From Roseinatronobacter thiooxidans (GTDB lineage Bacteria; Pseudomonadota; Alphaproteobacteria; Rhodobacterales; Rhodobacteraceae): 64,000 bases of DNA. The stretch's first letter is position 1, and every line of letters begins with the position of its first letter. Location of the stretch: NCBI RefSeq assembly GCF_001870675.1, contig NZ_MEHT01000017.1, positions 62,001-126,000 on the forward strand. The letters run 5' to 3'. Below are positions 1 through 64,000 of this stretch, in pieces. The notes beneath the pieces were generated by a model, which saw only the letters and a list, made by a program, of their open reading frames with translations, was not told the DNA's origin and ran no database searches. The position numbers were made by a program, and so were the translations under genes.

Positions 1-582
1 CTTGTAGCGCTCGAACAATTTTGCCTGTGCCATGAAAAACCCGAACAGTGCCAGCGGCAGCACAAATGTGCGGAAATTCACCCAGGCATCTGTGGTCATG
101 GTGCGCCACACAAATTCGTTGGCGCAGGCCATTGCCGCGAACATCAGCGCCAGCCGTTTGGTCAGCAGCATCCAGCCGTCATGGGTCAGCGGCAAGGCGC
201 CCTCCATCACCAGTTCCAGCCAGCTTTGACCACGGGTCAGCCCAAGCCCCAGCAGCAGCGCGAAGATCGCATAGACTGCAGTGGGTTTCATCTTGAAAAA
301 CCGCTCGTCATTCAGCCAGACTGTCAGCCCGCCAAAAACCACGACCATGATCAAGGTCACCAGTTGCAACCGGCTGAGCCGTCCTGACAGTTTCCACAAG
401 ACAAATGTTGCCAGCGCCATCAGCGGAATGAACGCCGCTGTCAGCAGAATGAACGCGTCATATTCGGTGCCGCCAAGCGTGTAGCTTTGCCCGCGTGTGG
501 TGATATAGCCTGCAAAAAACAGGAATACCGGCCCAAGTTCCAGCCCGATCTTCACAGCGGGGGAGACCTGCTTCTCTGACAT
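1..582 (-). CDS. yciB: YciB inner-membrane septation protein (partial)
   Basis: The gene runs off the left edge, so 194 codons are visible and the C-terminus is missing. The translation starts MSEKQVSPAVKIGLELGPVF and has alternating hydrophobic stretches typical of the five-helix YciB/IspZ (intracellular septation protein A) family, with the family landmarks GLELGPVFLFF near the N-terminus and FVWRTMTTDAWVNF late in the visible part. YciB is an inner-membrane protein linked to envelope integrity and septation in Enterobacteria. The start at 582 has an AGGA box 8 bases upstream; an in-frame ATG at 609 would add nine residues and is less likely. It lies 50 bases downstream of the long PilM/PilP-like gene on the same strand, so the two may be cotranscribed. 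Confidence 0.88.
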   Translation of the reverse strand, partial: MSEKQVSPAVKIGLELGPVFLFFAGYITTRGQSYTLGGTEYDAFILLTAAFIPLMALATFVLWKLSGRLSRLQLVTLIMVVVFGGLTVWLNDERFFKMKPTAVYAIFALLLGLGLTRGQSWLELVMEGALPLTHDGWMLLTKRLALMFAAMACANEFVWRTMTTDAWVNFRTFVLPLALFGFFMAQAKLFERYK

Positions 583-632
583 GATGTTTTCCTGCTTGTT
601 TCTGGCCATGCCGCTTTATTGCGGCTGAAGGG

Positions 633-3395
633 TCAGGATGCAATGCGCAACACAACATTGCGTCCGCGCCGTGTGTAGCGCAGCTCGTCATCGCCAATGG
701 CGGTGACCTGTCCGCCATCCAGTGTCTCGCCCACGCGCACAGTGACCACACGCCCGTTCGACAGCCGCACCAATGCGCGCCGGCTAGAGCTGGTTCCCAT
801 CACCCCCAGCAGGTTGATCTGGCGCAGATTGATTGCGCGCGCTTGTGTTGCCTCGCGCGCGACAGAGGCCGAACTGGGGATTGCAGGCGCAGCGGGCACG
901 GCTGCGCGCGCGGTCTGGATCGGCTCGGGTTGTTGTGAGGGGGCAGGAGCTGCGGCGGGTTGTGCATTGCGCAAGGTGCGCTGCACGATTGCCGAAAACT
1001 GGCTTGGCCGCGCGCCGGGCCGCAATGAGGCGGCAACCGCCAGATCTGTCGCAGTTTCAAAACTGGCGCTCTGTGTTGTGTCCGCGTCCGGCAAATCCGC
1101 GGCCAAAGCGGTGGGGCGCGCGGCAGGGCGCAGGGCCGTCAGGGAAATCCCCCCGAGAGAGGGGGCGCTCAGTGCGGCCTCATCGCCCGCGCCGGTGTCG
1201 TCACTTGCAGGCTCGGGTGCTTCGGGTGCGGTTTCGGTGGCCTCGGGCGCAATCTCTTCGGGTTGTGGCTGCGGGGCTATGCCTTCGGGGCGGGTGGGCG
1301 GCGTTGCGGCAGGGCGGCCGGATGTGACAGAAATCTCCAGCGCGCTTTCATCGAGCGGGTCAGCGGGGGTGGCCTGCGCCTCTTGCTCCGAGGTGGCCTG
1401 TGCCAGCGCTTGGGCGATTGCATCCGCCTCGGCCGCGGCTTCCAGTTCGGGGGCCAAGCCTTCGGGCCGCACTGGGGGCACGACTGCAGGCGCGCCATCC
1501 GAGACGGTTATATCCAGCGCCTCCTCGCCTGCGGGCAGGGCGGCGGCGGTCTGGCCAACCGGCGCTGCATCGCCGTCAAGGTCAAGCTCAGGTGCTGCGT
1601 CTTGTGGCGCTGCGCCGCGCAGTGGCGCAAGCGGTTCAGACCCGAATGGCGCGGGCGCTGCGGGGGGGGCGGGCAGCGGCGTTGCTTCTTGCGGTGCCAA
1701 CAGCGCGACAGAGCGCAGCCCCGCTATGCGCCCGCTTTGAATCTCCTGCGCGCCCGGCGCTGTGGCATCGGGGGCCTGCGCGACAGGCCCTTCCGAAACC
1801 GGATCTGCTATCGGCGCGTCAAGCGGGGCTTGCTGCGCGGCATCTTCCACACCAAGTGCGGCCTCTATGTCGTCCAGCGGCGTTGCATTTTCCAGCGAGG
1901 TTGCCAGTTCTGCGGGCGCGGTGATTTCAGGGTCCAGTGCAATGGCCTGCGCGGGGTCATCGGCCAGTTGCAGCCCAGCCGGTTGCGTGGCGATGAAATA
2001 GGCCGCCCAGATCGCGGCAGCGACAAGCAACAACCCCACGCCCCCCAGAACAAGCAAGGCCCGGTTCATGCCTGAGGGCGCTGTGTCCTGATGGTTGCGC
2101 GCGCCGAAAATAGTCATACGCTCGGCTTCGCTGCTATGCTCGCGCTCTTGCCCGCCGCGCGCATGCAAAGTCTCGATCGGGCTTTTGCGCGCGGATTGTG
2201 CTGGCGACGGAGGGGGCGCAGCAGGGGTTGTGGTCTTTGGTTTCGCAGCCTTCAGCGCCACAGCCTTGGCGGTGGCGGCTTTTCCGGTTTTCACCAAAGG
2301 CGACACCCATGCCTTTGCCATGGACGTTACGGCCGCGCTGCCTTCCACTGGGGCATCGCGCGTGCCGCGTTGCATGGCAGAGCTGAGCGCGGCTTGCGCG
2401 ATGCGTGCCTTTGCGCGCAGCCGCGACGACAGATCGCGCGCGCCTGATGCGGCTTTTTTGGGGGCGGGCTGCGCCGCGCTGTCGCTGCGGCGCGACCGGA
2501 AAGAGGCAATATTCGCAGCAGTGCCGGGTGCATCTTTTGGTGCGGCGTTTGCCGGGGGCGGCGTAACGGTTTTTCCTACTGGCTGTGCCTGTGCCGCGGG
2601 TTTGGTCGCACCGGCTTTGGCGGCGAGGTCCGTTTTCTGCGCAGGGGCCGCTGATGGGGCGGGATTGGCCTGTGCTTTGGTCGCTGCCTTCGCGCCCGAG
2701 GGGGGCGTGGTGGCGGGCGGCTTGGAGGCAGTGTCGGAGGATGCACCCGCCGCCGCGCCAGCAGCTTTCGCGGCATCGGGCTGTGCATCCACCCTGGCGC
2801 GTGCGGGGGGGGATGCGGGGATGACGGGTTCCGGATCTGGCAGGCGGGCTATGCCCACCTCGATCACAGGTTCTACATCCCGCTCGATCTCGGATATATT
2901 GGGCACAGTCTTGCGCGCGGCCCGCGTGGTGCCGAAAAACGGCTCTGTCTGCGTTGCGCCATGTCTTGCTGCGGCAACCGCGGTGATGGGGTTCAGCCCA
3001 TAGAGCTGTGCAAAATCTTCCGCCTCGACAAGGGTTTCGCGCGCGACGACCACTGCTTGCGCCCTGCGCCCGTTCAACGACCAGTCAAAGACCAACTCTT
3101 CAACAGGGTAGGGCGTGCGCCCTGCAAGTTGGGCGCGCAGTTCTTGTTCCTGCGCCTCTGGTGTGGCGCTGGTCACGGCAAGGTCGCAATACAGGATCTG
3201 CTCGTCCGGGATGACAAGCTTGGTGCGCACCCCCTCTGGCGCGATTATAGCCGCCATGCGCGACATGTCGCGCATCTGGGCATCCATATCGGGTGTATCC
3301 AGCGCCACAGCACCGACGCGCAACCATCCGGTTGCGTCGCGGTGCCAGAGTGTGACCCCATCTTCAGTCAGGCCAAGTGCGAAATTCGGTTTCAT
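633..3395 (-). CDS. Large Ala/Pro-rich protein with PilM/GspL-like N-terminus and PilP-like C-terminus
   Basis: This 920-residue protein has three parts. Residues 1 to about 155 resemble the actin-like cytoplasmic start of PilM/GspL proteins (MKPNFALGLTEDGVTLWHR, then a region with PYPVEELVFDW). Residues about 185-440 are a low-complexity linker rich in Ala, Pro and Lys. One membrane helix follows at about 446-469 (ALLVLGGVGLLLVAAAIWAA), then a long acidic Pro/Ala linker repeating a 'ALDITVSDGAPAVVPPVRPEG' theme (residues about 640-760). The last 65 residues form a compact domain (INLLGVMGTSSSRRALVRLS, GRVVTVRVGETLDGG) like the PilP/GspC periplasmic homology region. The topology suggests a cell-envelope assembly protein crossing the inner membrane once. 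No pilus or secretion genes lie next to it. The domain assignments are by eye; the exact function is unknown. Confidence 0.75.
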   Translation of the reverse strand: MKPNFALGLTEDGVTLWHRDATGWLRVGAVALDTPDMDAQMRDMSRMAAIIAPEGVRTKLVIPDEQILYCDLAVTSATPEAQEQELRAQLAGRTPYPVEELVFDWSLNGRRAQAVVVARETLVEAEDFAQLYGLNPITAVAAARHGATQTEPFFGTTRAARKTVPNISEIERDVEPVIEVGIARLPDPEPVIPASPPARARVDAQPDAAKAAGAAAGASSDTASKPPATTPPSGAKAATKAQANPAPSAAPAQKTDLAAKAGATKPAAQAQPVGKTVTPPPANAAPKDAPGTAANIASFRSRRSDSAAQPAPKKAASGARDLSSRLRAKARIAQAALSSAMQRGTRDAPVEGSAAVTSMAKAWVSPLVKTGKAATAKAVALKAAKPKTTTPAAPPPSPAQSARKSPIETLHARGGQEREHSSEAERMTIFGARNHQDTAPSGMNRALLVLGGVGLLLVAAAIWAAYFIATQPAGLQLADDPAQAIALDPEITAPAELATSLENATPLDDIEAALGVEDAAQQAPLDAPIADPVSEGPVAQAPDATAPGAQEIQSGRIAGLRSVALLAPQEATPLPAPPAAPAPFGSEPLAPLRGAAPQDAAPELDLDGDAAPVGQTAAALPAGEEALDITVSDGAPAVVPPVRPEGLAPELEAAAEADAIAQALAQATSEQEAQATPADPLDESALEISVTSGRPAATPPTRPEGIAPQPQPEEIAPEATETAPEAPEPASDDTGAGDEAALSAPSLGGISLTALRPAARPTALAADLPDADTTQSASFETATDLAVAASLRPGARPSQFSAIVQRTLRNAQPAAAPAPSQQPEPIQTARAAVPAAPAIPSSASVAREATQARAINLRQINLLGVMGTSSSRRALVRLSNGRVVTVRVGETLDGGQVTAIGDDELRYTRRGRNVVLRIAS

Positions 3396-3462
3396 GCAGA
3401 GGCTTTAGCACAATTGATAAACAAAACGGGAGTCACAATACACTCATCTGCAAGTCTAGCGC

Positions 3463-3501
3463 AAAAACTCGCCCATTGCACAGTTAAAACGCGCAATGGG
3501 C
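3463..3501 (-). terminator. Rho-independent terminator of metY
   Basis: A 9-bp perfect stem (GCCCATTGC at 3471-3479 with GCAATGGGC at 3493-3501) is followed, on the minus strand, by a short run of T (A-run at 3463-3467). It sits just downstream of the metY stop codon. Confidence 0.6.
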
Positions 3502-3518
3502 CTGTGCATAGCCTGTGG

Positions 3519-4808
3519 TCAGGCGCAGGCTTTGGTTAGTGCCTGATCCAGATCGGCGATGATGTCATCCGCATCTTCCAGACCGATGGACAGGCGCACC
3601 ACATCAGGGGCGGCGCCAGCTGCTTTTTGCTGGTCTTCGGTCAATTGCCGGTGGGTTGTCGATGCGGAGTGGATGATCAACGACCGTGTATCGCCCAGAT
3701 TGGCCACATGGCTGAAAAGATTGACTGAATCTATCAGCTTCACGCAGGCCTCATACCCGTCTTTCAGCGCGAAGGTGAACAGCGACGACGCCCCTTTGGG
3801 GCAGATGCGGCTGACGCGGTCGAAATAGGGCGAAGAGGGCAGTCCGGCATAGGTCACACGCGCGACCCGTTCATCCTGTTCCAGCCATTGCGCAACCTTG
3901 ACCGCATTTGCGCAATGGCGGTCCATACGCAGCGAAAGTGTCTCGATCCCCATCAGCGTATAATGTGCCGCTTGGGGGTTCAGGGTCATTCCCAGATCGC
4001 GCAACCCGATGGCAATCGCGTTGAAGGTAAAGGCCAACGGGCCAAAGGTTTCATGGAATTTCAGCCCATGATACGCAGGTTCAGGCTGCGAAAGTGCAGG
4101 GAATTTGTCACTCGCCGACCAGTCGAATGTGCCAGAATCAACGATAACGCCCCCCGTGACAGTGCCGTTGCCTGTCAGATATTTGGTCATGGAATGCACA
4201 ACCAGCGTTGCGCCATGGTCTATCGGGCGGCACAGATAGGGGGTGGCGGTGGTGTTATCCACGATCAGCGGCACGCCTGCGCGGTTGCTGATTGCGGCAA
4301 TTGCATCCAGATCGGTGATATACCCCCCCGGATTGGCGATGGATTCGCAGAACACCGCGCGGGTGTTGTCATCTATCGCGGCCTCGACCGCTTCCAGATC
4401 ATCGAAATCCACGAATTTTGCCGACCAGCCAAAGCGCTTGATCGTGTGGCTGAACTGCGTGACAGTTCCGCCATATAGCCGGTTGGACGCCACGACATTC
4501 ATGCCCGGTGCCATCAGCGGGAACAGCGCCATAAGCTGCGCAGCATGCCCAGAGGAACAGCAAACCGCCCCTGCACCCCCTTCAAGGGTTGCCATGCGTT
4601 CTTGCAGCGCGGCAACTGTCGGGTTGGTCAGGCGCGAATAGATATAGCCCACCTCTTGCAGATTGAACAACGCGGCGGCGTGGTCTGCGTCCCGAAACAC
4701 AAAGGCGGTGGTCTGGTAGATCGGCACTTGCCTTGCGCCTGTCGCGGGGTCTGGGCGCGCTCCGGCATGAATTTGCAACGTGTCGAACCCGGGTGTTTTC
4801 TCAGCCAT
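3519..4808 (-). CDS. metY: O-acetylhomoserine sulfhydrylase (MetY/MetZ type)
   Basis: The 429-residue product is a Cys/Met-metabolism PLP enzyme (fold type I). It starts with the family signature GFDTLQIHAGARPDPATGAR and carries VPIYQTTAFVF, YSRLTNPT, SSGHAAQ and the PLP-lysine segment SMTKYLTGNGT with K209. The length and the extra loops fit O-acetylhomoserine sulfhydrylase rather than the shorter cystathionine gamma-synthase, so it probably makes homocysteine from O-acetylhomoserine and sulfide in the cytosol. A GGAGGAG ribosome binding site lies about 6 bases before the ATG. A terminator hairpin follows the stop codon, and the gene appears to be transcribed alone or after the sulfotransferase gene 134 bases upstream. 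Confidence 0.92.
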   Translation of the reverse strand: MAEKTPGFDTLQIHAGARPDPATGARQVPIYQTTAFVFRDADHAAALFNLQEVGYIYSRLTNPTVAALQERMATLEGGAGAVCCSSGHAAQLMALFPLMAPGMNVVASNRLYGGTVTQFSHTIKRFGWSAKFVDFDDLEAVEAAIDDNTRAVFCESIANPGGYITDLDAIAAISNRAGVPLIVDNTTATPYLCRPIDHGATLVVHSMTKYLTGNGTVTGGVIVDSGTFDWSASDKFPALSQPEPAYHGLKFHETFGPLAFTFNAIAIGLRDLGMTLNPQAAHYTLMGIETLSLRMDRHCANAVKVAQWLEQDERVARVTYAGLPSSPYFDRVSRICPKGASSLFTFALKDGYEACVKLIDSVNLFSHVANLGDTRSLIIHSASTTHRQLTEDQQKAAGAAPDVVRLSIGLEDADDIIADLDQALTKACA

Positions 4809-4942
4809 GCGTGTCTCCTCCGATACACAGTTTCGCGCCAGAGGCTACGCCAGCGGGGTGCCCAACGCAATTCCGCTTTTCACCATTCGCAGGAGTTCTT
4901 TCGGGCCACGAAACGGGCTTGCGGCCTGTGACAGGGAAAACC

Positions 4943-6088
4943 CTAGTCCTGCCCTTTGGGGGATGGCACAAGGCTGCGCCCCCATTTATCAAGAATCATG
5001 GGTCTGTAATTCATCCACGCCGCTGCAATCCGGGGCGTAAGGGATTGGCGCGCTTGCCATTTCGACAGGGTGCGCAGATCGCTTGTCGCATCTTGGGGTC
5101 TTGCCATGGCATCGGTCCATGACAGCCCCAGTTGCGCAAGGCAGGGGGCAAGGGGGATGTGCGGCGCTTTGGCCAGCGCGTCCAGTTCGATGACATGCCA
5201 TTGCGCACCCGCGCGGGCGCGCCACGCGTCCGTCATGGCCTTGTAGCGGTGATAATGCGCCCAAAGGGTGGGGAAATCGGTACTATAGGCATGGCCTTGG
5301 CCGAAATCATTACGAAAGCAGCTCCAGCATACGGCAAGGGGGGCGCGCCGGGTTTCCAGCACCAGCGCATCGGGAAAGATCATGGGGATCAGCCAGCCAA
5401 GCCAGTAATTCTCGGGCATTTTGTCAACGATGACAGGCGCATTCGGGGCCAAGGGCACCACTTCGGCCAGATAGGCCTTGCGCAGGGCGGACAGCCTGTC
5501 TGGCGTCATGGTCTGGATGAAGCGCGGCAAATTCGGCTCGATCGCGTGCAAGGCGCGGCCAAGCGCGGTCATTTCCCCCACCGATTGAATATCGGGGTGC
5601 TGGCCCAGCACTTGCGCCAGAACCGAGCTGCCAGAGCGCGGCATGCCAATAATAAACACCATGCGCGGGCCAGTGGGGGCAAGCTGCATTTGGGGCGCCT
5701 CTGCCACAGCCTGCAGCGTGGCCTTGACCAGCCGCGCCTGCGCGTCTGCATCGAATTGCACGGGTTTCAACGCATTGGCGCGCAGGAATGCAGCAAAGGC
5801 GGCGGTGTGATCGCCGATATCATCCAGCCCCTTGCCCAGCATGAACTGCACCTGACTTGCCAGCATCGGGGGCATCTGCGCCTTGCTGCGCGCGAATGCG
5901 CGCAGGCGCAGCAACACCGGATCATCCGGCGTGACGCGGGTGACCGACATATAGGTTTGCAAGGCCCCGATCACGCCCGGATCATGCGCAAACACCCGCA
6001 GACACAGCGCGCGCGCGGCATCGAATTCGCCCTGCGCGGCATGTTTTTGGGCCTGTTCCAATGCGGCTTTGATCTGGGAAATCTGCAT
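4943..6088 (-). CDS. TPR-containing sulfotransferase family protein
   Basis: The 381-residue protein begins with a helical TPR-like region (about residues 1-125, for example QAQKHAAQGEFDAARALCLR and GDHTAAFAAFLRANALKP). A sulfotransferase domain follows, with the PAPS 5'-phosphosulfate loop as GMPRSGSS at 148-155, then EMTALGRAL and DKMPENYWLGWLIPMIFPDA. Such proteins are annotated in many Rhodobacterales as 'tetratricopeptide repeat-containing sulfotransferase'; the acceptor substrate is not predictable here. It lies between metY and the lytic transglycosylase on the same strand, 40 bases after the latter gene's start side neighbour. Confidence 0.85.
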   Translation of the reverse strand: MQISQIKAALEQAQKHAAQGEFDAARALCLRVFAHDPGVIGALQTYMSVTRVTPDDPVLLRLRAFARSKAQMPPMLASQVQFMLGKGLDDIGDHTAAFAAFLRANALKPVQFDADAQARLVKATLQAVAEAPQMQLAPTGPRMVFIIGMPRSGSSVLAQVLGQHPDIQSVGEMTALGRALHAIEPNLPRFIQTMTPDRLSALRKAYLAEVVPLAPNAPVIVDKMPENYWLGWLIPMIFPDALVLETRRAPLAVCWSCFRNDFGQGHAYSTDFPTLWAHYHRYKAMTDAWRARAGAQWHVIELDALAKAPHIPLAPCLAQLGLSWTDAMARPQDATSDLRTLSKWQARQSLTPRIAAAWMNYRPMILDKWGRSLVPSPKGQD

Positions 6089-6128
6089 AAAATAAAAGGC
6101 TTTACAGGGGGGGGGGCGGCTAGCCGCG

Positions 6129-7376
6129 TCAGGTTTGCGTGCGCAACTGCTCCAGCATTGCGCGCGAGGGTTGACCCGTTACAGTTTGCCCTCGGGCCTG
6201 TTGCCATGCACGGATCGCAGATTCCGAATTCGGTCCGATCACCCCATCCGCGCCCTGTGTGTCAAAGCCCGCCTGCGTCAGACGGCGCTGGATTTCCTGC
6301 CGCTCGCCCAGCCGCAGGCCAAAGCGGTCGGGCTGGAAGTTCCCACGGATCGGGCCGCCACCGCGTAATCTGTCGGAAAGATGCCCAATTCCAATGACAT
6401 AAAACTCGGAGTTATTGTAACGCGTTAACACTGTGAAGTTTCTGAAAGTCATAAAGGCAGGCCCGCGCGGCCCGTCGGGTATGATAATGGACGCCGCGCC
6501 ATGGTCTGCAACCGCGCGCCCGTCCATGTCGCGCACGCCTGCATTGGTCCATGCCGCGACCGCGCGCGAAGACCCGCGCCCGGTGCTGCCCATGTCAAAC
6601 CCCTCTGGCAGGCGCACTTCCACCCCCCAAGGCTGGCCGCGCGTCCAGCCCATGCGCGACAGGTAATTGGCGGCAGAGGCCAGCGCATCGCTTGGGTCTT
6701 CCGACCAGATGTCGCGCCGCCCGTTGCCGGTAAAATCGACCGCATATTCCTGATATGTCGTGGGGATGAACTGGGTATGGCCCATCGCCCCTGCCCAAGA
6801 GCCGCGCAGATTGGCGGTGCTGGTATCGCCGCGCTGCAAGATGCGCAGGGCAGCCAGCAGCTGCTGTTCAAAAAACGCCCCGCGCCGCCCGTCAAAGGCC
6901 AGTGTTGCCAGTGCCGAGATGACGGGAATATCGCCGCGTTCCGTGCCATAGCGCGATTCCAGCCCCCAGATGGCAGTGATCACTTCAGCCTCGACCCCGT
7001 AGCGCGCCGAGATCGCGTTCAGCGTGCTGCCATGGCGCGACAGGGCCGCGCGCCCGCCTGCAAGGCGCTCGGGCGACACGGCAATGCCAAGGTAGTCTTC
7101 CAAGGTGCGGGTAAATTCCGTCTGCCTGCGGTCGCGTGCAATCACATCTGGCAGGAACCCCGCACTGTTCAGCGCAGGATCAACGATAGAGGGGGGAATG
7201 CCCGCCGCTGTGGCGCGGCCCCTGAATTGCGCTTTCCAGCTGTCAAAGGCAGGGTTTGCCTGTGCGCGCATCGGGGCTGGTCGTGCAGGCGCGCTCATCT
7301 GTACACCGCCCCCTGCACAGGCTGACAAAGACAGGGCAGACAGCCCCAACAAACAAAACCTTCTGGAAAGATACAT
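6129..7376 (-). CDS. MltB-family lytic murein transglycosylase (lipoprotein), copy A
   Basis: The 415-residue product has a lipoprotein signal (SRRFCLLGLSALSLSAC, lipidated Cys at position 20). An SLT_2/MltB catalytic domain follows, with the acid catalyst in AIWGLESRYG (E140) and the conserved GSWAGAMGHTQFIPTTY and DFTGNGRRDIW segments. A peptidoglycan-binding domain 1 ends the protein (about residues 355-412, GLRLGERQEIQRRLTQAGFD, then IGPNSESAIRAWQQ). It should cleave the MurNAc-GlcNAc bond of peptidoglycan with 1,6-anhydro product formation at the periplasmic face. It is divergent from, and strongly similar to, the transglycosylase gene starting at 7544, with only 167 bases between the two starts. 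Confidence 0.92.
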   Translation of the reverse strand: MYLSRRFCLLGLSALSLSACAGGGVQMSAPARPAPMRAQANPAFDSWKAQFRGRATAAGIPPSIVDPALNSAGFLPDVIARDRRQTEFTRTLEDYLGIAVSPERLAGGRAALSRHGSTLNAISARYGVEAEVITAIWGLESRYGTERGDIPVISALATLAFDGRRGAFFEQQLLAALRILQRGDTSTANLRGSWAGAMGHTQFIPTTYQEYAVDFTGNGRRDIWSEDPSDALASAANYLSRMGWTRGQPWGVEVRLPEGFDMGSTGRGSSRAVAAWTNAGVRDMDGRAVADHGAASIIIPDGPRGPAFMTFRNFTVLTRYNNSEFYVIGIGHLSDRLRGGGPIRGNFQPDRFGLRLGERQEIQRRLTQAGFDTQGADGVIGPNSESAIRAWQQARGQTVTGQPSRAMLEQLRTQT

Positions 7377-7543
7377 GACACTGCGCGCCCCGTTTATGGT
7401 GTTTTCATAACTCTATCCGATTGTGCACAGGCTGTTAAGCGGTGCCGGTTGGTTATCGGCAGTATTCCCCGATCTTTCGCGCTTCGGGCTTGGTGAGACC
7501 CGACGCCGCGGTTAGCATCTGGAAAAGTGTATGGGAGTATCTG

Positions 7544-8770
7544 ATGACGCGTCTGCTTGCCCTTGTTCTGATCATGTCCCTGCCCGGATGCGTGGCTGCG
7601 AATGTCGAAACCTCGCCCCGGCCAGAGGCGCGCGGCGAAAGCCGTGGCAGCGCGCAATCTGGCGATTTCAGCACTTGGCTGCAAGGGTTTGAGGGGCGCG
7701 CGCGCGCCGCAGGCATTTCTCAGGCCACCATCGCGCAGGCCCGCCCCCAGATGCAGTATTTGCCCCAGTCCATTGCCTTGGACCGCCGCCAAAGCGAGTT
7801 TGGCGCGCGGGTGTGGGAATATATGGACAGCGCTGTGACCTCTGGCCGGATCGTGCAAGGGCAGGCGGCGATGCGCCAGCATGCGGGCGTGCTGGCGCGG
7901 ATCGAGGGGCGCTATGGTGTGCCGCCGGAAGTGGTGGTGGCGATCTGGGGGATCGAGACATCTTTCGGGGCCAATCGCGGCGCGACAAACACATTGGCCA
8001 CGCTTGCAACACTGGCCAAGGACGGGCGGCGCGGTGCCTTTTTCGAGGGGCAGTTGATCGATGCGCTGAAGATCGTGCAAGCGGGCGATATTCGCGCAGA
8101 CGCGATGATCGGGTCTTGGGCGGGGGCGTTCGGGCATACGCAATTCATGCCCTCCAGCTATCTGACCTATGCGGTGGATTTTACCGGCAACGGGCGGCGC
8201 GATGTCTGGGGGGCGGACCCCAGCGATGCGCTGGCCTCTGCCGCGAATTATCTGGCGCGGCGGGGCTGGACGCGCGGCCAGCTTTGGGCGGTTGAGGTGA
8301 CACTGCCTGCGGGGTTTGACCTTGGCGCAACAGGCCAGCGCCAGAGTGCCGAGGCATGGGGCAGGGCGGGCTTGCGCCCTGCGGGGGGCGGGGCGCTGGC
8401 TGTGGGGGCGTCGCGCCTGATCCTGCCCGGTGGCGCGCGCGGGCCTGCGCTTCTTGCCTATGACAATTACGATGTGTTGAAGGAATATAACATATCAGAT
8501 GCCTATGTGCTGGCGCTGGGGCATTTGTCGGACAGGTTGCGGGGGGGCGGGGCGTTGCGCGGGCAATGGCCGCGCGGCGACCGCGCGCTTTCGTTGGCAG
8601 AGCGCACCGAATTGCAGCGCAGGTTGACGGCACTGGGCCATGACACGGCAGGCATAGACGGGCGCATCGGCCCTGCGACGGTCGCGGCGGTGCAGGCATG
8701 GCAAAGATCAGTCGGTTTGCCGCCGGATGGCTATATCAACGCCGATATTCTGGCGCGGCTGCGCAGCTGA
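7544..8770 (+). CDS. MltB-family lytic murein transglycosylase (lipoprotein), copy B
   Basis: The start at 7544 gives MTRLLALVLIMSLPGC, a lipoprotein signal with the lipidated Cys at 16, and has a GGGAG box 7 bases upstream; an upstream in-frame ATG at 7442 would bury the signal peptide. The 408-residue product has the SLT_2 catalytic domain with AIWGIETSFG (E138 catalyst), GSWAGAFGHTQFMPSSY and DFTGNGRRDVW, and a C-terminal peptidoglycan-binding domain (LQRRLTALGHDTAGIDGRIG). Domain order matches the neighbouring divergent gene, and long blocks are near-identical, so the two are inverted paralogues. The gene ends 33 bases before the stop codon of the converging DUF6525 gene. Confidence 0.92.
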   Translation: MTRLLALVLIMSLPGCVAANVETSPRPEARGESRGSAQSGDFSTWLQGFEGRARAAGISQATIAQARPQMQYLPQSIALDRRQSEFGARVWEYMDSAVTSGRIVQGQAAMRQHAGVLARIEGRYGVPPEVVVAIWGIETSFGANRGATNTLATLATLAKDGRRGAFFEGQLIDALKIVQAGDIRADAMIGSWAGAFGHTQFMPSSYLTYAVDFTGNGRRDVWGADPSDALASAANYLARRGWTRGQLWAVEVTLPAGFDLGATGQRQSAEAWGRAGLRPAGGGALAVGASRLILPGGARGPALLAYDNYDVLKEYNISDAYVLALGHLSDRLRGGGALRGQWPRGDRALSLAERTELQRRLTALGHDTAGIDGRIGPATVAAVQAWQRSVGLPPDGYINADILARLRS

Positions 8771-8790
8771 CAGGCTGGGCAGGGCGCCTG

Positions 8791-8820
8791 CGAGGTTCCG
8801 GCTCAGGGCCGGAACTGTGT
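8791..8820 (+). repeat. REP-like palindrome, copy 1
   Basis: GTTCCGG (8795-8801) pairs with CCGGAAC (8809-8815) across a 7-base loop. The flanks GAGGT and the following TGTGTTGC match the two other copies at 22794-22820 and 36085-36113. The palindrome lies between the converging transglycosylase and DUF6525 genes, and the DUF6525 stop codon (8803-8805) falls in its loop. Confidence 0.6.
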
Positions 8821-9120
8821 TGCACGTCTGGCAGGGCGGAGGGGCGAATTGGCAGGCGTTGCGGCGGGGTGCAGGCTGCCCCAGATATGGGCTGAATCCC
8901 GTGCAATGCAACGCGCCTCTAGCCGGGAGAGGTGCGCGCGGGCATGGTCTGTGTCGCCACCCGTTTGCTGCAATGCGGTCTGCCAATGCCGGAGCGCGGA
9001 TGTCGCACTCCATGGCAGAGCGGCCGTTGCCAGCCATTGCCGCAATTCGCGCGGCAGGCGGTCGAACTGCGCCATGGGCGAATGCCTGCGGCCCAAACCT
9101 GTATTGATGTTGCGCGCCAT
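8803..9120 (-). CDS. DUF6525 family protein
   Basis: A 105-residue protein of unknown function. The core PMAQFDRLPRELRQWLATAA followed by LPWS and by QTALQQTGGD matches the DUF6525 family that I associate with Rhodobacterales. The last 25 residues are Pro/Arg/Ala-rich and are encoded by, or next to, the REP-like palindrome, so the C-terminus may be secondary. The start codon lies 3 bases after the stop codon of the CobW gene, which places it in the same transcript and possibly under zinc control. No signal peptide or membrane helix is visible. Confidence 0.7.
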   Translation of the reverse strand: MARNINTGLGRRHSPMAQFDRLPRELRQWLATAALPWSATSALRHWQTALQQTGGDTDHARAHLSRLEARCIARDSAHIWGSLHPAATPANSPLRPARRATQFRP

Positions 9121-9123
9121 TGC

Positions 9124-10335
9124 TTAGGCCACCTTGCGCTGGCCCCATTGCGGGAACGGATCGATCAGGGTTGTCCATTGATCGGGGGCGAACCCTTCTG
9201 CCGTCAGCAAACAGGCATCGAGCGCTGCTGTAATGGCGGCCTTGTCCATGCCCGCGCCGATAAACACCAGTTCCTGCCGCCGGTCGCCCCATGGCTCGAC
9301 CCAGTTTTCGCGCATTTTGGCCAAGGCCTCGGGGTGGTCGGGCCAGCGCTCGCGCGGGACGGCTGCCCACCAGCCCCCCAAGGGCGTAACGCTGGACATC
9401 GCCCCAGCAAGCGAGAATTCAGCCACCCAGTTGGGCCGTGTGGCCACCCAGAAATGCCCCTTCGCACGAATCACGCCGGGCAGATCGCCATTGAGGACAG
9501 CATGCACCTTGGCCGGGTCAAAGGGCTGGCGTGCGCGGTAAACGAAGCTGGAGACGCCGTATTCCTCGGTTTCGGGGACATGATCGGCAAAACCGTAGAG
9601 TTCCTTGGCCCAGAGCGGGTGTTCATGGGCTGTTTCGAAATCAAAGAGGCCGGTGTCGAAAATACGCTCTGCCGCGACTTGGGAATGGTCGGTTTCAATC
9701 AGTTCGGCATAGGGGTTCAGCGCCTTGATGATCTTGCGCGCGGCATCCGCGCGCTCGTGCCCGGCATCACTGACCTTGTTCAGCAAAATGACATTGGCGA
9801 ATTCGATCTGTTCTGTCAGCAGGGTGACAAGACTGCGCGCATCGTCTTCGCCCAATGTCTGGCCCCTGTCAGACAGGAAATCATGGCTGGAGAAATCTTT
9901 GAGCAGATTGACCGCATCCACCACTGTGACCATTGTATCCAGGCGGGCGACATCCGTCAGGCTGTCGCCGCCCTCGTCCCGAAATTCGAATGTTGCGGCA
10001 ACTGGCAAGGGTTCAGAGATGCCGGTGGATTCGATCAGCAGATAATCAAAGCGCCCTTCAGCTGCCAGTCTGCGCACCTCGGCCAGCAGGTCGTCGCGCA
10101 GGGTGCAGCAGATGCAGCCATTTGACATTTCAACCAGTTTTTCCTCGCCGCGCTTCAGGTCCACACCTGCCGCGATCAGATCGGCGTCGATATTCACTTC
10201 GGACATGTCATTGACAATGACGGCAACGCGCCGCCCGTCGCGGTTGTTCAGCACATGGTTCAGCAGGGTCGTTTTGCCCGCGCCCAGAAAGCCTGAGAGA
10301 ACTGTGACGGGCAGTCGGGGGGCTGGGGAGGACAT
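9124..10335 (-). CDS. CobW/ZNG1-family GTP-dependent metal chaperone
   Basis: The 403-residue product is a COG0523 GTPase. It has the P-loop GFLGAGKTT (15-23), the metal-binding GCICC motif (73-77), the switch-like [11 protein letters not shown] and a C-terminal CobW_C domain ([20 protein letters not shown]). The start at 10335 is chosen because it has AAGGA upstream and because the longer reading (to 10371) would run through a Zur-type operator. Proteins of this family load zinc into client enzymes under zinc starvation. The operator directly upstream supports a zinc role over a cobalamin role, since no cobalamin genes are nearby. DUF6525 follows 3 bases downstream. Confidence 0.88.
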
Positions 10336-10350
10336 GATGGCATCCTTAAA

Positions 10351-10365
10351 TGTTATTACATAACA
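10351..10365. promoter_or_regulatory. Zur-type operator upstream of the CobW gene
   Basis: The sequence TGTTATTACATAACA is a perfect 6-3-6 inverted repeat (TGTTAT/ATAACA). That is the form of the alphaproteobacterial Zur box. It ends 16 bases before the chosen ATG of a COG0523 GTPase, a standard Zur target, so repression under zinc sufficiency is expected. Confidence 0.8.
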
Positions 10366-10408
10366 TAACAAATAGCGGCGGGGCTGTCAGGGTGCAAGGG
10401 GGGAAATG

Positions 10409-10434
10409 AAAAGCGCGCGCCAGTTGGCGCGCGC
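10409..10434 (-). terminator. Rho-independent terminator of the aldolase gene
   Basis: A perfect GC-rich palindrome (GCGCGCGCCA/TGGCGCGCGC, 10413-10434) is followed on the minus strand by TTTTC. It lies 28 bases past the stop codon of the aldolase gene. Confidence 0.6.
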
Positions 10435-10462
10435 GGTCTGCTGTTTGCGTGGCAGTGGCAGA

Positions 10463-11392
10463 TTATGCCTTGCCCTTGTAGATTTCGACCAGCTTGGCAA
10501 GCATCGACAGCGCCTCGTCACGCGGGCGCTGGAAGCTGTTACGCCCGATGATCGAGCCATTGCCGCCGCCATCGCGGATGGCGCGCGCATCGTCATAGAC
10601 CGAATCCGCGCCTTTTTTGGCCCCGCCCGAGAAGACGACAATGCGCCGCCCATTGAAGCTGGCCTGCATGCAATGCTTCACGCGGGCTGCCTGTGTGGCG
10701 ATGTCGATCTGCTGGTCTTCATAGACCTTTTTGGCCTCTGGCAGCATCAGGTGATCGGTAGACAGTTTGATCTTGATGACATGCGCGCCCAGAAGGGCTG
10801 CAATTTGGGCGGCATATGCCGCCACGTCAATGCCGGTTTCCCCGTCTTTGGTGATCGCCTCGCCGCGCGGATAAGACCAGATCACAGTGGCAATGCCCTT
10901 GGCGGCGGCTTCCTCGCGCATGGCCGAGATTTCCTCGAACATGTCCAGCGCGCAATCACTGCCGGGATAGATGGTAAAGCCGATGGCCGCACAGCCAAGG
11001 CGCAGCGCATCGTCGACCGACGCTGTAATGGCCTGATTCTTGCCTGCCGTATCGGACATCAGCGAATTGGCAGAGTTCACTTTCAGAATGGTGGGTATCT
11101 GGCCTGCATAGGTGTCGGCGCCCGCCTCGATCATGCCCAAGGGTGCGGCATAGGCATTCAGCCCTGCATCCAGCGCCAGTTGGTAATGGTAATGCGGGTC
11201 ATAGGCTTCGGGGTTTGCGGCAAAGGTGCGCGCAGGCCCGTGTTCAAACCCCTGATCGACCGGCAGAATGATCATCTTGCCAGTGCCGCCAAGTTTGCCC
11301 TGCATCAGCATGCGGCACAGATTGGCCTTTACGCCGGGGGTTTCGCCTTCGTAATTTGCAAGTATCTTCTGAACAATGCGGGTTGCGCGCAT
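10463..11392 (-). CDS. fbaB: Class I fructose-bisphosphate aldolase (DhnA/FbaB type)
   Basis: The 309-residue product belongs to the DhnA-type class I aldolases, which form a Schiff base with the substrate and need no metal. Landmarks are IILPVDQGFEHGPART near the N-terminus, GADTYAGQIPTILKVN, the strand carrying IWSYPRGEAI, HVIKIKLSTDHL with the probable Schiff-base lysine, and the phosphate-binding VVFSGGAKKG close to the C-terminus. It should interconvert fructose 1,6-bisphosphate with glyceraldehyde 3-phosphate and dihydroxyacetone phosphate. The gene stands alone between the zinc operon and the left end of the integrated element, and a strong hairpin terminator follows it. Confidence 0.9.
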   Translation of the reverse strand: MRATRIVQKILANYEGETPGVKANLCRMLMQGKLGGTGKMIILPVDQGFEHGPARTFAANPEAYDPHYHYQLALDAGLNAYAAPLGMIEAGADTYAGQIPTILKVNSANSLMSDTAGKNQAITASVDDALRLGCAAIGFTIYPGSDCALDMFEEISAMREEAAAKGIATVIWSYPRGEAITKDGETGIDVAAYAAQIAALLGAHVIKIKLSTDHLMLPEAKKVYEDQQIDIATQAARVKHCMQASFNGRRIVVFSGGAKKGADSVYDDARAIRDGGGNGSIIGRNSFQRPRDEALSMLAKLVEIYKGKA

Positions 11393-11568
11393 GAGTCTGC
11401 TCCTGTCCGGTGGTTATTTTCAAGCAGGGTTAATCCGCAGCTTGCGGCAAAACAATGACGAAGGCGCGGCGTTTTGAGAAAGTAGCGCAAACATCGGTGC
11501 GATTGCCAAAGATCGCGCGGCACAAATGGGGCGATCTGCAGCAAGTCTGGGGGGAGGGCGCGGGCCGG

Positions 11569-11587
11569 ATATTGGAGCGGGTGAAGG
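11569..11587 (+). repeat. Left attachment repeat of the integrated element
   Basis: The 19 bases are identical to 20411-20429, the 3' end of tRNA-Gly plus four flanking bases. The identity stops on both sides (next base C here, G at the right copy). It lies 178 bases upstream of the integrase start, as expected for an element end. Confidence 0.88.
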
Positions 11588-11764
11588 CGTTCTAACTGGG
11601 GTAAAATGCCGTAACATGCTGTCACATAAAGCATTGAAAAATAAAAAGAATAAAAATTCCTTGTCGCCTTCTGTTGCATCCAGTAACACCCAATGTTATA
11701 TTTTTTGTGGGGTATGATTGCGGGTGCAATTTGCCATGTTGGAGTTGAAAGGCGGAATCGAACC
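11588..11764 (+). promoter_or_regulatory. AT-rich integrase leader region
   Basis: With 11393-11568 this forms a 372-base stretch without a convincing gene. The part left of the attachment repeat is plain chromosomal spacer. The part right of it is clearly AT-rich (runs such as AAAAATAAAAAGAATAAAAA at about 11637-11657) and must hold the integrase promoter and any integrase arm sites. The motif TGTCACAT at 11620-11627 reappears inverted at 16833-16840 upstream of the packaging genes. No clear -35/-10 pair can be named. Confidence 0.45.
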
Positions 11765-13078
11765 ATGCCGAAGAAAGCAAGAGAGCTATCAGCCAAGGAA
11801 GTGCGCGACCTGAAACACCCCGGCAAGGGGCGGAACGTGGTCTTTCCAGTTGGAGGCGTCGCTGGCCTGCTGTTGCAGATCACGCCGACCGGCGCGCGAT
11901 CATGGTTGATTCGCACCACAGTTGGAAGCCGCCGCCGTGATATTGGTCTGGGCGGTTTTCCTGATGTGACACTCGCACAGGCGCGAGAGAGGGCCAGAGA
12001 GGCCAAGGACGCGATCCGACAGGGCATTGACCCCGTGGAGCAAAGGAAGGCCGCACGCGCGGCGCTGGTGGCCGCACAGGCGCGGGGGCTGACCTTCAAG
12101 GAAGCTTGGGAACGGTTTTCAGCGCAGAAGGTGAAAGAGTTTTCAACAGATCGATACAGGGGGCAATGGAAAGCAACCGTTGAAACATACGCCTTGCCGG
12201 AACTGGGGAAGATGCTGGTCGCAGATATCACGTTGCAGGATATCTTGCGCGTGCTGCAACCGATCTGGGATGACAGAACCGTAACGGCAGTGAAGGTGCG
12301 CGAGCGCGTGGAAAAAACATTGGCATGGGCAACGGTAAACGGGCATCGAGAGGGGCCAAATCCGGCAGCATGGCGCGGCAATCTCGAAATGGTGCTGACC
12401 GCGCCTTCCAAGGTTTCAGGCGCAAAGAATTATCCCGCATTACAGATCGATGATGCGGGGCGCTGGTGGCAGGCATTACAGGCGCGCGATGGCATGGGCG
12501 CAAAGGCGCTGGCCTTTCAAGCGATGACCGCGACACGATCCGGCGCGATCCGCTTTGCGACTTGGGATGAAATCGATCTTGCGAAACGCCTTTGGACAAT
12601 CCAGCCGGGGCGGCAATCGTCAAAGATACCCGCAAACGAGAGTGCAAAGCGCATTCCTTTGACTGATGACATGGTGGCGCTTCTGGAAGCCTTGCCAAGG
12701 GCGCAGGGTAACGATCTTGTATTCTGGGCACCCAAAGGCGGGGCGCTATCCGATGCAACGCTGGCAAAGGTTATGCGCACGATACACGAGGCCGATCAGA
12801 AAGCTGGTGGCAAGGGCTATGTGGACGCCGCGACAGGTGAAGCCGCTGTGCCGCATGGGCTGCGCAGTTGTTTCAGATCATGGGTTGCAGAGCGCACCGG
12901 CTTTGATGCTGACATGGCCGAAATCGCGCTGTTTCACAAAGTGGGCAGCAAGGTGCAACAGGCTTATGATCGATCCGATCAGGTGGATAAGCGGCGCGGC
13001 ATGATGCAGGCATGGGGCGACTTCCTGCATGGGCGCGCGGCTGAAAAGGTGGTGCAGCTACAGGGGGCGCGGGGATGA
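11765..13078 (+). CDS. int: Tyrosine-type site-specific integrase (P4 family)
   Basis: The 437-residue product begins MPKKARELSAKEVRDL and has an N-terminal DUF4102-type arm-binding domain (GLLLQITPTGARSWLIRTTV, then IGLGGFPDVTLAQARERARE). A core-binding region and a C-terminal catalytic domain follow. Catalytic residues are visible: Arg in TATRSGAIRFATWDEID, the H-x-x-R box in VPHGLRSCFRSW, the LFHKVGSKV segment and the Tyr nucleophile in VQQAYDRSD. The start at 11765 is chosen over 11693 because the alignable domain starts here and the upstream stretch is AT-rich leader. It should recombine the tRNA-Gly attachment site. The following gene overlaps its stop codon by 4 bases. Confidence 0.93.
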   Translation: MPKKARELSAKEVRDLKHPGKGRNVVFPVGGVAGLLLQITPTGARSWLIRTTVGSRRRDIGLGGFPDVTLAQARERAREAKDAIRQGIDPVEQRKAARAALVAAQARGLTFKEAWERFSAQKVKEFSTDRYRGQWKATVETYALPELGKMLVADITLQDILRVLQPIWDDRTVTAVKVRERVEKTLAWATVNGHREGPNPAAWRGNLEMVLTAPSKVSGAKNYPALQIDDAGRWWQALQARDGMGAKALAFQAMTATRSGAIRFATWDEIDLAKRLWTIQPGRQSSKIPANESAKRIPLTDDMVALLEALPRAQGNDLVFWAPKGGALSDATLAKVMRTIHEADQKAGGKGYVDAATGEAAVPHGLRSCFRSWVAERTGFDADMAEIALFHKVGSKVQQAYDRSDQVDKRRGMMQAWGDFLHGRAAEKVVQLQGARG

Positions 13079-13686
13079 CTTGGATTGATGAAGATGTGCA
13101 TTTATTTGTTGCAGGCGTTGAAGCTGAAACCGGCGTTAAACTTGATGCGATCTTTCGCAAAGAATTCGCCAAACATGCAAGGCAAGATTGCGCTACCCAA
13201 TTTTGCGAAACCGTTTCCCTCGCATTGCACATGATCCACACAAACCGCAAGCAAGTCGCAGATGAGGACGGGAAAGCCATTGCAATGTCAAACAGGGCGC
13301 ATGAAATCCGAGAGGCTGCAAAGGCATTGAATAGCGCTCTTGCGGCTATTGGTAAATACGAGACAGACGACGATCCAAGCCAAGAGCATATTCTTGAAGG
13401 AAGGATTAACGGCACGGGCCTTGTGAAATTATCGCAAGAATGCACAGCGCGATTGATACAGCATTGCGATACTGTGCTGGATTTTCACGGAAAAGATCGT
13501 GGTGGGCAGAGCCGAAGCGCAGATATTGCAGGCGTTTTGATGATTGCCAGTGCTTGGCGTGACCACACTGGAAAAGAGCCGCGCGCCAAGGGAACATTCG
13601 GGGCTTTTCTGAATTCGGTTTTGTCTGAAATCGGCTGGTCTGAAATCGCGCCAAACACTCTACAAAGCTGGATGAATAGTCAGTGA
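13075..13686 (+). CDS. Hypothetical protein coupled to the integrase
   Basis: I do not recognise this 203-residue protein. It begins MTWIDEDVHLFVAGVEAETG, is mostly helical in appearance, has no signal peptide, membrane segment, Walker motif or Cys/His cluster, and ends ...GWSEIAPNTLQSWMNSQ. Its ATG overlaps the integrase stop codon (ATGA), so translation is coupled. An IRE-like or regulator role cannot be argued from the sequence. In satellites this position often holds accessory or helper-interference genes, so it is a candidate cargo or regulatory gene. The composition is more AT-rich than the flanking chromosome. An 85-base gap separates it from alpA. Confidence 0.7.
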   Translation: MTWIDEDVHLFVAGVEAETGVKLDAIFRKEFAKHARQDCATQFCETVSLALHMIHTNRKQVADEDGKAIAMSNRAHEIREAAKALNSALAAIGKYETDDDPSQEHILEGRINGTGLVKLSQECTARLIQHCDTVLDFHGKDRGGQSRSADIAGVLMIASAWRDHTGKEPRAKGTFGAFLNSVLSEIGWSEIAPNTLQSWMNSQ

Positions 13687-13771
13687 ACCCGCGATTTTTT
13701 CGCGTATTCGCTGACGGTTTTCGAGGCGAAACATAGGCCATGCATCGGTCACCGTAACAAAGGGTGAATTG

Positions 13772-13936
13772 ATGTATCTTTCCGACAAACAGGTTGCAGA
13801 ACGCTACAGCGTGACGCGGCAAACCGTGTGGCGCTGGTCGCGTGACCGTGCTGATTTTCCCAAAGCCATAACCCTATCGCAAGGCTGCACTCGCTGGAAG
13901 CTTGCCGATCTGGAAGCATGGGAGGCGCAGCGATGA
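13772..13936 (+). CDS. alpA: AlpA-family helix-turn-helix regulator
   Basis: The 54-residue protein reads MYLSDKQVAERYSVTRQTVW, then RWSRDRADFPKAITLS, and ends with RWKLADLEAWEAQR. This is the classical AlpA/MerR-like winged-helix form: helix-turn-helix of the 'VAERYSVTRQTVWRW' kind, a 'FPKAI' turn and a W-x-x-x-D-L-E-A-W tail. AlpA proteins in P4-like satellites activate integrase or excision genes and early functions. A GGGTG box lies 7 bases before the ATG. Its stop codon overlaps the next gene's start (ATGA). No other DNA-binding regulator is present in the element. Confidence 0.85.
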   Translation: MYLSDKQVAERYSVTRQTVWRWSRDRADFPKAITLSQGCTRWKLADLEAWEAQR

Positions 13937-14145
13937 TTAAATCATGCGACAGCGCAGATATTCTTGCGCGCAAAATTCGTGCGCAGTGTGATCGAGTTGA
14001 TCCGAAATTGGCGACACATGCCGCATGGCGCGTTGCCGTGGTGGTGGCGATCAAAGCCTATGGCGTGCCTTTGACGATAGACGCTTTGCGCGATCTTGCT
14101 GATGAAATTGAGCGCGACCTTATCAACAGGGGGCCGCTGCAATGA
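13933..14145 (+). CDS. Small hypothetical protein of the replication operon (70 aa)
   Basis: The product begins MIKSCDSADILARKIRAQCD and ends with IERDLINRGPLQ. It is a soluble, helical 70-residue protein without recognisable motifs. It overlaps alpA by 4 bases at the front and the next gene by 4 bases at the end, the same coupling that runs through to the primase gene, which argues that it is translated. The function is unknown. Confidence 0.6.
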   Translation: MIKSCDSADILARKIRAQCDRVDPKLATHAAWRVAVVVAIKAYGVPLTIDALRDLADEIERDLINRGPLQ

Positions 14146-14300
14146 AGCAAGAAATTCTTTCGATTATAGGCCAAATACGCTTCCTGATGGTGCTGATCGA
14201 AACCGGCGAGTTGTGTGAATACGAAATCCAATTTCGCACAAACTGCATATGCGCAGACCTTGAACGCATTGCGGACCTATTGCCGGAGGTGGACGCATGA
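14142..14300 (+). CDS. Small hypothetical protein of the replication operon (52 aa)
   Basis: This 52-residue reading frame begins MKQEILSIIGQIRFLMVLIE and ends with ADLLPEVDA. It contains two Cys in RTNCICADLE. It overlaps the 70-residue gene in front and the primase gene behind by 4 bases each (ATGA). A GGAGG box for the primase lies at its 3' end. Real translation is supported by this coupling only; the function is unknown. Confidence 0.5.
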   Translation: MKQEILSIIGQIRFLMVLIETGELCEYEIQFRTNCICADLERIADLLPEVDA

Positions 14301-16582
14301 ATATGCAGGACAAGATCAGCGGTTGCGCACAAGCTGCGCAGGAATACGCCGCGCGCGGCTGGCATGTTTTCCCTGTTCCCGTTGGAAAGAAGGAAAGTCA
14401 CAAGAGCGCGAAATTCAGCAACGGGCGAAAGTGGGGTGCGACCACAGACCTGCAAGAGATTGCGCAGGATTGGCGACAATGGCCTGAAGCAAATATCGGA
14501 ATCGTGACCGGGCCGAAATCGGGCCTTCTGGTGATCGAGGCAGACACCGAAGCGGGCCACAGTGTTGACGGCATCGGAAATCTTGCGGCACTGATTGAAC
14601 AGAACGGCCCATTGCCTGACACAATCGAAGCGCTTTCACCTTCTGGATCGTGGCACTTGTTTTTCAAATGGCCTGAAGGCTGGGATATCCGCAACAGTGC
14701 AGGGCAGGTTGCGCCGGGTGTTGATGTGCGCGGCGATGGTGGCATGGTGGTTGCCGTGCCAAGCGTGAAGCCTAGGCACGACAAGCCCTATAGGTGGAAA
14801 AACCCGCCGGGGCTGTTCGACCTGGGTGATTGTCCTGATTGGCTGTTGCGCCTTTGCCTGAAGCCCGAACCCAAACTTTTAGAGCGGGCCATGCCTATGC
14901 GCAGCACCGGCAACGCATGGGCTGAAACCGCCTTGCGTGGCGAAATCGCAGAATTGCTGGCAGCGCCAGAAGGCAAGCGAAACGCCGCGCTGAATAAAGC
15001 CGCCTTCAGCTTGGGGCAGATCATGGCAGGGGGCAGCTTGTCAGAAGGGCTTGTAGTGGAAAGGCTGACAGTGACAGCACAAGGCATAGGGCTTGAGCCG
15101 GTCGAGATTGAGGCCACAATTCAATCAGGAATGCAGGCAGGGGCAAAAGAGCCGCGCACACCGAAATCAGATTTACCGGCTCACACAAGCGATGGTGAAC
15201 CGCGCCCAAACCAGCGCGATGACGCCTTGGACTTGTCACATGATGCGCTTGCAAACGAAATGGGCAGGCGCGGGTTTAGTCGGAATGCCCGCTATGTTTC
15301 CACATGGGGGAAATGGCTGTTCTGGGACAGAACCAGATGGACAGTTGATGAGCGTATGGAACACATGACGCGCACCCGCGAATTTCTGCGCACGCGCGCT
15401 GCTGAGATGTTGGCATGGGCAGAACGAAAGGCGGCAACACTTGAAGCTGAAAAGGCCGACAAGCTGATGAAATGGGCAGAACAGGAAGCCCGGACGCTAC
15501 GCAACAAGAACACGGTTGCAGCGATTGAAAGCCTTGCACGGTCGAACAGTGACAGCGTGGCCAGCCCTGATCTGTTCGATGCTGACCGCCTGTTACTAGG
15601 AACACCCGGCGGCACGGTGGATCTGCGCACAGGCAAGATGCGTCTTGCGCGGCGCGAGGATTACATCACGAAGTTGACCAGCGTCACGCCACAATCAGGC
15701 ACGCCGCGCCTATGGCTGCAATTCCTGAATGAAATCTTTGACGGTGACGCCGATCTTATCGCCTTCATGCAGCGTGCCGCAGGCTATGCGCTGACCGGCG
15801 AAACGCGCGAACACAAACTGCTGTTTCTTTATGGCACAGGTCGCAACGGGAAATCGGTTTTCCTGAATATGCTGTTCGATATTTGGGGCGATTATGCCAA
15901 GCGCGCGGCTGCGCAAACCTTCCTGAACACCAACGGCGACAAACACCCGACAGATGTTGCAGGGCTTCAGGGTGCAAGGCTGGTTGCTGGTTCTGAATTG
16001 CCCAAAGGCAAGACATGGGATGAAAGCGTAATCAAAGACCTGACCGGCGGCGATAAGATGACCGCACGGTATATGCGCCAAGACTTTTTCGACTTTGACC
16101 CACAGTTGACCCTGATGATTGCAGGCAACAATCAGCCTTCATTCAGGGGCGTTGATGAGGCGATCAGGGCGCGCGTGGTGCTTGTGCCGTTTACAGTCAC
16201 GATACCGCCAGAGCGGCGCGATAAGCACCTGCCCGACAAGCTGAAGGCCGAAGCGGGGCAGATACTCGCATGGGCTATAGAAGGGGCGCTACAGTGGCAG
16301 GAAAAGGGCTTGGACGTGCCAGCCAAGGTTGCAGCGGCATCAAGTGAATACTTTGATGATGAGGACACGCTAGGCCAATTTCTGACAGATGAAACAGAAC
16401 GCGGCGATGCAATGGCCTTTGTCACTACTTCTGCACTGCACCAGCGCTTCACACAATGGTGCGACCAGCAAGGGCTGAATAGTTGGACGCTGCGCACGCT
16501 TCAGAAGGAAGTAAGATCACGCGGCTATGACGTAAAACGCCGCAATATCGGGGCAGGCTTTCTGGGCTTGAAGCTGAAATGA
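14297..16582 (+). CDS. Primase-helicase (AEP prim-pol plus D5/P4-type helicase)
   Basis: The 761-residue product joins an N-terminal archaeo-eukaryotic primase/polymerase domain (about residues 10-200) to a C-terminal superfamily 3-like helicase of the phage/plasmid primase P4 family (about 430-740). In the primase part the metal-binding acidic motif reads LLVIEAD (E81, D83) and the later His motif reads SGSWHL (H120). In the helicase the Walker A motif is GTGRNGKS (513-520), followed by the D5-type GDKMTARYMRQ and IAGNNQPSFRG segments and ARVVLVPF. Such fused proteins initiate replication of P4-like satellites and PICIs by binding iterons, unwinding and priming. The inverted iteron-like repeat starting 8 bases after its stop codon fits that role. 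It is coupled to the small genes upstream. Confidence 0.9.
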   Translation: MNMQDKISGCAQAAQEYAARGWHVFPVPVGKKESHKSAKFSNGRKWGATTDLQEIAQDWRQWPEANIGIVTGPKSGLLVIEADTEAGHSVDGIGNLAALIEQNGPLPDTIEALSPSGSWHLFFKWPEGWDIRNSAGQVAPGVDVRGDGGMVVAVPSVKPRHDKPYRWKNPPGLFDLGDCPDWLLRLCLKPEPKLLERAMPMRSTGNAWAETALRGEIAELLAAPEGKRNAALNKAAFSLGQIMAGGSLSEGLVVERLTVTAQGIGLEPVEIEATIQSGMQAGAKEPRTPKSDLPAHTSDGEPRPNQRDDALDLSHDALANEMGRRGFSRNARYVSTWGKWLFWDRTRWTVDERMEHMTRTREFLRTRAAEMLAWAERKAATLEAEKADKLMKWAEQEARTLRNKNTVAAIESLARSNSDSVASPDLFDADRLLLGTPGGTVDLRTGKMRLARREDYITKLTSVTPQSGTPRLWLQFLNEIFDGDADLIAFMQRAAGYALTGETREHKLLFLYGTGRNGKSVFLNMLFDIWGDYAKRAAAQTFLNTNGDKHPTDVAGLQGARLVAGSELPKGKTWDESVIKDLTGGDKMTARYMRQDFFDFDPQLTLMIAGNNQPSFRGVDEAIRARVVLVPFTVTIPPERRDKHLPDKLKAEAGQILAWAIEGALQWQEKGLDVPAKVAAASSEYFDDEDTLGQFLTDETERGDAMAFVTTSALHQRFTQWCDQQGLNSWTLRTLQKEVRSRGYDVKRRNIGAGFLGLKLK

Positions 16583-16903
16583 AGGTGAAAGTGTAGGAAG
16601 TGTAGGTTCTAGGGTTATCGGGCGTATAGCAAAATTCAGAACGTCTTTTTCCCTATACGGTGGATAAGGGGCAAACCTACACTTCCTACACTCTGTTGTA
16701 AGATTGGCCCGATATTACCGGCGTAACATATCGCTTCTGATCGACCCACTACCTGCGAATCATTCTCAATAAGGGCCGGTTCTATTCCCATGATGGGGGC
16801 AATACAGCATTGTTATTGTTGATTATTACAGCATGTGACAATGCAACCCTGTATCATACCCTACAAAAATCAGCTACAATGCAAGGCGAACTAGGGGGCA
16901 GAT
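16583..16903. other. Non-coding gap between replication and packaging modules
   Basis: 321 bases hold no convincing gene. The first 110 bases contain the iteron-like inverted repeat described separately. The remainder is AT-richer and must contain the promoter of the packaging-capsid operon. It shows an inverted repeat GCATTGT/ACAATGC (16807-16813 and 16838-16844), a direct repeat ACAATGCAA (16838-16846 and 16876-16884), and the motif ATGTGACA (16833-16840) shared with the integrase leader. No clear -35/-10 pair could be assigned. Confidence 0.6.
16590..16692. repeat. Iteron-like inverted repeat, candidate replication origin
   Basis: A 19-bp arm AGTGTAGGAAGTGTAGGTT (16590-16608) is repeated perfectly in inverse orientation at 16674-16692, 65 bases apart. 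Each arm is itself a tandem pair of AGTGTAGG, giving four iterons. Inside, a second imperfect inverted pair TTATC-ggg-CGTATAG and CTATACG-gtg-GATAA frames a central A/T-rich stretch. There is no T-run, so a terminator is less likely. Iterons flanking a melting region next to a primase-helicase gene are the layout of P4-like and PICI origins; that function is inferred. Confidence 0.65.
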
Positions 16904-17254
16904 ATGCCAGATTTACCGCAGCGATACAGCGCAGATTGGATTGAAAAGCTTGACGGTCGCACCACGCTGGCAAAGGTGGTGCAATCGCGCCTTGCTGAAT
17001 TGCAAGCTGATCTGGGCGGGCCGCATTCCCTGTCATATCAAGAGCGCAGCTTGACCCGGCGCGCGGTATGGCTGGAAGCCCTGATCGAGAGCCGCGAGGC
17101 TGCACTTGCGCGCGGTGAAGAGATTGAAGAGGGCGTGCATACACAATCGATCAATGCCCTGATGGGCGTTTGGAAAGCCCTTGGGCTGCAACGCCGCGCA
17201 AAGGATGTGACCGATCTGGCAACGTATCTGCGCAGCAAGGCGGGTGCTGCATGA
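16904..17254 (+). CDS. Putative small terminase subunit (by position)
   Basis: The 116-residue protein begins MPDLPQRYSADWIEKLDGRT and is largely helical, with a charged central region (SLTRRAVWLEALIESREAAL). It directly precedes and overlaps terL by 4 bases (ATGA), the usual place and size of a small terminase subunit, whose role is to recognise the packaging site and dock DNA to the motor. I cannot see a decisive TerS signature, so the call rests on size, context and coupling. A GGGGG box lies 6 bases before the ATG. If it is TerS it would give the element its own packaging specificity. Confidence 0.6.
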   Translation: MPDLPQRYSADWIEKLDGRTTLAKVVQSRLAELQADLGGPHSLSYQERSLTRRAVWLEALIESREAALARGEEIEEGVHTQSINALMGVWKALGLQRRAKDVTDLATYLRSKAGAA

Positions 17255-18723
17255 GTGTCACGATCCGCGATGCAATGACCGATCCGCAGTTGTTTGGCGA
17301 TACTTTTGCAGGGGACAGCTTCAAGGCATGGCGCGCACTGCTATCAGGCTTTTATGGGCTGGAACTATCCGCTGATGAGGCCGCGATCTGGAACGAGGTG
17401 ACAGGGCGCACAGAACAGGCCACAGGGGCGCATGATGAGTTGTGGCTTGTGGTTGGTCGCAGAGGCGGCAAGAGCCATGCAGCGGCGCTTGTGGCAGCGT
17501 ATGAAGCGGCCTTCAAGGATTACAGCGACAGGCTTTCACCGGGTGAAGTTGCAACGGTGATGCTTATTGCCGGTGATCGATCACAAGCGCGCACGCTGTT
17601 GCGCTATGTGCGCGGCCTGTTTGAACACCCGATGTTGAAGCCCTTGGTGTTGCGAGAGACAAGCGAAGGGCTGGAACTGAAAAACCGCACTGCGATTGAA
17701 GTGCATACGGCATCTCACCGGGCAGTGCGCGGCTACACATGCGCAGCCGTGATCTGCGATGAAATTGCATTTTGGTTTTCCGATGGTGCGCGCCCTGATG
17801 CTGAAGTGATAGCCGCCTTGCGCCCTGCATTGGCAACGCTAGGCGGCAAGCTGATTGCACTGTCATCGCCCTATGCGCGGCGCGGAATGCTTTGGACAAC
17901 GTATAAGCGGCATTATGGCAAGGCATCGCAGGTGCTGGTCGCGCAGGCTGCTAGTCGCACCATGAACCCGACCTTGCCTAAACGTGTTGTTGATGATGCG
18001 CTGAAGGATGACGCGGCAAGGGCGAGTGCTGAATACTTGGCGCAGTTTCGCGCGGATATTGAGCAATTCATATCCGTTGAGGTTGTCACAGATGCGCAGC
18101 GCGACAGGCCGTTGGAATTGCCGCGTCAAGATGGTGTTTCCTATTCGGGCTTTGTTGACATGAGCGGTGGCGGCGCTGATGAGCATTCCCTTGCGATTGC
18201 GCACCGTGAAGGCGAGCGGATTATAGTTGATCTTGTGCAGGGTCGCAGGGGCGATCCTGAATCGGCTGTTGCGGCATTTTGCGAAGTGCTGAAGGCATAC
18301 GGCATCGGCACGGTGCATGGCGACAGATACGCGGGCCAGTGGGTGCCAGCGGCATTTCAGCGGCATGGGATCAGCTATCAGGCGGCAAAGCAAAACCGCA
18401 GTGAACTTTATGCATCGTTTGCACCGGCTTTGAATGCTGGGCAGGTGGAATTGCCGCCGGATGATGTAATGGCGCGCCAGTTTTCATCTTTGGAGCGGCG
18501 CACCACGCGCGGGGGGCGGGATCAGATCGACCATGCACCCGGCGCGCATGATGACAGATCAAACGCTTGTGCAGGGGCTGTTACGCTTTGCCTGACTGCC
18601 CGCACAGGCGGTTTCATGGTGTTGGAAGCTGAAGGTGTTTTCGCCCATGAGAATGACGAATTTGCACCCGGTATAAGAGATCGATTCCCTTGGTTGGGGG
18701 TGAGTGCCGGGATGCATTACTGA
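17251..18723 (+). CDS. terL: Phage terminase large subunit (TerL)
   Basis: The 490-residue product contains a complete packaging motor. In the ATPase half, Walker A is VGRRGGKS (68-75) and Walker B is VICDE (167-171, catalytic E171), followed by the coupling motif LIALSSPYARRG. In the RNase H-like nuclease half, the acidic residues are D303 in FVDMSGGG, D358 in HGDRYAGQW and D434/D435 in APGAHDDRSNA. The start at 17251 overlaps the stop of the putative TerS gene. Nothing suggests decay: both active sites are intact. It should translocate element or helper DNA into procapsids through a portal, yet no portal gene exists in the element. The stop codon overlaps the start of a 40-codon micro-ORF (TGATG). 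Confidence 0.92.
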   Translation: MSVTIRDAMTDPQLFGDTFAGDSFKAWRALLSGFYGLELSADEAAIWNEVTGRTEQATGAHDELWLVVGRRGGKSHAAALVAAYEAAFKDYSDRLSPGEVATVMLIAGDRSQARTLLRYVRGLFEHPMLKPLVLRETSEGLELKNRTAIEVHTASHRAVRGYTCAAVICDEIAFWFSDGARPDAEVIAALRPALATLGGKLIALSSPYARRGMLWTTYKRHYGKASQVLVAQAASRTMNPTLPKRVVDDALKDDAARASAEYLAQFRADIEQFISVEVVTDAQRDRPLELPRQDGVSYSGFVDMSGGGADEHSLAIAHREGERIIVDLVQGRRGDPESAVAAFCEVLKAYGIGTVHGDRYAGQWVPAAFQRHGISYQAAKQNRSELYASFAPALNAGQVELPPDDVMARQFSSLERRTTRGGRDQIDHAPGAHDDRSNACAGAVTLCLTARTGGFMVLEAEGVFAHENDEFAPGIRDRFPWLGVSAGMHY

Positions 18724-18845
18724 TGGTGAGGCCAGAGACCAGCGGGATGCTGGGTTGGGTTTTCCAGTGGCTGACCAGCGGGATGCTGGGGCTGCGAAAT
18801 GGAGATGAAAACCATATCGCAGAAAGGACACGCGATGAATACTGA
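18723..18845 (+). CDS. Micro-ORF between terL and the capsid gene (40 aa)
   Basis: The frame reads MVRPETSGMLGWVFQWLTSG and ends with IAERTRDEY. Its ATG overlaps the terL stop codon (TGATG) and its end overlaps the start of the capsid gene by 11 bases, so it bridges the two genes in one coupled chain. TSGMLG occurs twice, because the DNA holds an 18-bp direct repeat. No homologue is known to me. It may be a real microprotein, or only a translational bridge created by the repeat. Confidence 0.4.
   Translation: MVRPETSGMLGWVFQWLTSGMLGLRNGDENHIAERTRDEY
18737..18790 (+). repeat. Tandem 18-bp hairpin repeat between terL and capsid genes
   Basis: GACCAGCGGGATGCTGGG occurs at 18737-18754 and again at 18773-18790, 36 bases apart. 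Each copy contains a small hairpin (CCAGC, loop GGGAT, GCTGG). The spacing is a multiple of three, so the repeat also duplicates TSGMLG in the micro-ORF. A role in mRNA processing or protein binding is possible but unproven. Confidence 0.65.
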
Positions 18846-19959
18846 ACTTAAGGAAATCGTTGACTTGACAGCCAATGTTAAAGCGATGGTTGAGAAAAAG
18901 CATTCCGATTTTGACCGCCGGTTGAACCAGCTTCAAGCGGTGATGGGGCGTCCTGATTTTGCCGGTGAAGCCGCCGTGCATGAAAAGGGCGATGAAGCAA
19001 AATCGATTGACGCATGGGCGCGATCTGGTGAATTCGAGACAAAGGCGCTTTCGATTGTTTCGGATGGTCAAGGCGTGGTGGTGCGCGGTGATTGGTCTGA
19101 TCGTATCTTCAAGCTGGTGCGCGAGACTTCACCAGTGCGACAGGCTGCAAGCGTTCTGCGCACAAGCAAGACAACGCTTGAAGTGCTGGTGGATCGTGGC
19201 GAGCCGAATTCGGCTTGGGTTGCAGAGACTGGCACCCGCGCGCCGACAGCGGCCAGCTTCCTGACCCGGCACCCGATCGAAACGCATGAACACTATGCTT
19301 ATCCCGCCGTGACAAATCACTTGCTGGCAGATGCTGATTTTGATGTTGAAGGTTGGTTGCAAGCCAAGATTGGCACCCGCTTTGGCCGTCAAGAGGCCGC
19401 AGCCTTCATTAACGGTGATGGGGTTGGCAAGGCGCGTGGCATCTTAAACTACACCCGCGTTCCAGATGAGGATTTCACATGGGGCGCTGATCCTGATGCG
19501 TATCAGATTGGCACGGTGTATTCTGGCCTGAATGGTGGCTTTGGAAGTGACGGCATCGATACACTGGGCGATCTGGTGGACAGCCTGAAGGCGGATTATC
19601 TGCCCGGCGCGGCATTTATGATGACGCGGGCCATGCGCAATCTTCTGCGCAAGCTGAAGGACGCGGAAAGCCGCCCATTCTTGCAGCCTTCCTTGTCTGA
19701 AGCGTTGCCGGATCGTTTGATGGGCTATCCCGTGTTTCTGGCCGAAGATATGCCCGCGCTGGGGACTGATGCGGTGGGAATGCTGTTTGGCAATTTCGCC
19801 CAAGCCTATACGGTTGTTGACCGCATGGGAATTCAGGTGATCCGCGATCCGTATTCGCAACCGGGCTTTGTGCGTTACTACGTTTCAAAGCGCGTGGGTG
19901 GTGCCGTGACCAATCCAGAGGCCGTGAAGGCGCTGGTGCTGGGCATCAAGCCTGAATGA
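18835..19959 (+). CDS. HK97-fold phage major capsid protein
   Basis: The 374-residue protein has an N-terminal coiled-coil-like region (about residues 1-45, DLTANVKAMVEKKHSDFDRR) resembling the scaffolding delta domain of HK97. The capsid fold follows, with VRETSPVRQAASVL, VAETGTRAPT, AAAFINGDGVGKARGILNY and GYPVFLAEDMPALG, all characteristic of the phage_capsid family. The start at 18835 has AAGGA 7 bases upstream; an earlier ATG at 18799 lacks a good site. It should build the icosahedral shell. HK97-type capsids normally need a portal, and often a protease to remove the delta domain, but neither is encoded here. A hairpin terminator lies 121 bases downstream. Confidence 0.9.
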   Translation: MNTELKEIVDLTANVKAMVEKKHSDFDRRLNQLQAVMGRPDFAGEAAVHEKGDEAKSIDAWARSGEFETKALSIVSDGQGVVVRGDWSDRIFKLVRETSPVRQAASVLRTSKTTLEVLVDRGEPNSAWVAETGTRAPTAASFLTRHPIETHEHYAYPAVTNHLLADADFDVEGWLQAKIGTRFGRQEAAAFINGDGVGKARGILNYTRVPDEDFTWGADPDAYQIGTVYSGLNGGFGSDGIDTLGDLVDSLKADYLPGAAFMMTRAMRNLLRKLKDAESRPFLQPSLSEALPDRLMGYPVFLAEDMPALGTDAVGMLFGNFAQAYTVVDRMGIQVIRDPYSQPGFVRYYVSKRVGGAVTNPEAVKALVLGIKPE

Positions 19960-20079
19960 TTACCCTAGCCGCCAAGGGGCCGAAAGGCGCAGGGCGGATG
20001 CGGATTAGCCGGATCGTGCCGCAATTCGAGAAAACACCGGCAGCACTGGGCTTTGTGAACCCGAAGTTGACAGTGCAGG

Positions 20080-20106
20080 GGGCAGGCTTTCGGGCCTGCC
20101 CTTTTT
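20080..20106 (+). terminator. Rho-independent terminator of the packaging-capsid operon
   Basis: A perfect 8-bp stem (GGGCAGGC at 20080-20087, GCCTGCCC at 20094-20101) with a 6-base loop is followed by TTTTT. It lies 121 bases past the capsid stop codon and ends the late transcript. Confidence 0.85.
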
Positions 20107-20125
20107 CACAAGAGGGGGCTTTGAT

Positions 20126-20323
20126 GTGGCGGTAAATCCTGATCTTGCTTTGTGGCGTGCTGTTCTGGTCGCTGGCCTGCATGATGCCGCGAAAGGCATA
20201 GATGAGGCATGGCTAGGATCACGCGACTTTATGGCGGTGTGCGATCTTGCGCAGGTCGAGCCGCAGGCGGTGTTGCGCGCCTATCGGCCAGATCGATTCG
20301 CCAGAATGCCGAAAGTAGCATGA
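20126..20323 (+). CDS. Small conserved-looking protein at the right end of the element
   Basis: A 65-residue frame with a GTG start begins VAVNPDLALWRAVLVAGLHD, contains AWLGSRDFMAVCDLAQVEP and ends with YRPDRFARMPKVA. A strong GAGGGGG box lies 10 bases before the GTG. The pattern 'WLGSRDF..VC.LA.V.P..VLR' resembles small proteins I recall from Rhodobacterales prophages and plasmids, without known function. It lies beyond the terminator and 87 bases before the right attachment repeat, where excision or replication accessory genes are sometimes placed. The function is unknown. Confidence 0.6.
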   Translation: MAVNPDLALWRAVLVAGLHDAAKGIDEAWLGSRDFMAVCDLAQVEPQAVLRAYRPDRFARMPKVA

Positions 20324-20410
20324 AACAAGCGTTTTTTCGTTGATGGGTATTCAGGCGGGTAAGCTGAATTACCTTCAAGAAAATCCTTTAATTTCATGCG
20401 CTTACGGGGA

Positions 20411-20429
20411 ATATTGGAGCGGGTGAAGG
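20411..20429 (+). repeat. Right attachment repeat of the integrated element
   Basis: The 19 bases equal those at 11569-11587. Fifteen of them are the 3' end of tRNA-Gly(CCC) on the minus strand, and the other four lie outside the tRNA. The element therefore ends here and the tRNA gene stays intact. Confidence 0.88.
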
Positions 20430-20488
20430 GAATCGAACCCTCGTATTCAGCTTGGGAAGCTGCTGCTCTACCATTGAGCTACACCCGC
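20415..20488 (-). tRNA. tRNA-Gly (anticodon CCC)
   Basis: The 74-nt minus-strand sequence folds as a cloverleaf. The acceptor stem GCGGGTG/CACCCGC pairs perfectly, and the D arm GCTC..GAGC, the anticodon loop TTCCCAA (anticodon CCC) and the T arm with GGTTCGATTCC are all present, with CCA encoded at the end (TCCA). The body closely matches known bacterial tRNA-Gly(CCC) genes. One pair at the top of the anticodon stem is G/A. The 3' end serves as the attachment site of the integrated element. Confidence 0.95.
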
Positions 20489-20533
20489 GTTCTATATGCC
20501 AATACTCTGTGCCCTATATCGCGTCAAGCCAGA

Positions 20534-21022
20534 TCAGAACGGGATTTCGTCATCCATATCGGATGGGCCGGACGGGGCAGGGCTGCGCCCTCTGCCATAG
20601 TCGCCACCGCGATCCTGCCCGCCGCCGTAATCGCCACCGCTGCTGCTGCCACCACCGCCGCCACCATCGCCGCGCCCGCCCAGCATGGTCAATTCGCTTC
20701 TGTAGGGGCGCAACACTATCTCGGTTGTGTAGCGGTCTGCGCCGGATTGATCCTGCCATTTGCGGGTTTCAAGCTGGCCTTCGATATAGACGGTGGAGCC
20801 TTTGCGCAAATACTGCTCGGCCACGCGCACCAGCGGTTCGGAGAAAATGGCGACGCTGTGCCATTCGGTTTTTTCGCGCTGCTCGCCGCTGGCCTTGTCG
20901 CGCCAGCGTTCCGATGTGGCAATGCGCAGGTTGCAGACCTTGCCGCCATTGGGAAAGTTGCGAACCTCTGGATCGCGGCCCAGATTTCCGATGATGATGA
21001 CCTTGTTGACTGATCCTGCCAT
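20534..21022 (-). CDS. ssb: Single-stranded DNA-binding protein
   Basis: The 162-residue product has the OB-fold SSB domain (about residues 1-110, [52 protein letters not shown]). A Gly/Ser/Asp-rich flexible linker follows, ending in the conserved acidic tip DMDDEIPF that binds partner proteins. Length and layout are those of the housekeeping SSB used in replication and repair. AAGGAAG precedes the ATG. The gene is divergent from the lytic transglycosylase, with 178 bases between the chosen starts, and 45 bases before tRNA-Gly on the same strand. Confidence 0.96.
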
Positions 21023-21200
21023 GGGAACTTCCTTTTGAACTCTCGCGCGGCGGTGTTAGCCGAATCCGCATCGCGCATGCTTGCGCCTTCATTCCTTATC
21101 GACGCGACATGGTAAAGAAGCAATGAAGATGCGCAAGGCAACTGCGCGCCGATGGTCAAGATTTGCTGGAAAAAAAAATGGCAGATGGTATGACACTGTC

Positions 21201-21833
21201 ATGACTTGGGGCATGACACAGAAAATGCACGGGCTTGCGGCACGGCTGATCGGGGCCTGCGTGGTTTGGCTTGTCGTTGCAGACCCCGTGGGGGCACAGG
21301 GGCTGAACCTGTCGGGCGCGGATCGGGGGCGGCTTGATACCGTGCGCGCGGCGGGCAGGGTGATTGACGGGCGGTTGTCCGAACAATATTCGGCTTCTGC
21401 CCGGTTGCTGCCCAAATCTGCGGTGGCTGCGGCACCTGCGGCCATTCCGCGCTATAATGGCCGATATACAGGGGCCTATCTGGAAGTGGCGCGCGCGGCG
21501 GCGCGCAGGCACAATATTCCCGAAGACCTGTTTTTGCGGCTGGTCAATCAGGAAAGCCGTTGGAACCAAAGTGCGATTTCGTCAAAAGGGGCGATAGGGC
21601 TGGCGCAACTGATGCCGGGCACCGCGCAAATGCTGCGGGTGGACCCGAATGACCCGCAACAAAACCTTGAGGGCGGCGCGCGCTATCTGCGCATGATGTA
21701 TGACAAGTTCGGCGACTGGAAGCTGGCGCTTGCGGCCTATAATGCGGGCCCGGGCAAGGTGGAACAGCATGGCGGCATTCCGCCCTATGCCGAAACGCAA
21801 AACTATGTCCGCATCATCCTTGGCGCGGGCTGA
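21201..21833 (+). CDS. SLT-type lytic transglycosylase (exported)
   Basis: The start at 21201 gives a 210-residue protein with a signal peptide (HGLAARLIGACVVWLVVADP, cleavage after VGAQG or nearby). The SLT_1 domain has the catalytic Glu in LVNQESRWNQSA, then GAIGLAQLMPGTAQ and LALAAYNAGPGKVEQHGGIP. It should cleave peptidoglycan glycan strands in the periplasm. Starts at 21081 or 21123 are possible in frame but would place 25-40 charged residues before the signal peptide, so 21201 is preferred with moderate confidence. It differs in family from the two MltB-type enzymes at 6129-8770. Confidence 0.88.
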   Translation: MTWGMTQKMHGLAARLIGACVVWLVVADPVGAQGLNLSGADRGRLDTVRAAGRVIDGRLSEQYSASARLLPKSAVAAAPAAIPRYNGRYTGAYLEVARAAARRHNIPEDLFLRLVNQESRWNQSAISSKGAIGLAQLMPGTAQMLRVDPNDPQQNLEGGARYLRMMYDKFGDWKLALAAYNAGPGKVEQHGGIPPYAETQNYVRIILGAG

Positions 21834-21903
21834 GTTTTCGGGGTTGAACTGCGGCACGCGCCTGCGCAGAGTGGGGCAAACCCACGCATCCCCCGGAGCA
21901 TAG

Positions 21904-23163
21904 ATGACCGCGCCTGTCCTTGACCTTGAATTCGTCCGCGCGCAATTTCCCGCCTTTTCCGAAGCCAGCCTGCATGGGCAGGTGTTTTTTGAGAATGCTG
22001 GCGGGTCTTACACGTGCAAGCCCGTTATCGACCGGCTGATGCGGTTTTACCACAGTCGCAAGGTGCAACCCTATGGCGCATACGAGGCGTCGCGCCTTGC
22101 AGGCGCAGAGATGGATGAGGCGCGCACACGCCTTGCGGCCATGATGGGCGTGGATGCGGATGAATTGAGCTTCGGCCCCTCGACCACGGCCAATACCTAT
22201 GTGCTGGCGCAGGCTTTCGGGGAGTTTCTGGCACCGGGTGATGCGATTATCGTGACCGATCAGGACCATGAGGCCAATTCCGGCCCATGGCGCCGGCTGG
22301 CCGCGCGCGGAATCGAGGTGCGGGAATGGCAGATTGACCCGCAGAGCGGGCATCTGGACCCTGCCGCGCTGTGGGAGTTGCTGGATGACACGGTCAAGCT
22401 GGTCTGTTTCCCGCATTGCTCGAATGTGGTGGGAGAGATCAATCCGGTGGGCGAGATTTGCACGCAGTTGCGCGCGGCGGGTGTATATTCTTGCGTGGAT
22501 GGCGTGTCTTATGCGCCGCATGGGCTGCCCGATGTGGCAGGGCTTGGGGCGGATATATACCTGTTTTCCGCATACAAGACGTATGGGCCGCATCAGGGGC
22601 TGATGGTGATCCGGCGCGCCTTGGGCGATGTGTTGCCCCATCAGGGGCATTATTTCAACGCGGATGTGTTGTATAAACGCTTTACCCCCGCAGGGCCGGA
22701 CCATGCGCAGATTGCAGCCTGTGCGGGCATGGCCGATTACATCGACGCGCTGCATGCGCATCATTTTGGCCAAACCGCCGGGGGCGGGGCAGGAGGTGCC
22801 GGATCAAGTCCGGCACAGCGTTGCGCAGATATTCATGACCTGATGCGCGCCCATGAAACGGCGCTTTTGCAACCGCTTCTGGACCAGCTCTGTGGTCGCA
22901 ATGACCTGCGCCTGTTGGGGCCATCCGTGGCGGGCACCCGCGCGCCCACGGTTGCGCTGGCGCATACGCGCCCCGCAGCAGAGTTGGCGCGCGCCCTTGC
23001 CGCGCACGGGATTATGGCGGGGGGTGGCAGTTTTTACGCCGATCGCGCCTTGCGCGCACAGGGGATTGACCCCGCGCATGGGGTCTTGCGCCTGTCTTTT
23101 GTGCATTATGCAACGCAAGCTGATCTTGACCGCCTGTTAACCGTGCTAGATCAGGCGCTGTGA
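21904..23163 (+). CDS. Class V aminotransferase fold PLP enzyme (cysteine desulfurase-like)
   Basis: The 419-residue protein begins with FVRAQFPAFSEASLHGQVFF and carries ENAGGSYTCKPVI, FGPSTTANTYVLAQAF, TDQDHEANSGPW, the Asp/His of DGVSYAPHGLPDV and the PLP-binding lysine in LFSAYKTYGPHQG. It belongs to the cysteine desulfurase/selenocysteine lyase-like branch of class V enzymes, but the active-site cysteine loop of true desulfurases cannot be identified with certainty, so the substrate is open. An insertion of GAGSSPAQRC-like residues at about 297-309 is encoded by a REP-like palindrome and is probably a surface loop. The gene precedes the photolyase gene by 25 bases. Confidence 0.82.
   Translation: MTAPVLDLEFVRAQFPAFSEASLHGQVFFENAGGSYTCKPVIDRLMRFYHSRKVQPYGAYEASRLAGAEMDEARTRLAAMMGVDADELSFGPSTTANTYVLAQAFGEFLAPGDAIIVTDQDHEANSGPWRRLAARGIEVREWQIDPQSGHLDPAALWELLDDTVKLVCFPHCSNVVGEINPVGEICTQLRAAGVYSCVDGVSYAPHGLPDVAGLGADIYLFSAYKTYGPHQGLMVIRRALGDVLPHQGHYFNADVLYKRFTPAGPDHAQIAACAGMADYIDALHAHHFGQTAGGGAGGAGSSPAQRCADIHDLMRAHETALLQPLLDQLCGRNDLRLLGPSVAGTRAPTVALAHTRPAAELARALAAHGIMAGGGSFYADRALRAQGIDPAHGVLRLSFVHYATQADLDRLLTVLDQAL
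22794..22820 (+). repeat. REP-like palindrome inside a coding gene, copy 2
   Basis: GTGCCGGA (22796-22803) pairs with TCCGGCAC (22809-22816) across 5 bases. The flanks AGGT and AGCGTTGC match the other copies. It lies in frame within the class V PLP enzyme gene and encodes a Gly/Ser-rich loop. Confidence 0.6.
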
Positions 23164-23188
23164 CACAGTAAAACGCAGGTAGGCCGGT

Positions 23189-24607
23189 TTGAGCGATACT
23201 CGTCCCATTTTGCTATGGTTCCGGCGTGATCTGCGCCTGAGCGATCATCCTGCACTGGATGCGGCGGCCCGCAGCGGACGCCCCGTTATTCCGGTATTCG
23301 TGCAGGATGAGGTCGTGGACATGCTGGGGGCCGCGCCGAAATGGCGGTTGGGTCTGGGGGTAGAGGCGTTTTGCGACAGCCTTGCCCAGCTTGGATCGCG
23401 TCTGATCCTGCGCAAGGGCGATGCGTTGGGCGCATTGCAGCAGCTGATTGACGAGACAGGCGCGGGCGCGGTCTGGTGGACGCGCCAATATGACCCCGAC
23501 CAGATTGCACGCGACACACGCGTGAAATCGGCGCTGCAAGAGGCGGGCTTGGACGCGCGAAGCTTCCATGGCCATCTGTTGTTCGAGCCTTGGGATGTGG
23601 CGACAGGGCAGGGGAAGTTTTATCAGGTCTACACCCCGTTCTGGCGCGCCGTGCGCGCGCGCGACACGGGCGCAAGGCTGGTGCCGCCCCGTGAGCTGCG
23701 CGCCCCTGCCACTTGGCCGCGCAGCGACGCGCTGGCCAGTTGGGAGATGGGGCGCGCGATGGGGCGGGGGGCGGCGATTGTGCGCCCTTATCTGCATATC
23801 GGGGAAGGGGCGGCGCAAAAGCGTCTGGCCGAGTTTGCCCATACGCGGATCGACAGCTACAGTGCCGAGCGTGACCGGATGGACCGCGATGCAACCTCGG
23901 GCCTGTCGGAAAACCTGACATATGGCGAAATCAGCCCGCGCGCGCTGTGGGACGCAGGCGCGCGCGCCATGGCAGAAGGCAAGGCGGGTGCCGAGACATT
24001 TCTTAAAGAAGTGGTCTGGCGTGAATTTGCCTATCATCTGGTGTATCATACCCCCCACATTACCCATGAAAGCTGGCGCGCAGGCTGGGAGACATTCCCA
24101 TGGCAGGACGAAACAGACACGACATTACAGTGGAAACAGGGGCGCACGGGCATAGAAATCGTCGATGCCGCGATGCGTGAGCTGTATGTCACAGGACGCA
24201 TGCACAACCGTGCACGCATGCTGGTCGGGTCATACCTGACCAAACACATGATGACGCATTGGCGCGTGGGGCAACGCTGGTTCGAGGAGTGCTTGATCGA
24301 CTGGGACCCTGCCGCAAACGCTATGGGCTGGCAATGGGTTGCCGGATCGGGGCCGGATGCCTCGCCGTATTTCCGGATTTTCAACCCCGATACGCAGGCC
24401 GATAAATTCGACCCCAAGCGCCACTACCGCACGCGCTGGGTGGCAGAGCTGTCGGCTGCACCGCCCCAGACGGCGCTGTCTTTCTTCGACGCCTGCCCGC
24501 GCAGCTGGCAGATGGACCCCAAGGCGCGCTATCCCGCGCCTGTGGTCGAGCTTGCGACTGGACGGCAGCGGGCGCTCAGCGCATATGAACACAGAAAAAC
24601 AGCCTGA
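23189..24607 (+). CDS. phrB: Deoxyribodipyrimidine photolyase
   Basis: The 472-residue product has the N-terminal antenna-binding alpha/beta domain (ILLWFRRDLRLSDHPALDAA) and the C-terminal FAD-binding domain. Landmarks in the latter are LSENLTYGEISPRALW, FLKEVVWREFAYHLVYH, TGIEIVDAAMRELYVTGRMH and NAMGWQWVAGSGPDASPYFR. These match class I CPD photolyases, which use blue light to split pyrimidine dimers. The tryptophans of the electron-transfer chain region (WREF, WQWVAG) are present. The start is a TTG at 23189 with AGG upstream. The CFA synthase gene follows 29 bases downstream; both genes are known sigma-E/ChrR targets in Rhodobacter sphaeroides. Confidence 0.92.
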   Translation: MSDTRPILLWFRRDLRLSDHPALDAAARSGRPVIPVFVQDEVVDMLGAAPKWRLGLGVEAFCDSLAQLGSRLILRKGDALGALQQLIDETGAGAVWWTRQYDPDQIARDTRVKSALQEAGLDARSFHGHLLFEPWDVATGQGKFYQVYTPFWRAVRARDTGARLVPPRELRAPATWPRSDALASWEMGRAMGRGAAIVRPYLHIGEGAAQKRLAEFAHTRIDSYSAERDRMDRDATSGLSENLTYGEISPRALWDAGARAMAEGKAGAETFLKEVVWREFAYHLVYHTPHITHESWRAGWETFPWQDETDTTLQWKQGRTGIEIVDAAMRELYVTGRMHNRARMLVGSYLTKHMMTHWRVGQRWFEECLIDWDPAANAMGWQWVAGSGPDASPYFRIFNPDTQADKFDPKRHYRTRWVAELSAAPPQTALSFFDACPRSWQMDPKARYPAPVVELATGRQRALSAYEHRKTA

Positions 24608-24636
24608 AGCGGCGACATACAGGGACATATCCGCAG

Positions 24637-25887
24637 ATGAATACCTTGGCAAAAGCACCGAAATCGCAAGATGCGATCCTGACTTCTCTTGAAGGGCAGC
24701 AGGATTTGCCGCGCTATTTCCGGCAAGCCTATACGCGGGCCACCTTGCTGAACAAGGGGCGGCTGGATGTGGTCATGCCCGATGGCCGCACCTTTCGCAT
24801 GGAAGGCGCGGCACCGGGGTATGTGGCAGAGCTGCATGTGCATGACGCCGACCTGTTTGGCCGCCTTATCCGCGAAGGCGATGTGGGCTTTGCGGAATCT
24901 TACATGGAGGGGGGCTGGTCCAGCCCCGACCTGCAAGCCTTTATGGATCTGGTGAGTGACGACAACCCCTCTGTCTATGACGAGGCAGTGGGCATGCGCT
25001 TGGTGCGCCTTGTCGAGCGCGCGCGCCATTGGCTGCGCTCGAACTCCAAAACGCAGGCGCGCAAGAATATCTCGTACCATTACGATCTGGGGAATGATTT
25101 TTACGGGTTATGGCTGGATGACAGCATGACCTATTCTTCGGCACTTTTCAGCACAGGGCAGGAAAGTCTGGAAGCGGCACAAGAAGCCAAATATTGCGCC
25201 ATGGTCGACAGAATGGGCGTGAAACAAGGGGATCATGTGCTGGAAATCGGCTGTGGTTGGGGGGGCTTTGCGGAATATGCGGCCGCCAAGCGCGGGCTGA
25301 AAGTCACAGGGCTGACAATCAGCGCGGCGCAGCGCGATTACGCAGTGGCGCGCATGGTGCAGGCGGGTTTGTCCGATCAGGTGGAAATCCGCATGCAGGA
25401 TTACCGCGACACAGGCGGAGAATTTGACGGCATCGCTTCGATCGAGATGTTCGAGGCAGTGGGCGAGAAATACTGGCCGCGCTATTTCAATGCGGTCTGC
25501 CAGCGTCTGAAACCGGGGGCGCAAGCGGTGATCCAGATTATCATGGTGCCTGATGACCGTTTCAGCGCGTATCGAAACCATGTCGATTTCATACAGAAAT
25601 ATATTTTCCCCGGCGGCATGCTGGGCGCACCCGGCCCTGTGCGCAAGGTGGCCGAAACGCAAGGTTTGCGCTATGTCGAGACGCATGATTTTGGCCAAAG
25701 CTATAGCGAGACGCTGCGCCGCTGGAACGAGAGTTTTCAGGCGCATTGGCCGGAAATTTCCGAAATGGGATATGATGCGCGCTTCAAGCGGATGTGGGAA
25801 TATTACCTGACATCCTGCGCCGGTGCGTTTCGCAGCGGTCTGTGTGATGTGACCCAACTGGTGCTGCAAAAACCAAAACCGGGATAA
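24637..25887 (+). CDS. cfa: Cyclopropane-fatty-acyl-phospholipid synthase
   Basis: The 416-residue product has the small N-terminal lipid-contact domain (ADLFGRLIREGDVGFAESYM) and a SAM-dependent methyltransferase domain of the CFA family. Landmarks are NISYHYDLGNDFYGLWLDDS, MTYSSALF, VLEIGCGWGGFAEYAA (SAM-binding), ASIEMFEAVGEKYW and FIQKYIFPGGMLGAP. It methylates unsaturated acyl chains of membrane phospholipids, adding a methylene bridge. Length matches the family. It is the second gene after the photolyase, and the pair probably forms a photo-oxidative stress operon. Confidence 0.92.
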   Translation: MNTLAKAPKSQDAILTSLEGQQDLPRYFRQAYTRATLLNKGRLDVVMPDGRTFRMEGAAPGYVAELHVHDADLFGRLIREGDVGFAESYMEGGWSSPDLQAFMDLVSDDNPSVYDEAVGMRLVRLVERARHWLRSNSKTQARKNISYHYDLGNDFYGLWLDDSMTYSSALFSTGQESLEAAQEAKYCAMVDRMGVKQGDHVLEIGCGWGGFAEYAAAKRGLKVTGLTISAAQRDYAVARMVQAGLSDQVEIRMQDYRDTGGEFDGIASIEMFEAVGEKYWPRYFNAVCQRLKPGAQAVIQIIMVPDDRFSAYRNHVDFIQKYIFPGGMLGAPGPVRKVAETQGLRYVETHDFGQSYSETLRRWNESFQAHWPEISEMGYDARFKRMWEYYLTSCAGAFRSGLCDVTQLVLQKPKPG

Positions 25888-25965
25888 GGGCAGACCTCAA
25901 CGCCCCGATTGCGCCTGATTGCGCGGGCGGATATGATGATGTTTTCAGGTTATTGAAAGTGCGTC

Positions 25966-26424
25966 ATGCCCACGCTTACCAGACTGGCTGCATTGGTGTT
26001 ATTCGCTGTGATGGCATTTTATCTTGCGTCGAAATACCAATCTTTGAACGAAGATATCCCCGAGGCCCAATCGATCAATATTTTCTTTGCCGTGGTCGCG
26101 GCAGCGGTCGGCTGGGTCTTTGTGGGACAGCGCATTAACCGCAATGTCTTGCAGGCGTTTTCCGTGGTCATACAAGGCTATATCGCCACATTCCTGTTGG
26201 CGCTTGGTTTGTCGGCGCTTTACGGAATTTTCACCAAGGGCTACCAGATGCGCTACAAAACTTTCGGTGACGCGCTGGAAGGCAGTGTGGATGACGCATG
26301 GGCCATTTTGCAACAGATTTCCACGGCCGATTTTGCGACAGTGGGCCTTGGCGGGGCTGCGGCAATAACCCTGTTTCTGGTGGTGATCTACCGAATTGCC
26401 GAAGCAAAGCGCGTCGCAAGATGA
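25966..26424 (+). CDS. trgA: TrgA family membrane protein
   Basis: The 152-residue protein has four hydrophobic segments: LTRLAALVLFAVMAFYLASK, INIFFAVVAAAVGWVFVGQR, AFSVVIQGYIATFLLALGLS and ATVGLGGAAAITLFLVVIYR. A polar region YQMRYKTFGDALEGSVDDAW lies between the last two. This matches TrgA, first described with trgB as a tellurite resistance determinant of Rhodobacter sphaeroides; the biochemical role is unclear. The stop codon overlaps the start of the Nudix gene (ATGA), so the two are cotranscribed. Confidence 0.82.
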   Translation: MPTLTRLAALVLFAVMAFYLASKYQSLNEDIPEAQSINIFFAVVAAAVGWVFVGQRINRNVLQAFSVVIQGYIATFLLALGLSALYGIFTKGYQMRYKTFGDALEGSVDDAWAILQQISTADFATVGLGGAAAITLFLVVIYRIAEAKRVAR

Positions 26425-27554
26425 TACAGCCTGTTTTTCTGTTTGGTCCGTTCTGCGATCTGTCATTCCTGCGTGATGTCGTGGGGGAAGATGCGCCAAA
26501 GGCCGGGGCGATTCTGGACGATTACGCACTTTGTGGTGTGGACCAATCCCTGATGCCCGTTCTTGTTGCCAGATCTGGCGCGACAGTCGAGGGGGTGATT
26601 GCGGATCTGGACGCGGACGCGCGCGCACGGCTTGATGTGTTTTTCGCCGTGATGGGCGCGAAACCTGTGCAGGTTGTGCCGCGCTTGTATCAGACCCAGA
26701 CCGAAGCGCTGACATATAGTCTGGCGGCGCATATGCAATGCCATGCCGCACCGGAATGGAGCGGCACACAGGCGGCGGTCATGCGCCGTGCCTGCACCGA
26801 AATCATGGAACTGGCCGATGCGTTTTCCGCAGAGGCGTTGCAGGCCCGCTGGCCGATGGCGCTGGCGCATGCGGCGTCAACCTTGCGTGCGCAGGCAGAT
26901 GACAATCCGGCGCGCCAACGAAACGCATGGGACCGCCATGATGTCGAGGTTGCACAGGCAAGACGGCCCTATGCGTGGTATTTCTCGGTTGCCGAAGATG
27001 ATTTGCGCTTTCGCCAGTTTGGCGGCGGTTTCAGCGCTGTTGTAAAACGCGCGGGCTTTGTCATGTGCGATGCTGTGACCGTGCTGCCATATGACCCTGT
27101 GCGCGATGTGGTGATGGTGATCGAGCAGTTCCGCTTTGGCCCATGGCTGCGCGGGGCGCGCAATGCGTGGATACTGGAACCTGTGGCAGGGCGCGTTGAC
27201 CCTTTTGAAACCCCTGAAGATTGCGCCTTGCGCGAAACACAGGAAGAGGCGCAACTCACGCTGCGCAAAGACCGTCTGTTATCTATCGGCAATGTCTATC
27301 CGTCGCCGGGCGCGATTACAGAATTTCTGTATCAATATGTGGCCCTGACTGATTTGCCCGACGGGGCAGAGGGGGTTTCCGGTCTGGACAGCGAAGCCGA
27401 GGATATTCGCAGCCATATTATTCCGTTCACCCGCCTTATGGCATTGATCCAGTCTGGCGAAGTGACCAATGGGCCGCTGGTGCAATCGGCCTATTGGCTG
27501 GCGCTGAACCGAGAGAGGTTGCGCGCAGACGCGGCGGCTCAGGCGGGGGGGTGA
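26421..27554 (+). CDS. trgB: TrgB-like Nudix hydrolase with N-terminal GGCT-like domain
   Basis: The start at 26421 overlaps the trgA stop. The 377-residue product has an N-terminal domain (about 1-130) beginning MIQPVFLFGPFCDLSFLRDV, of the gamma-glutamylcyclotransferase-like (AIG2) type. It is followed by an ADP-ribose-pyrophosphatase-like Nudix domain with the box GRVDPFETPEDCALRETQEE at 257-276 (Gx5Ex7RExxEE, the final Gly replaced). It may hydrolyse ADP-ribose or a related nucleoside diphosphate derivative; the substrate is not certain. Its 3' end overlaps the convergent MobA-like gene by 16 bases. Confidence 0.82.
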   Translation: MIQPVFLFGPFCDLSFLRDVVGEDAPKAGAILDDYALCGVDQSLMPVLVARSGATVEGVIADLDADARARLDVFFAVMGAKPVQVVPRLYQTQTEALTYSLAAHMQCHAAPEWSGTQAAVMRRACTEIMELADAFSAEALQARWPMALAHAASTLRAQADDNPARQRNAWDRHDVEVAQARRPYAWYFSVAEDDLRFRQFGGGFSAVVKRAGFVMCDAVTVLPYDPVRDVVMVIEQFRFGPWLRGARNAWILEPVAGRVDPFETPEDCALRETQEEAQLTLRKDRLLSIGNVYPSPGAITEFLYQYVALTDLPDGAEGVSGLDSEAEDIRSHIIPFTRLMALIQSGEVTNGPLVQSAYWLALNRERLRADAAAQAGG

Positions 27555-28141
27555 CCCTTGCGCCACGCCTGCCAGTCTTCTGGTGTATCCAGATCCAGCA
27601 CCGCACGCTGACCGTCCAAGACATGCAGGCGCGGGGGGTGGGCGCGCAGCAGTGTTTTTGCGCCTTCATCGCCTGTCAGGCCCAGCATCGCGGCAAACAG
27701 GGCGCGTGGAAAGAGTACCGGATGGCCGGGCGTGCCTTGTGGCGCGCTGGCGCGCAAGGGCTGCCGGGGCGCTTGCGCCTGCGCTGCGATCAGGCTGCGC
27801 ATATCCTGTGCTGTAATTTCGGGCATATCGGGCAGGGCGACCATCAGCGCGTCACATTCCAGCGTCATCGCCCAGCGTGCCCCCGCGCGCAGCGATGCCG
27901 CCATCCCCTCTGCCGCATCTGTAACGTCTAGATATGTGACGCCCAAACCTGCCAGCGCGCGCTGGCGGGGCAGATCATCGGGGCGGAGCGTTACGCCCAC
28001 ATGTGGCGTCACGCTTATGGCGCGCTCTGCGATACAGCGCAGGATGGGCCGGGTGCCAACCGCCTCTAGCAGCTTGTCTGCGCCGCGCATGCGGCTGGAC
28101 GCGCCAGCCGCAGGCAGCAGGATTGCGCAAGCGTGGCTCAC
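27539..28141 (-). CDS. MobA-like NTP transferase
   Basis: The 200-residue protein starts with LLPAAGASSRMRGADKLLEA, the nucleotide-binding loop of the MobA/MocA-type nucleotidyltransferases (A-G-x-S-x-R-M-x-x-x-K). It has the metal-binding region VALPDMPEITAQDM and the late GHPVLFPRALFAAM. Relatives transfer CMP or GMP to molybdopterin (MocA/MobA), but a sugar-nucleotide role cannot be excluded. No molybdenum enzyme lies nearby. Its start overlaps the stop codon of livM by 4 bases, so it is the last gene of that operon, and its end overlaps the Nudix gene on the other strand. Confidence 0.8.
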   Translation of the reverse strand: MSHACAILLPAAGASSRMRGADKLLEAVGTRPILRCIAERAISVTPHVGVTLRPDDLPRQRALAGLGVTYLDVTDAAEGMAASLRAGARWAMTLECDALMVALPDMPEITAQDMRSLIAAQAQAPRQPLRASAPQGTPGHPVLFPRALFAAMLGLTGDEGAKTLLRAHPPRLHVLDGQRAVLDLDTPEDWQAWRKGHPPA

Positions 28142-29442
28142 CGTTCCGGGATCAGCCCGCGCGGCGCGAAGCGCAGCATCAGCAACAGCGCCACACCCAT
28201 TGTCAGCAACCGCATATAGGCGGCCGAGGCCAGCAGATGTTGTTTCAGGTCAGATCCGTCGGCCATGCCAGAGGTGACAATTTCCATAAACCAGCGCCCC
28301 GCAGGTTCCACCTGAACCCATAGAAACCAGATCACGAATGCGCCCAGCACCGCGCCCCAGTTATTCCCCGATCCGCCCACGATCACCATCACCCAGATCA
28401 GGAAGGTAAAGCGCAGCGGCTCGTAACTGCCGGGGGTCAGCTGGCCGTCCATTGACACCATCATCGCACCAGCAAGGCCACAGACAGCAGAGCCAAGCAC
28501 GAAGATCATCAGATGGCGGCGCGTGACATCCTTGCCCATCGCGCGGGCCGACACTTCATTGTCGCGGATCGCGCGCATCATGCGTCCCCAAGGGGAATTC
28601 AACGCGCGCTCTGCCAGCCAGATCAGAAGGCCCAGCACAATAATGAACAAGGTGCTATAGCCAAGGCCAGACACAACAGAGGCGGTTTGCGATACGCTCC
28701 ACCCCAGGGTTTCGGCCAGCGATTGCACCCAAGGCACTGGCTGCAACTCGATCGGGCGCGCAACGGGCCGTTCAATTCCGGTGACATTGTTCACCCCACG
28801 CGCCAGCCAGCGTTCATGCTTCAATACCGCAATCACGATTTCGGAGATGCCCAAAGTGGCAATGGCCAGATAGTCAGACCGCAGGCCAAGACTGACCTTG
28901 CCGACCAGCCATGCGACACCTGCGGCAAAGACCGCGCCCACAGGCCATGCAAGGATCACCGGCAAACCGGCGCCGCCCAGATACCCTTCGGATGCGGGGT
29001 TGACGGCTTGCACAGCTTGCTTGGCAGGACCGAACACAAGGGATGTCAGCAGATAGCCCCCCAGCAGCACCGCAAACAGCGCGATGCCGCGCAGCGTGCC
29101 CGGTGCCATGCGCTTATAGACGATGACGGCGGCCAGAATGGTGGCAACCCCCAGCATCAGGCCCAGCAAAATGCCAAGCCCGCCTGCGGCCCAGGCTTCG
29201 GGCACAGGTGGCTGTGCGATCAGCACAACCGCCAGCCCCCCCACAGCCGTAAAGCCCATGACACCAACATTGAACAGGCCCGCATAGCCCCATTGCATAT
29301 TCACACCCAGCGCCATGACCGCCGAAATCAGGCTCATGTTCAGGATGGTGACAGCAAGTTGCGGACTTTGGAACATGGCAACCATGGCCAGCACGGCCCC
29401 CATGGCCGCAAACAGGCTCAGGTCGCGTGCGGTCAGGCTCAT
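28138..29442 (-). CDS. livM: Branched-chain amino acid-type ABC transporter permease (LivM)
   Basis: The 434-residue membrane protein carries about ten hydrophobic segments and the LivM signature GYAGLFNVGVMGFTAVGGLA, then LRSDYLAIATLGISEIVIAV. The EAA-type cytoplasmic loop ALNSPWGRMMRAIRDNEVSA contacts the ATPases. It should form the heteromeric channel with LivH for uptake of a small amino acid or amide. It overlaps livH by 4 bases upstream and the nucleotidyltransferase gene by 4 bases downstream. The protein is longer than average for the family, with an N-terminal extra segment. Confidence 0.88.
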   Translation of the reverse strand: MSLTARDLSLFAAMGAVLAMVAMFQSPQLAVTILNMSLISAVMALGVNMQWGYAGLFNVGVMGFTAVGGLAVVLIAQPPVPEAWAAGGLGILLGLMLGVATILAAVIVYKRMAPGTLRGIALFAVLLGGYLLTSLVFGPAKQAVQAVNPASEGYLGGAGLPVILAWPVGAVFAAGVAWLVGKVSLGLRSDYLAIATLGISEIVIAVLKHERWLARGVNNVTGIERPVARPIELQPVPWVQSLAETLGWSVSQTASVVSGLGYSTLFIIVLGLLIWLAERALNSPWGRMMRAIRDNEVSARAMGKDVTRRHLMIFVLGSAVCGLAGAMMVSMDGQLTPGSYEPLRFTFLIWVMVIVGGSGNNWGAVLGAFVIWFLWVQVEPAGRWFMEIVTSGMADGSDLKQHLLASAAYMRLLTMGVALLLMLRFAPRGLIPER

Positions 29443-30449
29443 AGCACTTTCCCCTTGAAGATACCTGTCGGGCGGAACAGCAGCACGATGACCAGAATGG
29501 CAAAGGTCACGGCAAATTTGTAATCCACCGGCAGAAGCTGCATCATCGATTCAGGCTCCAGCCCTTCGGGCATCAGGTAGGTGAACACCCGCCGCCACGC
29601 ATAGGTGATGCCCATTTCCGCGAATGCCACCACATAGGCCCCCACAATCGCCCCGATGGGAGAGCCAAGCCCCCCAAGAATGGCGGCGGCAAACATTGGC
29701 AGCAGCAGTTGGAAATAGTTGAACGGGCGAAAGCCCTTGTCCAGCCCGTAAAGCGTGCCGGCCAGCACCAGCAAAATCGCTGTGATCACCCATGTGATCA
29801 TCACAACCCGTTCGGGGTTGATGCCGGACAAAAGGGCAAGATCCTCGTTATCCGAATAGGCGCGCATCGACTTGCCCGAACGGGTGCGGTTCAGAAACCA
29901 GAACAACACCACCATGACAATCAGCGCAGTTACGATTGTCAGCGCCTGCGCGTTGCGCAGCGCCAACCCTTCCGCAAGCCCTGTCGCTTCGCGGAAATCG
30001 CGCACGGTGAAGATAAAGCGCTGCCCGTCTTCAAAGCGGGTCTCGCCCACGCCCATGAACAGACGTGTGATACCATTGGTCACGAACATGACCCCAAGAC
30101 TGGCCATCACAAAGATCATGGGTTTTGCTTTCACCTTGCGGTAATAGCGATACACCAGCCTGTCTGCGGCCAGCAGATAGCCCGCCATGACCACAATCCC
30201 GAAGGGCAGGGCCAGAATGGCTGTGGGCAACGGGTCTATGCTGATGCCGCGCGCTTGCAGGAAAAACGTACCCCCAATGACAGCGGCAGTGCCCAGCGCC
30301 ATTGTGTCGCCATGGGCGAAATGGGCGAAACGCAGGATCGAGTAGATCAGCGTGATCCCCAAAGCGCCAAGCGCCAGCTGGCTGCCATAGGCAAAGGCCG
30401 GGATCAGCATGAAATTGGCAAGGCTGACCAGCGCGTTTAGCGGTTCCAT
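29439..30449 (-). CDS. livH: Branched-chain amino acid-type ABC transporter permease (LivH)
   Basis: The 336-residue protein has eight or so membrane segments and the LivH landmarks GSQLALGALGITLIYSILRF with AHFAHGDTMALG. The coupling loop NRTRSGKSMRAYSDNEDLAL and LLPMFAAAILGGLGSPIGAI are also present. It pairs with LivM as the inner-membrane channel. It lies 2 bases after livF and overlaps livM by 4 bases. The substrate is set by the binding protein encoded at 32608-33789. Confidence 0.9.
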   Translation of the reverse strand: MEPLNALVSLANFMLIPAFAYGSQLALGALGITLIYSILRFAHFAHGDTMALGTAAVIGGTFFLQARGISIDPLPTAILALPFGIVVMAGYLLAADRLVYRYYRKVKAKPMIFVMASLGVMFVTNGITRLFMGVGETRFEDGQRFIFTVRDFREATGLAEGLALRNAQALTIVTALIVMVVLFWFLNRTRSGKSMRAYSDNEDLALLSGINPERVVMITWVITAILLVLAGTLYGLDKGFRPFNYFQLLLPMFAAAILGGLGSPIGAIVGAYVVAFAEMGITYAWRRVFTYLMPEGLEPESMMQLLPVDYKFAVTFAILVIVLLFRPTGIFKGKVL

Positions 30450-30451
30450 CC

Positions 30452-31162
30452 TTATCCCCCCAGAAAACTTTTGCGGACTTCCGGATCGGCCAGCAGTGCC
30501 TGTCCGGTGTCGGTGTAGCGGTTCTCGCCCTGCACCAGAACATAGCCCTTATCGGCGATGTTCAGCGCCTGACGGGCGTTTTGTTCCACCATCAGGATGG
30601 AAATACCACTGCGCGCAATCTCGATAATGCGGTCGAACAGTTCATCCATGACAATCGGGCTGACGCCTGCAGTGGGTTCATCCAGCATCAGCACCGAAGG
30701 CTTGGTCATCAGCGCGCGCCCGACGGCAACCTGCTGGCGCTGCCCGCCTGACAATTCGCCCGCCGCCTGCCGCCGCTTGTCGCGCAGGATCGGGAACAGC
30801 TCATACACCTGTTCCATCGTCGTCCTGATCTCGTCACGGCGGATGAAGGCGCCCATTTCAAGGTTTTCTTCCACTGTCATGGACGGGAAGATATTGCTTG
30901 TCTGCGGCACAAACCCCATGCCTTTGCTGACACGCGCTTGCGGGGATAGCGTGGTGATATCCTCGCCCTGCAAGCGGACACTGCCCTCGCGCAGCTTCAA
31001 CATGCCAAAGACAGCTTTCATTGCCGTGGATTTTCCCGCGCCATTGGGGCCGACAATCACAGCAATCTCGCCTTTTTCGACAGCGATGGTGCAGTTATGT
31101 AAAATATCTGCGCCGCCATAGCCGCCGGTCATTCCGTCGCCTATCAGAAAGGGTTGTGTCAT
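30452..31162 (-). CDS. livF: Branched-chain amino acid-type ABC transporter ATPase (LivF)
   Basis: The 236-residue ATPase has Walker A GPNGAGKST, the Q-loop region GFVPQTSNIFPSMTVEENLE, the signature ELSGGQRQQVAVGRAL and Walker B PSVLMLDEPTAG. Length and the sequence after Walker B (ISILMVEQNARQALNIADKG) match LivF. It is separated from the secreted-protein gene upstream by 3 bases. With LivG it energises the transporter. Confidence 0.92.
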   Translation of the reverse strand: MTQPFLIGDGMTGGYGGADILHNCTIAVEKGEIAVIVGPNGAGKSTAMKAVFGMLKLREGSVRLQGEDITTLSPQARVSKGMGFVPQTSNIFPSMTVEENLEMGAFIRRDEIRTTMEQVYELFPILRDKRRQAAGELSGGQRQQVAVGRALMTKPSVLMLDEPTAGVSPIVMDELFDRIIEIARSGISILMVEQNARQALNIADKGYVLVQGENRYTDTGQALLADPEVRKSFLGG

Positions 31163-31165
31163 GGT

Positions 31166-31708
31166 CTAACCCTCTTCACTGGGGCGGATCAGTTCCGCGA
31201 TGTTGCGCATAGTCTGTTCCATTTCACTTGCACTGAAGGCGGCATCCCCGTCCAGCGCCAGAATAAGGTGGCGGCCATTGCCCTGTGCAACGGCGGTGAC
31301 CACGATATAGTCATCGCCATTGCCAAATTCGGTCATCGTCAGCATGATCACATCCATCTGTGATGTCTGAAATCTGGTGCGGTTCAGTATATCGGGCGCG
31401 CGCGCGCCTTCATCCATGGCCTGTTGCGCAAATTCCGATGCCAGACTGTCCAGCATGCTTTCCAGCGACTGGTCGGCCATCTGGTCGGGCAGGGGCATGA
31501 TTTCCAGCCACAGATCGTCGCCTTCCAGCACCACGGCCCCTTCAAAGTCAAAACCCTCTGCATCCTGCCACAATGTTCCGGCGGCACAGAATTCAAACCC
31601 GTTAGGCAGGGCGTGGCAGGGGGTGTCGGCCTGCGCGGGGGCCAGTGCCAGCCAGACGGCACTGATAAGACCCGCAAGAGGGGCTGCGCGGGTGCGCGCT
31701 TCAGACAT
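31166..31708 (-). CDS. Secreted/periplasmic hypothetical protein embedded in the liv operon
   Basis: The 180-residue protein has a signal peptide (AAPLAGLISAVWLALAPAQA, cleavage before DTPCH). The mature part has two Cys (CHALPNGFEFCAAG), EGDDLWLEIMPLPDQM and an acidic tail IAELIRPSEEG. I do not recognise a domain. It lies between livG (8-base overlap) and livF (3-base gap) on the same strand, so it is expressed with the transporter and may assist it in the periplasm. Alternatively it is only a passenger gene. Confidence 0.75.
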   Translation of the reverse strand: MSEARTRAAPLAGLISAVWLALAPAQADTPCHALPNGFEFCAAGTLWQDAEGFDFEGAVVLEGDDLWLEIMPLPDQMADQSLESMLDSLASEFAQQAMDEGARAPDILNRTRFQTSQMDVIMLTMTEFGNGDDYIVVTAVAQGNGRHLILALDGDAAFSASEMEQTMRNIAELIRPSEEG

Positions 31709-32504
31709 GCCCTTCCTCCTTCAAAATCTTGTTTTTCAGGCCGGTGCCAAGATAGGCTTCGATCACCTGTTCATTGGCCTTGATCTGGTCAAGCGTGCCT
31801 TCGGCCAGCACCTTGCCTTCGGCCATGCAGATAACAGGGTTACAGATGCGGCCAATGAAATCCATGTCATGTTCGATCACGACGAATGTATAGCCCTGTT
31901 CCTTGTTCAGGCGCAGGATCGCGTCTGCAATCGTGTTCAGCAGTGTGCGGTTCACACCTGCGCCAACTTCGTCCAGAAAGACGATCTTGGCGTCGGTCAT
32001 CATGGTGCGGCCCAGCTCCAGCAGCTTTTTCTGCCCGCCCGAAATCTGCCCTGCCTTTTCATCGGCGATATGGTCGATGGTCAGGAATTCCAGCACCTCA
32101 TTGGCGCGCGCGCGGATTCGCGCTTCTTCCTCGCGCACGCGGGCGGCGTGAAACCACGCAGACCACAGGTTTTCACCCGATTGTCCGGGGGGCACCATCA
32201 TCAGGTTCTCGCGCACAGTCATGGAATGAAATTCATGCGCGACCTGAAAGGTGCGCAGCAATCCTTTGGAAAACAACGCATGCGGGGGCAGGCCGGTGAT
32301 GTCTTCGCCATCCATCAGCACTTTGCCCGATGTGGGCGGCAAGACCCCCGCGATCACATTGAACAAGGTGGTTTTGCCCGCGCCATTTGGACCGATCAGC
32401 CCTGTGATAGAGCCTTTCTCGATTTCCAGCGTTGCACCATCCACTGCGTGAAAGCCGCCGAAATGCTTGTGCAAATTCTCGACCCGAATCATTGCCATTG
32501 CCAT
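31701..32504 (-). CDS. livG: Branched-chain amino acid-type ABC transporter ATPase (LivG)
   Basis: The 267-residue ATPase starts at 32504 with GGGGAG upstream. It has Walker [25 protein letters not shown] (Q-loop), [16 protein letters not shown] (signature) and [13 protein letters not shown] (Walker B; the usual DEP is DEV here). The C-terminal segment [20 protein letters not shown] is typical of LivG. A terminator-like hairpin lies between it and the upstream binding-protein gene, probably reducing expression relative to the latter. Confidence 0.9.
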
Positions 32505-32546
32505 CTACTCCCCTTTGCGGGACGCCCTTGTGCAGGTCTCGGTTTG

Positions 32547-32577
32547 AAAAACGGCCCGAGGTGTCCCCCTCGGGCCG
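32547..32577 (-). terminator. Hairpin between the binding-protein gene and livG
   Basis: A perfect 10-bp stem (CGGCCCGAGG at 32552-32561, CCTCGGGCCG at 32568-32577) is followed on the minus strand by TTTTT. It stands 31 bases past the binding-protein stop codon and before livG, so it is either a full terminator or a partial one that sets the ratio of binding protein to transporter. Confidence 0.8.
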
Positions 32578-32607
32578 CAGGATCCGCAATCGGACCCGTT
32601 TTTGAGA

Positions 32608-33789
32608 TCAGTGGAACTGAACCGTTACGAATTCGCCGCCTTCGACGACATATTCACGGTAGCTGCCAGCCGCTTCGCCGGGGCCAACCAGTTCGACATT
32701 GGTGGCACCCATGTAGTTGACCTCGCCGCCATCTGCCAGAATTTGCAGACCGCGTGCCAGATCACCCGGCAGGATTTCTTCGCCCGGTGCATTCGCCACA
32801 TTCAGAATGTTTGCGGCAATGCCTTCGGGTGTTGCTTCGCCTGCGGCCTGTGCTGCCAGCGCCAGAAGGGCTGCTGCGTCATAGCTTTCGCGGGTATAGC
32901 TGGACTGACCCTGCACACCGGCCGCTTCGGCCAATGCATGGAACAGGTCAGCGCCTTCGCCTGCGGCCCATGGGATCGTGCCGATTGTGCCTTCAAGGGC
33001 TTCACCGACATTGGCGATCAGTTCATCGCCATACATGCCATCGCCCATGAAGAAGTTTTCAAACGCGCCCAGTTCCCATGCAGTGCGCACCATCGACCCG
33101 CCGCCATCGACATAGCCAAGGATCACCAGCGCATCACCACCGGCAGAGGCCAGCTGGCCCACTTCGGCGGAATAGTCGCCGCGCGCTTCTTCATGCGCCA
33201 CTTTCGAGGTAATCGAGCCGCCCAAGCCAAGGAAAGATTCCTCGAATGCATTGGCAAAGCCTGCACCGTAGTCGTTGTTGGTATAGGTCAGCGCCACTTC
33301 CGAGAAGCCACGCTCCATCACGATGCCTGCCAGAATCGCGCCCTGACGTGCGTCAGAGGGCGATGTGCGGAAGAACAGCCCGTTCGATTCTGTGGTGGTG
33401 AAGGCAGGCGATGTGGCCGAAGGCGAGATCATTGGCACACCTGCCGACATGGCCACGTTTTGCAACACAGCCATGGTCACGCCGGAACAATCCGCGCCCA
33501 TGATCGCAACGATACCGTCGGACGAGATCATGCGCTCTGCGGCAGCTTGTGCGGCAGATGAGTCGACACAGGTCGAATCAGCCCGCACGGATGTGATTGT
33601 TTGCCCACCAAGGAAAGCACCACTTTCATTGATCTCGTTCCACGCCATCTCGGCCCCGTCGGCCATGTGCGGTGTGATCGATTCAATGGGGCCGGTGAAC
33701 CCCAGCAGAACGCCCATCTTGACCTCATCGGCCAGCGCCATGCCTGCCGAAAATGCCAGAGCGGTGCTGGCAAGAAGAAGCTTTTTCAT
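32608..33789 (-). CDS. livK: Branched-chain amino acid-type ABC substrate-binding protein
   Basis: The 393-residue protein has a signal peptide (MKKLLLASTALAFSAGMALA, cleavage before DEVKMG). It has the type I periplasmic-binding fold of the LivK/AmiC family: KMGVLLGFTGPIESITPHMA, ADCSGVTMAVLQNVA, VPMISPSATSPAFTT, ALTYTNNDYGAGFANAFEES and DALVILGYVDGGGSMVRTA. It captures the substrate in the periplasm for the Liv channel. Related proteins bind leucine/isoleucine/valine, amides or urea; the ligand is undecided. It is the first gene of the cluster and is followed by a hairpin that would favour its high expression. Confidence 0.88.
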   Translation of the reverse strand: MKKLLLASTALAFSAGMALADEVKMGVLLGFTGPIESITPHMADGAEMAWNEINESGAFLGGQTITSVRADSTCVDSSAAQAAAERMISSDGIVAIMGADCSGVTMAVLQNVAMSAGVPMISPSATSPAFTTTESNGLFFRTSPSDARQGAILAGIVMERGFSEVALTYTNNDYGAGFANAFEESFLGLGGSITSKVAHEEARGDYSAEVGQLASAGGDALVILGYVDGGGSMVRTAWELGAFENFFMGDGMYGDELIANVGEALEGTIGTIPWAAGEGADLFHALAEAAGVQGQSSYTRESYDAAALLALAAQAAGEATPEGIAANILNVANAPGEEILPGDLARGLQILADGGEVNYMGATNVELVGPGEAAGSYREYVVEGGEFVTVQFH

Positions 33790-33980
33790 AAGAAATCTCC
33801 CATAGGTTTGTTATCGTCTTACTTGCAGGTTGACCCATGCAAATACGGCGGTTTTGACCGCCTTGTTGAAATGCCTAGCATGGTGTTTTCGACAGGGGAA
33901 GATTTTTCGGCCAACTTGGCTGCGACACACGCATGTGTTTCTGCCCCTGTCCAAACTTCGCGCGGCGTGACGCGCGCGCG

Positions 33981-35540
33981 CTATTCCAGCTCGATCGTTC
34001 CGGGCGGTTTCGAGGTGCAGTCGTAGAACACGCGGTTGATGCCGCGCACTTCGTTGATGATGCGGGTTGACGTCTCGCCCAGAAATTCATGGGTGAACGG
34101 GTAGTAATCCGCTGTCATCCCATCGACCGAGGTGACCGCCCGCAGCCCCAGCGCATAGTCATAGGTGCGTCCGTCGCCCATGACGCCCACAGTGCGCATG
34201 GGCAGGATGGCTGCGAAAGCCTGCCAGATGTCATCATACAGCCCGTGACGGCGAATCTGGTCGATATAGACCGCATCTGCGCGGCGCAGGATTTCCAGCT
34301 TTTCGCGCGTGATCTCGCCCGGGCAGCGGATCGCAAGACCGGGGCCGGGGAAAGGGTGGCGGCCAATGAAGCTGGCAGGCAGACCCAATTCGCGGCCCAG
34401 TGCGCGCACTTCGTCCTTGAACAATTCGCGCAACGGCTCGACCAGTTTCAGCCCCATCTTCTCGGGCAGGCCGCCGACATTGTGGTGGCTTTTGATCGTC
34501 ACCGAAGGGCCGCCCGAAAAGCTGACCGATTCGATGACATCAGGATAGAGCGTGCCTTGGGCCAGAAACTCTGCGCCCTCAATCTCATTGGCGTATTTCT
34601 GGAATACATCAATGAACAATCCGCCAATAATCTTACGCTTTGTTTCGGGGTCAGAAACGCCTTCCAGTTTGCCCAGAAACAGATCGGATTCGTCGGCATG
34701 GATAAGCGGAATATTGTAATTGTCGCGGAACATGGTCACGACTTCTTCGGCTTCATTCAGCCGCAAAAGCCCGTGATCGACAAAGACGCAGGTCAACTGA
34801 TCGCCGATGGCTTCGTGGATCAGCACGGCCGCAACCGAGCTGTCAACACCGCCCGAAAGCCCGCAAATTACCCGCTTGTCACCAACCTGCGCCCTGATTT
34901 TGGCAATCGCTTCCTCGCGGTAGGCACCCATTGTCCAGTCGCCGCTGAAGCCTGCAAGTTTCAGGAAATTGCCCAGCATCCGCGCGCCATGCGGGGTGTG
35001 GTGCACCTCTGGGTGGAATTGCACCGCGTAAAAGCGCCGCGCGTCGTCTGCGATGATGGCAAAAGGCGCATTGGGTGATGTGGCGATCACATCAAACCCC
35101 GGTGCCAGTGCCGTGACGCGGTCGCCGTGACTCATCCAGACCTGTTCGCGTCCGGCCTCGAACAGACCGGCGAAGATGCCATCTGTTTTGTGCCCGCTTG
35201 CAGGCTCGATATAGGCGCGGCCAAATTCTGCATGATGGCCGGATTCCACACGGCCCCCAAGCTGGTCCATCATGACCTGTTGGCCGTAACAGATGCCAAA
35301 CAGCGGCACGCCCATCTCGAACAGATATTGCGGTGCGCGCGGGCTGCCTGCCTGCGGGACCGACCCGGGCCCCCCTGACAGGATCACCGCTTTGGGCTGG
35401 CGCGCTTTCAAGAACGCTTCATCCACCTTCTGAAACGGGTGGATTTCGCAATAGACATTGGATTCGCGCAGGCGGCGCGCAATCAGCTGCGTGACCTGAG
35501 AACCAAAGTCGATGATGAGGCAGAATTCATGCTGTGTCAT
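33981..35540 (-). CDS. guaA: GMP synthase (glutamine-hydrolysing)
   Basis: The 519-residue product starts [20 protein letters not shown] at 35540; the longer open frame to 35618 lacks homology. The class I glutaminase domain has the nucleophile in GICYGQQ and the catalytic His/Glu in [11 protein letters not shown]. The ATP-pyrophosphatase domain has the P-loop [10 protein letters not shown], and the dimerisation domain ends in [11 protein letters not shown]. It aminates XMP to GMP in purine synthesis. The gene is separated by 41 bases from the glycerate kinase gene upstream. Confidence 0.97.
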
Positions 35541-35580
35541 GCGCGCTCGCTTATGCCAAAGGGGACGTGCTATCAAGAGG

Positions 35581-36813
35581 TCACGGGGCGCGCGACAGAA
35601 TTTGCAGATCGGCCACATTGGTGCCTGTGGCCCCGATGGTCAGCAGATCGCCTGCAAGCCCTAGCGCGCGGTTGCTGTCATTATTGGCCAAAAGCGCTTC
35701 GGGGTCGCCGCCCGCGGCGCGGATGCGCGCGACAGTGCCGCCATCGACAAGCCCGCCTGCGGCTTCGGTCGGGCCATCGCGCCCGTCAGTGCCGCCAGAC
35801 AGAAACCGCCAGCCGGGCTGGCCCTGCAAGGCAATGGCCACGCGCAACGCAAGTTCCTGATTGCGCCCGCCGCGCCCGTCGCCGCGCAAGATGACAGTTG
35901 TTTCGCCACCAAACAGTGCCAGCGGCCCTGTGCCGGTAGTGGCATGGGCCACAATCTGTTCTGCGGCCTGCGCCACATCGCCCACCAGCGCGTCGGACAC
36001 GATGCGCGCCTCTGGCCGTGCGTGCAGCATCGCATCGAGCGAGAGGCGATTCGATCCGACAAGGCGGTTGTCTGCCTGTGGCAGAGGTGCCGGGTCTTGC
36101 GCCCGGCACAGCGCTGTACGCGCGGCGGGCGGCAGTTTCTCCCACAAGCCATGGTCTTTCAGCATCTCGACCACTGCGCCGCGCGCCATCAGTGGCGCCG
36201 CTGTCGGGCCAGAGGCTATGGCGCGCAGATCATCGCCGATCACATCCGAGAGAATCAGCGCTGTCACTGGGGCAGGGGCGGCCTGTCGCAGCACCCCGCC
36301 CCCTTTGAGCCGTGAGAGATGTTGGCGCACCGCATTGATCTGCCCGATGTCCAGACCGGCCCCCAGCAGCAGGCGGTTGACCTCTGCCTTTTCCATCAGG
36401 CTTACCCCCTCGACCGGGGCGGGCAGCAGGGCAGAGCCACCGCCCGACACCAGCACCAGCACGCGGTCATGCGCGCTGGCCTGCGCCAGCAGGGCTTCAA
36501 CCTCTTGCGCGGCACGCAGCCCGTTTTCATCGGGCACCGGGTGGCCCGCAGCCAGCACGCGCGCGCCTGCGACATCGCGCGCATTCTCGTAATTCGTGAC
36601 CACCAGCACTGCGGCGGGTTTGGGCAGATGCGCCAGTGCGGCCTGTGTCATTGCGCAGGCCGCCTTGCCCAGACCCAGCACATACAGTTTGCCGGTTGCG
36701 GCGGGTGGCGTGACGGGTGCATGGGCCAGACTGTCGGTCACAGCTTTCTCGGGGTCTGCCGCAGCCACCCCTGTTTGAAACAAGGCGATCATCTCATCTG
36801 GGCCAAGCGGCAT
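35581..36813 (-). CDS. Glycerate 2-kinase (MOFRL family)
   Basis: The 410-residue product starts at 36813 ([20 protein letters not shown]). It has the MOFRL glycerate kinase landmarks [65 protein letters not shown] and, near the end, [20 protein letters not shown] and [18 protein letters not shown]. It phosphorylates D-glycerate, probably at C2, in glyoxylate/glycerate metabolism. The open frame upstream of 36813 is an artefact of high GC content. A REP-like palindrome lies inside the gene at 36085-36113. It is divergent from fabG. Confidence 0.92.
36085..36113 (+). repeat. REP-like palindrome inside a coding gene, copy 3
   Basis: GTGCCGGG (36087-36094) pairs with CCCGGCAC (36102-36109) across 7 bases, with flanks AGGT and AGCGCTG as in the other copies. 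Here it lies in the minus-strand glycerate kinase gene and encodes about ten residues of the [11 protein letters not shown] type. Confidence 0.6.
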
Positions 36814-36993
36814 GGTGCGGGCATCTCCGGTTATCTGTCTTTGGTCCCATCTATGCCGCCTGCACTGCGGCAGTGACAAGCCCCTTCCATACCCGCGCCT
36901 GCCCGCATTGCCATTGGCATGGCGCGCATTGCCTTGATATAGACAGTGCGGAGGGTGGCCACTACGGGCCGAAAAACAGAATAAGGACACATC

Positions 36994-37731
36994 ATGTTTG
37001 ATTTGACAGGGAAATGCGCCCTTGTAACCGGGGCCTCTGGCGGCATCGGCGCAGAGATTGCGCGGGCCTTGCACGCGGCGGGTGCGACAGTGGGGGTTTC
37101 GGGCACGCGCGAAGACCCGTTGAAGGCGCTGGCCGAGGAGCTGGGCACCCGCGCCCATGTGCTGCCGTGCAACCTGTCCGACCCGGCAGCGGTAGAGGCC
37201 CTGCCCAAAGCAGCGCTGGATGCCATGGGCGGGCTGGATATTCTGGTCAATAACGCAGGCATCACGCGCGACAATCTGTTGATGCGCATGAGCGACGAGC
37301 AGTGGGACAGCGTGTTGGATGTGAACCTGACCGCATCCATGCGGCTGATGCGCGGGGTCTTGCGCGGCATGATGAAGGCGCGCTGGGGGCGGATCGTCAA
37401 TGTCTCGTCGGTTGTCGGGGCGATCGGCAATCCGGGGCAGGCCAATTATGTGGCGGCCAAGGCAGGGCTTGTGGGTATGTCGAAAGCGCTGGCGCAAGAA
37501 GTGGCCTCGCGCGGGATAACAGTGAATTGCGTGGCCCCCGGCTTTATCGCCACACCGATGACGGATGCGCTGAATGACGATCAGAAAGCCGCGATCAACA
37601 TGCGCATTCCAGCGGGCCGCATGGGCACGCCAGCAGAAATCGCGGCAGGCGTGCTGTATCTTGCCAGCCCAGAGGCCGCGTATGTGACAGGGGCGGTGCT
37701 GCATATCAATGGCGGCATGGCAATGATATGA
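36994..37731 (+). CDS. fabG: 3-oxoacyl-[acyl-carrier-protein] reductase
   Basis: The 245-residue short-chain dehydrogenase has the NADP-binding motif TGASGGIGAEIARAL and NNAGITRDN. The catalytic Ser and Tyr/Lys are in NVSSVVGAIGNPGQANYVAAK, and the C-terminal end TGAVLHINGGMAMI is typical of FabG. It reduces 3-oxoacyl-ACP in fatty-acid elongation. AAGGA precedes the ATG. acpP follows 183 bases downstream with its own promoters, the usual FabG-AcpP order. Confidence 0.95.
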   Translation: MFDLTGKCALVTGASGGIGAEIARALHAAGATVGVSGTREDPLKALAEELGTRAHVLPCNLSDPAAVEALPKAALDAMGGLDILVNNAGITRDNLLMRMSDEQWDSVLDVNLTASMRLMRGVLRGMMKARWGRIVNVSSVVGAIGNPGQANYVAAKAGLVGMSKALAQEVASRGITVNCVAPGFIATPMTDALNDDQKAAINMRIPAGRMGTPAEIAAGVLYLASPEAAYVTGAVLHINGGMAMI

Positions 37732-37748
37732 TCGGCGCGCGAATTCGT

Positions 37749-37835
37749 TTGAGGCGCTGAAGGCTTGTGCTATAGCGGGTTTCGGCACAGTGCCATATTG
37801 CGGCACTTGACCTGCCGAAGCATTGGCCCTATTGG
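37749..37835 (+). promoter_or_regulatory. Two candidate sigma-70 promoters for acpP
   Basis: TTGAGG (37749-37754) with TATAGC (37771-37776) at 16-base spacing, and TTGACC (37807-37812) with TATTGG (37830-37835) at 17-base spacing, both lie in the 183-base fabG-acpP gap. They are consistent with the high expression expected of an acyl carrier protein gene. The assignment is by eye. Confidence 0.45.
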
Positions 37836-37914
37836 GCGCGCAACGTGACGTCGCACAGCGTGGCGGACGAGGGACTTTTCAGGCCGGAGACCGGCAAAAC
37901 CTAAGGGGAAGAAC

Positions 37915-38148
37915 ATGAGCGATATCGCGGATCGTGTAAAAAAGATCGTGGTCGAGCATCTGGGCGTAGACGAAGCAAAGATCACCGAAGGCGCGTCCTT
38001 CATCGATGATCTTGGCGCAGACAGCCTGGATACGGTCGAGTTGGTCATGGCGTTCGAGGAAGAATTCGGGATCGAGATTCCCGATGACGCCGCAGAGAAC
38101 ATCCAGACATTTGGCGATGCGGTAAAGTTCATCTCTGAAGCGGCCTGA
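37915..38148 (+). CDS. acpP: Acyl carrier protein
   Basis: The 77-residue acidic protein begins [20 protein letters not shown] and carries the phosphopantetheine attachment site in [20 protein letters not shown] (the Ser of DSL). It carries growing acyl chains as thioesters in fatty-acid synthesis. AAGGGGAAG precedes the ATG. A strong hairpin terminator follows, so it is transcribed alone or with fabG. Confidence 0.97.
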
Positions 38149-38168
38149 GCCAGCACGACACAGAATTG

Positions 38169-38203
38169 AAAAAAGCGCCATCCTTTGCGGGTGGCGCTTT
38201 TTC
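38169..38203 (+). terminator. Rho-independent terminator of acpP
   Basis: AAAAGCGCCA pairs with TGGCGCTTTT across 11 bases, with a T-run (38198-38202). It is 20 bases after the acpP stop codon. The A-run on the other side would also stop transcription from the opposite strand. Confidence 0.85.
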
Positions 38204-38370
38204 TTTTGTGGCGCGGCAGTCGATGCATTGTTGCAAGGTTGCGATGTGATGCGGGGCTTCATCTGCGGCCCGCGTTATGTGCTATGTGCAAATCCCCCAA
38301 AGCCATCATCAGGCCGCTTGTAGTGTGGGGCGCCTACACATTGGCTGTGCGCCCTGCCAGATCACCCGCC

Positions 38371-39423
38371 TTATGCGCCCATCCGTTCAAGAAACCCGTC
38401 CACCTGCGCGGGGCTTGTGTTCCAGGAACAGACCAGCCGCGCGCCAAGGGGTGTTTCCTCTGGCCCTGCCAATGTTTCATGGTCGGGCCAAAGGTAGTAT
38501 TTCGCGCCATCCTCATGCAGGCGTGCATGCCATGCGCGGGGCCAGCGGGCGAACAGCATATTGCCGCCGCGCGGAAACGACACGTCAACCTGCGGATATG
38601 CGCGCAAGCCTTGTTCCAGCCGCGCCGCCATCGCATTGGCATCGCGCGCCAGATCCAGCCAGAACCCGTCTTCCAGCCATGCCGCCATTTGCGCGGACAG
38701 ATAGCGGTGTTTCGACCAGAGATGCCCGCCGCGTTTGCGCCGCAGCTGGAATTCCCACGCGCGCGCGGGGTCGAACATGACAACCGCCTCAACCCCCATC
38801 AGGCCATTCTTTGTGCCGCCCAGTGACAGCACATCAACCCCTGCGCGCCAACTCATATCTGCAGGGCTGCACCCTTCGGCCACCAGCGCATTGGCAAAGC
38901 GCGCGCCGTCCAGATGCACAGGCAGCCCATGCGATCTGGCAATCTCTGCCAGCGCTGAAATCTCTGCCGCGCTGTAGCGCGTGCCGCATTCGGTCAGGTT
39001 GGTCAGGCTAACAATACCGGGTTGCACATGATGCACCACCCCGCGCCCTGCGCGCGCCAGCGTGTCTGCCAGCGCCTGCGGGTCCATCTTGCCATCGGCC
39101 CCTGCCACATGGGTCAGTTTTGCGCCGCCTGTGTAAAATTCCGGCGCGCCGCATTCATCCACTTCAATATGCGCCAGCGCGTGGCAATAGACAGCCCCCC
39201 AAGGCGGGCAATAGCTGGACAGCGCCAGCGCATTCGCGGCAGAGCCTGTGGTGACAAGAAACACCTCTGCCTCGGGTGCTTCAAACACCTCTCTGATCCG
39301 GGTGGAAAGCTGCGCCATTGACGGATCGGTGCCATAGCCGGATGCATAGCCGGAATTGGCCTGAATGATGGCGTTTACAATGCGCTCTGGCATGCCTGAA
39401 GTGTTGTCGGATGCAAAATACAT
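38371..39423 (-). CDS. ltaE: Low-specificity L-threonine aldolase family protein
   Basis: The 350-residue product starts at 39423 with GGAGGGG 6 bases upstream, and reads MYFASDNTSGMPERIVNAII. It is a fold type I PLP enzyme of the threonine aldolase/beta-eliminating lyase family: TTGSAANALALSSYC, HIEVDECGAPEFYTGGAKL, VSLTNLTECGT, GLPVHLDGARFANA and the PLP lysine in SLGGTKNGLMGVEAVV. It should cleave L-threonine or L-allo-threonine to glycine and acetaldehyde. The long upstream frame to 39498 lacks support. Confidence 0.9.
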   Translation of the reverse strand: MYFASDNTSGMPERIVNAIIQANSGYASGYGTDPSMAQLSTRIREVFEAPEAEVFLVTTGSAANALALSSYCPPWGAVYCHALAHIEVDECGAPEFYTGGAKLTHVAGADGKMDPQALADTLARAGRGVVHHVQPGIVSLTNLTECGTRYSAAEISALAEIARSHGLPVHLDGARFANALVAEGCSPADMSWRAGVDVLSLGGTKNGLMGVEAVVMFDPARAWEFQLRRKRGGHLWSKHRYLSAQMAAWLEDGFWLDLARDANAMAARLEQGLRAYPQVDVSFPRGGNMLFARWPRAWHARLHEDGAKYYLWPDHETLAGPEETPLGARLVCSWNTSPAQVDGFLERMGA

Positions 39424-39541
39424 GGCCCCTCCGGTGGTTTGGGTGCAGTGCTGCGGGCAAGTGCGGCCCGTGTCAAGCCGCTTGCCTTGACAGACCATGG
39501 GTCAGGGCGCATATGCCCCTTAACGCACAGGAGGCACGCAT

Positions 39542-40099
39542 ATGTTCATCCAGACCGAATCCACGCCCAATCCGGCGACGCTGAAATTCCTTCCCGGACA
39601 AGAAGTTCTGGGGCTTGGGACTGCTGATTTCCCCAATCCCGAGTCTGCCACCCCATCGCCACTGGCGCAGCGGGTGTTTCAGGTTGCGGGGGTGACGGGG
39701 GTATTTCTGGGCAGTGATTTCATTACTGTGACCAAAGCAGATGATGTCGAATGGCAGCATGTGAAGCCTGAAATTCTTGGCGCGATAATGGAGCATTTCC
39801 AGTCCGGTGCCGCTGTCATGGAAGGCGAGGCCGCTTCAAGCCATGCAGCCCATGATGGGCCGGATTCCGAGATTGTGGGCCAGATCAAAGAATTGCTGGA
39901 CAGCCGCGTGCGCCCTGCCGTGGCGCAGGACGGGGGCGACATTACCTTTCACGGGTTTGAACGCGGTGTCGTCTACCTGCATATGAAAGGCGCTTGCGCG
40001 GGCTGTCCATCGTCTACTCTGACGCTGAAAATGGGCATCGAAAACCTGTTGCGCCATTATATTCCCGAAGTGACCGAGGTGCGGCCCGTTGCCGTCTGA
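39542..40099 (+). CDS. nfuA: Nfu-type iron-sulfur carrier protein
   Basis: The 185-residue protein has the Nfu N-terminal domain (MFIQTESTPNPATLKFLPGQ, GVTGVFLGSDFITVTK) and the NifU-like C-terminal domain with the cluster-binding C-x-x-C in GACAGCPSSTLTLKMG. It carries or delivers [4Fe-4S] clusters to client enzymes. ACAGGAGGC precedes the ATG. The 3' end overlaps the tsaB start by 11 bases. The divergent neighbour is ltaE. Confidence 0.93.
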   Translation: MFIQTESTPNPATLKFLPGQEVLGLGTADFPNPESATPSPLAQRVFQVAGVTGVFLGSDFITVTKADDVEWQHVKPEILGAIMEHFQSGAAVMEGEAASSHAAHDGPDSEIVGQIKELLDSRVRPAVAQDGGDITFHGFERGVVYLHMKGACAGCPSSTLTLKMGIENLLRHYIPEVTEVRPVAV

Positions 40100-40727
40100 C
40101 CCTTGCATTCTGGCCTTTGACACAACGGCCGCGCATTGCGCGGCCGCTTTACTGTCGGGCGGGGTGGTTGTGGCGCAGGCACAAGAAGACATGGCGCGCG
40201 GGCAGGCGGAACGCCTTGTCCCCTTGCTGGAAGAGGTGTTGCAGGCCGCGGGCCTGGGCTGGCGCGATCTGGATGCTTTGGCAGTGGGCGTGGGGCCGGG
40301 GAACTTTACCGGCATTCGCATTGCCGTGTCGGCGGCGCGCGGGCTGGCCTTGGGCTTGGACATACCCGCCATTGGTGTGACGATATTCGAGGCGCGCGCC
40401 GAAGGGCTGCCGCGCCCGCTATATGTTGTGGAAGATGCGCGACGCGGCGAAGTCTATGTGCAAGTATTCGGCGACGGCGATGAAGCCCCGTTTCTGAGTG
40501 ATCGAACAGATCTGGCCTTTGCTGCGGATGCTGCGCTGGTCGGGTCCGGGGCCAGCGCCGAAGGCACAGGCCTGCCGGTTCTTGCTCCGTGCTATCCGCT
40601 GGCCGAGGGCATCGCGCGCGTGGCGGCCCGCAAGTTCGGCACAGCGCAACCCCGCCCTGCGCCACTCTACATTCGGTCGGCAGATGCGGCACCGGGGGCT
40701 GATCTGCCACCCAAAGTTCTGCCATGA
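40089..40727 (+). CDS. tsaB: tRNA threonylcarbamoyladenosine biosynthesis protein TsaB
   Basis: The 212-residue ASKHA-type protein starts with a TTG at 40089, giving MPSDPCILAFDTTAAHCAAA. It contains VGVGPGNFTGIRIAVSAARG, typical of TsaB/YeaZ, and ends PPKVLP. With TsaD and TsaE it makes t6A37 in tRNAs reading ANN codons. TsaB is the non-catalytic partner that holds TsaD. It overlaps nfu by 11 bases and rimI by 4. Confidence 0.9.
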   Translation: MPSDPCILAFDTTAAHCAAALLSGGVVVAQAQEDMARGQAERLVPLLEEVLQAAGLGWRDLDALAVGVGPGNFTGIRIAVSAARGLALGLDIPAIGVTIFEARAEGLPRPLYVVEDARRGEVYVQVFGDGDEAPFLSDRTDLAFAADAALVGSGASAEGTGLPVLAPCYPLAEGIARVAARKFGTAQPRPAPLYIRSADAAPGADLPPKVLP

Positions 40728-41152
40728 CGCCTGAAGATCTGGCGCGGGTGCATGGCGCGGCCTTCAGCCTTCCGCCGCCCTGGCCTGCGGCGGATTTTGC
40801 GGCTTTCGGGGCTGACCCGGCTTGTTTTCTGGTAACCCGCAGCGACGGGGGCGCGCTGGCGGCCTTTGGCCTGTTTCGCGTGGTCGCGGATGAGGCAGAG
40901 GTGCTGACGCTGGCAACCGCCCCCCTAGCACGGCGCAAGGGTCTGGCGCGCGACATTATGCGTGACGCGATAGCGCGCGCGCAATCGCGTGGGGCGCGGC
41001 GCTGCTTTTTGGAAGTGGCCGCCACCAACCGCGCGGCGATTCTGCTGTATCAGTCTTTGGGCTTTACGCAGGTCGGTTTGCGCAAAGCCTATTACCGTGC
41101 CGCAGGCCATAGCGCAGTTGATGCGCTTGTGTTTCGGGCAATTCTTGACTGA
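40724..41152 (+). CDS. rimI: RimI-type N-acetyltransferase
   Basis: The 142-residue GNAT protein has the acetyl-CoA loop LTLATAPLARRKGLARDIMR (Q/R-x-x-G-x-G/A form), then FLEVAATNRAAILLYQSLGF and KAYYRAAGHSAVDALVF. It overlaps tsaB by 4 bases (ATGA), the well-known TsaB-RimI pairing, where it acetylates the N-terminal alanine of ribosomal protein S18 or related targets. The exact target is not proven here. Confidence 0.85.
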   Translation: MTPEDLARVHGAAFSLPPPWPAADFAAFGADPACFLVTRSDGGALAAFGLFRVVADEAEVLTLATAPLARRKGLARDIMRDAIARAQSRGARRCFLEVAATNRAAILLYQSLGFTQVGLRKAYYRAAGHSAVDALVFRAILD

Positions 41153-41199
41153 GGGATCGCCCCATTCTGTGCTGTGTGTTTCACAGGCCGATTTAGGTG

Positions 41200-41229
41200 T
41201 TGACCACCCCCAGCGTTGCAGGGTTAATC
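41200..41229 (+). promoter_or_regulatory. Candidate promoter of the BMP transporter operon
   Basis: TTGACC (41200-41205) and TTAATC (41224-41229) are separated by 18 bases, 87 bases before the ATG of the binding-protein gene. No riboswitch or clear operator was seen in this 163-base leader. Confidence 0.4.
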
Positions 41230-41315
41230 AACAAGCCACGGCAAAAGCCTTGCCGGAAAACCGCCATCCTTCAAGCGCAGCGCAGTCTTGTGGGGGCATA
41301 ACAGGAGTATCAGGT

Positions 41316-42305
41316 ATGATCCGTTTTAAGACACTCTCAGGGGCTGCGTCCTTGCTGGCGCTGACAGCGGGCATGGCACATGCTGACCCCGCATTGATGT
41401 TCGATCTTGGCGGCAAGTTCGACAAATCTTTTAACGAAGCAGCTTATAACGGCGCGGAACGCTGGCGCGCGGAAACCGGCGGCAGCTACCGCGAGATTGA
41501 AATGCAGGCCGCAGCGCAGCGCGTGCAATTCGCCCGCCGTCTGGCCGAGGCAGGCTCGAACCCTGTGGTTGTCATGGGCTTTCAGAACGCCCCAACCTTG
41601 GAAGAAGTCGCGCCAGATTACCCCGACACATCTTTCGTGCTGATTGATGCTGTGGTTGATCTGCCAAATGTCCGTTCCGTGATCTTTGCCGAACATGAAG
41701 GCAGCTATCTGGTGGGCATGCTGGCCGCAATGGCCAATGAAACCGGCACTGTCAGCTTTGTCGGCGGGATGGAAATTCCGCTGATCGCGTCTTTTGCCTG
41801 CGGGTATGCGCAGGGTGCGAAGGCCGTGAACCCCGACATCAATGTGATCGTGAACTACACTGGCGACACGCCCGCTGCATGGAATGACCCCGTGCGCGGC
41901 GGCGAGATTGCGCGCGCGCAAATCAGCCAAGGGTCGGATGTGGTCTTTGCTGCGGCAGGGGGCACAGGCTTGGGCGTGCTTCAGGCGGCCGAGGATTCCG
42001 GCGTCTTCTCGATCGGGGTTGATTCCAACCAGAACTATCTGCATCCCGGCTCTGTTCTGACATCGATGCTGAAGCTGGTGGATCAGGCCGTGTATGATGC
42101 CTTTACCGATGGCCCCGGTCTGGAAACCGGCGTTGTGCAGATGAACCTTGCCGCAGGCGGTGTGGGGTACGCGCTGGACGAACATAATGCCCATCTGATC
42201 TCGGATCAGATGCAGGAAGCGGTCGAGGCGGCCAAAGCGGCGATCATCGCGGGCGAGTTAAGCGTGCATGATTACCGCGTGGACAGCGTCTGCCCGGCGT
42301 TCTGA
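41316..42305 (+). CDS. BMP-family ABC transporter substrate-binding protein
   Basis: The start at 41316 has AGGAG 8 bases upstream and gives a signal peptide (MIRFKTLSGAASLLALTAGM, cleavage after AHA). The 329-residue product is a type I periplasmic-binding protein of the BMP/Med family: FDLGGKFDKSFNEAAYNGAE, VVMGFQNAPTLEEVAPDYPD, AAGGTGLGVLQAAEDSGVFS and GVDSNQNYLHPGSVLTSMLK. Characterised relatives bind purine nucleosides. The following ATPase and two permeases complete the transporter. There is no lipobox, so it is probably soluble in the periplasm. Confidence 0.9.
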   Translation: MIRFKTLSGAASLLALTAGMAHADPALMFDLGGKFDKSFNEAAYNGAERWRAETGGSYREIEMQAAAQRVQFARRLAEAGSNPVVVMGFQNAPTLEEVAPDYPDTSFVLIDAVVDLPNVRSVIFAEHEGSYLVGMLAAMANETGTVSFVGGMEIPLIASFACGYAQGAKAVNPDINVIVNYTGDTPAAWNDPVRGGEIARAQISQGSDVVFAAAGGTGLGVLQAAEDSGVFSIGVDSNQNYLHPGSVLTSMLKLVDQAVYDAFTDGPGLETGVVQMNLAAGGVGYALDEHNAHLISDQMQEAVEAAKAAIIAGELSVHDYRVDSVCPAF

Positions 42306-42312
42306 TCCGAGA

Positions 42313-43878
42313 ATGACACAGGCACAAACACAGGCGATGCGGCAGGACACTGCCGCATCCAACGCGTTCGCAATCGAATTGCGCGGCATTTCCAAGGCGT
42401 TTGGGCCGGTTCAGGCGAATAAGGACATTTCGATCCGCGTGCGGCGCGGCACGATCCACGGGATCGTGGGCGAGAATGGCGCGGGCAAATCCACGCTGAT
42501 GTCAATTCTCTATGGCTTTTACCGCGCTGATTCCGGCGAAATTCTGATCAATGGCCAGCAGACGGATATACCTGACAGCCTGTCGGCCATCCGTGCTGGG
42601 GTCGGCATGGTGTTCCAGCATTTCAAGCTGGTCGAGAATTTCACCGTGTTGGAAAACGTGATCTTGGGTGCCGAAGCGGGCGCAATGCTGCGCCCCTCAC
42701 TGGCCAAAGCGCGCGGTCTGTTGAAAGATTTGGCGCGCGAGTTTGAATTGAATGTTGATCCTGATGCGTTGATTGAAAACCTGTCTGTTGGTCACCAGCA
42801 GCGCGTTGAAATCCTTAAGGCGCTGTATCGAGAAGCGGATATCCTGATTTTGGACGAGCCGACAGGCGTGCTGACCCCGTCCGAGGCAGACCATCTGTTC
42901 CGCATTCTGCGCGGGCTGAAAGAGCAGGGCAAAACCATCATCCTGATTACACATAAATTGCGTGAAATCATGGATGTAACGGATGAAGTTTCAGTCATGC
43001 GGCGCGGCGAGATGGTGGCTACCCGCACCACATCCGAAACCAGCCCGACCGAGCTTGCAGAATTAATGGTGGGCCGTAAGGTCTTGTTGCGCGTAGAGAA
43101 AACGCCAGCCATGCCGGGGCCGGAGGTGCTGCGCGTCGAAGGGTTGCGGCTGGTCGATGCGCAGGGCGTGGAGCGGTTGCGCAGCATCGGCTTTGCGCTG
43201 CGCGCGGGTGAGATTGTGGGCATTGCAGGCGTTGCCGGAAACGGCCAGTCTGAACTGCTGGAGGTTCTGGCCGGTCTGCGCCCCGCCGAAGGTCAGGCGT
43301 GGATGAAGGGTGCCCCCCTGCCGCTGTCAGGGCCGGATTGCGACGCACAGGCGCGGCGCGCGCGGCGCATAGCCCATGTGCCGGAAGACCGCCACCGCCG
43401 CGGGCTGGTGCTGAATTTCCATGCTTGGGAAAATACCGCGCTGGGGTATCACAATGATGATGCCTATAATCCCAGCCCGTGGAAAATGGATAACGCCGCC
43501 ATCATCCGCGACACGCAGGCCAAGATGGCGGCGTTCGATGTGCGCCCGCCAGACCCGCAGTTGAAGGCCAGCGGGTTTTCAGGGGGCAACCAGCAAAAAA
43601 TTGTGCTGGCCCGGGAGATTGAACACACACCCGAAGTGTTGCTGGTGGGCCAGCCCACACGCGGGGTCGATATTGGCGCGATTGAATTCATCCACCAGCG
43701 GCTGATCACGCTGCGCGATGCGGGTGCCGCGATTTTGCTGGTCTCGGTGGAACTGGATGAAATCCTGTCACTCTCTGACCGGATCATCGTCATGTTTGAC
43801 GGCCGCATTATGGGAGAGCGCGCGCCGGACCAGACAAATGCGCAGGAATTGGGGCTTATGATGGCGGGCATGGCATGA
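42313..43878 (+). CDS. BMP-type (nucleoside) ABC transporter ATPase, double-domain
   Basis: The 521-residue protein has two ATPase halves. The first holds Walker A GENGAGKS (53-60) and signature LSVGHQQRVEILKAL with DEPTGVL. The second has a degenerate P-loop (IAGVAGNGQSELLEVLAGLR) but an intact signature SGGNQQKIVLAREI. This is the YufO/RbsA-type layout. It starts 7 bases after the binding-protein stop, and its stop codon overlaps the first permease by 4 bases. Confidence 0.9.
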   Translation: MTQAQTQAMRQDTAASNAFAIELRGISKAFGPVQANKDISIRVRRGTIHGIVGENGAGKSTLMSILYGFYRADSGEILINGQQTDIPDSLSAIRAGVGMVFQHFKLVENFTVLENVILGAEAGAMLRPSLAKARGLLKDLAREFELNVDPDALIENLSVGHQQRVEILKALYREADILILDEPTGVLTPSEADHLFRILRGLKEQGKTIILITHKLREIMDVTDEVSVMRRGEMVATRTTSETSPTELAELMVGRKVLLRVEKTPAMPGPEVLRVEGLRLVDAQGVERLRSIGFALRAGEIVGIAGVAGNGQSELLEVLAGLRPAEGQAWMKGAPLPLSGPDCDAQARRARRIAHVPEDRHRRGLVLNFHAWENTALGYHNDDAYNPSPWKMDNAAIIRDTQAKMAAFDVRPPDPQLKASGFSGGNQQKIVLAREIEHTPEVLLVGQPTRGVDIGAIEFIHQRLITLRDAGAAILLVSVELDEILSLSDRIIVMFDGRIMGERAPDQTNAQELGLMMAGMA

Positions 43879-44969
43879 GCAGGGGGCGCATTCCGCATTG
43901 GGCAGATGTGACGCTGGTGCCGCTGGCTTCGGTTTTTCTGGCCTTTGTGATTTCGGGCATTCTGATCTGGGCCATCGGCGAAAGCCCTTGGGCCGCGATG
44001 AAGCTGATGGTCGAAGGGGCGTTCGGGTCCAGCTATGGCTGGGGCTATACGCTGTTTTATGCCACGAATTTCATCTTTACGGGTTTGGCCGTGGCGGTGG
44101 CGTTCCAAGCGCGGCTGTTCAATATCGGGGGCGAAGGGCAGGCGCTTTTGGGGGGCCTTGGTGTGGCGCTGGTGTGCCTGTATATTCCGTGGCCGCATTG
44201 GTCGCTTGCGCTGATCGCAGCAAGCTTAGGTGCGGCGGTGTTCGGGGCAGGCTGGGCGCTTATTCCGGGCTATCTGCAAGCCAAACGCGGCAGCCATATC
44301 GTGATCACCACGATTATGTTCAATTTCATTGCCGCGTCATTGCTGGGGTATTTTCTGGTCAATGTGCTGCGCCCGCAAGGGGCACAAGACCCGTCATCGC
44401 CGCGCTTTCCCTCCGAGACGGCCTTGCCGAAGCTGCATGAAATTCTTGGCGTATTCGGCATTCCGTTTTCGACTGTGCCGCCTGTGAACATCTCGCTTCT
44501 GATCGCTGTTGGAATGTGTTTCGCGGTCTGGTTTATGCTGTGGCGCACGCGGCTGGGCTTTCAGATCCGCGCCTTTGGTGAATCAGAGCCTGCGGCGGAA
44601 TATGCTGGCATCAGCCCTGTGCGGATCACGGTTTATGTGATGCTGATCTCTGGCGCGCTGGCGGGATTGATGGCAGTCAATTCCGTTATGGGCGAGCAGC
44701 AGCGCCTTGTGTTGAACGCGGTCGAGGGGGCGGGGTTTATCGGCATTGCCGTCGCACTGATGGGGCGCAACCACCCGTTTGGCGTGTTTCTGGCGGCAAT
44801 CCTGTTCGGGTTTCTGTATCAGGGCGGGGCAGAGCTGGCGCTATGGACAGGGATTCCGCGTGAATTGATCGTGGTCATTCAGGCGCTGGTCATCCTGTTC
44901 ACCGGCGCGCTGGACAATATGGTGCGCATCCCGATTGCGCGGATATTCGCAATGCGGGGGGCGCGGTGA
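43875..44969 (+). CDS. BMP-type ABC transporter permease 1
   Basis: The 364-residue membrane protein has about nine hydrophobic segments and the landmarks VAFQARLFNIGGEGQALLGG, AKRGSHIVITTIMFNFIAAS and RIRAFGESEPAAEYAGISPV-like coupling sequence. It matches the YufP/NupB-type permease of nucleoside ABC transporters. It overlaps the ATPase gene by 4 bases at the front and the second permease at its stop codon. Confidence 0.87.
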   Translation: MSRGRIPHWADVTLVPLASVFLAFVISGILIWAIGESPWAAMKLMVEGAFGSSYGWGYTLFYATNFIFTGLAVAVAFQARLFNIGGEGQALLGGLGVALVCLYIPWPHWSLALIAASLGAAVFGAGWALIPGYLQAKRGSHIVITTIMFNFIAASLLGYFLVNVLRPQGAQDPSSPRFPSETALPKLHEILGVFGIPFSTVPPVNISLLIAVGMCFAVWFMLWRTRLGFQIRAFGESEPAAEYAGISPVRITVYVMLISGALAGLMAVNSVMGEQQRLVLNAVEGAGFIGIAVALMGRNHPFGVFLAAILFGFLYQGGAELALWTGIPRELIVVIQALVILFTGALDNMVRIPIARIFAMRGAR

Positions 44970-45934
44970 TGGATTTCATGGTACTGGTACAAGTGCTGGA
45001 ATCGACCATGCGTCTGGCAACGCCGTTGTTGTTTGCCTGCCTTGCGGGCCTGATATCCGAACGCGCGGGCGTGTTCGACATCGGGCTGGAAGGCAAGATG
45101 CTGGTGGCGGCTTTCATGGCGGCCTCTATCGCGTTTGTGTCCGGCAATGTCTGGATCGGCGTGGCGGCGGCGGTGGGCGTGTCGGTGGCAATGTCGCTGA
45201 TGCATGGTCTGGCCTCGATCACGTTTCGGGGCAATCAGCTGATTTCCGGCGTGGCGATCAACTTTCTTGCGGCGGGCATCACGGTTGTGATTGCGCAAAA
45301 CTGGTTCCGGCAGGGGGGGCGCACGCCGTCGCTGTCGGGCGATGCGCGCATGGCGCGGATTGATCTGCCCTTTGCCGAGGCGCTGCGCGATGTGCCAGTG
45401 ATCGGGCCAATCTACCACGGCATTCTGTCGGGCCATGCGCTGTTGGTCTATGTCGCGCTGCTATGTGTGCCGCTGACATGGTTCATGCTGTTTCGCACCC
45501 GCTTTGGCCTGCGTCTGCGCGCAGTGGGCGAAAACCCCGCCGCCGTCGATACAGCGGGCGTTTCGGTTGTGGGCCTGCGCTACGGGGCGGTGGCCATTTG
45601 CGGCGTGCTATGCGGGTTGGCTGGCGCCTATCTTTCAACCGGGCTATCCGCGGGATTCGTCAAGGACATGACAGCGGGCAGGGGCTTTATTGCCTTGGCG
45701 GCGATGATCTTTGCCAAATGGCGGCCTTGGCATGCAATGGGGGCCGTGTTTTTGTTCGGATTGCTGGAAGCTGTGGCCAATCGGTTCCAGAATATCGATA
45801 TTCTGGGGGTGAATTTGCCAGTTCAGGCCATGCAGGCCTTGCCCTATATCCTGACCGTTGTCATTCTGGCAGGGTTCGTGGGCAAGGCGATACCGCCGCG
45901 CGCCGGTGGCGCTGCATACGTCAAGGAACACTAA
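44969..45934 (+). CDS. BMP-type ABC transporter permease 2
   Basis: The 321-residue membrane protein starts at the ATG overlapping the previous stop (TGATG); a GTG one codon earlier is also possible. It has RAGVFDIGLEGKMLVAAFMA, FRGNQLISGVAINFLAAGIT, FGLRLRAVGENPAAVDTAGV and GRGFIALAAMIFAKWRPWHA, typical of YufQ/NupC-type permeases. It forms the second half of the membrane channel. A 27-base gap separates it from the TauE gene. Confidence 0.88.
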   Translation: MDFMVLVQVLESTMRLATPLLFACLAGLISERAGVFDIGLEGKMLVAAFMAASIAFVSGNVWIGVAAAVGVSVAMSLMHGLASITFRGNQLISGVAINFLAAGITVVIAQNWFRQGGRTPSLSGDARMARIDLPFAEALRDVPVIGPIYHGILSGHALLVYVALLCVPLTWFMLFRTRFGLRLRAVGENPAAVDTAGVSVVGLRYGAVAICGVLCGLAGAYLSTGLSAGFVKDMTAGRGFIALAAMIFAKWRPWHAMGAVFLFGLLEAVANRFQNIDILGVNLPVQAMQALPYILTVVILAGFVGKAIPPRAGGAAYVKEH

Positions 45935-45961
45935 CCGGCCCAGCGCGGCCCCGAGACTGGC

Positions 45962-46882
45962 ATGCAGATCTATCTGCCCATCGCCGAGACTTCTGTAAAC
46001 GCCTTTACCCTGCTGGGTGTCGGTGGTGGTGTCGGTGTGCTGTCTGGCATGTTCGGCGTGGGCGGCGGGTTTCTGATTACGCCGCTTTTGTTCTTTATCG
46101 GGGTGCCGCCTGCGGTGGCAGTGGCAACGGGTGTCAATCAGGTTGTGGCATCCTCTATCTCCGGTGTTCTGGCGCATCTCAAGCGCAAGACAGTTGATAT
46201 CCGGATGGGAACCGTGCTGCTGATTGGGGGTCTGATCGGCTCGCTTATCGGGATCTGGTTTTTTAATTTAATGAGCCGGCTGGGCCAGATCGACCTGATT
46301 GTTCAGCTGTCCTATGTCATCTTCCTTGGCATCATTGGCGGGCTGATGCTGCAAGAAAGCCTGCGTGCATTGATGCGCTCCAAGAACCCCAACGCAGTGC
46401 GGCGCAAGCTGCATACGCATATCTGGGTGCATAACCTGCCGATGAAGATGAAGTTCCGCACATCGGGGCTGTATATCTCGGTCTTTCCGCCGCTGCTGGT
46501 GGGGGTGGGTGTTGGGATACTGGCCGCGATTATGGGGGTTGGGGGCGGTTTCGTGCTGGTGCCTGCCATGATCTACCTGTTGGGCATGCCCACCAAAGTG
46601 GTAATCGGCACTTCGCTGTTTCAGGTGACATTCGTGGCGGCCTTTACCACCATGATGCATGCGATCACCAACCAGAGCGTTGATGTGATGCTGGCGATCT
46701 TCCTGATCCTTGGCGGGGTGATCGGGGCGCAGGTTGGCACGCGGATCGGGGTGAAGCTGCGGGCAGAGCAGTTGCGCATTCTGCTGGCACTTCTGGTGCT
46801 GGCGGTATGCGGTAAAATCGCGTTCGACCTGCTATGGACCCCGTCAGAGCTGTATTCGATCACTGTGGCGGGGCGGTTCTGA
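45962..46882 (+). CDS. TauE/SafE family sulfite-exporter-like membrane protein
   Basis: The 306-residue protein has about eight hydrophobic segments with two Gly-rich repeats of the family: GVLSGMFGVGGGFLITPLLF and GILAAIMGVGGGFVLVPAMI. TauE/SafE proteins move sulfonates, sulfite, sulfoacetate or other small anions, usually as exporters. The stop codon overlaps the TIGR02186 gene (TGATG). This TauE-TIGR02186 pairing recurs in alphaproteobacteria. Confidence 0.88.
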   Translation: MQIYLPIAETSVNAFTLLGVGGGVGVLSGMFGVGGGFLITPLLFFIGVPPAVAVATGVNQVVASSISGVLAHLKRKTVDIRMGTVLLIGGLIGSLIGIWFFNLMSRLGQIDLIVQLSYVIFLGIIGGLMLQESLRALMRSKNPNAVRRKLHTHIWVHNLPMKMKFRTSGLYISVFPPLLVGVGVGILAAIMGVGGGFVLVPAMIYLLGMPTKVVIGTSLFQVTFVAAFTTMMHAITNQSVDVMLAIFLILGGVIGAQVGTRIGVKLRAEQLRILLALLVLAVCGKIAFDLLWTPSELYSITVAGRF

Positions 46883-47640
46883 TGCGCGTCTTGCTGGCAT
46901 TTCTGGTTCTGCTGGCCGCGCTGCCGCTGCGTGCCGAAGAGGTGATCGTGGGCCTAAGCCAGAACCGCGTGTCGCTGACGGTGAATTTTGAAGGCTCTGA
47001 AATCCTGATCTTCGGGGCAGTGCGGCGCGAATTGGCGTTGCCGGAAGATTCGGCGCTGGATGTGATTGTCGCAATTGAAGGGCCACCCCAACAAGCGACC
47101 ATCTGGCGCAAAGCGCGCCGCGCGGGCATCTGGGTCAATACCGAAGGCCAAGAGCTGCGCGCCGCGCCCAGTTTCTACGCGGTTGCAACAACCGGCCCGC
47201 TTAGCGAAATTCTGTCTGTCGATGCAGACCTGACACACCGCATTTCCACGCGGTTGGCGATATTCGAGGCGCGCAGCGGTGTTGACAGGACAGACCCCGC
47301 CGCCTTTACCGAAGCGCTGATCCGCATTCGAGAATCCGAAGGCTTGTACCAGCAGCGCGAAGGCACGGTAGATTTGCAACGCGACACGCTGTTCAGCACG
47401 CGCCTGACCCTGCCCAAAACCATTGTCGAAGGGTCTTATGCCGCGCGCATCTTTCTTGTGCGCGATGGCGATGTGATAGATGAATTTGAAACATTCATCG
47501 ATGTGCGCAAGGCCGTGCTGGAACGCTGGCTGACCAATCTGGCCTATGATCAACCGTTTCTATACGGGCTGCTTGCGCTGTTTCTGGCGGTCTTTTTCGG
47601 CTGGGGGGCATCGGCCTTGTTCCGGCTGTTGCGCAGCTGA
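46882..47640 (+). CDS. TIGR02186 family envelope protein
   Basis: The 252-residue protein has a signal peptide (MRVLLAFLVLLAALPLRAEE), a periplasmic domain (GLSQNRVSLTVNFEGSEILI, FGAVRREL, IWRKARRAGIWVN, LPKTIVEGSYAARIFLVRDG) and one C-terminal membrane helix (LYGLLALFLAVFFGWGASAL). This matches the TIGR02186 family of unknown function. It is coupled to the TauE gene and likely works with it. Confidence 0.85.
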   Translation: MRVLLAFLVLLAALPLRAEEVIVGLSQNRVSLTVNFEGSEILIFGAVRRELALPEDSALDVIVAIEGPPQQATIWRKARRAGIWVNTEGQELRAAPSFYAVATTGPLSEILSVDADLTHRISTRLAIFEARSGVDRTDPAAFTEALIRIRESEGLYQQREGTVDLQRDTLFSTRLTLPKTIVEGSYAARIFLVRDGDVIDEFETFIDVRKAVLERWLTNLAYDQPFLYGLLALFLAVFFGWGASALFRLLRS

Positions 47641-47645
47641 ACAGT

Positions 47646-47882
47646 TCAGAACGCCCGAAAGGTCATGGTTGTGACTGTGCGGCTGATGCCTGCTATGTCG
47701 AACAGATTATTGGTCAGGAAATGGCCTACATCTTCATCTTCGGGGATATAGACCTTTGCAATCAGATCAAACTCGCCCGAGGTCGAGTAAAGCTCTGACA
47801 CCACTTCGCGGTCATAGATGGCATCGGCTACCTCATAGGTTTTGCCGGGCTGGCAGCGGAACTGGACGAAAACGCAGCGCAT
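47646..47882 (-). CDS. Stand-alone Lrp/AsnC ligand-binding (RAM) domain protein
   Basis: The 78-residue protein (MRCVFVQFRCQPGKTYEVAD, then ELYSTSGEFDLIAKVYIPED) is an AsnC_trans_reg/RAM domain without the DNA-binding half. Such single-domain proteins bind amino acids and may combine with full-length Lrp proteins. AGGAG precedes the ATG. It converges on the TIGR02186 gene with a 5-base gap. Confidence 0.85.
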   Translation of the reverse strand: MRCVFVQFRCQPGKTYEVADAIYDREVVSELYSTSGEFDLIAKVYIPEDEDVGHFLTNNLFDIAGISRTVTTMTFRAF

Positions 47883-47978
47883 CGAAATCTCCTGTCAGGG
47901 GATGGCACCTTTGGGGGCCATTGGGGCTTTACCCCCCTTGTGTTGCAGCAAGTTGGCGCCATGGCAAGCCTCTGGCCG

Positions 47979-49502
47979 TCAGCTCTCTGCGGCCAGTGCC
48001 AAGGGGGCTGGGGGGGTGCTGAGATCATCTGTGGATAGCGGCGTCTGCGGGAGGGCAAGGCGGTTGCGGATGACCCAGTGCAGGCGGTGTTCGGCGCGGG
48101 TGATGGCCACATAGGCCAGGCGCTTCCATAGCGGTATGCCCGCCTCTGATCGTCCGGCACGGGCGGCGGCGAACAGGTCGGGCGCGAAGACCTGCACATC
48201 GGGCCATTGCGAGCCTTGCGCCTTGTGAATGGTTACCGCCGCCCCATGCACAAAGGCAGCCCCCATTGTGGCGGCAAAGGGGATGAAGGGTTCTTCGTCC
48301 AGGTCTTTCTCGATCTTGATGATCGAGGCGACAGAAATCTGCGGCTCTTCCGCGCCGAAGATATGCAGGCGCGAAAAGCCCGGTTTGCGTCCGGGGCCAA
48401 GATAGACGACCTGCGCGCCCTTGATCAGGCCGCGCGCTTCCAGATCGATGCGCTTCTTGCGGTGCTTCAGTGGCAGTTCCAACCCGTCACAGATCAGCGG
48501 TTCTCCTGCCATCAACGCGGTCTCGGGTGCGCCATGGGCGTTGCGAAAGGCGTTGATCAGGCGCAACCGCGTGGCATTGCGCCAGACCAGCACAGGCGAG
48601 CGCGCCATCAGATCGCTGTTCACACGCTCTGCCAGATGCACGCGGTCATCGCGGGCGGCGGCGTCTTGCAGCTTATCCTCGAACGCTTCAAACCCCATGT
48701 CAGGGTCTGCAAGTGCATGGGCCAGATCCAGAATCGGGTTGTCCTGTGCCTGACGGTGGATGCGCGACAGCCGTAGCTGCGCGGGTGCTGGCAGTTTGTC
48801 GAACACCATCGACCCTGATTGCCCAACTGGGGCAAGCTGCGCAGGATCGCCAAACAGGATCAGGGTTGAGAACAGTTCCTGCAAATCTTCCAACTGGCGC
48901 GCATCCAGCATCGAGCTTTCATCGACAAAGCCGATATCCAGCGGGTCTTCGCGCCGCTTCCATCCGGTAATGAAATCCGACCCGCGCAAACCTGCGGCGG
49001 CCAAAGCCCCGGGAATGGATTTGACCTGCGCATAGAAAGCGTGCGCGCGGTCAAGTGCGGTGTCGCTTAGCCCCTCGACTGTGGGGCGCGGCAGGGCACC
49101 TGTCAGCCATTCGGCGATGCGTTCATATTCAGGGTCATAGACAGGGGTATAGAGAATGCGGTGAATGGTTGTCGCGGCCACCCCGCGCCCGCGCAGCACG
49201 GATGCGGCCTTGTTGGTGGGGGCCAGCACGGCAAGGCTGCGCCGTTCGCGCTTGCGCCGTCCCTCATACTCGCCCGAGACCAGCTCCACCCCCATTTCCA
49301 GCAGGGCGCGGGTCAGATCGGCCAGAAGCATGGTCTTGCCAGACCCCGCCTTGCCCATAATCGCCAAGGTCGCGCGGGCCTCGCCTTGGGCGGGCAGGCA
49401 TTGACCATCAGCCAGATTAACCCCCGCCGCTGCAAGCACAGCGGCAACGCGGTCCCAAGCTTCGGCCTGATCTTCGGAAAATTGAACGACAGCGTCTGAC
49501 AT
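47979..49502 (-). CDS. RecD-like ATP-dependent helicase/AAA ATPase
   Basis: The 507-residue product has Walker A GKAGSGKTMLLADLTRAL, AVLAPTNKAASVLRGRG, the DE-box FVDESSMLDARQL, then GDPAQLAPVGQSGSM, and the C-terminal UvrD_C_2 segment VHGAAVTIHKAQGSQWPDVQ with LAYVAITRAEHRLHW. It is a superfamily 1B helicase of the RecD2/TraA-like type, without RecBCD partners nearby. It should translocate on single-stranded DNA during repair; the specific role is unknown. Confidence 0.88.
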   Translation of the reverse strand: MSDAVVQFSEDQAEAWDRVAAVLAAAGVNLADGQCLPAQGEARATLAIMGKAGSGKTMLLADLTRALLEMGVELVSGEYEGRRKRERRSLAVLAPTNKAASVLRGRGVAATTIHRILYTPVYDPEYERIAEWLTGALPRPTVEGLSDTALDRAHAFYAQVKSIPGALAAAGLRGSDFITGWKRREDPLDIGFVDESSMLDARQLEDLQELFSTLILFGDPAQLAPVGQSGSMVFDKLPAPAQLRLSRIHRQAQDNPILDLAHALADPDMGFEAFEDKLQDAAARDDRVHLAERVNSDLMARSPVLVWRNATRLRLINAFRNAHGAPETALMAGEPLICDGLELPLKHRKKRIDLEARGLIKGAQVVYLGPGRKPGFSRLHIFGAEEPQISVASIIKIEKDLDEEPFIPFAATMGAAFVHGAAVTIHKAQGSQWPDVQVFAPDLFAAARAGRSEAGIPLWKRLAYVAITRAEHRLHWVIRNRLALPQTPLSTDDLSTPPAPLALAAES

Positions 49503-49644
49503 GGCGGCAACCTAGCGTATGCCTGCGCAAAAGTGCACCGCATTTCAACGCACCGGCGCAGAAATCCTTAAAGTGATTTCAGAAAGAATTGACAGACTTT
49601 TTCGGTTGGAACTGGCGGTAAAACAAAAACCGCATCGGTTTTGG

Positions 49645-49803
49645 TCATTTATCCTGTCCCGTGCCGTCCCCTTCGCGCAAGGCCAGTTCGACATGGGCAA
49701 GCTGGATCGCCATCTCCAGATGCTCGGCCAATGCGGGCAGGCCGTTTTGCACCGCATAGATGCGAAGTTCCACCAAGGTTTCGATCAACCAGACATGCGA
49801 CAT
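49645..49803 (-). CDS. Small conserved hypothetical protein (52 aa)
   Basis: The start at 49803 has GGGAG 9 bases upstream and gives MSHVWLIETLVELRIYAVQN, then GLPALAEHLEMAIQLAHVEL, ending with REGDGTGQDK. It is an amphipathic helical protein of a type I recall as conserved in Rhodobacterales, without known function. An ATG at 49842 would add 13 residues. Confidence 0.6.
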   Translation of the reverse strand: MSHVWLIETLVELRIYAVQNGLPALAEHLEMAIQLAHVELALREGDGTGQDK

Positions 49804-49886
49804 GGTGGCGCGCTCCCTCAAGACAGGTCTGTTTGCCTGCACATGCGAGTCTAACGTCTGGGCGGTTAATGCGCGATTACGAGCAG

Positions 49887-49921
49887 AAAAAAACCGCCGT
49901 GCAGCCTATGCTGCACGGCGG
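49887..49921 (-). terminator. Rho-independent terminator of ccr
   Basis: A perfect 12-bp stem (CCGCCGTGCAGC at 49894-49905, GCTGCACGGCGG at 49910-49921) with a 4-base loop is followed on the minus strand by TTTTTTT. It lies 27 bases past the ccr stop codon. Confidence 0.9.
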
Positions 49922-49948
49922 TGTGCCGATGGGTAAGCCTGATGGTGC

Positions 49949-51241
49949 CTAGCGCTTTGGCCCTGCTTCCAGCGCGTCTTCAAAGGTGCGCAGCCCTGTG
50001 CGCGGGGCCTGAACCAGCACGGCCATATTGCCGGGCTTGTGTTCATTGTTCAGCATCTTCACATGCGCTGCCGGAATCTCGGCCCAAGGGAACACTTCGG
50101 ACATGCAGGGGTCAAGGCGGCGCTCGATCATCAGCTGGTTTGCGGCAGATGCCTGCTTGAGATGCGCAAAATGGCTGCCTTGCAGACGCTTTTGGTGCAT
50201 CCACATATAGCGCACATCAAAAGTGCAGTTGAACCCGCTGGTGCCTGCACAGATCACGACCATGCCGCCCTTTTTCACAACGAGGGTCGAGACAGGGAAG
50301 GTCGCTTCACCGGGGTGTTCAAACACCATATCGACATTGACACCCTTGCCGGTGATGTCCCAGATCGCCTTGCCGAATTTGCGCGCCTCTTTCAGCCAGT
50401 CATTATATTCGGGCGTGTTCACCTTTGGCAATTGACCCCAACAGTTGAAATCCTTGCGGTTAATCACGCCCTTTGCGCCCTGATCCAGCACGAACTGGCG
50501 CTTGCTTTCATCCGAGATGACGCCGATGGCATTCGCGCCCGCTGTATTCGCAAGCTGGATCGCATATGACCCAAGACCACCCGACGCGCCCCAGACCAGC
50601 ACGTTCTGGCCCGGTTTCAGGTCATGCGGTTCATGCCCGAACAACATGCGGTAGGCGGTGGCCAGTGTCAGGGTGTAGCAGGCCGATTCTTCCCATGTCA
50701 GATGCTTGGGGCGTGGCATAAGCTGCTGGGCCTGCACATTGGTGAACTGCGCGAAGCTGCCATCGGGGGTTTCATACCCCCAGATGCGCTGGCTGGGGCT
50801 GAACATAGGGTCGCCGCCGTTACAATGCTCGTCATCGCCATCGTCCTGATTGCAATGAATCACCACCTCATCGCCGACTTTCCAGCGCTTAACGGCAGAG
50901 CCTACGGCCCAAACGATGCCGGATGCATCGGAGCCTGCAATATGGAAGGGCGCTTTATGCACATCGAAAGGCGAGATCGGCTCGCCCAGACCGGCCCAGA
51001 TGCCGTTGTAATTGACACCGGCCGCCATAACCAGAACCAGCACTTCATGGCTGTCCAGCTGGGGAATATCGACCACCTCTATCTGCATGGCCTTTTCCGG
51101 GGTGCCGTGCCGTTCGCGCCGGATCGTCCAAGCATACATTTGCTTGGGAACAAAGCCCAAGGGCGGCATTTCGCCAATCTCGTACAGGTCTTTTTCTGGG
51201 GCGTCGTAATGCGCGATGCCATCCTGAGTATCCAGAGCCAT
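49949..51241 (-). CDS. ccr: Crotonyl-CoA carboxylase/reductase
   Basis: The start at 51241 has GGAGG 6 bases upstream and gives a 430-residue product, the usual length. It is a zinc-less MDR-type reductase with GSDASGIVWAVGSAVKRWKV, CNQDDGDDEHCNGGDPMFSP, VLVWGASGGLGSYAIQLANT (NADPH-binding) and VDMVFEHPGEATFPVSTLVV, as in Ccr. It reductively carboxylates crotonyl-CoA to ethylmalonyl-CoA, the key step of the ethylmalonyl-CoA pathway for acetate/C1 assimilation. It is the best single metabolic marker of the window. A strong terminator follows it. Confidence 0.95.
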   Translation of the reverse strand: MALDTQDGIAHYDAPEKDLYEIGEMPPLGFVPKQMYAWTIRRERHGTPEKAMQIEVVDIPQLDSHEVLVLVMAAGVNYNGIWAGLGEPISPFDVHKAPFHIAGSDASGIVWAVGSAVKRWKVGDEVVIHCNQDDGDDEHCNGGDPMFSPSQRIWGYETPDGSFAQFTNVQAQQLMPRPKHLTWEESACYTLTLATAYRMLFGHEPHDLKPGQNVLVWGASGGLGSYAIQLANTAGANAIGVISDESKRQFVLDQGAKGVINRKDFNCWGQLPKVNTPEYNDWLKEARKFGKAIWDITGKGVNVDMVFEHPGEATFPVSTLVVKKGGMVVICAGTSGFNCTFDVRYMWMHQKRLQGSHFAHLKQASAANQLMIERRLDPCMSEVFPWAEIPAAHVKMLNNEHKPGNMAVLVQAPRTGLRTFEDALEAGPKR

Positions 51242-51384
51242 TTGTGCCTCCAATTGTGATATCTGATGGGCCATGGCCCGGGGTGTTTGCTGCGCCGCAG
51301 AATCTTATGCGGCGCTTGCAGCATGGATAAAAAAGAGCGCGCAACAATGCAACCCTAATTAGTCTTATTTTGTAATTTTATGTC

Positions 51385-52809
51385 TTAGTGTGTGTCGGGG
51401 TTTTGCAGAATCTGGTGTTGGTCGGTCGCAATACCAATGGGGGCATCGCATCTTTGCAAGGTCGGGGCTGCATAAAAGCCAAGAACACTGTCCTGACCGG
51501 CAGAGGTGGTGATCTGGTCGTCGCGCATGGCGATGATGCCGCGCAATTCCAGCGCGCCCAGCCCTGCCGATATGAAGTCCTTGTCGCTGTCACCGGGCAG
51601 GTGCATCCATGCTTTGCGCGCATGCAGATCGGCGCGCAGCCGGTCGCATTCTGCTTCCAGTTGCGCGCGCGCGCATGCGCCGCCACATCGCACAATCGCC
51701 GCCGCCACAAAGGTCACCGGCAGCACCGGAACCGCCGAGCGGATGCGCTGCATCAGGTTTTCGGCCAGTGTTTCGGTGCTGGCATCGGGGTCATGAGTCA
51801 TGAAGTCCCGCAGGGACAGCGGCGCGCCATAGCACACGGCTGCATAGCCGAAAGGGGTAAATTTCCCCCGCAGCTTTTGCAACAAGATCCGCAGAGTGAA
51901 GCCAAGCACAACTTTCATCCGCACAGGAAAGCGCCGTATCCCTTGCTGCCCGGCAGAGATAAGCACCCTGTCTTCCAGAATGCGGTCATAATTCAGCGCG
52001 ACCGGCACAAAAACAACATCTTGCCCTTCATGCAGGTTGAACCCGCGCACGATGTAATGCAGCAGGCCTTTCTTGGCGGTGCCAACTGTGCCGGTCAGGC
52101 TAAGCCCCCCTTCGGGGAAAATCGCCTGTGTCGTGCCTTGCTGGACCGACATTTGCACATAGCGCGCCAGAATCGCCCGATAGAGCGGGTTGGAATACCG
52201 CCGGCGGATGAAATACGCGCCCATCGCACGGATCAGTGCCTTCAGCGGCCAGACCCGCGCCCATTCGCCGACAGCATAGCTTAGGGCGGAATGTTTGGAG
52301 GCCAGCCATGTGATCAGCACATAATCCATGTTCGAGCGGTGGTTCATCACAAACACGACCGCCGCGCGCGAATCGATTTGCTTCAGGCCCGGTGTATCGG
52401 CCCCCCCGATGCGGACATGATACAGCCCCTGACTTAGCCGTTGTGCCAGTTTGATCGCAAAGCCGAAATACGTGGCGGTTGAAAACCCCGGCACGATTTC
52501 GCGCGCATAAGAGCGTGCCTTCTCGAATGCGACATTGGGGGGCACGCCTTCGTCGCGGGCGTAATCGCGCACGGCTTCCATAACTTGCGGGTCATAAATC
52601 AGGCGCGTCACCTGATCTTGCCTGCGCATAATCTTGAACGGCTCGATCGGGCGCTGCAAACGGTTGTTCAGCTTGGCAATGGCGCGTTCCATCCGGCGGC
52701 GGAAAAACCAGCGCACCGACGGGAACAGAAAATGCGATGCGAAAGTCACCGCAGCAAAACCAAGGATCAGAATCAGCGCCCAAAGGGGCAGGGTGACGGT
52801 CTGGAACAT
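51385..52809 (-). CDS. PlsB-like glycerol-3-phosphate/lysophospholipid acyltransferase
   Basis: The start at 52809 gives a 474-residue product with an N-terminal membrane helix (TLPLWALILILGFAAVTFAS). The acyltransferase motifs are VVFVMNHRSNMDYVL (H-x4-D), YFIRRRYSNPLYRAILARYV and TQAIFPEGGLSLTG. They match the GPAT/PlsB superfamily, placing an acyl group on glycerol 3-phosphate or a lysophospholipid at the inner membrane. The C-terminal third (LPVTFVAAAIVRCGGACARA) is less conserved. It precedes ccr on the same strand. Confidence 0.85.
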   Translation of the reverse strand: MFQTVTLPLWALILILGFAAVTFASHFLFPSVRWFFRRRMERAIAKLNNRLQRPIEPFKIMRRQDQVTRLIYDPQVMEAVRDYARDEGVPPNVAFEKARSYAREIVPGFSTATYFGFAIKLAQRLSQGLYHVRIGGADTPGLKQIDSRAAVVFVMNHRSNMDYVLITWLASKHSALSYAVGEWARVWPLKALIRAMGAYFIRRRYSNPLYRAILARYVQMSVQQGTTQAIFPEGGLSLTGTVGTAKKGLLHYIVRGFNLHEGQDVVFVPVALNYDRILEDRVLISAGQQGIRRFPVRMKVVLGFTLRILLQKLRGKFTPFGYAAVCYGAPLSLRDFMTHDPDASTETLAENLMQRIRSAVPVLPVTFVAAAIVRCGGACARAQLEAECDRLRADLHARKAWMHLPGDSDKDFISAGLGALELRGIIAMRDDQITTSAGQDSVLGFYAAPTLQRCDAPIGIATDQHQILQNPDTH

Positions 52810-52881
52810 GTCCGCAATCTTGCAGGAAAGCACAGATTGGTAAATGCCACTTGCGGCCTGCAGCATGCCAAAAATAAGCAA

Positions 52882-52906
52882 AGGCCCCGGATTCTCTCCG
52901 GGGCCT
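52882..52906 (-). terminator. Terminator of ndk
   Basis: AGGCCCCGG (52882-52890) pairs with CCGGGGCCT (52898-52906), and the minus-strand tail is T-rich (TTTGCTTATTTTTGG). It lies 44 bases past the ndk stop codon and overlaps the upstream part of the acyltransferase reading frame's 5' leader. Confidence 0.7.
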
Positions 52907-52949
52907 ATTGCAGTGTCAACCGCCTGAACTGGCGTTTGGTATCGGGGCC

Positions 52950-53372
52950 TTAGCCAACCAGTTCAAGGCCGGCGAAGAAATAGGCAATCTCTTGGGCCGC
53001 TGTCTCTGGCGCGTCGGACCCGTGTACCGAGTTTTCGCCAACCGATTGCGCGAATTCGGCGCGCACAGTACCGGCAGCCGCATCGGCAGGGTTGGTGGCG
53101 CCCATGACTTCGCGGTTTTTCGCAATGGCGCTTTCGCCTTCAAGAACCTGCACAACAACAGGGGCCGATGCCATGAATTCGCACAATTCGTCGTAGAATG
53201 GGCGCTCTGCATGCACTTCGTAGAATTTGCCTGCCTGTGCTTTGGTCAGGTGAATGCGCTTCTGCGCCACAATGCGAAGGCCCGCTTCTTCGAATTTGGC
53301 ATTGATTTTGCCAGTCAGGTTGCGGTTTGTCGCGTCGGGTTTGATGATCGACAACGTACGTTCAATGGCCAT
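52950..53372 (-). CDS. ndk: Nucleoside-diphosphate kinase
   Basis: The 140-residue product starts [20 protein letters not shown], with [20 protein letters not shown] and the catalytic-His segment [20 protein letters not shown]. Size and motifs are those of the hexameric/tetrameric Ndk that equilibrates NTP pools. The much longer open frame upstream is due to high GC content. GGAGAACACC precedes the ATG. Confidence 0.96.
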
Positions 53373-53542
53373 GGTGTTCTCCAGAAAATATCTATCCGGG
53401 CAGGACGCCCAGTCGGGGTGGGCAGTATCACGCTGTGACGGAAGAGGGAAGCCTTCAGAGCATGGCAAAAGGGGCGGAGTGTCCGAAAAAACCAGCGCAA
53501 CAGGGTGGGGCGGCCAGGGTCTTTGCGGATGAGCTTCAACGC

Positions 53543-53573
53543 AAACAGGGGCGCAGTTGCGCCCCTGTGTTTC
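53543..53573 (-). terminator. Hairpin after sodB
   Basis: CAGGGGCGC (53546-53554) pairs with GCGCCCCTG (53559-53567) across AGTT, with short A/T runs on both sides. It lies 23 bases past the sodB stop codon and could stop transcripts from either side. Confidence 0.6.
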
Positions 53574-53589
53574 AGTCCGTACGGCAATG

Positions 53590-54189
53590 TCACATGCGCG
53601 ATGCGACATTTTCCCAGTCTACCAATTTTTCCAGGAAATTGGACAGGTAAGCAGGGCGCTTGTTGCGGAAGTCGATGTAATAGCTGTGTTCCCACACATC
53701 GCAGCCCAGCAGCGCGGTTTGGCCAAAGCATAGCGGGTTCACGCCATTTTCGGTCTTGGTGACTTTCAGCGAGCCGTCTTGGTCCTTGACCAGCCAGCAC
53801 CAGCCAGAGCCGAACTGACCAGCCCCTGCGGCGGAAAATTCTTCCTTGAACTTGTCGACAGAGCCGAAGCTTTCAACAAGCGCCTTTTCCAACTCGCCTG
53901 GCATGCCGCCTGTGCCCGGACCCATTATTTCCCAGAACTGGACGTGGTTCCAGTGCTGGCTTGCATTGTTGAAGATGCCCGATTGCGCCACGGCACCTGA
54001 CTGGTAGGTTCCGGTGATGATGTCTTCGACCGATTTGCCTTCCCATTCTGTGCCCGCAATCAGCTTGTTGCCGTTGTCGACATACGCTTTGTGGTGAATG
54101 TCGTGGTGGAATTCCAGCGTCTCGGCGCTCATGCCCAGATTGGAAAGTGCGTCATGCGCATAGGGAAGATCAGGAAGTTCAAAAGCCAT
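53590..54189 (-). CDS. sodB: Fe/Mn superoxide dismutase
   Basis: The 199-residue product begins [20 protein letters not shown], with metal ligands in [12 protein letters not shown] (first His), [13 protein letters not shown] (second His), and [20 protein letters not shown] (Asp and third His). [14 protein letters not shown]-like and [12 protein letters not shown] segments fit iron-type SodB. It detoxifies superoxide in the cytosol. GAGGAAACC precedes the ATG. Confidence 0.95.
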
Positions 54190-54270
54190 GGTTTCCTCGT
54201 CTGTTATGTGGTTTCTCTGCCCTGAATAAGGGGCTTTGCCTGCCGCAGGTCAAGGGGCAGGGGCAAATTA

Positions 54271-54855
54271 CTATGAAGTTTCTGTGGGTAAGCTATACAG
54301 ATAAGGTTCGGTTCCCTTGGCCGCAACAGTCGAGAGCAGATCGAACATATAGCCCGCAACCGACCGGAAACAGACAAGTGTTGCTTCATCCTTGCCCGAC
54401 ACCCAGATCGCGGCGGCAACCTGTGCTGCGCGGGTGCGGCGAATGTCGCCTTCGGTCAGGGTGGCGAAATCGACAGGGCAGATCTTGGCCAGCGCATCGC
54501 GCCAGCCCGCGCCCTGCAACTTGAACACCGCGCGGGCATCCGAGACGACAGCGACTGTTGCAAACTGACCTTCCAGCGCCTTGGAGAGAGTTTGGGCAAT
54601 ATCGGGGGCCTTGTCATGCGAACACAGGATCATCACCTCGTCGGGACTCATCCATGCCACGCCGCAGGTGCCCGCCGATGTGACGCGGCGCGGCGCGGGC
54701 ATGGCGCAGCCGGTTGCCTTTGTTACCGCCTTTGCCAGCCCTTCTGCGCCAAGATCGCCGCGCAGGGTGATCATGCCCTGCAAGCCAGCCTCGCGGATTG
54801 TGACAAAGCCTTCAAATTCGGCGCTTTGCAGCGCGCTTTGTGCCAGATCAGACAT
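54271..54855 (-). CDS. soxG: Sarcosine oxidase gamma subunit
   Basis: The start at 54855 overlaps the soxA stop codon by 8 bases and gives a 194-residue product: MSDLAQSALQSAEFEGFVTI, REAGLQGMITLRGD, CGVAWMSPDEVMILC and VCFRSVAGYMFDLLSTVA. This is the SoxG subunit, last gene of the soxBDAG order. With the other three subunits it forms the heterotetrameric enzyme that demethylates sarcosine to glycine and transfers the C1 unit to tetrahydrofolate. Confidence 0.92.
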   Translation of the reverse strand: MSDLAQSALQSAEFEGFVTIREAGLQGMITLRGDLGAEGLAKAVTKATGCAMPAPRRVTSAGTCGVAWMSPDEVMILCSHDKAPDIAQTLSKALEGQFATVAVVSDARAVFKLQGAGWRDALAKICPVDFATLTEGDIRRTRAAQVAAAIWVSGKDEATLVCFRSVAGYMFDLLSTVAAKGTEPYLYSLPTETS

Positions 54856-57800
54856 TCTGTTTCTCGCCTTCCTTGTCATACAGGACCGGATCAACGATCC
54901 GGGCTGCAATGCGTGTGTTGCCTGCGCCTGCGAAGGAAATCACCTCTCCCATCCGCTCTGGCCCGCGTTCCACCAGCCCCATTGCAATACCGCGCCCGAA
55001 TGTTGCGGAAAAATAGGTCGAGGTAACGCGCCCTTCGGTGATGGCCTGTTTATTGGCGTTCTTGCCCGCACGCACCGCCAGCGCACCATGCGGCAGAACA
55101 GACCCGTCCAGCGTTTCGAGCCCCACAAGCGTCCAGCGGTTGGGGTCGGTCATGGCCGCGCGTTCCATGCCGCGTTTGCCAAGGAAATCGGCTTTCTTCT
55201 TGCTGATCGCCCAATTCAGGCAGAGGTCTTGCGGGATTACGGTGCCGTCAGTTTCATCGCCGATCATGATGAACCCTTTTTCGGCGCGCAGGATATGCAG
55301 GGCCTCGGTGCCATAGGGCATGATGCCCAAATCCTGCCCCTCGGCCAAAAGCCTGTCCCAGAATGCGCGGCCTTGGCTGGCAGGGACAGCCACCTCGAAA
55401 CTCAATTCCCCCGAGAAGCTGATGCGGAACACGCGCGCACTGAACCCGCCAAGCGTGCCTTCGCGCCAATCCATGAAGGGCAGCCCCTCGCGGCTGAGAT
55501 CCATGCCGCCAAGACGCTCCAGAAGCTGGCGCGCTTTTGGCCCGACAACTGCGATCTGGGCGAATTGCTCGGTCAGGTTGAGGGTGTGAACCTTCCAGTC
55601 CCACCATTCGCATTGCAGCCAGTCTTCCATCCATGCATGGATGTGATCTGCCCCGCCTGACGTGGTGTGCACAAGGAAAGACTGCTCATCAATCCGCGCC
55701 ACGACCCCGTCATCCATCAGAAAGCCGTTCTCATTGCACATCAGCCCGTAGCGGCATTTGCCGGGCTTCAGCGTGCTCATCATGTTCGTATAGAGCATGT
55801 CAAGGAACCGGCCCGCATCCGGCCCGCTGACAAGGATTTTTCCAAGTGTAGATGCGTCCAGCAAGCCTATGTTCTGGCGGGTATTTATGACTTCGCGGTT
55901 CACGGCATCGTGGCGGCTTTCGCCTGAGCGCCGGTAGGTGTAGGGCCTGCGCCAATGCCCCACAGGTTCCCAATCGGCGCCATTGCCCTCGTGCCAGTCA
56001 TGCAAGGGGGTGCGGCGCAGGGGTTGGAACACCGCGCCACGTGCCTCGCCCGCAATCGCGCCCAGCGAGATTGGCGTATAGGGGGGGCGGAATGTGGTGG
56101 TACCAGTGGCCGGAATAGGTTGACCCAATGCATCAGAAAGGATCGCCAAGCCATTTATATTACTTAGTTTTCCTTGGTCGGTTGCCATGCCCAACGTGGT
56201 GTAGCGCTTGGCATGCTCGACCGATTGGAAACCCTCGCGCGCGGCAAGCTGCACATCTGCGACTTTTACATCATTCTGGAAATCCAGCCACATTTTCATG
56301 CGCAGGTCATATTCAGCGTTGCGCGGCATCATCCAGACCGCTTCCATCGGGGCGGCATCGGCCACGCGGTCATCGGCGGGTGCAGGCGGGGTTGAGGCTG
56401 CGCGCAGCGCTTGCGCGGCCTTCAGGGCAGTTGCATGGGCCTCGGCCAGCACCGCGCCCATCGCACCCGCCGCAGACCCGCAGGCATGCACAAAGCCCGC
56501 ACCATCTGCGCCCAAAGGCGGGCGGTCGGGGTCGGGGCGGAAGAAATTGCCCACCTCGTCCCAAAGCAGTTTGCCCCCGCAATGCGACCACAGATGCACA
56601 ACCGGCGACCAGCCCCCCGACATGGCAATGGCATCGCAATCCAGCTTTTCGGTGTAAGCCGTGCCTTTGCTGTCGATCCGGCAAATCTCTACCCCGTTGA
56701 CATGGCCGCGCCCCTTGACCTTGCGAATGCCCTTGCCTGTCAGCACGCGAATACCCATTGCGCGCGCCTGTTCGGGCAGCGCACCTGTTGCCTGTGCGCG
56801 GGCATCAACCACAGCGGCGACACCCACGCCTGCCTTGCGCAGCGTGATGGCGGTGCGGTAAGCGTCGTCATTATTGGTGACCACAACCACCTCATGCCCA
56901 GGTGCCACGGCGTAATTCACCACATAATCCCGCATTGCACTGGCCAGCATGACGCCGGGCACATCATTGCCTGCGAATGACAAGGGCCGCTCAATAGCCC
57001 CCGTGGCAGTGATGATCTGGCCCGCGCGCATCCGCCACAAACGGTGGCGGGGGGAAGCGGGATCGGGGGCGTGGTCGGTGATCCGTTCATAGCCCAGCAC
57101 ATAGCCGTGATCATGCACGCCAGCCCCCATGCAGCGCAGGCGAAGCTGGACATTGTCCATGCTTTCAAGGGTTTTGACGGTGGTCTTGATCCAGATATCT
57201 GCAGGCTGACCGTCGATTTCCACCATATCCACCGGCGCGCGCCCGCCCCAATGGGCGGTCTGTTCCCAAAGTGCGACCTTGGCACCGGCCTGCGCGGCGG
57301 TTAGTGCGGCCTGTAGCCCTGCAATCCCGCCGCCAATGACCAGCACATCGCAGAACGCATAAATCTGTTCATAGCGGTCAGGGTCGCGCGCGTCTTGCTT
57401 GGGCGCTTTGCCCAGCCCGGCAGAGTGGCGGATGATGGGTTCATACACATGCTTCCAGAAGGCGCGCGGCTGGATAAAGGTTTTGTAATAAAACCCTGCT
57501 GTCAGGAATTGCGGAACCAGATTGTTCAGCGCCAGCAGATCGAAATTCAGGCTTGGCCAATGGTTCTGGCTTTCCGCAACCAGCCCGTCAAACAGGTCTG
57601 TCGTGGTGGTGCGCTGGTTCGGCTCATAGCTGTCGCCGCGCCCTAGCCCGACCAGCGCGTTGGGTTCCTCCGCACCCGAGGCGACAACCCCGCGCGGGCG
57701 GTGATACTTGAACGACCGGCCCAAAAGCATCTGCCCATTTGCCAGCAGGCTTGCGGCAAGTGTGTCGCCTTTCAGCCCGCGCATGGGCTTGCCGTTGAAG

Positions 57801-57862
57801 GTGAATTTCTGCTCATGGGCGCGGTTGATCAACCGGCCCCCTTTGGCAAGACGATGGCTCAT
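54848..57862 (-). CDS. soxA: Sarcosine oxidase alpha subunit
   Basis: The 1004-residue product starts at 57862. It has the N-terminal SoxA-specific region (MSHRLAKGGRLINRAHEQKF), the dinucleotide-binding VIGGGIAGLQAALTAAQAGA (177-182 core), a long FAD/NAD region with GNDVPGVMLASAMRDYVVNY, and a C-terminal GcvT-like tetrahydrofolate domain (GLLDASTLGKILVSGPDAGR, RILRAEKGFIMIGDETDGTV-like). Size and domain order match heterotetrameric sarcosine oxidase alpha. It overlaps soxD by 4 bases and soxG by 8. Confidence 0.94.
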   Translation of the reverse strand: MSHRLAKGGRLINRAHEQKFTFNGKPMRGLKGDTLAASLLANGQMLLGRSFKYHRPRGVVASGAEEPNALVGLGRGDSYEPNQRTTTTDLFDGLVAESQNHWPSLNFDLLALNNLVPQFLTAGFYYKTFIQPRAFWKHVYEPIIRHSAGLGKAPKQDARDPDRYEQIYAFCDVLVIGGGIAGLQAALTAAQAGAKVALWEQTAHWGGRAPVDMVEIDGQPADIWIKTTVKTLESMDNVQLRLRCMGAGVHDHGYVLGYERITDHAPDPASPRHRLWRMRAGQIITATGAIERPLSFAGNDVPGVMLASAMRDYVVNYAVAPGHEVVVVTNNDDAYRTAITLRKAGVGVAAVVDARAQATGALPEQARAMGIRVLTGKGIRKVKGRGHVNGVEICRIDSKGTAYTEKLDCDAIAMSGGWSPVVHLWSHCGGKLLWDEVGNFFRPDPDRPPLGADGAGFVHACGSAAGAMGAVLAEAHATALKAAQALRAASTPPAPADDRVADAAPMEAVWMMPRNAEYDLRMKMWLDFQNDVKVADVQLAAREGFQSVEHAKRYTTLGMATDQGKLSNINGLAILSDALGQPIPATGTTTFRPPYTPISLGAIAGEARGAVFQPLRRTPLHDWHEGNGADWEPVGHWRRPYTYRRSGESRHDAVNREVINTRQNIGLLDASTLGKILVSGPDAGRFLDMLYTNMMSTLKPGKCRYGLMCNENGFLMDDGVVARIDEQSFLVHTTSGGADHIHAWMEDWLQCEWWDWKVHTLNLTEQFAQIAVVGPKARQLLERLGGMDLSREGLPFMDWREGTLGGFSARVFRISFSGELSFEVAVPASQGRAFWDRLLAEGQDLGIMPYGTEALHILRAEKGFIMIGDETDGTVIPQDLCLNWAISKKKADFLGKRGMERAAMTDPNRWTLVGLETLDGSVLPHGALAVRAGKNANKQAITEGRVTSTYFSATFGRGIAMGLVERGPERMGEVISFAGAGNTRIAARIVDPVLYDKEGEKQNV

Positions 57863-58182
57863 TGGCTGCCCTCCCATTCCGGGCGTTTTTGCTTGATCTT
57901 GGCGATAATCTCGGGCGGGGGCTGGGTTGTCTGGGCAGGGTAGGTGCCAAAGACTTCCAGTGTCATGGTGTCGCGTGCGGCCAGAAACCATTTGCCGCAG
58001 CCATAGGCATGCCGCCAGCGTTCAAAATGCACCCCGCGCGGGTTCTTGCGCTGGAACATATAGGACTCGTAATCGCCATCGGACGAGCCTGGCCCAAAGC
58101 GCTTGAGATGCGCCTCGCCGCCCGGTGCGAATTCGGTTTCTTCGGCGGTGATGCCGCAGCAGGGGCAGGTGAGCATTAGCAT
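57859..58182 (-). CDS. soxD: Sarcosine oxidase delta subunit
   Basis: The 107-residue product starts at 58182 with AAAGG upstream; a second ATG at 58176 is possible. It reads MLMLTCPCCGITAEETEFAP, with zinc-binding Cys in TCPCCG and one in YGCGKWF, and WRHAYGCGKWFLAARDTMTL, matching SoxD. It binds zinc in the tetramer. Its stop codon overlaps the soxA start. Confidence 0.93.
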   Translation of the reverse strand: MLMLTCPCCGITAEETEFAPGGEAHLKRFGPGSSDGDYESYMFQRKNPRGVHFERWRHAYGCGKWFLAARDTMTLEVFGTYPAQTTQPPPEIIAKIKQKRPEWEGSQ

Positions 58183-58207
58183 GGGCAAGCCTTTCTTGGT
58201 CCGGCAG

Positions 58208-58221
58208 CATGTCCGGACATG
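58208..58221. promoter_or_regulatory. Perfect palindrome upstream of soxD
   Basis: CATGTCCGGACATG is a perfect 14-bp palindrome, 26 bases upstream of the soxD start. It stands between the terminator of the membrane-protein gene and soxD, where a promoter of soxDAG would lie. It could be an operator; no regulator is known for it. Confidence 0.4.
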
Positions 58222-58250
58222 GAAAGGCCGGGCGTCAGGGGACGCCCGGC
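58221..58250 (-). terminator. Hairpin after the 142-residue membrane-protein gene
   Basis: GCCGGGCGTC (58227-58236) pairs perfectly with GACGCCCGGC (58241-58250) across 4 bases. The minus-strand tail is CCTTTCC, a weak T-run. It separates the small membrane-protein gene from soxD. Confidence 0.6.
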
Positions 58251-58287
58251 TTGGGTGGGTTCAATAGTGTATCGGCGTCTGCCTGTG

Positions 58288-58716
58288 TCAGTCAGCCGGT
58301 GCGGGGGCCGGTGCAGGTTCTGGTGCAGGGGCTGTGTCAGCTTCGCCGCCGGTTGCTGGTGGCGCGTCCGCAGGGGCTGTGGGCGCTGGGTCAAGGACAG
58401 GATCGCTTGCAGGCGCAGTGCCGGTTGGGGCTGCGCCGGGTTCACTGTCAAGCGTTCCTGTTTGCCCTGTTGGCGCTGTACCTGTGGGGGCCGTCGTGTC
58501 GCGGCTAAAGCCACCGAACAGGAAGAATGCCAGCACAAGCGCCACGACAACGCCGCCAATGATATAGGCCGTGTTGTTGGAGCTGCGCTTTTCCGGGCGG
58601 GGCGAGGTGTGAATATGTGTGTCAGAGCGCGCACTGGGCGCGCCGGGGCCGCCGGGCGCTTGGGGGTCTTTGGTGTAGTCACGCGGTGGCGTGCGGGGTG
58701 TGTTATAGTCGGCCAT
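58288..58716 (-). CDS. Single-pass membrane protein with Ala/Pro/Thr-rich tail
   Basis: The 142-residue product has a polar N-terminus (MADYNTPRTPPRDYTKDPQA), one membrane helix at about 50-70 (AYIIGGVVVALVLAFFLFGG) and an Ala/Pro/Thr/Asp-rich C-terminal tail of PTGTAPTGQTGT and APAPEPAPAP type. The low-complexity tail is probably periplasmic. GGAG precedes the ATG. I do not recognise a family. It sits between soxB and soxD on the same strand, with its own hairpin terminator. Confidence 0.7.
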   Translation of the reverse strand: MADYNTPRTPPRDYTKDPQAPGGPGAPSARSDTHIHTSPRPEKRSSNNTAYIIGGVVVALVLAFFLFGGFSRDTTAPTGTAPTGQTGTLDSEPGAAPTGTAPASDPVLDPAPTAPADAPPATGGEADTAPAPEPAPAPAPAD

Positions 58717-58878
58717 GTCTGCGTCTCCAAATAAGGGCTACTTGGAGGGAAAACGCAGCTATACCCTGTTCCGTTCCTGCAGGGGGCCGTGGTCAGGCAG
58801 GATCTTGCCACGCGCGCACACGGTTCGTTGCCGCTGGCCGTGGGGGCCAGCGGCGCGATTTGTGCGCGATGCGCGCCG

Positions 58879-59064
58879 TTAGTCGGTCTGGACAGAGAAT
58901 GCTGGTGGCCGCGTATCGACCAACGGGCCAGCCAATCCGCCCGATGTCTGCGCCCACATAAGCGCAACAACAACAAGCGGGACGCCCGCGCCCAAAGCAA
59001 AGCCGATGGCCTTGTGGGGGTTGGCCTGTGTGTCGTCAATAACCCGTTGTACTGCCTTGAGCAT
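58879..59064 (-). CDS. Small single-pass membrane protein
   Basis: The 61-residue protein reads MLKAVQRVIDDTQANPHKAI, then a membrane helix at about 19-37 (AIGFALGAGVPLVVVALMWA) and a short polar tail ending SVQTD. GAGGAG stands 6 bases before the ATG. Family and function are unknown. It lies 124 bases after soxB and 162 bases before the other small membrane-protein gene. Confidence 0.6.
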   Translation of the reverse strand: MLKAVQRVIDDTQANPHKAIGFALGAGVPLVVVALMWAQTSGGLAGPLVDTRPPAFSVQTD

Positions 59065-59188
59065 GTTATCTCCTCAGGTTGATTCCCCAGAGATTTAGGA
59101 CGCAGAGCGGCGGATGTCATCTGGTCATATTGTCCTTTTGGTGGAATTTCGCCATTTTCCTGCAAGGGGCGTGTCAGGGCGCCGCGCA

Positions 59189-60436
59189 TCAATGCGCCAC
59201 CCCTGCCGCCACACTCTCGTCAATGAAGCGCCCTTCGCGGAACCGGGTCATGGAAAAGGCTTCGGCCAGTGGTCCCGGTTCGCCCTTGGCGATCAGTTCG
59301 GCCATGGCATAGCCTGACCCGGGCGTGGCCTTGAACCCGCCTGTGCCCCAGCCGCAATTGATAAAACAATTGCCCAGCGGCGTTGTCGAGATGATGGGCG
59401 AGCGGTCGCCTGTCATGTCTACAATGCCGCCCCATTGGCGCAGCATCTTCAGACGCGAGATCATGGGGAATGTCTCGACCAGCGCGCGCACGGTTTCTTC
59501 AATATGGTGCCATGATCCGCGCTGGGTGTAGTTGTTGAACCCGTCCGCCCCGCCGCCGATGACCATCTCGCCCTTGTCAGATTGCGACATATAGCCATGC
59601 ACAGTGTTGGCCATCACCACCACATCCATGCAGGGCTTGATCGGCTCTGACACCAGCGCCTGAAGTGCCACCGATTCCACGGGCAGGCGGAAGCCCGCCA
59701 TATCGGCCAGCGCGCCCGAATGGCCCGCAACCACGATGCCCAGTTTCTTGCAGCCTATGCGGCCCTTGGTGGTGTTCACCGCGCTGACCACACCGTTTTC
59801 AGACTCCACCCCTGTGACCGCGCATTGCTCGATAATATGCATCCCCATATCCGAGCAGGCCCGCGCAAAGCCCCAAGCGACAGCATCATGGCGCGCGGTG
59901 CCGCCGCGCGCCTGCCACAGCGCACCCAATACAGGGTAGCGCGGCCCGTCCAGATTGATGATCGGCACCAGTTTCTTCACCTCGGCGGGTTGGATGAAGC
60001 GGGTTTTAACCCCTTGCAGGGCATTCGCGCGCTCGGTGCGCAGATAGCCGCGTTTCTCGTGTTCGGTCTGGGCCAGCATCATCACACCGCGCGGGCTGAA
60101 CATGATGTTATAGTTCAACTGCTGCGACAGCGTCTCGAACAGGCTGCGCGATTTCTCGTATAACGCGGCAGAGGGGTCTTGCAGGTAATTGGACCGGATG
60201 ATCGTGGTGTTGCGCCCTGTATTGCCGCCGCCCAGCCAGCCTTTTTCAATGACTGCGACATTCTTGATGCCGTAACGGTGCCCCAGATAATAGGCTGTCG
60301 CCAGCCCATGCCCGCCCGCGCCCACGATGATGACATCATATTCGCGCTTCGGCTCTGGGCTGGACCATGCCTGTTTCCAGCCGCTGTGTTGGCGAAACGC
60401 CTCTCTGGCGATGGCAAAGGCGGAATAGCGTGTCAT
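59189..60436 (-). CDS. soxB: Sarcosine oxidase beta subunit
   Basis: The 415-residue product begins MTRYSAFAIAREAFRQHSGW. It has the FAD-binding GAGGHG (39-44) in YDVIIVGAGGHGLATAYYLG, ALWQARGGTARHDAVAWGFA (with H183 as probable covalent-FMN histidine by analogy), VIGGGADGFNNYTQ and NCGWGTGGFKATPGSGYAMA. It oxidises sarcosine and holds the flavins of the tetramer. It is divergent from ccmI. Two small membrane-protein genes intervene before soxD. Confidence 0.95.
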   Translation of the reverse strand: MTRYSAFAIAREAFRQHSGWKQAWSSPEPKREYDVIIVGAGGHGLATAYYLGHRYGIKNVAVIEKGWLGGGNTGRNTTIIRSNYLQDPSAALYEKSRSLFETLSQQLNYNIMFSPRGVMMLAQTEHEKRGYLRTERANALQGVKTRFIQPAEVKKLVPIINLDGPRYPVLGALWQARGGTARHDAVAWGFARACSDMGMHIIEQCAVTGVESENGVVSAVNTTKGRIGCKKLGIVVAGHSGALADMAGFRLPVESVALQALVSEPIKPCMDVVVMANTVHGYMSQSDKGEMVIGGGADGFNNYTQRGSWHHIEETVRALVETFPMISRLKMLRQWGGIVDMTGDRSPIISTTPLGNCFINCGWGTGGFKATPGSGYAMAELIAKGEPGPLAEAFSMTRFREGRFIDESVAAGVAH

Positions 60437-60653
60437 GGGCGGGCAACTCCTGCGTCGGGGCGGATGTGTGCTATGTGGCTTACAGCAGGGCAGGGTGGTT
60501 TTCCAGAAGCGTCACTTGGGCGACGAAAACCGAAATCGCGCATCCCTGCGACCTGCCGTCGCGGCTGGCCGGTTTGTGAGGGGGGCGCGTGCCGTTTCGG
60601 CTTTTGCGTGCGGCCAAGACAGGGTAAAGAACCTTCAGCCGTCAGGAGGAAGA

Positions 60654-61919
60654 ATGAGCTTTACTGTGCAGACCGCTGGTTTCTTTATTATCGCGCTGCT
60701 GGTCGGTGCCATCTTGTTGCGGGCCATGTCACGGGCGGGGCAAGCTGTTGCCGCCGATGGGACGGAACGCGCCATGCGCGTCTATCGTGACCAGATCACC
60801 GAGATTGACCGCGATCTTGCCCGCGGCACCATTAACGAGACCGAGGCAGAGCGTCTGCGCCTGGAAGTTTCGCGGCGTATTCTGGAACTGGACAAAAGCG
60901 ATCGTGGCCGTCCGGTCGGCGGGCCTGCACCACGGACCATGCGCGCGGTCGCCTTCGCGCTGATTGTTGTGGCGGTTGCAGGCAGCGGTTTGCTGTATCT
61001 TGGGATTGGGGCGCCGGGCTATTCCGACATGCCGCTGCTACAGCGCCATGCCGATGCCGCCGAGGCACGCCAGAACCGCCCACGCCAAGCTGAAATGGAG
61101 GCAGAGTTTGCCGCCGCCTTCCCCGAGCCAGAGGATTTTCCCGGCCGCGCAGAGCTGGAGCCGATGGTCGCGCAACTGCGTGCCGCGCTCGACTCGCGGC
61201 CATTGGATGTAACGGGCTTTGGCCTGCTGGCGCAAAACGAGGCACGACTTGGCAATTTCCGCGCCGCGATTGAAGCGCAGGTGCGCGTGATCGAATTGAA
61301 AGAGGATGAGGCCGGCGTCGAGGATTACGCCTATCTGCTGGATTTGATGGTCATTGCGACGGGCGGTTTTGTATCGCCCGAGGCCGAGACCATCATCGAG
61401 CAAATCTTGCGCCGTGACACGTCAAACACGGTCGCGCTGTATTATTCGGGCCGGATGTATGCACAAACGGGCCGCCCTGACATGACCTTTCGCGTCTGGC
61501 GTAGGTTGCATGACCTAAGCCCTGGTGATGCGCCCTGGATGCCTGAAATTCGCGCAGCCTTGCCGGAACTGGCGCGCATCTCGGGCGAGCCGCGCTATCA
61601 GTTGCCCCCACGCCCTGCACCTGCAGGCGCGCGTGGCCCAAGCGAGATGGATCTGGACGCTGTACAAGACATGCCGCCCGAAGACCGCGCGCAGATGATC
61701 GAGGATATGGTTGGTGGCCTGTCCGCGCGTCTGGCCAATGAGGGGGGCAGCGCAGAGGAATGGGCGCAGCTGATCCGCGCGCTTGGTGTGCTGGGCCGAG
61801 ACGAACAGGCAGTCGCAGTCTTGCAAGAAGCGCGCACGGTTTTTGCCGCACGGGCCGAAGATCTGGCGCTTATCAACGCCACTGCCGAAGCGGCAGGCCT
61901 AAGCACGCCCGCACCCTGA
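60654..61919 (+). CDS. ccmI: Cytochrome c maturation protein CcmI
   Basis: The 421-residue product starts at 60654 with AGGAGG 6 bases upstream. It has two membrane helices ([19 protein letters not shown] and [20 protein letters not shown]) joined by a cytoplasmic loop with [21 protein letters not shown] large periplasmic part has TPR-like repeats ([40 protein letters not shown]). CcmI presents apocytochrome c to the haem ligation complex. The stop codon overlaps the ruvX start (TGATG). Confidence 0.92.
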
Positions 61920-62401
61920 TGCCAGTGATTGACAATTTCGAGGAATTTGCCGCTGTTTTGCCACGCGGGCAGGCGCTGGCGGGGCTTGATCTGGGCGAGA
62001 AAACCATCGGGATTGCGGTGTCTGACCGCATGCTGTCAGTGGCCTCTCCGTTGCAGACGATCCGGCGCAGCAAGTTCCAGCCCGATGCGACAGCGCTGCT
62101 GGATGTGGTGGCGGCGCGCGAAATATGCGGGCTGGTGTTGGGATTGCCGCGCAATATGGATGGCTCTGAAGGGCCGCGCTGCCAGTCGACCCGCGCCTTC
62201 GCGCGCAACCTGTCGAATATGACCGATCTGCCCATAAGTTTCTGGGATGAACGCTTGTCCACTGTCGCCGCCGAGCGTGCGCTGCTAGAGGCGGACACTT
62301 CGCGCCGCAAGCGCGCCGCGGTCATCGACCATGTGGCCGCAGGCGTGATTTTGCAAGGCGCGCTGGACCGGCTGGCCTTTATGCGGCGGCAAAATTCATG
62401 A
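61919..62401 (+). CDS. ruvX: RuvX/YqgF family putative pre-16S rRNA nuclease
   Basis: The 160-residue product starts [20 protein letters not shown] with [20 protein letters not shown], then [16 protein letters not shown] and [20 protein letters not shown], the RNase H-like YqgF motifs (acidic residues in LDLG, DER). It is thought to process the 16S rRNA 5' end. It overlaps ccmI by 3 bases. Confidence 0.92.
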
Positions 62402-62471
62402 GTGGTGCGTTTTCCACTGGTCAGCGCAGCGCAGGCGTTTATCTGTGCCGCAATGACATCGGGCAGGGCAC

Positions 62472-62705
62472 ATGACGGACCATATCTGGAAACGCACCGA
62501 AATCGAAAGCCCCTGTGTGAAAACCTGCGTCATTCACCCCGAGGCGCGGTTATGCACCGGCTGTTTACGCTCGATCGACGAGATTACGCAATGGTCCCGC
62601 ATGAGCGTGGGGCAGCGCCAGCACATCATGGCGGAATTGCCCCAGCGCAAGGGGCTGATCGCCAAGCGTCGGGGCGGGCGCGCAGCGCGCCTTGCGCGCG
62701 ACTGA
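62472..62705 (+). CDS. DUF1289 domain protein
   Basis: The 77-residue protein has the DUF1289 pattern: SPCVKTCVIHPEARLCTGCL (Cys cluster), then RSIDEITQWSRMSVGQRQHI and MAELPQRKGLIAKRR. The Cys residues may bind iron-sulfur or zinc; the function is unknown. It follows ruvX after 70 bases. Confidence 0.85.
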   Translation: MTDHIWKRTEIESPCVKTCVIHPEARLCTGCLRSIDEITQWSRMSVGQRQHIMAELPQRKGLIAKRRGGRAARLARD

Positions 62706-62721
62706 ACAGGCGCATCGGTGC

Positions 62722-62747
62722 GCCTTGATTGACCAATCAATCAAGGC
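62722..62747. promoter_or_regulatory. Palindromic candidate operator upstream of the Tat binding protein
   Basis: GCCTTGATTG (62722-62731) is inverted perfectly in CAATCAAGGC (62738-62747). The TTGATTG/CAATCAA core resembles TetR-family operators, including BetI-like sites. No T-run follows, so it is not a good terminator. It lies 17 bases after the DUF1289 stop codon. Confidence 0.45.
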
Positions 62748-62803
62748 AAAGGGTTGACTACCACAAGTCAGCGGGTAAACCTGTATCCATAGGCATCAAT
62801 TAA

Positions 62804-62835
62804 GTTGTAATTCTGTTACAACCCCTCATGATAAT
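62804..62835 (+). promoter_or_regulatory. Promoter-like region with internal palindrome
   Basis: GTTGTAA (62804-62810) is inverted in TTACAAC (62816-62822). TTGTAA serves as a possible -35 and TGATAAT (62829-62835) as a -10, so the palindrome would overlap the promoter. It is about 94 bases before the ATG of the binding-protein gene. Confidence 0.4.
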
Positions 62836-62928
62836 CTGGGGAAGAGTGCACCGCCACGGCTTGTTGGCCGGGCATGGCTTTGGGCAGGCCGCTTGGCCTG
62901 CTGCAAGTATGACAACAGGGAGAACACA

Positions 62929-64000
62929 ATGAAAAACACGACCAATCGTCAGGGCGTGACGCGTCGCGGCCTTATGCAAGGGGCCGCAGCCTTGGGGGCT
63001 GCGGGCCTGATTCTGCCCGCCGGTATGCGCAAGGCCCATGCAGAACCGCAGCGCGGCGGCACATTCCGCGTGGGCATCGGGCACGGCTCCAGCACCGACT
63101 CGCTTGATCCGGGCCTGTGGGATAACCTGTATGTGCAGGTTTTCGCAGCATCCCGCCATAACCAGCTGATCGAGGTGAATAACGAGGGCCAGCTTGTGCC
63201 CGAAATCGCCGAAAGCTGGGACAGCAGCGATGGCGCGACATGGGTGTTTAAAATCCGCGAAGGGGTGAGCTTTCATTCTGGCAAGACGGTGACGCCCGAA
63301 GATGTTCTGGCCTCGCTCAACCACCACCGTGGCGAGGATGCGACCTCGGCCATCAAGACCTTCTTCGCGCCGGTCACTGATATTCGCGTGGACGGACAGA
63401 ATGTTGTTGTCACGCTGGACGCGCCAAATGGCGATTTCCCCTATCTGATGTCGGATTATCATCTGGCCATCATGCCCGGCACAGATGGCAAGATTGATCC
63501 CACTTCTTTCGATGGGTGTGGCCCCTATGTCGTGGAAAGCTATGAGCCGGGCGTTCAGGCCAGCCTGAACCGCAACCCCAATTACTGGAAATCCGATCGC
63601 GCGCATTTTGACCGCGTGGAAATCCTGTCTATCGTCGATTCCACAGCACGCCTGAACGCGCTGATGACAGGCGGGGTGGATACGATCGATCAGGTAGACC
63701 CTGCCACCATCGGCATGCTGGAAGCACGCGGCACAGCAAAGATTCTCTCGATCCCCGGCAATGCGCATTACGTCTTTCCGATGGACAGCCGCGAAGCGCC
63801 GTTTTCCGACAACAATGTGCGGCTGGCGCTGAAATACGCGATCGACCGCGAAGATATGGTCGAGAAAATCCTTGGTGGTCATGGGGCTGTGTCCAATGAC
63901 AACCCCATTGGCCCTGCCAACCGCTATTTCCATGCCGAGATGGAGGCCAAGACATTCGACCCAGACCGCGCACGCTTCCACCTGCGCGAGGCGGGCATGG
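62929..64000 (+). CDS. Tat-exported family 5 substrate-binding protein (partial)
   Basis: The gene runs off the right edge; 357 codons are visible. The start MKNTTNRQGVTRRGLMQGAA carries a twin-arginine signal (TRRGLM) and ends with HAEPQ, so the protein is exported folded. The rest matches oligopeptide/dipeptide-type binding proteins: AESWDSSDGATWVFKIREGV, VTPEDVLASLNHHRGED, GCGPYVVESYEPGVQASLNR and NPNYWKSDRAHFDRVEILSI. It should capture a peptide or opine-like ligand for a Dpp/Opp transporter. GGGAG precedes the ATG. Confidence 0.9.
   Translation, partial: MKNTTNRQGVTRRGLMQGAAALGAAGLILPAGMRKAHAEPQRGGTFRVGIGHGSSTDSLDPGLWDNLYVQVFAASRHNQLIEVNNEGQLVPEIAESWDSSDGATWVFKIREGVSFHSGKTVTPEDVLASLNHHRGEDATSAIKTFFAPVTDIRVDGQNVVVTLDAPNGDFPYLMSDYHLAIMPGTDGKIDPTSFDGCGPYVVESYEPGVQASLNRNPNYWKSDRAHFDRVEILSIVDSTARLNALMTGGVDTIDQVDPATIGMLEARGTAKILSIPGNAHYVFPMDSREAPFSDNNVRLALKYAIDREDMVEKILGGHGAVSNDNPIGPANRYFHAEMEAKTFDPDRARFHLREAGM

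Follow-up and report, generated by a model that had tools for sequence, protein, structure and literature searches.

A probable tRNA-integrated phage satellite of an alphaproteobacterium with its own terminase, a capsid gene and a swappable slot after TerL

Phage satellites of the P4-like, PICI, SaPI and PLE groups share a common set of an integrase, an AlpA regulator and a primase, and the PICI and PLE satellites depend on the capsid protein and terminase of a helper, contributing at most a TerS of their own. The same dependence is described for P4 and SaPIs in the consulted portion of PMC10690885, according to which the capsid-forming PICIs (cf-PICIs), such as EcCI2, encode capsid protein, protease, portal, connectors, both terminase subunits and an HNH endonuclease, and the Streptomyces satellites MulchRoom and MiniFlayer encode their own terminase and capsid proteins. 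Satellites described in the consulted papers either use a helper capsid or carry a full head module. The titles and abstracts among the listed open-access matches included none on portal-less capsid satellites or on satellites of Rhodobacterales, and the word "satellite" is absent from the accessible text of PMC8224337.

Within the window (the whole 64,000-nucleotide stretch of DNA analyzed), positions 11569-20429 of this alphaproteobacterial sequence are occupied by an 8.8-kb integrated element of the phage-satellite type, located at tRNA-Gly(CCC) (Table 1). The element integrates site-specifically, has defined att ends and lacks the genes of a complete virion, as expected of phage satellites in general. 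Like the cf-PICIs, it is a small integrative satellite with its own capsid protein and large terminase, but no portal, protease, connectors or HNH endonuclease were found in it. With the P4-like, PICI, SaPI and PLE satellites it shares the integrase, AlpA and primase-replicase set and, possibly, genes acting on capsids, but differs from them in having its own TerL and, in some members of its family, its own capsid protein. MulchRoom and MiniFlayer differ from it in having a portal, scaffold and adapter and no primase (consulted portion of PMC10690885).

Table 1. Features of the integrated element and its target site (positions in the window)
Feature	Position	Strand	Evidence or remark
attL	11569..11587	none	19-nt direct repeat of tRNA-Gly(CCC) 3' part
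Operator-like 17-nt motif, upstream of integrase	11702..11718	+	inverted partner 16853-16869
Tyrosine integrase	11765..13078	+	PF00589, Arm-DNA-bind_3, Phage_int_M
203-aa protein, no function assigned	13075..13686	+	no match in Pfam, PHROGs, NCBIfam
AlpA-type regulator/excisionase	13772..13936	+	PF05930, HTH_17; phrog_66
75-aa protein, no function assigned	13918..14145	+	no Pfam or PHROGs match
52-aa protein	14142..14300	+	ORF only; outside family-library searches
Prim-Pol/D5 primase-helicase, P4-family C-terminus	14297..16582	+	Prim-Pol, D5_N, DUF5906; TIGR01613 E 8.4e-90
Iteron-like inverted array	16590..16692	none	2x AGTGTAGG, 2x CCTACACT; 19-nt arms
Operator-like 17-nt motif, upstream of TerS-position gene	16853..16869	-	16/17 identical to 11702-11718
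TerS-position gene, 116 aa	16904..17254	+	position, size, co-conservation with TerL
TerL, large terminase	17251..18723	+	phrog_2 E 1.3e-16
HK97-type major capsid protein	18835..19959	+	PF05065 E 1e-74; TIGR01554 E 4.7e-86, near full length
Small ORF, 59 aa	19956..20135	+	no match in Pfam, PHROGs, NCBIfam
orf11, small terminal gene, 65 aa	20126..20323	+	homologue in 7/15 other elements
attR	20411..20429	none	19-nt direct repeat
tRNA-Gly(CCC), integration target	20415..20488	-	

The two att repeats are exact, spaced 8,842 nt apart, and sit within a longer 28-nt stretch that is 86% alike. In three relatives of the same genus (L113, L116 and L119) the site is empty, with the aldolase gene that lies to the left of attL adjoining an uninterrupted tRNA-Gly gene. 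All components listed by the first-pass annotation, namely, the att repeats in tRNA-Gly, integrase, AlpA, primase, TerS-position gene, TerL and an HK97-fold capsid gene, the last matching two capsid families, were recovered. Of the 8,861 bases, 8,078 are coding. By comparison with relatives, the starts of the integrase, TerL and capsid genes were corrected and probably lie at 11765 (frame open from 11693), 17251 and 18835 (frame open from 18799), respectively. The iteron-like array, whose four copies were reached in none of 200 shuffles, is a putative replication origin; iteron-type origins are known from SaPIs. In 7 of 10 elements, a motif common to the regions upstream of the integrase and TerS-position genes beats every one of 30 shuffles; in three of the seven, the margin is only 1 nt. 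The array and the 17-nt motif had not been listed by the first-pass annotation, and a scan for sigma-70 promoters and terminators yielded no excess. For the 75-aa protein, NCBIfam returned two sub-threshold matches at chance level.

The 116-aa gene in the TerS position was recognized by no profile in the libraries searched, and TerS is a putative, positional label for it. TerL had nothing above the cut-off in Pfam. Across seven aligned rows, that from the window included, GRRGGKSH, DEI-FW and SSPY are invariant, as are four acidic residues (D302, D357, D433 and D434); we take these to be the Walker A, Walker B, coupling and nuclease motifs. Against 50,697 phage records, TerL gave eight matches at 23-32% identity. 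Among viral contigs, a single TerL sequence retrieved no locus and an alignment query retrieved 11, six of which were annotated; three of the six (L026, L032 and L033) are phage-like contigs with a TerL 37-40% identical to ours and genes of portal size (837-912 aa, by size only) downstream of it, indicating that this type of TerL is also present in distant phages.

The capsid protein is most similar, among solved structures, to the capsid of the gene transfer agent RcGTA (E 1.3e-61), and the major head protein of EcCI2 (9gyi) ranks third among the solved homologues (E 1.1e-26). An AlphaFold model reached a pLDDT of 33.7 with 4 alignment rows and 60.6 with 30, and the 30-row model gave low TM-scores against HK97-type capsids (best 0.42/0.53), so the fold is assigned from sequence. 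In that model (pLDDT 60.6), residues 7-49 of the open frame are predicted to form a long N-terminal helix; helices of this kind serve as a built-in scaffold in HK97-type proteins. A capsid gene 58-61% identical follows TerL in three other genera (four genera in all); the interval from TerL to the tRNA contained no portal at those three loci. The four proteins form a satellite-only clade with 100/100 support. The values of dN among the four genes (0.18-0.44) are well below those of dS (1.29-2.21), which indicates purifying selection. The 550 matches of the capsid protein among the same phage records are all below 60% identity, the first listed at 37%; among viral contigs, the sequence query found one distant locus and the alignment query none.

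The first-pass annotation had reported neither a portal nor a protease, and the searches bear this out: no portal, protease, head-tail connector or HNH endonuclease family was matched (Pfam, PHROGs, NCBIfam) by any of the 10 element proteins searched, a set that leaves out the 52-aa ORF. Besides the integrase, primase, TerL and capsid genes, the longest ORF encodes 203 aa, and an unassigned ORF of portal length is absent. Across the 10 elements with both ends defined, the coding-strand ORFs of at least 280 aa encode integrase, replication protein, TerL, capsid protein, tape-measure-like protein or transposase, the exception being a 302-aa protein of L013, located after TerL, without a PHROGs match; a 294-aa ORF of L015 was assigned through its 89% identity to the Toprim protein of L013, and the other strand of L046 carries its integrase and a methylase ORF.

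The search with TerL, from which matches weaker than E 1e-10 (5 + 2 + 1) were left out, retrieved elements that share this layout and lie at tRNA genes. Ten of them, the one in the window included, have both ends defined and span 8,629-11,102 nt (8.6-11.1 kb), and their target tRNAs represent six isoacceptors (Gly-CCC, Gly-UCC, Tyr, Cys, Arg and Pro); other members, for which the far end was not found, occupy Asn and Leu tRNA sites. The constant core of the family is TerS-TerL, and the replication genes vary. The slot directly after TerL, readable in 16 elements, holds this capsid in 4, an unrelated capsid with a scaffold in 3 (in L065, phrog_247 E 1.6e-97 and phrog_206 E 1.3e-7; the three capsid proteins are 68-72% identical to each other) and proteins without an assigned function in 9. 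A head-maturation protease follows TerL in two distant relatives, and no portal was found in the slot of any of the 16 elements or of these two relatives. Slot proteins of ~200-300 aa in other members look helical by eye; L015 contains an ISL3-type transposase, and L045 transposase-like fragments, again by eye. Neither outcome named in the first-pass annotation as contrary to a satellite, full-length prophages among the relatives or a portal among the unassigned genes, turned up. Its pairing of terminase and capsid fared less uniformly: the capsid gene does recur after TerL in three genera, but 12 of the 16 readable slots lack it. Because the slot is swappable, with three elements holding an unrelated capsid and scaffold, the lasting unit is TerS-TerL rather than TerL plus capsid.

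The reading that we favor, with a probability of roughly 0.6, is that of a tRNA-integrating satellite with its own replication genes, its own TerS-TerL and a swappable shell module after TerL, to which a helper gives the portal, protease, connectors and tail. Entry of the helper, or induction, would cause a regulator to act at the motif common to the integrase and TerS upstream regions, turning on excision and the packaging operon, and the element would use its own primase to replicate, starting at the iteron-like array. The capsid protein, with its predicted scaffold-like N-terminal helix, would assemble around the portal of the helper, whose protease, connectors and tail would finish the particle, and the satellite terminase would load it with satellite DNA. 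This scheme requires a helper portal on which the satellite terminase can dock and the shell can close. The set of genes after TerL should fit the shell-assembly needs of each type, with a self-scaffolded capsid alone here and a capsid with a separate scaffold elsewhere. Several observations speak against this reading: 9 of the 16 readable slots contain no recognized capsid gene, one of the four capsid-bearing copies (L068) lacks the N-terminus of TerL, phage-like contigs carry TerL relatives at 37-40% identity, and a search of the host genome for three portal families found only that of the gene transfer agent.

A less probable alternative is that the capsid protein acts as an interference or size-redirection factor, co-assembling with or poisoning the helper shell, and that the heads carrying satellite DNA are helper-made or mosaic. 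P4, SaPIs and similar satellites are described as altering helper shells (consulted portion of PMC10690885), the helical-looking slot proteins of other members could be scaffold-like, and two distant members have a protease in the slot. Against it, purifying selection maintains a complete capsid protein, N-terminal helix included, and the other capsid type comes with its own scaffold, a combination suited to making a shell rather than to poisoning one.

It appears improbable that the gene transfer agent of the host is the helper, with the satellite capsid and terminase using its portal, protease, connectors and tail, and perhaps a full T=3 head. RcGTA packages host DNA and comprises a full head-tail cluster. 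A search of the host genome for three portal families found a single portal, that of the gene transfer agent: a PF04860 match to Rcc01684 (E 4.3e-179), marking a resident RcGTA-type cluster. This cluster and a relative in Antarcticimicrobium luteum point to Rhodobacterales as the order of the window itself. One strong PF04860 portal is present in each of the four hosts that carry this capsid, which could favor this explanation together with the closeness of the solved RcGTA capsid; the portal count was set aside as support, since 9 of the 13 satellite hosts, including three of these four, have lambda-type PF05136 portals (PF16510 portals, in none of the 13), and no helper is inferred. The best 27 non-satellite capsid loci extracted from 292 genomes of the order are likewise all 57-82% identical to the GTA capsid of this host, but capsid matches of some kind occur in 262 of the 292, such that co-occurrence with a gene transfer agent means little. 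As to capacity, RcGTA heads are T=3-derived, with a volume 35% below T=3, and hold 4-4.5 kb (consulted portion of PMC7296036); by our arithmetic, the capacity of a full T=3 head would be 6-9 kb. Speaking against this explanation, the satellite and GTA capsids form separate clades, each with 100/100 support, the host GTA capsid shows higher identity to some phages (43-46%) than to the satellite capsid (37-38%), and TerL is not GTA-like (best local match E 0.053). By these sequence comparisons, the capsid and TerL are not derived from the host gene transfer agent, an origin that the structural match had suggested. Members with other slot types have the same TerL family. DNA delivered by gene transfer agents is thought to enter through the competence route, poorly suited to an integrase element.

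That the locus is a prophage remnant, or a decaying satellite that formerly had a full head module, is very unlikely. One of the four capsid-bearing copies, L068, has lost the N-terminus of its TerL, and transposase traces occur in L015 and L045, but the intact, tightly coupled genes, precise att sites, conserved size of the relatives and purifying selection speak against decay, and the same-plan elements at tRNA genes mostly refute a prophage remnant. Least credible of all is an encapsulin-like compartment with no role in packaging DNA: encapsulins are among the weaker fold matches of the capsid model, but at all four loci the gene lies directly after TerL or its remnant, and the sequence matches are to phage capsid families.

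Returning to the favored helper-portal reading, its extension to the whole family stands at even odds: an alphaproteobacterial satellite family that combines a TerS-TerL motor with interchangeable minimal shell kits and no portal, and forms hybrid heads on the portal of a helper. The kits would comprise a self-scaffolded capsid, a capsid with scaffold, a protease and further factors without an assigned function. If so, the portal, not the shell, would be the part that defines the choice of helper, head modules could be split at the portal, portal compatibility would become directly testable and natural minimal shell kits would be available. Such a family also suggests that satellites with their own TerL occur in Rhodobacterales and elsewhere in Alphaproteobacteria, where they may escape finders built on the standard gene set.

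A 19-nt piece of the tRNA-Gly(CCC) end bounds the element on both sides, its two copies lying 8,842 nt apart. The element is coding over 8,078 of its 8,861 bases (with gene starts of our own choosing) and has a GC content of 55.4%, versus 60.6% for the remaining window. When 9 of 20 loci were set against the window flanks, three of them, all from same-genus genomes (L113, L116, and L119), displayed the attL-flanking aldolase gene 143-149 nt from an uninterrupted tRNA-Gly, with the right flank coming next; the aldolase gene was absent from the other six, the window's own locus among these. The element capsid protein matches PF05065 (E 1e-74) and, over nearly its full length, TIGR01554 (E 4.7e-86), and its best solved structures by sequence are two capsid entries of the Rhodobacter capsulatus gene transfer agent (RcGTA) type (E 1.3e-61), followed by the major head protein of the capsid-forming PICI EcCI2 (E 1.1e-26). 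The ATPase and nuclease residues of TerL are kept in 7/7 aligned rows. The gene labeled TerS by position gave no match in profile searches and is kept beside TerL, the copies of six relatives being 31-45% identical to that of the window. Profile searches of 10 element proteins (all but a 52-aa ORF) gave no hits to families for portals, proteases, connectors, tails, or lysis, and the coding strand holds no ORFs of at least 280 aa besides integrase, primase, TerL, and capsid. A match of the integrase to a PHROGs head protein at 0.042 was dismissed as noise.

The window TerL was found in 6 of 147 genomes (its own, four of the same genus, and one weak match) and at a further locus in Antarcticimicrobium luteum, of the order Rhodobacterales. 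Wider searches with a 7-row TerL profile, on overlapping draws that each count the own genome, matched 5/394 genomes in the family draw, 15/390 in the order draw (10 strong), and 6/385 in the class draw, the last with two strong matches besides its own and one partial. TerL also occurs, at 44-47%, on two kinds of alphaproteobacterial plasmids. Both ends were seen in 10 of the 15 tRNA-linked loci tested, with a spacing of 8,629-11,102 nt (a transposase gene being counted within the size of L015) and repeats of 15-58 nt; no end repeat was found in the other five. The sized elements target tRNAs for Gly(CCC), Gly(UCC), Tyr, Cys, Arg, and Pro, and elements outside this set those for Asn and Leu. 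Three phage-like viral contigs (L026, L032, and L033) encode TerLs 37-40% identical to that of the satellite, with downstream genes of portal size (837-912 aa).

The slot directly after TerL was readable in 16 elements, the window and 15 loci; L042, L045, and L071 (slot not readable) and L069 and L070 (no profile run) stand outside this count. It holds an HK97-type capsid protein in 4/16 (window, L044, L066, and L068) and a scaffold with an unrelated capsid protein in 3/16, profiled in L065 and assigned through similarity in L015 and L064. One protein family fills the slot of L012, L016, L067, and L043 (4/16; E ≤1.5e-4 in 6/6 pairs), a second non-capsid family that of L013 and L046 (2/16; E 2e-22), and further unknown proteins that of L010, L014, and L041 (3/16); judged by eye, the non-capsid slot proteins of these 9/16 elements look helical. 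Among distant relatives, TerL is followed by a DUF2213 head-maturation protease on Komagataeibacter nataicola plasmid pKNA06 (L039), a Mu-I-type protease in a viral contig, and unknown proteins on a Methylobacterium plasmid. The pKNA06 gene set is partly duplicated and satellite-like, comprising a VapE-domain protein, recombinase, TerS-position gene, TerL, and the protease. No portal was seen in any slot across the 16 readable elements and the distant relatives. The small terminal gene of the element has a homologue in 7/15 other elements.

Coordinates and gene arrangement of the element and of features in related loci
Feature	Locus	Positions	Description
Element	window	11569-20429	integrase, unknown 203-aa gene, AlpA, two small genes, Prim-Pol/D5 primase, intergenic region, TerS-position gene, TerL, capsid protein, two small genes, tRNA
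attL	window	11569-11587	
attR	window	20411-20429	
17-nt motif pair	window	11702-11718, 16853-16869	inverted, 16/17 identical; upstream of integrase and of TerS-position gene
Post-capsid ORFs	L065	11428-14453	tail-fibre-like 89-aa ORF and 493-aa tape-measure-like ORF after scaffold and capsid protein; still without portal
Fused gene	L041	4237-5943	TerS-like and TerL sequence in a single reading frame
Fused gene	L068	6542-7516	TerS-like and TerL sequence in a single reading frame; TerL N-terminus missing, capsid gene open

With either capsid type, the module following TerL corresponds to the expected needs of shell assembly minus the portal. Its simplest use would be a hybrid head, the satellite shell being built on a helper portal; the main rival explanation is that the slot product interferes with the helper shell. 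As for portals that a hybrid head might use, three portal families were sought in the own genome, and the sole match was the gene transfer agent portal. The corresponding gene transfer agent cluster is L017 (G000:C41), with a portal matching that of RcGTA at E 4.3e-179. Among the 13 satellite hosts, the genomes covered by this count, PF04860 portals scored above the cut-off in 12 and PF05136 (lambda-type) portals were present in 9, including three of the four hosts with an HK97-type capsid slot; seven of these nine have two or three PF05136 matches.

In an unrooted tree that also includes 13 capsids of gene transfer agents and 12 of phages, the four element capsid proteins form one clade (support 100/100) separate from both; Azospirillum phage Cd joins the clade via a long branch of doubtful value. 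Capsid dN/dS is about 0.13-0.34 (NG86), at near-saturated dS. The TerLs of the same four elements group at 93/94 together with those of L046, which has another slot type and is weakly placed, and of L042 and L045, whose slots are unreadable, and elements with the second capsid type do not cluster together by TerL. Given this mixed group and this scatter, slots appear to move between TerLs.

The integrase-upstream motif recurs upstream of TerS in 7/10 elements, exceeding all 30 mononucleotide shuffles (by a margin of 1 nt in L013, L015, and L064), and beyond the window 6/9 tested elements carry their own version at both places, these cases not being independent, with related motifs within L013/L015 and within L016/L064/L045. 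The two window copies are the sole matches in 64 kb, and 7/100 shuffles give as many. We infer that excision and packaging may be under joint control. The 600 nt before TerS also contain repeated 8-mers, differing in sequence from element to element: the observed count was reached by at most 1/200 shuffles in 9/17 elements, the excess being weak or absent in the other 8. Clear inverted arms are present in two elements, those of the window being 19 nt long and separated by 65 nt and those of L013 17 nt long.
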